Source: a virus
Length of the DNA: 21,375 bases
Direction: 5' to 3' (one strand)
Virus record (IMG/VR): IMGVR_UViG_3300037070_004799
Coordinates: 1 to 21,375 of that record
Position 1 is the first letter of the stretch. Each line of letters opens with the position of its first letter. The translations under genes were made by a program, and so were the position numbers. Shown here one piece after another: positions 1-21,375 of the stretch. Below the pieces are notes generated by a model, which was not told the DNA's origin, ran no database searches, and saw nothing but the letters and a program-made list of their open reading frames with translations.

Positions 1-1
1 G

Positions 2-2200
2 TTCAACCAGACGATCACGTCTGCCGACTGGGGCTCGGTGATCGTCGTCTACGCCGAGGGCGATATCGACTGCTGGACCCGGGGGACCAACTCGGCTTCG
101 GCGGGCGGCACGACGTTCACGATCTCTCCCAGCCTGACGCTGAAGGCCCGTTCGGTCGCGTTCCTCGCCGTGGCGTGCGACAACTCGGGGGCTTCGGGAG
201 TCACGCCGGTCAACGACAGTGTGATCAGCGACAACCGCGGTAACGTCTGGCATCGACTCATCACCACGACCCGGACTGGCGGCGCAGCGAACGACGGCAC
301 GTCGCTTGTTGGCTTCGTCTGTCACCTCGACGCAGATCTCGACCCGTCCGCGGTCATTACGATCACGTTCACGGCGTCTACCGCTGCGGTGATCGGGAAC
401 CTCTATGAGGTGTGGCCCGCCGCATCGACCAACGTCATCACGGTGACGCAAGCGCAGAACGCTTCGGCCACTGGATCGTCCACCACTCCGACAACGACCT
501 CGGCGTTTAGCGTCACGGCCGGAGAACTCATCGTTGGAATGATCTCCGCTGAGCAAGGTGGCACTGGGTTCGCTGACGACACGGATGCTGCCAGCGGTAA
601 CTGGGTCCAGATCGGTTCCGTCGGAACGACGGGTGCGGTCGGTACGACCACCACCGGCCAGGCCATCGCCACCACCTGGAAGTTGACCACAGCCGCCGCT
701 TCGCAGACGTTTAACTCCACGATCACCAGTGCCGACTGGGCCGCGGCCAACATCGTGTTCCGAGCCACCAAGTTGTGGTCCGAGTACGCTGGCGTCAACT
801 GGGCATCGAGCGGCGTCGGGGCGAGCACGTCGCTGGTGGACACGGTCCCGAGGTTTGCCATCCCTGCCGGGTCGAGGGTCGTCCTCGTCGTGGGGGCGGA
901 CAACTCACAGAGCGCTGGCGGCGACGCGTGTGACCTCACCTCCTGCTCGGATTCGCAGGGCAACATCTACCACTGGCTGACCCGTGTTGTGCAGTCCCCC
1001 GGGGGGGCGGCGAACGACGGCACGAACCTCACCATCTACTCGGGCATCCTCGACAAGCCGCTGTCCACCTCCGACTACGTCCGGGTGACGTGGAAGCAGT
1101 CCACCACCTCGTTCAACACGTTGATGTTCGTCGTGGGAGCAGCACCAGGGATGGTCTCGACCCTGGTGTCCGACGACCGTGTTGGCGGTGCGGGAACGGC
1201 GATCACCGCTCTCGCCGTTCCCGCCAATCCCGCCGCCGACGATTGGGTCCTCGGTGCCGTGTCCGCTGAGATGTCGGCAGCGGTCACCGGGGGAGAGGCG
1301 GACACCACCAGGGGGGTCTGGCGAGCGATCAACAACGCCGATGGGTCCGGTGCAACGGGTCAGCGTCTGGAGACGTATATCAAGCACGTCACCGCTGCGG
1401 GGGCGCAGACCCTCAACGTCACGCTCTCGGCTTCGTCAATCGACTACGGCGCTGCAATCGTCTGCTTCCGGGCGTCCGCAATCAACACCGAGCACGCCGG
1501 GGTGGCCCTCTCCAACACTCCCGCCATCACTCTCGACTGTCCCCCTGAGTTCAACTTCCCTCCCGGGTCATGGGCAGTGTTGGCGGTCGCCGTCGACAAC
1601 TCGTCGGCATCCGGCGCGATTCCTCTCACGTCGTCCAGCGTCACCGACAGCAAGAACAACATCTGGACCTGGCTCACAGCACAGAACAAGACCGGCGGCG
1701 CAGCGAACGACGGCATCTCCGTGGCGATATACCTCGCATACATGCAGTCGCCGCTCACCACGGCGGACAACGTCACTCTGACGCTCCCGCAGAGCACCAC
1801 GAACAGGGCAAGCCATCTTATGCTTGTGCAGCCTGCTCCGGGTCGAGGGATCGCATTTGTCAACGGAGACAGCAACTCGGGCAGTTCCACGTCTCCGTCA
1901 GTTGCGACCACGTTCACAATTACCCCTGACGACGTTGTCATCTCCATCCTGGGTATGGAGTTCGCTGGCACGATCCCGAACGACTCCGACACGACGAACG
2001 GTGCCTGGATGATCTCCGGGTTCTCCCCCTACAACCGACAGATCGGCTCTGGTGATACCGGGTTGGGATACGGGGTGAGACTCAAGCAGGCGATCACCGC
2101 AGCAGGCACCCAGACGTCGAACGGCACAGTGGGTCTCTCCGTCGACTGGGCTGCGGTCATCGCCGGGTTCACGACGTATCCCGTCGACGCTCCTCCCCAG
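2..2200 (+). repeat. Three tandem protein-coding repeats in the fibre gene
   Basis: The marker GGAANDG recurs at 278-298, 1001-1021 and 1694-1714, a period of about 241 then 231 codons. A second marker (Q-T-x-N, then D-W/Y-x-A-x-I) recurs near 704-757, 1406-1459 and 2111-2164, and the window opens inside a fourth copy of it. The copies have diverged in sequence, which points to old duplication and selection for a repeated fold rather than recent slippage. Confidence 0.8.
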
Positions 2201-2272
2201 GCGATGCCTCCGACTCGGCGCATCATCGTGGCCGGGGATCATCGGGCTGTTCATCGTGCAGGACGGTGGTAG
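2..2272 (+). CDS. Repetitive tail-fibre-like structural protein (5' truncated)
   Basis: The reading frame is open from base 2, and its first codons (F-N-Q-T-I-T-S-A-D-W) match an internal repeat (F-N-S-T-I-T-S-A-D-W at 704-733). The gene therefore begins upstream, and the GTG at 38 is probably not the real start. The visible 756 or so codons contain three copies of a module of about 230-240 residues. Each copy has a half marked by GGAANDG (278, 1001, 1694) and a half ending in a T-x-N-x-T-x-x-x-x-x-D-W/Y-x-A-x-I strand. The protein is rich in Thr, Ser, Ala, Gly and Val, with alternating hydrophobic strands and no membrane segment, as in beta-sandwich fibre or surface proteins. No enzyme motif is seen. 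Its place beside glycosyltransferase and LamG-type genes in a tail operon suggests a receptor-binding or decoration fibre. The family is not recognised; the role is inferred. Confidence 0.8.
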   Translation, partial: FNQTITSADWGSVIVVYAEGDIDCWTRGTNSASAGGTTFTISPSLTLKARSVAFLAVACDNSGASGVTPVNDSVISDNRGNVWHRLITTTRTGGAANDGTSLVGFVCHLDADLDPSAVITITFTASTAAVIGNLYEVWPAASTNVITVTQAQNASATGSSTTPTTTSAFSVTAGELIVGMISAEQGGTGFADDTDAASGNWVQIGSVGTTGAVGTTTTGQAIATTWKLTTAAASQTFNSTITSADWAAANIVFRATKLWSEYAGVNWASSGVGASTSLVDTVPRFAIPAGSRVVLVVGADNSQSAGGDACDLTSCSDSQGNIYHWLTRVVQSPGGAANDGTNLTIYSGILDKPLSTSDYVRVTWKQSTTSFNTLMFVVGAAPGMVSTLVSDDRVGGAGTAITALAVPANPAADDWVLGAVSAEMSAAVTGGEADTTRGVWRAINNADGSGATGQRLETYIKHVTAAGAQTLNVTLSASSIDYGAAIVCFRASAINTEHAGVALSNTPAITLDCPPEFNFPPGSWAVLAVAVDNSSASGAIPLTSSSVTDSKNNIWTWLTAQNKTGGAANDGISVAIYLAYMQSPLTTADNVTLTLPQSTTNRASHLMLVQPAPGRGIAFVNGDSNSGSSTSPSVATTFTITPDDVVISILGMEFAGTIPNDSDTTNGAWMISGFSPYNRQIGSGDTGLGYGVRLKQAITAAGTQTSNGTVGLSVDWAAVIAGFTTYPVDAPPQAMPPTRRIIVAGDHRAVHRAGRW

Positions 2273-2410
2273 GTGGCTCGCCTCGGTCGGGGACAGCCGA
2301 CGAACGTGATCCTGATCACTCCGATGACATTGACCGCCAACCGACAGCCGATCCCTGTGGTATCTCCGTACACCTTCCCGAAGATCATCACCTTCATGCA
2401 GACGCCCTGA
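2273..2410 (+). CDS. Possible small protein of 45 residues
   Basis: A GTG directly follows the TAG stop of the fibre gene and opens a 46-codon frame ending in TGA at 2408-2410. The peptide begins M-A-R-L-G-R-G-Q-P-T-N-V-I-L-I-T-P and is Pro/Ile/Thr-rich with no Cys. It fills most of the 188-base space before the methyltransferase gene. Evidence for it is the tight spacing and a sensible composition. Evidence against it is its short length, the weak ribosome site (only GGTGG-like purines upstream) and no recognised family. It could also be a remnant of the fibre C-terminus. Function unknown. Confidence 0.45.
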   Translation: MARLGRGQPTNVILITPMTLTANRQPIPVVSPYTFPKIITFMQTP

Positions 2411-2460
2411 TCGGGCGATGATAGGGTCGGGAAACCTTTCGTAGCACGGATCGAGGAGCC
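2411..2460 (+). promoter_or_regulatory. Short intergenic stretch with a purine-rich ribosome site
   Basis: The 50 bases before the methyltransferase start end in GAGGAG at 2453-2458, only two bases before the TTG start, which is closer than usual. A short GCCC/GGGC hairpin with a five-base loop spans 2404-2416 and overlaps the stop of the small ORF; it has no T-run and is not called a terminator. No convincing -35/-10 pair is seen. Confidence 0.35.
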
Positions 2461-3048
2461 TTGAACGAGCATCAGCGGTTTGAGCAGGACTGGTGGGGGA
2501 CGTGTGTCAACACGTTCTTTGAGGAGTCGAAGCAGATCACCTACGCCTGGAACATGGGCCTGGAGATGATCCCGGACCCGAAGACTGGCATCTGGCCCCA
2601 GTACCCCTTGGGCGGCCGGAGAATCCTGGACATCGGGGGCGGCCCGGTGTCGCTCCTCCTGAAGTGCGTCAACTTCGGCCCCAGCCTGGTCATCGATCCC
2701 TGCCCCTACCCGGAGTGGGTGGACCACCGCTACGACCACGTCGGCATTGACATCATCCATGAGCCTGCCGAAGGCTTCCGGGTCCCGGAGCGGTTCGATG
2801 AGGTGTGGATCTACAACGTGCTCCAGCACGTCGAGGATCCCATCGAGTGCCTGGAGACGGCCCGGGCGCACGCGCCGCTGCTGCGGATCTTTGAGTGGAT
2901 CGACTTCCAGCCGTCCCTCGGTCACCCGCACGTCATCACCAAGGCGATGCTGGACGACTTCCTCGGGGTGAACGGCTCGGCGGAGTTCTTCGACGGCTCC
3001 AGCAACAACACCTACGGGAACGCCTACTTCGGGTCGTACGCCCTGTGA
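2461..3048 (+). CDS. SAM-dependent methyltransferase-like protein
   Basis: This 195-residue protein has a class I methyltransferase core. Motif I is ILDIGGGPVSLLL at residues 55-67, the glycine-rich S-adenosylmethionine loop. An acidic residue follows at the end of the next strand (VIDP, 77-80). A later strand and helix (FDEVWIYNVLQHVEDP, 112-127) resemble motif IV and the post-motif region of methyltransferases acting on small molecules or sugars. The protein is shorter than many family members and the substrate-binding C-terminus is small. The TTG start is chosen because the frame has no closer ATG or GTG at the N-terminus; the first ATG would cut about 30 residues. It overlaps the next gene by four bases. 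Placed next to glycosyltransferases, it may methylate a sugar or glycosylated virion protein, which is inference. Confidence 0.7.
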   Translation: MNEHQRFEQDWWGTCVNTFFEESKQITYAWNMGLEMIPDPKTGIWPQYPLGGRRILDIGGGPVSLLLKCVNFGPSLVIDPCPYPEWVDHRYDHVGIDIIHEPAEGFRVPERFDEVWIYNVLQHVEDPIECLETARAHAPLLRIFEWIDFQPSLGHPHVITKAMLDDFLGVNGSAEFFDGSSNNTYGNAYFGSYAL

Positions 3049-3848
3049 GTCTGGTTCCTGGCATCACCTTCGTGATGCGGTGCCGGAACGAGGAGGAGAC
3101 GCTGGGGGCGTGTCTGGCGGCGCTCACCCGGGTGACGACCCCGCACGAAGTGCTGGTGGTGCTCGACCGATGCACCGACGGCTCCGAGGTCATCGCCAAG
3201 GACGCCGCCAGCAAGAACCCCAACGTGCGCCTGATGAACTGGCTGACGCCCGTGTCGAAGGCGGGGTACGAGAACCTCGCTACCGATGCCCGATCCCCTC
3301 ACAGCCTGGTCTCGCACTTCAACACGCTCTGGGGAGCCCGTCGCTACGAGTGGGCGTTCAAGTGGGACGCCGACTTCCTGATGACCCCTGAGATCGCCGC
3401 CTGGGTGAACGACCGGACCTGGGAGTCCGACGGCACCCCGTTCTGGGTGTGGTTCGACGCCTGCGACATGGACGGCCAGGTCAACTCGGAGCCGTACCTC
3501 ACCTCGGGCCCGCTCTGGTTCGACAAGAACTGGTTCTGGGAGGACCGGTACACGACGGAGGGCCCTCGTATCCAGGACCACTCGGGGATGGCGATCCCGC
3601 ACCTCTCGACGGTCGGCACCATGAAGCCCTACTGGGCCGAGCCGCCGTGGTTCATAGACGCCGATACCCCCGAGGCGGCGAGTATCCGGGCCGCTCACGA
3701 CACTGTGGTGCGCCTGTGCGGCCCGGAGCCGGTGGGGATGGCGAGAGCGTCGAACCAGGCAGCCATCCCAACCCTCAACCGCATCTACGCTCAGCATGAC
3801 GCACTCGTCGCTGCGGGGATCTGCCCTGTGGGAGGTTGGATGCTGTGA
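3045..3848 (+). CDS. Glycosyltransferase, GT2-like (GT-A fold)
   Basis: This 267-residue protein starts like a family 2 glycosyltransferase: a first strand (GITFVMRCRNEEETL, residues 6-20), then VLVVLDRCTDGS (36-47), which corresponds to the usual V-D-D-x-S-x-D-G-T nucleotide-sugar site. The metal-binding DxD motif is D-A-D at 108-110 within F-K-W-D-A-D-F. The C-terminal half is Trp-rich and not assigned. The GTG at 3045 overlaps the methyltransferase stop (GTGA), so the two are probably translationally coupled. It would transfer a sugar from an activated donor. The acceptor cannot be read from the sequence, though neighbouring fibre genes make a virion glycoprotein possible. Longer N-terminal extensions in the same frame lie inside the methyltransferase gene and are not favoured. 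Confidence 0.8.
   Translation: MSLVPGITFVMRCRNEEETLGACLAALTRVTTPHEVLVVLDRCTDGSEVIAKDAASKNPNVRLMNWLTPVSKAGYENLATDARSPHSLVSHFNTLWGARRYEWAFKWDADFLMTPEIAAWVNDRTWESDGTPFWVWFDACDMDGQVNSEPYLTSGPLWFDKNWFWEDRYTTEGPRIQDHSGMAIPHLSTVGTMKPYWAEPPWFIDADTPEAASIRAAHDTVVRLCGPEPVGMARASNQAAIPTLNRIYAQHDALVAAGICPVGGWML
3831..3835 (+). promoter_or_regulatory. Ribosome binding site deciding the start at 3845
   Basis: GGAGG lies nine bases before GTG 3845. An alternative in-frame TTG at 3836 directly abuts it and would leave no spacer, so 3845 is the better start. Confidence 0.6.
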
Positions 3849-4603
3849 CAGCCCCGTTCCTCGCCCTCAGTGATCACACCGCTCTCCTCTCCTCGGATCC
3901 GGCCGACAAGATCCTGCTGTCTTCGGCGGCCTCCCTTTGGACCCCGGCCGACATCCCCGGGCTGATCGCAGCGTGGGACTTCTCCGACACGTCGAAGATC
4001 ACAGCGTCGGGCGGGTCGGTGTCGCAGGTCAACGGTGCGTACGGCACCTCCTACGCACTCACACAGGGCACCGGGTCGTTGCAGCCGACAACCGGTACGC
4101 GCACACTCAATGGGCTGAACGCTCTCGACTTCGATGCCGACGTGTTGGTCAACTCGTCGTTCCCCAACAGCACGATCCGCACGATGGTCGTCGTCAACGC
4201 CTCCGACACATTCGGGTACGACAGGAACCTGATCGGCCACGGCACGGGCAACTGGGATGGCGTCGAGGAACTGAACATCCACGGGAGCGGGTACTACTAC
4301 ACCTACTCCGGCACATTCGTTACGAGCACAGCGGCACTGGTTATCGGAGCGGTGAATGTTGTGGCTGCGACGCTCGCCACTGGCTCTGCGATGGTGCGAC
4401 TCAACGGCGTGAACGGCACGCCTGCTGATCGTGGTGCCGCCGACTTCGGGTCAGGCACCACGCTCACCATCGGAGCGTGGAACACGACGGGTGCATACGC
4501 ACACAACGGCGCTATGGGTGAGGTGCATCTCTACGACTCAGTCTTGAGCGAAGCCACCCTTGACCTGCTCGACGCATTCCTCGACCCCAAGTGGAAGCCC
4601 TGA
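3845..4603 (+). CDS. LamG/concanavalin-like surface protein
   Basis: This 252-residue protein carries, after a short N-terminus, a pattern typical of phage and bacterial laminin-G-like (concanavalin A fold) domains: W-T-P-x-x-I-P-G-L-I-A-A-W-D-F-S-D then S-K-I-T-A-S-G-G-x-V-S-Q. Further features are an N-G-L-N-A-L-D-F-D strand, an A-x-M-V-R-L-N-G-V hairpin and a closing G-A-M-G-E-V-H-L-Y-D-S-V-L-S-E strand. Such domains often bind carbohydrate. It lies between two glycosyltransferase genes, overlaps the first by four bases (GTGA) and is followed without a gap by the next gene. It is probably a tail-fibre tip, decoration or receptor-binding protein. No catalytic motif is evident, so an enzyme function is not claimed. 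Confidence 0.7.
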   Translation: MTAPFLALSDHTALLSSDPADKILLSSAASLWTPADIPGLIAAWDFSDTSKITASGGSVSQVNGAYGTSYALTQGTGSLQPTTGTRTLNGLNALDFDADVLVNSSFPNSTIRTMVVVNASDTFGYDRNLIGHGTGNWDGVEELNIHGSGYYYTYSGTFVTSTAALVIGAVNVVAATLATGSAMVRLNGVNGTPADRGAADFGSGTTLTIGAWNTTGAYAHNGAMGEVHLYDSVLSEATLDLLDAFLDPKWKP

Positions 4604-5037
4604 TGGCGTGGGCGTACTTCCAGAACCAGGCGGCGTGGAACACCTACCACAATGCTGTCTGCGCTGCGGAGGGCATTCCGAAGGCGGGCCGTAACGCTGC
4701 ATCGAACGAGCCTGCGATCATGGAGTGCTGGACCGATGCGTTCATCGCTCCGATCCAGATCAAGAGCCAGGGCAACGTGACGACGTGGGCAGCGCAGATC
4801 CCCGATGCACACGTCACGCAGTACGACCCGCAACTCGGGATCACCGTGCCCGACTCGGCGGTGACGTTCTCGCCAGCGAACGTGACTCCGTCCACAGTGA
4901 CCATCGCAGCGGGTAACCCTGGGGCCGGGACGTACACGCTCCAGCCGAACACGCTCACCTACAAGAAGGCGAAGCCTCCGACCGTCGCGATGGACGGCAT
5001 CACCTACGACACCGCCACTGGAGAACCGATCCCGTGA
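4603..5037 (+). CDS. Small beta-rich protein of unknown function
   Basis: The 144-residue protein starts at an ATG sharing one base with the preceding stop (TGATG); an in-frame GTG at 4591 would add four residues. Its N-terminal half is helical and aromatic (A-Y-F-Q-N-Q-A-A-W-N-T-Y-H-N-A-V) with two Cys (residues 19 and 46). The C-terminal half is Thr/Val/Pro-rich and looks like a small beta domain (residues 85-144). I do not recognise the family. Sitting after the LamG-type gene and before a glycosyltransferase, it may be a fibre-associated structural protein or assembly factor, which is only a guess from context. Confidence 0.6.
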   Translation: MAWAYFQNQAAWNTYHNAVCAAEGIPKAGRNAASNEPAIMECWTDAFIAPIQIKSQGNVTTWAAQIPDAHVTQYDPQLGITVPDSAVTFSPANVTPSTVTIAAGNPGAGTYTLQPNTLTYKKAKPPTVAMDGITYDTATGEPIP

Positions 5038-6155
5038 GATTCCATATCGTCTCGTTGCCGCACACGCAGACCACGAAGGAGTGGTCCTGGTGTGCGTACA
5101 CCGAGAAGGTCCGCAAGTTCGCCAACATGATGACCGACATCGGCCACGACGTCTTCCTCTACTCCGGCGAGGAGAACGAGGCCCGCTGCGCTGAGCACAT
5201 CACCGTCATCACCAAGGCGGAGCAGGAGGAGTGGTTCGGCCACCTCAACTGGGAGACCGACCTCTTCCCCAGCGGCGGCTGGGAGCCCACCAAGACGTGG
5301 TGGACCGTGATGAACGCCCGGGCCGTCGCTGAGATCGCCAAGCGGGAGGAGCCCGGTGACATCCTCGGGCTCACCATGGGGCGCTCGCAGGAGGCCCTCG
5401 CCCAAGCCTTCCCGCAGATGCTCCCCTGCGAGTGGGGCGTGGGGTACGAGGGCGTCATCACTCCCTATCGGGTTTGGGAGTCGTATGCCCATATGCACTA
5501 CGTCCACGGGACGCAGAAGGACACGACCGGCCGCAACTACGACGCCGTCATCCCGAACTCGTTTGAGGTCGAGGACTTCCCCCTCGGCAAGGGCGACGGG
5601 GGCTACTACCTCTACCTCGGCCGGGTGATCCTCAGGAAGGGCCCCCACATCGCCGGAGAGGTCTGCTCGCACCTGGACGAGCCGCTCATCCTGGCGGGCC
5701 AGGGCGTCTGGAAGCAAGAGCCCGGGGAGATCTACGGGGTCGACAAGGTGGTCATCCGCCACAACGACCCCACCAAGTTGTCATGGGCCGGAGTAGTGGG
5801 GCCCAAGGAGCGGGCCGACCTGCTCGGTGGAGCCAAGGCGCTCTTCGTCCCCACGATCTACATCGAGCCCTTCGGTGGTGTCGCCATCGAGGCGATGCTC
5901 TGCGGTACCCCCGTGCTCACCTCCGACTACGGGGCCTTCACCGAGACGGTGCATCCAGGGATCAACGGGTATCGGTGCCGCACCTTCCAGGAGTGGGTCG
6001 ATGCTGCCAAGATGGCCCCGCTGCTGCCCCGGGAGAGGGTCCGGGAGAGCGCCATGCGATACTCCACCGAGAACGTGGCGACCGAGTACGACTACTTCTT
6101 CCGCCGCCTCGACTCCCTGCGCCGGGACGGCTGGTACACGATGGGGGACCTGTGA
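5034..6155 (+). CDS. Glycosyltransferase, GT4-like (GT-B fold)
   Basis: This 373-residue protein has the two-lobed layout of GT-B retaining glycosyltransferases. The N-terminal lobe includes a helix followed by G-H-D-V-F-L-Y (37-43). The C-terminal lobe has Y-L-Y-L-G-R-V-I-L-R-K-G-P-H (192-205), L-I-L-A-G-Q-G (218-224) and the E-x7-E motif EPFGGVAIE (278-286), which contacts the nucleotide-sugar donor. G-T-P-V-L-T-S-D-Y-G-A-F-T-E-T-V and G-x-N-G-Y follow, as in family 4. Length is normal for the family. The GTG start overlaps the previous stop as GTGA. Compared with many GT4 proteins, the N-terminal glycine-rich acceptor loop is not obvious. The acceptor is unknown; a fibre or other structural virion protein is plausible from the gene order. 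Confidence 0.85.
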   Translation: MRFHIVSLPHTQTTKEWSWCAYTEKVRKFANMMTDIGHDVFLYSGEENEARCAEHITVITKAEQEEWFGHLNWETDLFPSGGWEPTKTWWTVMNARAVAEIAKREEPGDILGLTMGRSQEALAQAFPQMLPCEWGVGYEGVITPYRVWESYAHMHYVHGTQKDTTGRNYDAVIPNSFEVEDFPLGKGDGGYYLYLGRVILRKGPHIAGEVCSHLDEPLILAGQGVWKQEPGEIYGVDKVVIRHNDPTKLSWAGVVGPKERADLLGGAKALFVPTIYIEPFGGVAIEAMLCGTPVLTSDYGAFTETVHPGINGYRCRTFQEWVDAAKMAPLLPRERVRESAMRYSTENVATEYDYFFRRLDSLRRDGWYTMGDL

Positions 6156-6460
6156 ACATCGACGTGGATCTCAACAAGGTGGCGGACATCCTGGGTGACC
6201 GCATCAAGGAGTTGGAGATGGAGAACGCCCTCCTGAAGGCGGCGTTGAACCAGACCACCCGGGAGATGGAGCAGGAGCGCATCGAGCGCATGGCGCAGAT
6301 GACGATCCCGCTGCCCGACTCAGGCCAGAACCATGGTGGCCCCCCGCAGACGGTCTTCGATGGGTCGGATGTGATCCGTTCCGTCAGTGGCGACGAGAAG
6401 ACCGGCTGGTACCCGGATCCGAACCTGCCGTCGGGTCAGGGGATATCCCATACCGCTTGA
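6152..6460 (+). CDS. Small coiled-coil protein
   Basis: The 102-residue protein starts at a GTG overlapping the glycosyltransferase stop. Residues about 5-48 form a charged heptad-like helix with many Leu, Glu and Met residues (A-D-I-L-G-D-R-I-K-E-L-E-M-E-N-A-L-L-K-A), consistent with a coiled coil. The rest is Pro/Gly-rich, ending near a Trp-Tyr-Pro-Asp motif. No enzyme motif, signal peptide or membrane segment is seen. It precedes the connector-type genes by 14 bases and may be a small structural or assembly protein. Family not recognised. Confidence 0.65.
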   Translation: MNIDVDLNKVADILGDRIKELEMENALLKAALNQTTREMEQERIERMAQMTIPLPDSGQNHGGPPQTVFDGSDVIRSVSGDEKTGWYPDPNLPSGQGISHTA

Positions 6461-6462
6461 GT

Positions 6463-6468
6463 TAGTAT
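6463..6468 (+). promoter_or_regulatory. Possible -10 element for a leaderless transcript
   Basis: TAGTAT fits the TAnnnT form of an actinobacterial -10 box and lies six bases before GTG 6475. The transcript could then begin at or next to the start codon. No good -35 hexamer lies upstream, and no clear Shine-Dalgarno sequence precedes GTG 6475, which is what a leaderless mRNA would look like. The evidence is a short motif only. Confidence 0.3.
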
Positions 6469-6474
6469 GGGGCG

Positions 6475-7290
6475 GTGACCACGCTGGCCGAAGTCGCAGG
6501 TGTCGCTCGACAGATGAGTCGGGACTTCGGTTCCTACTTTGAGGTGAACTTCGCTCACCCCATCGGGTCGACGCTCCGGCTGGAGCATCCGCTGGTCGAG
6601 GCCGACTCGATGATCGCCCTCAACAACACCGACGGCAGCATGCTGATCGATGCGGTGCTGAACCCCCGCATGGGGCTCCTGAAGGTCCCCAACCCCAACT
6701 CGTACACCGCTGGCGTCTACGTCTCGGGCATCTACTACGAGTGGTTCATGAACGAGGATCTGGAGTTCCACGCCCAGATGATGGCGACGGAGCACCTCCA
6801 CGGGCGCTCCAGCACCTCCCTGGAGATGATCTCCGGTGCCGAGGTCGAGGTGATGGGCATCGGCACGCTGGTGAGTGCGTTCTGGTCGCTCCTGGCGGAG
6901 TTCGCCACCGACATCGATATCAGCACCCCCGAAGGCTTGAGCATCCCGGCTCGCCAGCGGTATCAGCAGGTGCAGGCGCTCATCCAGTACTGGGAGAAGC
7001 GGTACGAGGAGAAGGCGGCGATGCTGAACGTCGGTCTCAAGAAGACCGAGCAGTTCACCCTCCGCCGTGTCTCCCGCCTCACCAACCGCTATGTCCCGCT
7101 CTACCGGGCCCGGGAGATCGATGACCCCCGCCCGCCCGTGCGAGTGCGGCCCCCCATCGATCCGATCTACCCCACCCCGTACGAGCAGGAAGAGGCGGCG
7201 TGGGCTGCTTCGCAGGCTGACGTCTCGACCGAGGTGTGGGACCTCAGCAACGGCGGGTGGAACTCCATGGGGAACAGCGGGGCACCGTGA
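6475..7290 (+). CDS. Putative neck/head-tail connector protein
   Basis: This 271-residue protein has no membrane segment or signal peptide. It opens with a short helix, then a beta-rich section (residues 20-95, including V-N-F-A-H-P-I-G-S-T-L-R-L and a Tyr-rich G-I-Y-Y-E-W-F-M strand). A long helical part follows (about 145-195, with Q-R-Y-Q-Q-V-Q-A-L-I-Q-Y-W-E-K-R-Y), and then a Pro/Arg-rich tail. The gene begins a coupled pair with the next one (GTGA overlap), a common arrangement for adaptor and head-closure proteins upstream of tail genes. I do not recognise a named family; the connector role is inferred from position and size. A baseplate or fibre-attachment role remains possible. Confidence 0.55.
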   Translation: MTTLAEVAGVARQMSRDFGSYFEVNFAHPIGSTLRLEHPLVEADSMIALNNTDGSMLIDAVLNPRMGLLKVPNPNSYTAGVYVSGIYYEWFMNEDLEFHAQMMATEHLHGRSSTSLEMISGAEVEVMGIGTLVSAFWSLLAEFATDIDISTPEGLSIPARQRYQQVQALIQYWEKRYEEKAAMLNVGLKKTEQFTLRRVSRLTNRYVPLYRAREIDDPRPPVRVRPPIDPIYPTPYEQEEAAWAASQADVSTEVWDLSNGGWNSMGNSGAP

Positions 7291-7799
7291 TCGACCTGCG
7301 CCGGGAGTCGGTCCGGGTCTTCACGGAGTTCCAGCGCTTCCACAAGACCGTGGGCGAGGGGATCGTTTGGTTCCTCTTCGACGTCGCCGGGTCGGTCTAC
7401 GACGAGGTGTACGACGAGGGCGGGAAGCAGTATCACCCCGGCATTGCCGTCCCCATCCTCTGGGTGAACCAGCAGGAGCAGGACGAGTTGTACTCCGCCG
7501 AAGGCCGACGGCCCACCCAGCGCATCTCCCTGTCGGTGTCGGCCCGCAGCATCGACGCTGTGCGGATCGGCTCTCAGGAGGCCCACGGTGGTCGGGCCTT
7601 CGACATCAAGCCGGATGACCCCTGGTGGGATGACCGCCTCAACGACGTGTTCTACTACGACGGCCGGTACTACGAGGTCAGCGGCTTCCACATGCGGAGC
7701 CGTGCTCAGGAGCGGGACCTCATCGTGTCAGTGGGCGGTATCGAGACGCAGCCTGAGGACGAGCGGGTGTTCGACCTCCCCATCGGCACAGGAGCCTGA
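7287..7799 (+). CDS. Putative head-closure / neck protein
   Basis: The 170-residue protein starts at a GTG overlapping the stop of the preceding gene. It shows a strand-rich pattern seen in small neck proteins of tailed phages: an initial helix, paired strands around P-I-L-W-V-N-Q-Q-E-Q-D, R-I-S-L-S-V-S-A-R-S-I in the middle, and a late D-V-F-Y-Y-D-G-R-Y-Y-E-V-S-G hairpin followed by a strand with R-D-L-I-V-S-V-G-G. The Y-x-G-R-Y-Y-E-V type hairpin is frequent in head-closure and stopper proteins. No catalytic signature is seen. Its placement beside another connector-like gene supports the call, but the family assignment is by resemblance only. Confidence 0.55.
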   Translation: MIDLRRESVRVFTEFQRFHKTVGEGIVWFLFDVAGSVYDEVYDEGGKQYHPGIAVPILWVNQQEQDELYSAEGRRPTQRISLSVSARSIDAVRIGSQEAHGGRAFDIKPDDPWWDDRLNDVFYYDGRYYEVSGFHMRSRAQERDLIVSVGGIETQPEDERVFDLPIGTGA

Positions 7800-7801
7800 C
7801 C

Positions 7802-8725
7802 ATGTCCGCTCGTACCACATCTGCCATCGGATCCAGCCAGGCCGGTGATATCGACTGGGTGGACCTGGAGAACAACTGGCGGGCCCAGGACAGCGAGTGG
7901 CTCCAGGAGCGCTCCATCGTCCGGGTCGCCACCGATGTCCCCAACATCGGCACCGACTTCCTGTTCAACCTCAACGCCGGTCGGGTCTTCTACAGCGTGG
8001 CCGGGGCCAAACTGCTCCTCAGCGTCGGTGGCGGCGTCATCAAGAAGGTGATGGCCTCCGACGCTCTGGTGGCGACCGACGCCCCCACCACCGTCTTCTT
8101 CGGCATCGACGGCCAGCCCGGGATCACCTTCACGAAGGCCACGGGTGCTGCTGTCATCGCAGCGCTGACGGTCACCACCCTCACGGCTCCCACGCTCAAC
8201 ACCACCACCTTCACGGCGGCGGCGGGCACGGGCTCGCTGGCGACCAACGTCAGCGGTGTCGATATCAACACCACGGCCTCGGGGGCGAACAAGGTCACCC
8301 TCACCACGGGCTCGGGGAAGTTGCTGATCAACAAGCCCGTGGACGTCACTGGGGCCATCACATCCACTGCTGGGCTGTCCGGTACCACCGGGACCTTCTC
8401 AGGCGCTCTGGCGGCAGTCTCGGCGGCCATCTCGGGCACCCTGAGCGTCGGAGGTGCCTCCACGCTCGCTGCTGTGACCGCCACCACCGTGGACGCCAGC
8501 GGCACGATCAAGACGCCGAACCTCCAGGCTCCCGCCGCCACCGACATCTACGTCACGACGGTGGCCGGGAAGACGCTCCGGTTCGTGTCCTCGTCGGTGG
8601 CCGAGTCGAACTACTACTACGGGTCGGCGGCGGTCACCGCTGCCACCCCTCGGCTGGCGTTCGTCGTCTACGGGTCGGACCCGGGCGTCGGCAACGTCCC
8701 CGAAGGAACCTTGTGGGTCAGTTGA
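7802..8725 (+). CDS. Tail-fibre-like repeat protein
   Basis: The 307-residue protein has an N-terminal region of mixed helices and strands (1-115, with W-V-D-L-E-N-N-W-R-A-Q-D). Then comes a long Thr/Ala/Gly/Ser-rich tract (116-235) with repeating units such as L-T-V-T-T-L-T-A-P and S-G-T-L-S-V-G-G-A-S-T-L-A-A-V. This pattern is typical of beta-solenoid or triple-stranded fibre shafts in phage and surface proteins. The C-terminus ends in G-T-L-W-V-S, like many fibre tips. An AGGAG at 7790-7794 is seven bases before the ATG. It probably attaches through its N-terminus and projects a shaft. Its position between neck-type and tail-completion genes is unusual for a main receptor fibre, so it may be a neck, collar or side fibre. 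Confidence 0.65.
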   Translation: MSARTTSAIGSSQAGDIDWVDLENNWRAQDSEWLQERSIVRVATDVPNIGTDFLFNLNAGRVFYSVAGAKLLLSVGGGVIKKVMASDALVATDAPTTVFFGIDGQPGITFTKATGAAVIAALTVTTLTAPTLNTTTFTAAAGTGSLATNVSGVDINTTASGANKVTLTTGSGKLLINKPVDVTGAITSTAGLSGTTGTFSGALAAVSAAISGTLSVGGASTLAAVTATTVDASGTIKTPNLQAPAATDIYVTTVAGKTLRFVSSSVAESNYYYGSAAVTAATPRLAFVVYGSDPGVGNVPEGTLWVS

Positions 8726-8726
8726 G

Positions 8727-9863
8727 ATGACGCTCAGGGCCAAGCGAGCAGGAGCCTGGGTCATCCCAGCCAACGGGACCATCAAGATCAAGTCGGGCGG
8801 GGTCTGGAGGACGGTCACTGCCCTGTCGGTCAAGTGGAACGGGGCGTGGCAGGGCAGCGGCTACGTCGGGACGGTGGGTGCCCCCACTGGTCTCACCGCC
8901 ACCGTCCTCGGGAACGGGGACAACAAAACCACCACCTTCCAGTGGACGGCTCCCTCGACAGGAGCCACCCCTACCGGATATCGGGTGTCGTATCAGCCGG
9001 TGTTCGGGGGCACGGTGGTGTCCTCGACCGTCTCGTACGGCACCAACACGAAGACGATCACCTTCCCCGGTAGTGCCGGGACGGCGTACTACGTCTGGGT
9101 CACAGCATTCGACGCAGCGACAGAGTCGGGGCAGTCCAACATCCGGCGGCTGACCCTCGGCAGCCCCAGTTCGTCGGGGTACAACGGCGGGTGGAGCACC
9201 ACGCTCCAGTACCTGAATGCCGCCATCTGGGACGCTTCGTCGGTGCTCGGCCCAGGCTACGAGGCATACCTGGCCGGTGACTTCTCGTCGGGCGGCGGGA
9301 TCACGGGCATCCCGAACTTCTCCACTTCCTGGGGGTCGGCCAACCACGCTTCCCAGTCGAGCAGTTCCGAGTGGGAAGCCCTGGACATCATGGCTACCAG
9401 CATGTTCGCTTCGTATGGCTCTCATGGGGTGAAACTGTCACGGATTCGCTTCGGTGGCCCAGCACTCCCGGCACAGTTCTGGCTAGGGGTCAACACTGGG
9501 GGCAACTGGCTCGTCAACTACTACTTGTCCGCTCAGAGCCCGACCGGACCCACGGCTGCGTTCGTGCTGGCACCGGGCGGAGGCATCGGGGCCTACTGGG
9601 CGTACTTCGACCGTGCCACCCAGATGACGGTTGACGGCGACGGATACACCAGAACTCCTGACCTCTCGGGGTACAACGTCATCCTGGGGACGCTGTCCTC
9701 GGATCGCATCTACGCCACCTTCGGGCTGGGGTTCCCGATGAACTACACCGGGAACTACTGGGTCGCCATCTCCAACATCCAGGTCGGGTTCTATCCCTGG
9801 GACCCTCTGCTGAACCCCTACTCGATCTCGGCCACGGCGAACACCAGCACTGCGTACCCATAG
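8727..9863 (+). CDS. Fibronectin type III-containing minor structural protein
   Basis: This 378-residue protein begins with short G-A-W/G-G-V-W motifs (8-45) of a kind often found at the N-termini of minor tail proteins in actinophages. It continues with a fibronectin type III domain at about 52-144: P-T-G-L-T-A-T-V, F-Q-W-T-A-P, T-G-Y-R-V-S-Y, and A-Y-Y-V-W-V-T-A-F-D. The C-terminal 230 residues are Gly/Ser/Tyr/Trp-rich with no recognised fold and may be a carbohydrate-binding or receptor-contact region. The ATG follows the previous stop by one base. FN3 domains in virion proteins are usually thought to help binding to cell-surface carbohydrate. No enzyme motif is seen. Confidence 0.7.
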   Translation: MTLRAKRAGAWVIPANGTIKIKSGGVWRTVTALSVKWNGAWQGSGYVGTVGAPTGLTATVLGNGDNKTTTFQWTAPSTGATPTGYRVSYQPVFGGTVVSSTVSYGTNTKTITFPGSAGTAYYVWVTAFDAATESGQSNIRRLTLGSPSSSGYNGGWSTTLQYLNAAIWDASSVLGPGYEAYLAGDFSSGGGITGIPNFSTSWGSANHASQSSSSEWEALDIMATSMFASYGSHGVKLSRIRFGGPALPAQFWLGVNTGGNWLVNYYLSAQSPTGPTAAFVLAPGGGIGAYWAYFDRATQMTVDGDGYTRTPDLSGYNVILGTLSSDRIYATFGLGFPMNYTGNYWVAISNIQVGFYPWDPLLNPYSISATANTSTAYP

Positions 9864-9873
9864 TCGATATCGA
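9864..9873. promoter_or_regulatory. Perfect 10-bp palindrome in an intergenic gap
   Basis: TCGATATCGA sits immediately after the stop of the FN3-protein gene, in the 94-base gap before the next gene. It overlaps TATCGATAG (9868-9876). A -10-like TATCCT lies at 9888-9893, but no -35 is convincing. It could be an operator, or chance. Confidence 0.25.
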
Positions 9874-9887
9874 TAGCCCCTCCGTGA

Positions 9888-9893
9888 TATCCT
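9888..9893 (+). promoter_or_regulatory. Weak candidate -10 element in the 9864-9957 gap
   Basis: TATCCT fits TAnnnT. It would give a start of transcription near 9900 and a leader of about 58 bases before GTG 9958. No -35 hexamer at 17 bases is seen. A short CCGGT/ACCGG hairpin follows within 9905-9920 and has no T-run, so it is not called a terminator. Confidence 0.2.
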
Positions 9894-9944
9894 GCGCCCG
9901 TGGGCCGGTTGAGCGACCGGACCGCCTCAGATGCACAGCGCCCT

Positions 9945-9950
9945 GGAGGG
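9945..9950 (+). promoter_or_regulatory. Ribosome binding site deciding the start at 9958
   Basis: GGAGGG is seven bases before GTG 9958, a near-ideal Shine-Dalgarno arrangement. The in-frame ATG at 9931 has no comparable site, so 9958 is preferred. Confidence 0.65.
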
Positions 9951-9957
9951 CACGCCC

Positions 9958-10335
9958 GTGGGGAAGGAACTGCACATCGGTGCAGAACTCTTCGCCGCTC
10001 TGGACTCATATGTCCAGGCGGTCACCGAGGCTGCTCATGTGGCTGTGGAAGAGGGCGGTCGGGCTCTTCATCAGCACGTTCAGGACCGGGCCCGGAAGTC
10101 CGACGCCTGGGCCCCCATGGCCGACTCCATCGAGATGTGGCCGTCCAAGGACGGCGGGATTCAGGTGGGGGTCCGGAACCCTGCCTTGATCGCCAACGCC
10201 CGCAAGGCTGAATACGGCGACCTCGACAGTCCCCCGAACCCTCTGTTCCGCACCATGGGGCGCTCCGTGCGGCACGCCGGGGAGCGCATGGACTCGGTGT
10301 TCAACCAGCGACTCGGGCTGGGTGAGTTGCGGTGA
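9958..10335 (+). CDS. Putative tail-completion protein (HK97 gp10-like)
   Basis: The 125-residue protein starts with a long helix (A-L-D-S-Y-V-Q-A-V-T-E-A-A-H-V-A-V-E-E-G), then W-A-P-M-A-D-S-I-E-M-W and a strand pair leading to N-P-A-L-I-A-N-A-R-K-A-E-Y-G. It ends in R-T-M-G-R-S-V. The order of long helix, small beta hairpin, A-x-x-x-E-Y-G and a P-x-P-F/L-F-R-T motif resembles the HK97 gp10 family of small tail-completion proteins, which sit between neck and tail genes. Gene order agrees with that role: connectors before, terminator-like and sheath genes after. The start is set by the GGAGGG site; the ATG at 9931 would add nine residues. The next gene overlaps its stop by four bases. Confidence 0.6.
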   Translation: MGKELHIGAELFAALDSYVQAVTEAAHVAVEEGGRALHQHVQDRARKSDAWAPMADSIEMWPSKDGGIQVGVRNPALIANARKAEYGDLDSPPNPLFRTMGRSVRHAGERMDSVFNQRLGLGELR

Positions 10336-11099
10336 CGGTGGCATGGGACTACGGGCTGGCGGTCGGTGAGCCCGATATCGCCACCCATACCGGCCTGCTC
10401 CTGGCCGAGGATGCAGCGCTCAAGGCGTACGTCGCTGGGCTCACGGTGCCCGACAAGGACGGCGGCTCCATCGAGGTGCAGGTGTGGTTCCGCAGCCCTG
10501 AGGGCGAGCGGCGACAGCAGTTCCCGTTCATCACGCTCGACTACCTCGACATCGAGCCCTCGTACGACCGCTGGACCTCCATCTACAACCTGGAGAGGGA
10601 GCGGGAGGACTACGGCAGGATCTACCAGCCGTCGAAGGCTCCGGACCTCCCTGCGGTACCCGAGGGCTCGGGGCGGGTCGTGGACCCGTACCTCATGCAC
10701 AAGTTGACCTATCAGGTCTCGACCTATGCCAGGTCGGCTCTGCACGACAGGTGCCTCACCAGTTTCATGCTGACCGACGTCTTCCCGCCCCGTCCCTTCT
10801 GGATCGGGGTGGACGCCGATGCCACCTGGCGTCGCTGCGAGTTGATGGATCACCAGCAGGTCGACACCTTTGAGACCACGGAGAGTGGCGAGAAGCGCAC
10901 CTTCCGGAAGGTCTACACGATCACGATGGATGCCGAGATCCCCCAGAGCAAGGTCGTGGAAGTCGAGCAGGCCACCCGCATCCACGTCGACCTCTACACG
11001 GACGACGTCACGGAGCGGGAGCCGCTCAACCATCTCTACGACGACGACCATCAGGTCGCCGCCGAGACAGTCACTGTCGTACCGCCGCCTGGCCCGTAG
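10332..11099 (+). CDS. Putative tail terminator/tail-completion protein
   Basis: The 255-residue protein starts at a GTG overlapping the previous stop (GTGA). It has an N-terminal helix (A-E-D-A-A-L-K-A-Y-V-A-G-L), then strands with charged loops (V-Q-V-W-F-R-S-P-E-G-E-R-R and F-P-F-I-T-L-D-Y-L-D-I-E-P). A central Tyr-rich L-T-Y-Q-V-S-T-Y-A-R-S segment leads to a helix-strand region and an acidic/Pro-rich C-terminus. Paired Y-Q-V-x-T-Y strands between such helices are common in tail-terminator-like proteins that cap the tube. It sits directly upstream of the sheath and tube genes, as expected for that job. The family is not firmly recognised; a baseplate adaptor is an alternative. Confidence 0.55.
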   Translation: MTVAWDYGLAVGEPDIATHTGLLLAEDAALKAYVAGLTVPDKDGGSIEVQVWFRSPEGERRQQFPFITLDYLDIEPSYDRWTSIYNLEREREDYGRIYQPSKAPDLPAVPEGSGRVVDPYLMHKLTYQVSTYARSALHDRCLTSFMLTDVFPPRPFWIGVDADATWRRCELMDHQQVDTFETTESGEKRTFRKVYTITMDAEIPQSKVVEVEQATRIHVDLYTDDVTEREPLNHLYDDDHQVAAETVTVVPPPGP

Positions 11100-11157
11100 A
11101 TCCACCCTCCTGCACCTATCGCTACTCACCAGCACTCTTCCCTGATAGGAGCCCCAC
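11100..11157 (+). promoter_or_regulatory. Intergenic leader with ribosome site for the sheath gene
   Basis: This 58-base gap ends with AGGAG at 11147-11151, six bases before the ATG. The gap is pyrimidine-rich and shows no hairpin or clear promoter. The sheath, tube and 13605 genes each have a good AGGAG site, unlike the overlapping genes upstream, which fits high expression of these abundant proteins. Confidence 0.6.
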
Positions 11158-12963
11158 ATGCCGCTCGATCTTCGCAAGCCGGGTGTGTACGTCGAGGAGT
11201 CTCTCCTCGTCAACACCGCCGACACGTCCGCAGCCACCTCCACCGCCCTCTTCGTGGGTGCGGCAGGAACCGGGCCCACCAACGGGCCGGTGCGGTGTGC
11301 GACGTGGTCGGACTACGTCCTGAACTTCGGCGGCTTCGACCCGCTGAGTGACCCCGCCAACCCTCTCGACGTCATCACGTCGTACCTGCCGTACACCGCC
11401 TACTCGTACTTCCAGAACGGCGGTCGGCCCACCTACATCCAGCGGGCCATCGGTGCGGACGAGGGCACTGCCGCCGACTACGACGTGCTCGACGGTGCCG
11501 TGCTCACCGCCAACGTCACCAACAAGGCCCTGACGTCGAACGTCGCCACGCTCACCACGGGGACGTCGCACGGCTTCTCGGCGGGCCAGACGGTGATCGT
11601 GGCGGGCGTGGACGCCACGTTCAACGGCACTCACGTCATCGTTGCCACGCCGACGGCCACCACGTTCACCTACGCCAAGACCAACGCCGACGTCACGTCG
11701 GCGGCAGGGACGGGGACGGCCACCGTGAACCCGAACACGGTGTTCACGGTGTCGGCACGGAGCGTCGGCGTGCAGGGCAACGCTCTGGGCATCACCCTGC
11801 GGGTCGTGGACTCGGTCAACGACATCTTCAACGTCTCGGTCTACAAGGACGACGTCGAGACCGAGCGGTTCCAGTACCTCACGGTGTCGGGTGACACCCC
11901 GGGCACCCGTGCGGTCGATACCGCCATCAACGACCCGTACTCGGGCTCGACGCTCATCCAGGTCACCGGTCTGGACGTGGCGACGGTGCCCGCCGAGATC
12001 ACCACTGCGGTGGATCTCACGGGCGGCGTGGACCCCTCGCTTCCCGACGCCACGGACTACCCCACGGCAACGCAGGATGCGGTCGGCAAGATCGAGGGTC
12101 CGCTGATCGTGAACCTCGTCGGGTACACCTCCAACAAGAACGACCCCGACGCCTACGTCGCACCGAACACCGTCTCGTCGGTCTCCTTCCCGGAGCGGTC
12201 GGACATCTTCGTCATCAACGATGCGGTGCCGCCTCGGGAGACGGGACAGACCTCGGCGCAGTACAAGTCCCAGATCAACTCCACGCTGAGCCAGTACTCG
12301 GCCGACTCCTACGTCGCCGCGTACACCCCGTGGCTCATCGTCCCGGACCCCAAGCAGGCTGGTGGCACGATCACCATCCCGCCGGGGGGTGGGGTGGCCG
12401 GGGTGATCAGCCGGATCGACAGCACCATCGGGGTCTTCCGGGCCCCGGCGGGCATCGTGGCGGCGATCACCAATGCCGTCGGCGTGGACACGAAGTACTC
12501 CGACTCCGAGATGGGGGACTTCAACTCCGGCAACATCAACGTGATCCGGCCGGTCCAGGGCCAGGGCGTCGCCATCATGGGTGCCCGCACCAGGAAGGTC
12601 TACGGTGCCGACCGCTACATCTCGGCCCGTCGGACCCTCATCTACATCAAGGAGAGCCTGAAGCGCTCGACGCAGTTCGCTCTCTTTGAGAACAACGATC
12701 AGCGGCTCTGGACGCAGTTGATCATGACGGCTGAGCGTCTCCTCCGCCCCCTGTGGGAGGACGGCGGTCTTCGTGGCGGCAACGCCAGCGAGTCGTACTA
12801 CATCAAGTGCGACGAGACGCTGAACACCCCTGCGGTCATCGCCTCCGGCGAGGTCCGCATGGAGATCGGCGTGGCGCTGGAGTACCCCGCTGAGTTCATC
12901 GTGATCCGTGTCACGCAGTTTGAGAGCGGCGGGTTCGCCGCCGAGGTCCAGCCCCGGGCATAG
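11158..12963 (+). CDS. Contractile tail sheath protein
   Basis: The 601-residue protein opens with P-G-V-Y-V-E-E (8-14), the classic sheath start. It carries the conserved C-terminal sheath region: A-A-Y-T-P-W-L-I-V-P-D-P, I-P-P-G-G-G-V-A-G-V-I-S-R-I-D, G-A-R-T-R, then Y-I-K-E-S-L-K-R-S-T-Q-F-A-L-F-E-N-N-D, L-R-P-L-W-E-D-G-G-L-R-G and I-G-V-A-L-E-Y-P-A-E-F-I-V-I-R-V. These match the phage tail sheath family (Phage_sheath_1 and its C-terminal domain). Sheath subunits stack around the tube and contract to drive injection. Residues about 120-190 (11515-11727) hold an extra Thr/Val/Ala/Gly-rich beta domain inserted between the N-terminal domain and the F-T-V-S-A-R-S-V-G-V-Q-G-N motif. The tube gene follows after 21 bases. 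Identification is very secure; the inserted domain is the odd part. Confidence 0.97.
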   Translation: MPLDLRKPGVYVEESLLVNTADTSAATSTALFVGAAGTGPTNGPVRCATWSDYVLNFGGFDPLSDPANPLDVITSYLPYTAYSYFQNGGRPTYIQRAIGADEGTAADYDVLDGAVLTANVTNKALTSNVATLTTGTSHGFSAGQTVIVAGVDATFNGTHVIVATPTATTFTYAKTNADVTSAAGTGTATVNPNTVFTVSARSVGVQGNALGITLRVVDSVNDIFNVSVYKDDVETERFQYLTVSGDTPGTRAVDTAINDPYSGSTLIQVTGLDVATVPAEITTAVDLTGGVDPSLPDATDYPTATQDAVGKIEGPLIVNLVGYTSNKNDPDAYVAPNTVSSVSFPERSDIFVINDAVPPRETGQTSAQYKSQINSTLSQYSADSYVAAYTPWLIVPDPKQAGGTITIPPGGGVAGVISRIDSTIGVFRAPAGIVAAITNAVGVDTKYSDSEMGDFNSGNINVIRPVQGQGVAIMGARTRKVYGADRYISARRTLIYIKESLKRSTQFALFENNDQRLWTQLIMTAERLLRPLWEDGGLRGGNASESYYIKCDETLNTPAVIASGEVRMEIGVALEYPAEFIVIRVTQFESGGFAAEVQPRA

Positions 12964-12984
12964 CCCCGAGAACAGGAGAGCCAG

Positions 12985-13569
12985 ATGGCTACCAGCATCT
13001 CCGAGCGGACCCGGCTTGTTGCCGACCCGCTCCGCAACTTCAAGTTCCAGATGGAGATCTTCCACTCCGATGGGGGTCTCCAGCAAGGCGTCGCCAAGAT
13101 CGGGTTCACCTCCATCGAGGGGCTGAACATGTCGACGGAGATGATCCCCTACCGGGAGGGTGGTTGGAACACCAACCCCCACAAGATGCCCGGGATGACG
13201 GACTTCTCTCCGCTGACGTGCTCCTCGGGGGTGTTCTTCACCAAGCCCGGGATGTGGAACGTGGCGAAGCAGATGTTCGCCGTCCAGTGGGGCAACGGCA
13301 CCATCCCCGCCGACACCGACTACCGCTTCGACGCCCTGATCCGGGTGTTCGACCACCCCGTCACGACGGGTGTGGGGGCGGCGGTGCGTGGTGACGTCCG
13401 GGGTGCCGTGCTGGCCTTCCAGGTGTACAACGCCTGGATCGCCAACATCGCCTTCTCGGGGCTGAACGCCATGGACAACGCCATCCTCGTCCAGCAGATG
13501 ACGATGCACCACGAAGGTCTCGACACCTTCTGGGGCACGGCGGAGACCGCCTCGCTGCGTCACGGCTAG
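12985..13569 (+). CDS. Tail tube protein, T4 gp19-like
   Basis: This 194-residue protein has the pattern of the T4 gp19 tail-tube family: an N-terminal D-P-L-R-N-F-K-F-Q-M-E-I strand (17-28), then G-F-T-S-I-E-G-L and Y-R-E-G-G-W-N (in the 40-60 region). P-G-M-T-D-F-S-P-L-T, a V-Y-N-A-W-I segment and a closing M-H-H-E-G-L strand follow. Length is typical. Tube proteins form stacked hexameric rings inside the sheath and make the channel for DNA. An AGGAG at 12974-12978, six bases upstream, sets the start. Sheath then tube then chaperone-like gene is the standard order in myoviruses and related injection systems. Confidence 0.93.
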   Translation: MATSISERTRLVADPLRNFKFQMEIFHSDGGLQQGVAKIGFTSIEGLNMSTEMIPYREGGWNTNPHKMPGMTDFSPLTCSSGVFFTKPGMWNVAKQMFAVQWGNGTIPADTDYRFDALIRVFDHPVTTGVGAAVRGDVRGAVLAFQVYNAWIANIAFSGLNAMDNAILVQQMTMHHEGLDTFWGTAETASLRHG

Positions 13570-13604
13570 ACCTCCGATACCGACACTCATAGGAGTATCA
13601 ATCG

Positions 13605-14465
13605 ATGACATCTCCCCTGCACACGCTTCCTGACGCAGAGCCCGTTCCGGACGACGACTGGCCCGTCCCTGTCTCCGACAAGGAGTCGGACCTGAAGGCG
13701 GCCGAGGATGTGGTCCGTGGAGATGTCCCCAGGATCACGGAGGGGCCGGATCTGCTGGTCCGGCTCCCCCGTGGGCTCTATGTGAACAACACCTGGGAGG
13801 GCGAGGCCGAGGTCCGGGAACTCACCGGCAACGACGAGGAGGCTCTGGCCCGCTTCAAGGAGGCACCGGAGATCTTCAACGCCGTGGTGGTGTACGGGAC
13901 GTCCCGGATCGGCAGCACCGATCTCCTGGGCAAGTCCTACGCAGAGCGGGACGCCCTCCTCGGCAAGTTGCTGCTCGGTGAGCGAGAGCAGTTGTTCCTC
14001 AACGTCGCCCGGGTGACCTACGGGGACACCCGGGAGTTTGAGGAGAAGTGCCCGCAGTGCGAGACGGACCTGGACACGACCCTCATCATCTCGGAGGACA
14101 TCAAGATCCGGGAGATGGAGACACCCTTCCAGGTCCAGCGGTCCTACACCACGACGAAGGGCCGGAAGGTCACCTACCGCCTGGTGACCGGCAACGACCA
14201 GAAGTTGCTCCTCTCCCGGCGGGGAGCAACCGCTGCGGAGCACAACACGATCCTGCTCAGCGAGTGCATCATGCAGGTGGACGGACAGCCTGTCGTTGAC
14301 CCCGAGGCGTTCGCCAAGGGCCTTTCCATGGGAGACCGACGAGACCTCTTGACGGAGATGGTCGAGGAGCAGCCCTCCCCGACCCTCTCCATTGAGATCC
14401 CCTGCCCGTCGTGTGGGTTCGTGCTGACCCTGGGCCTGGGTTGGGAGCACTTCTTTCGCTTTTGA
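13605..14465 (+). CDS. T4 gp26-type zinc-ribbon tail assembly protein
   Basis: The 286-residue protein has an acidic N-terminal 50 residues, then L-V-R-L-P-R-G-L-Y (51-59). Two CxxC pairs lie at 149/152 (K-C-P-Q-C) and 267/270 (P-C-P-S-C-G-F), which probably bind one zinc. A central helical region carries D-R-R-D-L-L-T-E-M-V. Two CxxC motifs and this position between tube and tape measure match the gp26-like baseplate/hub assembly proteins found in contractile-tail phages and injection systems; the slot is also that of tail-assembly chaperones. It ends in F-R-F-stop at TTT TGA, and a downstream ORF is in the +1 frame. An AGGAG (13591-13595) nine bases upstream fixes the start. Function as assembly factor is inferred from family resemblance and position. 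Confidence 0.75.
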   Translation: MTSPLHTLPDAEPVPDDDWPVPVSDKESDLKAAEDVVRGDVPRITEGPDLLVRLPRGLYVNNTWEGEAEVRELTGNDEEALARFKEAPEIFNAVVVYGTSRIGSTDLLGKSYAERDALLGKLLLGEREQLFLNVARVTYGDTREFEEKCPQCETDLDTTLIISEDIKIREMETPFQVQRSYTTTKGRKVTYRLVTGNDQKLLLSRRGATAAEHNTILLSECIMQVDGQPVVDPEAFAKGLSMGDRRDLLTEMVEEQPSPTLSIEIPCPSCGFVLTLGLGWEHFFRF

Positions 14466-14466
14466 C
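14460..14466 (+). promoter_or_regulatory. Candidate +1 ribosomal frameshift site (TTTTGAC)
   Basis: The last sense codon and stop of the CxxC gene read TTT TGA C. A slip of one base forward lets the same tRNA-Phe re-pair with TTT and moves to GAC ACC AGT, entering the frame of the ATG at 14482 without a stop. TGA followed by C is a weak termination context, as in the RF2 (prfB) frameshift CTT TGA C. No RF2-like Shine-Dalgarno sequence lies three bases before it; the nearest, GGGAG at 14443-14447, is 12 bases away. A shift of -1 would stop at 14483-14485. Confidence 0.5.
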
Positions 14467-14481
14467 ACCAGTCGCCTGTAC

Positions 14482-14601
14482 ATGACCTATGACCTCATCG
14501 CACGGGAGTACCCGGGCTGGGGGATCACCGAGATCAAGAACCTGACCCGCAGAGAGCGGGACCACTGGCTGAGTCTGATGAAGTGGAGACGGAGTGGCTA
14601 G
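14482..14601 (+). CDS. Small tail assembly ORF, probably the frameshift extension
   Basis: A 39-residue frame follows the CxxC gene by 16 bases. It reads A-R-E-Y-P-G-W-G-I-T-E-I-K-N-L-T-R-R-E-R-D-H-W-L-S-L-M, a strongly conserved-looking helical motif of the W-x-x-x-E-I-x-x-L-x-x-R-E-R-D-x-W kind seen at the C-termini of tail-assembly chaperones and in small proteins of contractile injection systems (of the DUF6760 type, from memory). The ATG lacks a ribosome site. The frame is in phase with a +1 shift at 14460-14466, giving a fusion of about 331 residues through D-T-S-R-L-Y. It overlaps the tape-measure start (GTG 14594) by eight bases. Standalone translation by coupling is the alternative. 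Confidence 0.7.
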   Translation: MTYDLIAREYPGWGITEIKNLTRRERDHWLSLMKWRRSG

Positions 14602-17254
14602 TGAGCCGTATGCAGGAGGGATGCCTCCCAAGGACCCTCTTCCCGCTCCGAACCCGAGCCTGACGGGGGCCAAGTCTCGGAACGACGTGTCCTCGGGCGC
14701 TGATATCACGTTGCCCAAACTCAAGGACGTCCGCAAGGACGTGCAGGGGCTGACCTCCGACATCAAGGGCCTCTACGCCGCTCTCAAGGACTCCACCGTC
14801 GCCGGGGCTATCAACCGGGTGACCGGGGCCCTATCGAAGTTCACGGGGGGCAAGGGCGGGAGCACCAGCGACTCCTTCGGAGGAGCGAAGCCGAACGTCT
14901 GGCAGACCCAGGGTCCCAAACTCGCTGGTGATGTCCCCGGTCCCCAAACCGCCACTGGCGGTGGTGGGAACGGGCTTCCGCCCCCGCCCACTCAGGCGAC
15001 CTTCTTCCAGCAGCCAGGGAGTGGCGGCACTGGGGGTGGCAACGGCCCGGGCTCCGCTGACATGACAGCAGCGAAGTCCGTGGGCGGCGGGACGCTGAAC
15101 GCCATGAACGACTTCATGGACAACCTCATGGGCAAGAACGGGCTCCTGGGGGTGGCGTTCGCTGGGCTCAACGGCATGAAGCAGATGTACGGAGCCGTGG
15201 CCGGGAGCGGTATCCAGTACGCCTACAACCGGATCAACGGGCCCGAGGGCAACCTCAATTCCATGCTCTCGTTGAGCAATGCCCTGGCCCCCAACGCCAC
15301 CATGATGACGGCAGCGTCTGGTGGTTCTAACCCCATGCACATGCGGGAGATTATCCGAGGGCTCTCCCAGCGCATGCCGGTCATGGGCACCCAGAACGAC
15401 ATGATGGCGACGATCCTGGCGGGCCAGGGCGTCGGGGCCCTGATGGAAGGCACGCCCAGTCGGAACGGCTTCTTTGAGTCGGTACGCCAGATGCAGGTGC
15501 TCAACCCCGGGATGGCCCCAGGCACCTCGGCTGGGGCGCTGGCTGGCTACATGGGCAACGTCAAGGCCCAGCAGACCGGGGCGTTCCTCGGTGAAGGTGC
15601 GTTCACCATGATCGGCTCGGGCGGCCGGTACAAGACGCTGGCCGAGTGGGCTGCGGGCATCACGAAGTTCCTGGAGCAGCAGCGCCCTGGTGGGGACCAG
15701 GGGAGGCAGTTCACGCCGGAGCAGTTGATCACCCAGAACTTCCCCGGGTCGAACATCAACACTTGGTTCCAGATCATGGGCGTCCCTCAGACCATGGTCG
15801 ACTACTGGTGGCAGTACGTCCTCACCAACCGTGGGCATGTGCCTGCCAGCAAGGTCACGTCCGACACCCTCCGGGACATGACGTCGGCAGACCGGGGGCT
15901 CAACGTCGGTTACGAGCGGCTGCGGAACGTCACGCAGGGGACCCGTCGGGACTACCTCCTGGGCGGGCAGATGTACCAGTCCTACGCCGCCCGAGAGAGC
16001 GCTGACCGGCGCTTCAACGTGAGCATGCAGGCCACTGACTTCGGCCTGGGGCACATGCTGAAGACCACGAACATCGGTCGGATGTTGGCGCTGCTGCCGA
16101 CACCGATCATGGAGATGTTGATGCCTATCCTGACGGGCGTCGCCACCAGCCCGCTCGGGGCGATTGCGTCGCTCACGGGATCCGCCTTTGACATGCTGGG
16201 TGATCCCGGGGGCGACATGCCGTACGGAGCCCCGGCGGGTTCATACGGCGGAGCGGGCGGCATTGATACGGCGCACCTGAGCCCGGATCTGTCGAAGCGG
16301 GTCAACGCCATGATGAGGGCGAACCCGAAGTTGAAGATGTCCTCTTCGTATCGAGACACCGTCACCCAGAACCGCCTCCGCCGCAATGGTGCCGGGGCCG
16401 TGGGACATCCTTCCCGGAGCGCTCACACCCGTGGGTGGGCAGCGGACATCGGGCCGAAGAGCCAGATGGGCTGGCTCATGCAGAACGCAGGGAAGTTCGG
16501 GCTCCAGACGGCGGCGAACCAGGGGGAGCCCTGGCACATTCAGATGGGCGGCACCATGCCGATGGGTGACCCCGGTGGGAACGATATGCCGTATGGGGCT
16601 CCCTGGGACAGCATCTGGGATGTCGTTCCCGGGCCCGTCGATATTGGAATAGGGGGTGTTGGCGTCGGAGGGGTCTACGCCCCAGGCATTGGCGTCCATG
16701 GGACTGCCGACCCGACGGGCCTCATCGGGAGGGGTTGGAACAAGGCGTCGGATATCGCAGGCAACCTCGTTGTCGATGCGTTTGAGTTCATCATGGACCA
16801 CACCCTCAAGATCGCCCTCGACGGGTTGACGAAGTTGGTGGGGAAGTTCGCTACCAGTTCTTCGTACACCGGCAGCATCGACAAGTTGACCCAGTTGTAC
16901 TCCCGGATGATGCTCAAGCCGTTGGAGGGCTTGGTGAAACTCGGAGGGGACGCTCCCGATAGTTCGGCTGGGCTCTACCAGGCCATCAACCGAGAGACGG
17001 CTGTGATGAGTATCCCGATCCTCGGATACAAGGGCTTCGACCCTGAGCGGGAGTCGGATGTCACTTTCGGTGATCCCGGTGTCGACCCTAGGTCCATGAT
17101 GTCGGGCGGGAACAACCGGACCGTGGTGTTCAAGATCGAGAACATCGACGTGGGGGCCATCGGGAGTACCGCTGCTGATGCACGTCGAGTGGCGAGCACC
17201 TTGGTCACTCACCTGGAAGACGAGGTTCGACGGCGTGACTGGAGCCACGTCTGA
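14594..17254 (+). CDS. Tape measure-like tail protein with M15 peptidase domain
   Basis: The 886-residue protein lies where tape measure genes lie, just after the chaperone-type genes. A Gly/Pro-rich linker covers about 84-157. Hydrophobic helices are at about 181-207 and 498-529. Residues about 555-655 are a VanY/M15 peptidase domain with the zinc motif S-A-H-T-R-G-W-A-A-D (609-618; H611, D618) and E-P-W-H-I-Q (645-650; H648), which would cleave peptidoglycan peptides. G-D-P-G-G-(N)-D-M-P-Y-G-A-P occurs on both sides of it (536-547, 658-670). The GTG start has GGAG five bases before it; an ATG at 14621 is an alternative. The C-terminal 200 residues are helical. A tape measure role is inferred from position and size; the peptidase domain is clear. 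Confidence 0.8.
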   Translation: MASEPYAGGMPPKDPLPAPNPSLTGAKSRNDVSSGADITLPKLKDVRKDVQGLTSDIKGLYAALKDSTVAGAINRVTGALSKFTGGKGGSTSDSFGGAKPNVWQTQGPKLAGDVPGPQTATGGGGNGLPPPPTQATFFQQPGSGGTGGGNGPGSADMTAAKSVGGGTLNAMNDFMDNLMGKNGLLGVAFAGLNGMKQMYGAVAGSGIQYAYNRINGPEGNLNSMLSLSNALAPNATMMTAASGGSNPMHMREIIRGLSQRMPVMGTQNDMMATILAGQGVGALMEGTPSRNGFFESVRQMQVLNPGMAPGTSAGALAGYMGNVKAQQTGAFLGEGAFTMIGSGGRYKTLAEWAAGITKFLEQQRPGGDQGRQFTPEQLITQNFPGSNINTWFQIMGVPQTMVDYWWQYVLTNRGHVPASKVTSDTLRDMTSADRGLNVGYERLRNVTQGTRRDYLLGGQMYQSYAARESADRRFNVSMQATDFGLGHMLKTTNIGRMLALLPTPIMEMLMPILTGVATSPLGAIASLTGSAFDMLGDPGGDMPYGAPAGSYGGAGGIDTAHLSPDLSKRVNAMMRANPKLKMSSSYRDTVTQNRLRRNGAGAVGHPSRSAHTRGWAADIGPKSQMGWLMQNAGKFGLQTAANQGEPWHIQMGGTMPMGDPGGNDMPYGAPWDSIWDVVPGPVDIGIGGVGVGGVYAPGIGVHGTADPTGLIGRGWNKASDIAGNLVVDAFEFIMDHTLKIALDGLTKLVGKFATSSSYTGSIDKLTQLYSRMMLKPLEGLVKLGGDAPDSSAGLYQAINRETAVMSIPILGYKGFDPERESDVTFGDPGVDPRSMMSGGNNRTVVFKIENIDVGAIGSTAADARRVASTLVTHLEDEVRRRDWSHV
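16199..16603 (+). repeat. Direct repeats flanking the M15 domain
   Basis: G-D-P-G-G-D-M-P-Y-G-A-P is encoded at 16199-16234 and G-D-P-G-G-N-D-M-P-Y-G-A-P at 16565-16603, one on each side of the peptidase domain. The two DNA copies differ at several third positions and by one inserted codon, so they are not a recent exact duplication. A partial third version, G-D-P-G-V-D-P, occurs at about 17069-17089. Confidence 0.75.
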
Positions 17255-18552
17255 TGATCGTCAATGTCTTCCAGCCCGCCATCACGGTCCGTCCTCCGTC
17301 GAACATCGTGGGGGAGGTCTCGGAGTCGCAGTACGCCCAGGAGAGGTTCCTCACCGCATCGCAGGGGCTGTCCAACCCGGGGTTCGCCTTGACCCGTGGG
17401 GGCAACCCGCTCCAGCCGAACGGGGGCCAGATCCTGCGGGGGTACATCCGGCGGAGCCGTATCGATAGCGGCGACGCAACCAGTCGATACCGCCTCTACT
17501 TCATGTTCAACCCCGAGGTGATCAACCGGTCCTACATCGCCTATCTAGACCAGCAGGCCCTCGATCCGGGGAACGCCATGTTCGGATCGCACAACATGGC
17601 ATCGGCTCCCGGCATCCTCGACTTCCAGTTTGAGTTGCTGTTCGACCGTGCCATCGAGGTGGCCCGGGACGAGAACCACCCCGGCACCAAGGTGGACTAC
17701 GACTTCTTCGACCTCGTCGTGCGGGGCATCGTCCCAGACAGCCAGGACACCGGGAACGCCATCCCCGACAACGGGATCATGATGGTGAGCCCGAGCAATG
17801 TCACTATCGTCTTCGGGGAGGATCTCTCGGTCCAGGGTCGGCCCTACAACGCCGTCGTGCGGTGGGAGAAGTTCAGCCACCGCATGATCCCGACCCGGAT
17901 GAAGATCGGGATCCAGATGAAGGCGTTCTACATCGGACCGATCCAGGACACCCCCGGCTTCTCACAGAACTTCTCGCAATCGGTGGCCGAGGCGGTCGTG
18001 CCCTACAACGAGACCTTCAAGGTCAAGGCGGTTGCGGAGGAAGGGAAGACCGCCAAGAAGGAAGGAACCGAGAGCGCCACCGAAGGCTTCACCAGGAAGT
18101 TGGTATCAACGGCGAGAGCGACGTCGGGGTTTGAGAACCCGTACACGGCGGGCCAGAACCCGTCCCCCGGTGACTCGACCGGGAGGACGCTGACGATCAA
18201 CCAGGCTGCCTCCTACGCCGTCGCCGCAGGCTTCCTGTACGAGAACCTCATCCACATCCTCTGCATCGCCATCCGGGAGTCCCGCCTCAAGACCGACGCC
18301 ATTGGTGACGTCAGCCTCCAGACCGCTACCTGGGGCCCGTCGGTCGGGCTCACGCAGATCCGTTCGCTCGTAGCCCAGTTCGGGACCGGCGGGCAGCGGG
18401 ATCAGGTGGCGAACCTCGACCCGGCGATCCACATGCAGCACGCCTGGGAGATCTCCGCAGGGGGCACGAACTTCAAGCCCTGGTCCACCAACGCCGGGTG
18501 GGAGCAGCACCGGGAAGAGGTCGAGAACGCCCTCCGGACGGGGGTCGGCTGA
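17254..18552 (+). CDS. Baseplate/tail-tip protein with lytic transglycosylase domain
   Basis: The 432-residue protein has two parts. Residues 59-282 are a beta-rich core (L-R-G-Y-I-R-R-S, R-L-Y-F-M-F-N-P-E, Y-L-D-Q-Q-A-L-D-P, L-D-F-Q-F-E-L-L-F-D-R, R-M-I-P-T-R-M-K-I) shared with the next gene. After a K-K-E-G-T-E-S-A-T-E-G-F-T-R-K linker, residues about 315-430 look like a soluble lytic transglycosylase (SLT) domain: I-A-I-R-E-S-R-L (338-345) with catalytic E342, G-L-T-Q-I-R (365-370) and A-W-E-I-S-x-G-G (397-404). It would cut the glycan strands of peptidoglycan during injection. The ATG overlaps the tape-measure stop (TGATG), with GGAG nine bases upstream. Baseplate/hub placement is inferred from order and from the partner hub gene downstream. 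Confidence 0.85.
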   Translation: MIVNVFQPAITVRPPSNIVGEVSESQYAQERFLTASQGLSNPGFALTRGGNPLQPNGGQILRGYIRRSRIDSGDATSRYRLYFMFNPEVINRSYIAYLDQQALDPGNAMFGSHNMASAPGILDFQFELLFDRAIEVARDENHPGTKVDYDFFDLVVRGIVPDSQDTGNAIPDNGIMMVSPSNVTIVFGEDLSVQGRPYNAVVRWEKFSHRMIPTRMKIGIQMKAFYIGPIQDTPGFSQNFSQSVAEAVVPYNETFKVKAVAEEGKTAKKEGTESATEGFTRKLVSTARATSGFENPYTAGQNPSPGDSTGRTLTINQAASYAVAAGFLYENLIHILCIAIRESRLKTDAIGDVSLQTATWGPSVGLTQIRSLVAQFGTGGQRDQVANLDPAIHMQHAWEISAGGTNFKPWSTNAGWEQHREEVENALRTGVG

Positions 18553-19445
18553 TGCCCACCGACAACTTCATCACGTTCAACGAGTTCAACCCCACGGTCG
18601 CCATCTCAATCCCTATCGATAGCGGTATCGGCCAAGGGGCCGACTACTCCACCATGCTCCGGAACCGCTCGATGCAGCGGCTGGACGACAACGACTTCGC
18701 CCTGTCGAACCCCTCGTTCGACACCAGGGCGGCAGGACGCATCGCCAACTCGTTGGCCGAGCGAACCCGGTCGGATGTCCGCATCCTGCGGGGGTACATC
18801 CGTCGGTCTGCGATCAACGGTACCGACCCGACGAGCAAGTATCGGCTCTACTTCATGTTCAACCCGGAGACACTCCAGCGGGACTTCGTCTCCTACCTCG
18901 ACCAGCAGGCGCTCGACCCGTTCAACACGGTCTTCGGAGCCAACAACCTCGTCGCTCCGCCGGGGGTGCTCGACTTCTCGTTCGACCTGTACTTCGACCG
19001 CCAGACCGAGAACGCCAACGGGCGGATGCCTCGGGGCGTCCTGGAGGACTTCGACTACTTCAACCTCGTCGTGCGTGGGGTGGTCCCGGACTCGCAGACC
19101 CCGGACCTGCCCGACAACGGCGTCCTCATGATCAACCCCCGGAACATCACCGTGGTGTTCAGCCCGCAGATCTCGATTCAGGGGCGTCCCCAGAGCGCCT
19201 TGGTCTCCTACGAGAAGTTCGACCACCGCATGCGGCCGATCCGGATGAAGATCACCATCTCGGTGAAGGCGTACTACATCGGGCCCGTGCGTCAGGACTT
19301 CACCTTTGCCTCCACCGGTTCAGCGGGCAGGGTCGAGGCTGTTGTTCCGTACAACGAGACGTTCAAGGTGAGGGCTGTCGCAGAGGAGTCGAGGGCCGCT
19401 AAGAAGGAAGGCACCGAGTCTGCAACCGAGGGCTTCACCAGGAAG
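17428..19445 (+). repeat. Paralogous core domain duplicated in adjacent genes
   Basis: Residues 59-282 of the 17254 gene (17428-18099) align with residues 77-298 of the 18552 gene (18780-19445). Shared blocks include I-L-R-G-Y-I-R-R-S, Y-R-L-Y-F-M-F-N-P-E, Y-L-D-Q-Q-A-L-D-P, V-V-R-G-(I/V)-V-P-D-S-Q and P-Y-N-E-T-F-K-V. At DNA level an identical 20-base block occurs at 17432-17451 and 18783-18802. Identity ends right after E-G-F-T-R-K, where the hydrolase domains begin. Confidence 0.85.
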
Positions 19446-19940
19446 AAGGATCCTCAGGGGAAGCAGGACGAGTGGGGGAACCCCTTCAGTGCGCCCCTCC
19501 CGACCGGTGGGGCGGCGACCGGACAAGGGCTGCTCGACGCTGCTGCCACCTTTCTCGGGGAGCGCTACAACCAGGGTCCTCAGCGTTGCTCTCCGACGTC
19601 CGGGTACAAGGACTGCTCCGGGCTCATCGTCGCCTCGTTCGCTGTGGCGACCGGGGGGAACCTGGGGGCCACCGTCTCTTCGTCCATCTGGAAGTTGTGC
19701 GCCGATGCTGGTCTCGGTATCTCTCGGGCGGACGCTTTCAACATCCCGGGGGCCTGTCTCCTGATGCCGGATGACCCCATGAAGGGTGCTGGGAACGACG
19801 GCCACATCGGCTTCTCCGACGGGAACGGCGGCACCATCGAAGCCACGGGCTCGTCGGTGCAGAAACTCCCCAACAACTACCAGCGGTGGGGCAAGGAAGC
19901 CTGCCTCCTCCCCTTCATCGCTTACTCCAGGAGCAAGTGA
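18552..19940 (+). CDS. Baseplate/tail-tip protein with NlpC/P60 peptidase domain
   Basis: The 462-residue protein shares its core (77-298) with the preceding gene but ends in a different domain. After the K-K-E-G-T-E-S-A-T-E-G-F-T-R-K linker, residues about 325-462 match NlpC/P60 cysteine peptidases: L-D-A-A-A-T-F-L-G-E-R-Y, the catalytic Y-K-D-C-S-G-L-I (C355), and G-N-D-G-H-I-G-F (H418), with E430 in the following strand. Such enzymes cut peptide links of peptidoglycan. The N-terminal 75 residues are unique to this copy. ATG 18552 overlaps the previous stop by one base (TGATG); upstream in-frame codons lie inside the earlier gene and are rejected. With the SLT sister it could form a hub carrying two wall-cutting activities. 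Confidence 0.85.
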   Translation: MPTDNFITFNEFNPTVAISIPIDSGIGQGADYSTMLRNRSMQRLDDNDFALSNPSFDTRAAGRIANSLAERTRSDVRILRGYIRRSAINGTDPTSKYRLYFMFNPETLQRDFVSYLDQQALDPFNTVFGANNLVAPPGVLDFSFDLYFDRQTENANGRMPRGVLEDFDYFNLVVRGVVPDSQTPDLPDNGVLMINPRNITVVFSPQISIQGRPQSALVSYEKFDHRMRPIRMKITISVKAYYIGPVRQDFTFASTGSAGRVEAVVPYNETFKVRAVAEESRAAKKEGTESATEGFTRKKDPQGKQDEWGNPFSAPLPTGGAATGQGLLDAAATFLGERYNQGPQRCSPTSGYKDCSGLIVASFAVATGGNLGATVSSSIWKLCADAGLGISRADAFNIPGACLLMPDDPMKGAGNDGHIGFSDGNGGTIEATGSSVQKLPNNYQRWGKEACLLPFIAYSRSK

Positions 19941-20263
19941 TGATCACCAGCGACTCCCGATACACGCAGGCGGCACATGAGGACGCCATGGCCCACTACT
20001 ACGACGAGCGTGGGCATGTGGAGATCGACGCTGATACCGATGCGGTCATCGAGGTCAGCCGGGACACCACCTATCTCCTGACGACGGGCCAGCCCTCGGT
20101 GCCGCCTCGGCAGTACATGGTGAAGGTGACCGACAACATCCAGTTGCTGTCCTACCAGCACCTCCAGGACCCGTCGCAGTGGTGGGTCATCGCCAACGCC
20201 AACCCGCACGTCCGGTACCCCTTCGACCTCAAGATGGGTGACACCATCTACATCCCCGAGTGA
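19940..20263 (+). CDS. LysM-like baseplate/tail protein
   Basis: The 107-residue protein starts at an ATG overlapping the previous stop by one base (TGATG). Its C-terminal half (about 57-107) resembles a LysM-type module as found in gp53-like and LysM tail proteins: Y-M-V-K-V-T-D-N-I-Q-L-L-S-Y, D-P-S-Q-W-W-V-I-A-N-A-N, and L-K-M-G-D-T-I-Y-I-P. LysM proteins in contractile tails bind the inner tube or peptidoglycan and often lie between the tube and hub genes. The N-terminal half is acidic and helical. Its place directly before the hub gene fits a tail-tip/baseplate connector. Confidence 0.7.
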   Translation: MITSDSRYTQAAHEDAMAHYYDERGHVEIDADTDAVIEVSRDTTYLLTTGQPSVPPRQYMVKVTDNIQLLSYQHLQDPSQWWVIANANPHVRYPFDLKMGDTIYIPE

Positions 20264-20267
20264 GCCC

Positions 20268-21375
20268 ATGCCCACCGCAGTAAGCGATCCGGCGCTCAGC
20301 GCACTCCAGAGGATCCTCGTCTCCCGCTTGGAGGTGGACGGGGAGGAGTTGGTGCTGTCCGATTCCGAGATCGACTGGGTGGGGGTATCGAACGAAGAGG
20401 GGACTCACGAAACGGCCAAGATCACCACGCTGCTGACCAAGGGGCAGACCGAGAGGTTCCTCGACAAGACCATCTCGTTCCGGTACGGGCGACGGGCCGC
20501 GCCCAACACTTACGAGGGGTATGTGGTCGATATCTCCCCGAACCAGGAGTATCAGAAGGACTCGATCTACGACATCACCTGCCTCGGTCCGACCAAGGTG
20601 ATGCAGAGCGGCACCCCTCGCTTTGAGGTCAACAAGACGGTTCCGCAACTGTTCCTGGAGATCGTCAACGGCTACGACATCGGGGCCCAGACCGACAGCC
20701 ACTCCTTCGCCTGGCCCGCCCTCTCCCAGACCAACGAGAGCGACTGGCAGTTCATCAACATGCTGGCTGCTCGGATCGGCTACACCATCTACTACTACAA
20801 GGGCCTCGTCCGGATGGTGAAGCCTTCCCGGGTGCTCCGGGAGTCGCCGGTCTTCCGCTCCTTCATCAAGGGCGATGACGTGCTCGACCCGACAAGGGCC
20901 CTCTTCGACTGGCAGGCGCACACAGAGTCCCCCACGCTGCGGGAGAACGTGGTCCCCTCGTTTGGGTACTTCGACGGGACCACCCCGACGTTGAGTAAGC
21001 CCATCACGACCATCCCGTATAACTTCTCCGCAGGGATTCCCGTGCTCTCCCGAGCGATGGTTGATGCCTACACCGAGGCGTTTCAGAACAGCACAGCCCT
21101 CTGGAATCAGTCGGCCACGGCCCGGGTCAACGGGGATGCCGCTCTGGTTGCCGGAGTGGTCATCTCCATCCAGGTCAGTGCTTCCCCGACCGCCAAGAGC
21201 GAGTTCAACGGGCTCTGGCTGGTTCGTGGAGTGCGGCACTCCCTCACTCATACTGGGTTCCAGACCAATCTCGCTCTGACCCGGGATCAGCGATTCGTGC
21301 CCGTGCCGGAGAAGAGCAACTGGTTCTGGCAGGGCCGGGGGAAGCCGCAAGTACTCAAGGACACAGCGACCGCTT
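20268..21375 (+). CDS. Baseplate hub protein, gpD/T4 gp27-like (3' truncated)
   Basis: The frame from ATG 20268 has no stop before the window ends, giving 369 codons of a longer protein. It shows the pattern of late control D/gp27-type hub proteins. An early V-S-R-L-E-V-D-G-E-E strand pair is followed by a V-V-D-I-S-P-N strand. The signature Q-T-N-E-S-D-W-Q-F-I-N-M-L-A-A-R-I-G-Y-T comes next, like the Q-x-x-E-S-D-x-x-F-x-x-x-L-A-x-x-x-G motif of VgrG/gpD. Late strands give G-L-W-L-V-R-G-V-R-H-S-L-T and L-A-L-T-R-D. The hub caps the tube and carries the spike. It lies four bases after the LysM-like gene, with a weak ribosome site overlapping that gene's stop. The missing C-terminus or a separate gene downstream would hold the spike. 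Confidence 0.8.
   Translation, partial: MPTAVSDPALSALQRILVSRLEVDGEELVLSDSEIDWVGVSNEEGTHETAKITTLLTKGQTERFLDKTISFRYGRRAAPNTYEGYVVDISPNQEYQKDSIYDITCLGPTKVMQSGTPRFEVNKTVPQLFLEIVNGYDIGAQTDSHSFAWPALSQTNESDWQFINMLAARIGYTIYYYKGLVRMVKPSRVLRESPVFRSFIKGDDVLDPTRALFDWQAHTESPTLRENVVPSFGYFDGTTPTLSKPITTIPYNFSAGIPVLSRAMVDAYTEAFQNSTALWNQSATARVNGDAALVAGVVISIQVSASPTAKSEFNGLWLVRGVRHSLTHTGFQTNLALTRDQRFVPVPEKSNWFWQGRGKPQVLKDTATA

What the first reader, a model, noticed from the sequence alone, without database searches (positions are those of the whole stretch)
13605..14601. Candidate RF2-like +1 frameshift joining the CxxC tail protein to a 39-codon ORF
The gene ends TTT TGA C at 14460-14466. A +1 slip keeps tRNA-Phe on TTT and enters the frame of the next ORF with no stop, adding D-T-S-R-L-Y and then a conserved-looking E-I-x-x-L-T-R-R-E-R-D-H-W-L helix. 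The downstream ATG has no ribosome site. The locus sits between tube and tape measure, where phages classically use a -1 frameshift to make two tail-chaperone forms. A +1 version at a TGA, on a zinc-ribbon gp26-like protein, would be an unusual solution. No stimulatory Shine-Dalgarno sequence is obvious, which weakens it.
Basis: partly seen in the sequence, partly recalled or inferred. Interest (0 to 1): 0.8.

Follow-up and report, generated by a model that had tools for sequence, protein, structure and literature searches.

The report
Frameshifted tail chaperone at conserved TTT-CGC
This phage gene very probably makes two versions of a tail-building helper protein by having some ribosomes skip one base at a conserved TTT-C spot, and its relatives make the same two proteins with a forward slip, a backward slip or (phage T4) two separate genes, which would explain why T4 seemed to lack this trick.

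Summary
Both ORFs and the +1 frame relation are real. The +1 frame is kept in 124 diverged loci (43 clusters of close relatives plus 81 distant ones), so a programmed +1 frameshift is well supported by comparison. The conserved site lies two codons upstream: in-frame TTT_CGC at 14454-14459. That Phe is TTT in 30 of 30 clusters, and the next codon always starts with C (CGN 27, CAR 3); other Phe codons in these genes are 81 TTT to 173 TTC. A freshwater group uses CTT_YTA, and distant phages use YTT_Y. Part 1 is the T4 gp26 family (PF12322), and its predicted fold best matches two solved phage proteins, one the HK97 tail assembly chaperone. In cyanophages, KVP40 and Atu_ph07 the same two parts are in -1 relation, and 84 of 84 loci carry an X_XXY_YYZ heptamer (2 of 124 in +1 loci). 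T4 gp26 and gp51 are paralogues, gp51 carrying the part-2 region in frame. So one chaperone pair is expressed by +1 shift, -1 shift or gene duplication. UUU_CGN was proposed before for unrelated haloarchaeal myoviruses; the family-wide pattern and the T4 link I did not find in open literature. No peptide evidence exists.

The parts
12985..13569 (+). tail tube protein (T4 gp19 family), upstream neighbour
   Evidence: PF06841 E 4.3e-21, phrog_4542
13605..14465 (+). short form of the tail assembly chaperone, 286 aa, T4 gp26 family with two CxxC motifs
   Evidence: PF12322 43.1 bits against cut-off 24.5; phrog_150 E 7.5e-11; AlphaFold pLDDT 91.6, best VIA matches 3klu Z 7.5 and HK97 tail assembly chaperone 2ob9 Z 6.4
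14454..14459 (+). proposed +1 slip site TTT_CGC (P-site TTT, A-site CGC)
   Evidence: TTT in 30/30 clusters at this Phe, next codon CGN 27 / CAR 3
14458..14601 (+). part 2 read after the +1 slip: 47 codons and stop; long form is 331 aa
   Evidence: open +1 frame conserved in 43/43 clusters; phrog_10636 E 0.0017
14463..14465 (+). zero-frame stop TGA ending the short form
14460..14466 (+).
   Evidence: found only in the window and its identical contig L007
14594..17254 (+). probable tape measure protein (886 aa, by position and length), start overlaps the end of part 2
   Evidence: ORF list and gene order in BRock, LuckySocke, SP-15, LIS04, immuto

Best explanation
The locus encodes a tail assembly chaperone in two forms, analogous to lambda gpG and gpGT. 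Most ribosomes stop at TGA 14463 and make the 286-aa short form. A fraction slip +1 when tRNA-Phe on UUU (14454-14456) re-pairs with UUC while the next codon CGC waits in the A site; they continue at 14458 and make a 331-aa long form with the C-terminal helix domain (part 2). Shown by computation: the parts, the conserved frame relation, the conserved UUU_C, the homology of part 1 to T4 gp26, and the chaperone-like predicted fold of its N-terminal domain. Inferred: that the shift occurs in cells, its efficiency, and that the short form coats the tape measure while part 2 recruits tube subunits (from lambda G/GT).
For: Position between tube and putative tape measure. Part 2 in +1 in all 43 clusters of close homologues, with no conserved start codon: 13 of 43 have no ATG/GTG/TTG in the +1 ORF before the conserved core. 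Slip-site Phe is TTT in 30/30 clusters against 81 TTT:173 TTC elsewhere in the same genes and 11:97 in those with GC of 57% or more (product of TTT fractions about 1e-16, treating clusters as independent); Arg there is always CGN and changes only to CAR. In this window TTT is 22 of 233 Phe codons. A freshwater group has CTT_[TC]TA in 12/12 clusters (chance about 1e-7). Distant phages have YTT_Y in 72/74 clusters; the 2 exceptions have part 2 in -1 and an A_AAT_TTC heptamer. In the -1 lineages 84/84 loci have X_XXY_YYZ, against 2/124 of +1 loci. Fold: 3klu (YqbN) and 2ob9 (HK97 chaperone) are the top two of 995 chains. UUU_Ynn is known to be prone to +1 shifting in bacteria (PMC5009743), and UUU_CGU is the proven influenza PA-X site (PMC3498833).
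Against: No protein or reporter evidence for any member. No selected Shine-Dalgarno or downstream RNA structure. CGC is not rare in this phage (11 per 1000 codons), so what slows the A site is unknown. In one jumbo phage (LR756511) part 2 is a separate ORF with a TAATG overlap and no such slip site. VIA Z of 6.4-7.5 is moderate.
Confidence: 0.88

Rival explanations
1. RF2-like +1 shift at the stop: tRNA-Phe on TTT 14460-14462 slips with TGA in the A site.
For: TTT_TGA fits YUU_Y with a stop in the A site and gives the same +1 frame. It could act as a second site in this phage.
Against: It is unique to this phage; in all other clusters the codon before the stop differs and most cannot re-pair in +1 (CTC, CAG, ATC, ACC). 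No conserved upstream Shine-Dalgarno at RF2 spacing.
Confidence: 0.07
2. Part 2 is a separate gene expressed from its own start or by translational coupling at the stop.
For: Annotated separately in BRock, LuckySocke, GiJojo, SP-15, Bellamy and KVP40; KVP40 has a TAATG overlap; LR756511 appears to do this.
Against: 13/43 clusters have no ATG/GTG/TTG before the core, 7/43 have an ATG after the slip site, and hardly any have a ribosome site. It does not explain invariant TTT_C or why -1 loci carry a heptamer and +1 loci do not.
Confidence: 0.05
3. Transcriptional slippage on a T run, or a sequencing error, creates the fusion.
For: Many distant homologues have runs of 6-8 T at the site.
Against: The window has only TTCTTTCGCTTTT, too short for bacterial transcriptional slippage by general knowledge; the arrangement recurs in over 200 loci.
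Confidence: 0.02

Closest known systems
Lambda G/GT-type tail assembly chaperones (Xu, Hendrix and Duda 2004, as cited in PMC5009743)
   Same: Two products from one start; [quoted passage not shown] gene between tail tube and tape measure; part 1 predicted fold matches the HK97 chaperone 2ob9
   Different: Direction is +1, not -1; part 1 is the larger zinc-ribbon T4 gp26-family protein; part 2 is about 47 aa
HF1-group and HSTV-2 haloarchaeal myoviruses, proposed TTT-CGC +1 shift (PMC7230728; HSTV-2 remark in PMC5009743)
   Same: Same motif, same direction, same genomic position; TTT CGC seen here in HSTV-2 gene 22
   Different: HSTV-2 gene 22 is a different, acidic protein without the gp26 zinc-ribbon features; archaeal hosts; not followed across bacterial phages
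Influenza PA-X (UCC_UUU_CGU) and plant amalgavirus UUU_CGN shift sites (PMC3498833, PMC5052127)
   Same: Same tetranucleotide UUU_C and CGN A-site codon; all four CGN codons accepted
   Different: Eukaryotic ribosomes and RNA viruses; here CAR and CCN are also accepted, and relatives use YUU_U
T4 gp26 and gp51 hub chaperones (PMC3004832) and short cyanophage gp51 (PMC3037559)
   Same: gp26 is homologous to the short form; gp51 = gp26-like region plus a C-terminal extension matching part 2
   Different: T4 uses two genes instead of a frameshift; cyanophages and KVP40 use -1 at T_TTT_TTC
Bacillus phage 0305phi8-36 two-gene tail chaperonin (PMC2147016)
   Same: G and GT analogues encoded by two paralogous genes without a frameshift, as proposed here for T4
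   Different: No homology to this family was tested

Membership tests
Frameshifted tail assembly chaperone (G/GT type) | Gene pair between major tail (tube) gene and tape measure | tested here: met
   (tape measure assigned by position and length in the window)
Frameshifted tail assembly chaperone (G/GT type) | Second ORF lacks its own start and is in a fixed shifted frame across relatives | tested here: met
   43/43 clusters +1; 13/43 with no start codon at all
Frameshifted tail assembly chaperone (G/GT type) | Fold of the short form like solved tail chaperones | tested here: met
   VIA: 3klu Z 7.5, rmsd 3.6, 89 aligned; 2ob9 Z 6.4, rmsd 3.1, 79 aligned; next rows 4.2 and 3.5; Foldseek prob 0.98 for 2ob9 but E 0.085. 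Moderate scores; that 3klu (YqbN, XkdN-like) is a chaperone is my own knowledge
Frameshifted tail assembly chaperone (G/GT type) | Long form made at a few percent; both forms absent from virions and needed for assembly | not testable with these tools
   needs protein data and genetics
UUU_CGN +1 shift motif | In-frame UUU followed by CGN inside the overlap | tested here: met
   14454-14459; TTT 30/30, CGN 27/30 clusters
UUU_CGN +1 shift motif | Measured +1 shift at this site | not testable with these tools
   reporter or mass spectrometry needed
RF2-type +1 shift | Stop codon directly 3' of the slip codon, conserved | tested here: not met
   TTT_TGA only in this phage
RF2-type +1 shift | Shine-Dalgarno about 3 nt upstream of the slip codon | tested here: not met
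   mean z -0.04 against synonymous recodings; the W-G-D subgroup has TGGGGNGA 4 nt upstream but no more than its amino acids demand
T4 gp26 family (PF12322) | Pfam score above gathering cut-off | tested here: met
   43.1 bits, cut-off 24.5
T4 gp51 (C-terminal region) | Part 2 homologous to the gp51 C-terminus | tested here: inconclusive
   Direct comparison weak (E 0.05; E 0.013); linked through cyanophage part 2: vs gp51 C-terminus Prob 94, E 1e-7; vs +1 part 2 Prob 92, E 8e-7

The most novel reading that the evidence does not exclude
The T4 gp26/gp51 hub chaperones and the frameshifted gene pairs of actinophages, Firmicutes and Bacteroidetes phages, jumbo phages and cyanophages are one tail assembly chaperone system. 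The long form is made by a +1 shift at YUU_Y in most sampled lineages, by a -1 shift at U_UUU_UUC (or A_AAU_UUC) in others, with at least one independent switch of direction, and by gene duplication in T4. This would explain why T4 appeared to be the exception to the G/GT rule and why cyanophage gp51 appeared to lack its first 200 residues.
Probability: 0.8. Interest if true: 0.85.

Novelty: new variant of a known kind. Interest (0 to 1): 0.78.

Why it matters
Tail chaperone frameshifting is a classic of phage biology, and reviews name T4 as its exception (PMC5009743). [quoted passage not shown] This family would resolve both at once and give gp26/gp51 a testable role. It also provides a natural set of over 200 shift sites in which direction (+1 or -1) changes while the proteins stay homologous, a rare chance to learn what sets direction, and evidence for UUU_Y as a recurrent bacterial +1 signal, for which annotation tools have no general motif (PRFect paper, PMC10885494). 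Many phage genomes are mis-annotated at this gene.

Tried and rejected
(1) TTT_TGA as the slip site: not conserved. (2) Upstream Shine-Dalgarno: mean z -0.04 (n 31) for UUU_C and 0.22 (n 12) for CUU_Y clusters against synonymous recodings. (3) Downstream RNA structure: mean z -0.12, n 43. (4) Direct part 2 to gp51 comparison was not significant; only the chain through cyanophage part 2 was. (6) gp51 model against the PDB: no informative match. (7) PDB sequence searches: only short zinc-finger matches. (8) First family searches failed because of a wrong part-2 frame in my coordinates, then repeated. (9) The protein tree is of moderate quality; the T4 branches are long and their exact place is unsure.

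Full report
WHAT IS THERE. The window is an IMG/VR virus record of 21,375 bases. Gene 13605-14465 lies between a gp19-type tail tube gene and an 886-aa ORF at 14594 in tape-measure position, and belongs to the T4 gp26 family: PF12322 at 43.1 bits (cut-off 24.5) and phrog_150 'baseplate hub'. It ends TTC TTT CGC TTT TGA C. The +1 frame is open across the stop and encodes 47 residues after the proposed slip, ending at 14601 and overlapping the start of the next gene.

RELATIVES. The only isolates close by are six records of Streptomyces myoviruses (BRock in two records, LuckySocke, Alone3, pSt2308, GiJojo). IMG/VR gave about 100 more loci and bacterial genomes two. Clustering at 80% amino-acid identity left 43 clusters. 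In every one a small ORF with the motif E-I-x-x-L-T-x-R-E-R-x-x-W, or a close variant, follows in the +1 frame. In pSt2308 and LIS04 no gene is annotated there.

THE SLIP SITE. The codon before the stop is not conserved, so TTT_TGA is not the family's site. What is conserved is TTT followed by C, 1-3 codons before the stop in nearly all clusters (further upstream in L087): here 14454-14457. Codon alignment of 30 UUU_C clusters shows Phe 30/30 and TTT 30/30 at this column, while other Phe columns are mostly TTC (for example 16 of 18). Elsewhere in the same genes the count is 81 TTT and 173 TTC, and 11 to 97 in GC-rich members. The next codon is CGC, CGT, CGG, CGA, CAG or CAA, never AGR, so the C itself is kept when the amino acid changes. 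L087 and the Terracoccus genome locus L134 have TTT_CCN instead. A freshwater group has CTT_TTA or CTT_CTA in 12 of 12 clusters. Both fit re-pairing of a P-site YUU codon one base forward on YUU_Y.

ALTERNATIVES. Independent initiation is unlikely: 13 of 43 clusters have no ATG, GTG or TTG in the +1 ORF before the conserved core, and hardly any candidate start has a ribosome site. Neither an upstream Shine-Dalgarno nor a downstream RNA structure is selected beyond what the amino acids demand. The window's T runs are too short for transcriptional slippage (general knowledge).

A WIDER FAMILY. Following part 1 outwards reached Bacillus SP-15, Listeria LIS04, Streptococcus phage GXN1, Microcystis Mel-JY01, Flavobacterium immuto and a 484-kb phage, all with part 2 in +1. 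A further 77 distant loci gave 74 in +1, 2 in -1 and 1 undetected. Of 74 clusters of this distant group, 72 have in-frame YTT_Y, mostly TTT_TGG. The other two have A_AAT_TTC, a sequence of the standard -1 heptamer form, and their part 2 is in the -1 frame. They sit inside the +1 clade, so direction switched there.

THE -1 LINEAGES. Cyanophage Bellamy, Vibrio KVP40 and Agrobacterium Atu_ph07 have part 2 in the -1 frame with T_TTT_TTC. In 80 distinct junctions the heptamer is present 80 times and the -1 frame is open 80 times. Across all loci, X_XXY_YYZ within 12 codons of the stop occurs in 84/84 of -1 loci and 2/124 of +1 loci. Frame assignment did not use the slip site, so this agreement is an independent test.

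T4. Profile comparison makes T4 gp26 and gp51 paralogues over the whole of gp26 (Prob 98.8); gp51 then has about 45 extra residues. Cyanophage part 2 matches that extension (Prob 94, E 1e-7), the cyanophage long form matches gp51 through it (Prob 97.6), and cyanophage part 2 matches the +1 part 2 (Prob 92, E 8e-7). So T4 gp26 corresponds to the short form and gp51 to the long form. The literature read had the pieces: gp26 and gp51 listed as hub assembly chaperones with gp51 called essential and of unknown function (PMC3004832), cyanophage and vibriophage gp51 missing the first ~200 residues (PMC3037559), a two-gene chaperonin in 0305phi8-36 (PMC2147016), and T4 named as the exception to G/GT shifting (PMC5009743). 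I found no paper joining them in the open library searched; subscription papers and preprints were not available.

FOLD. The AlphaFold model of part 1 (pLDDT 91.6) gives as top two of 995 solved chains 3klu (YqbN, which I know as an XkdN-like phage protein) at Z 7.5 and the HK97 tail assembly chaperone 2ob9 at Z 6.4, over residues 47-140; the next, ORF19 of a phage-inducible island, has Z 4.2 and unrelated ones 3.5 or less. These are moderate scores but both stand clear of the rest.

NOVELTY. UUU_CGN +1 shifting is established for influenza PA-X (PMC3498833), inferred for plant amalgaviruses (PMC5052127) and was proposed for HF1-group haloviruses (PMC7230728), with HSTV-2 noted as very likely +1 (PMC5009743). 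A frameshifted tail chaperone is a known kind. New here are the identification of the T4 gp26 family as such a chaperone, the YUU_Y site across bacterial phages, the change of direction within one family, and the T4 duplication. All of it is comparative; no shift has been measured.

Noticed in passing
L132 (LR756511) 3001-3768: This jumbo phage lacks the slip site; part 2 is a separate ORF beginning at an ATG overlapping the stop (TAATG). It is the one clear exception and may have moved to coupled initiation.
   Followed up: partly
L133 2821-3735 and L134 2995-3831: Two bacterial genome assemblies (Streptomyces diastatochromogenes, Terracoccus) carry the gene with TTT_CGC and TTT_CCG and part 2 in +1, so the system also sits in chromosomes, as prophage or contractile injection system.
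   Followed up: no
window 17254-18552 and 18498-19940: Two adjacent proteins share a similar N-terminal region (RGYIRRS...YRLYFMFNPE) but end in different wall-degrading-type domains (SLT_3 lysozyme-like E 3.8e-17; weak NlpC/P60).
   Followed up: no
window 14594-17254: The putative tape measure protein has a weak VanY-like peptidase match (E 0.08); the BRock counterpart is annotated 'endolysin' and is probably its tape measure.
   Followed up: no
window, all + strand genes: Only 1 TTA codon in 6,568 counted, as expected for a phage of GC-rich actinobacteria; CTA 5.
   Followed up: no
L118 14982-15813: Halovirus HSTV-2 gene 22 has TCC TTT CGC, matching the full influenza UCC_UUU_CGN cassette, in a protein that does not look like the gp26 family; possible convergence.
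   Followed up: partly
L131 (PQ819873): A phage recorded from Streptococcus agalactiae carries an SP-15-like tail module, and only 40 features are annotated in 176 kb.
   Followed up: no
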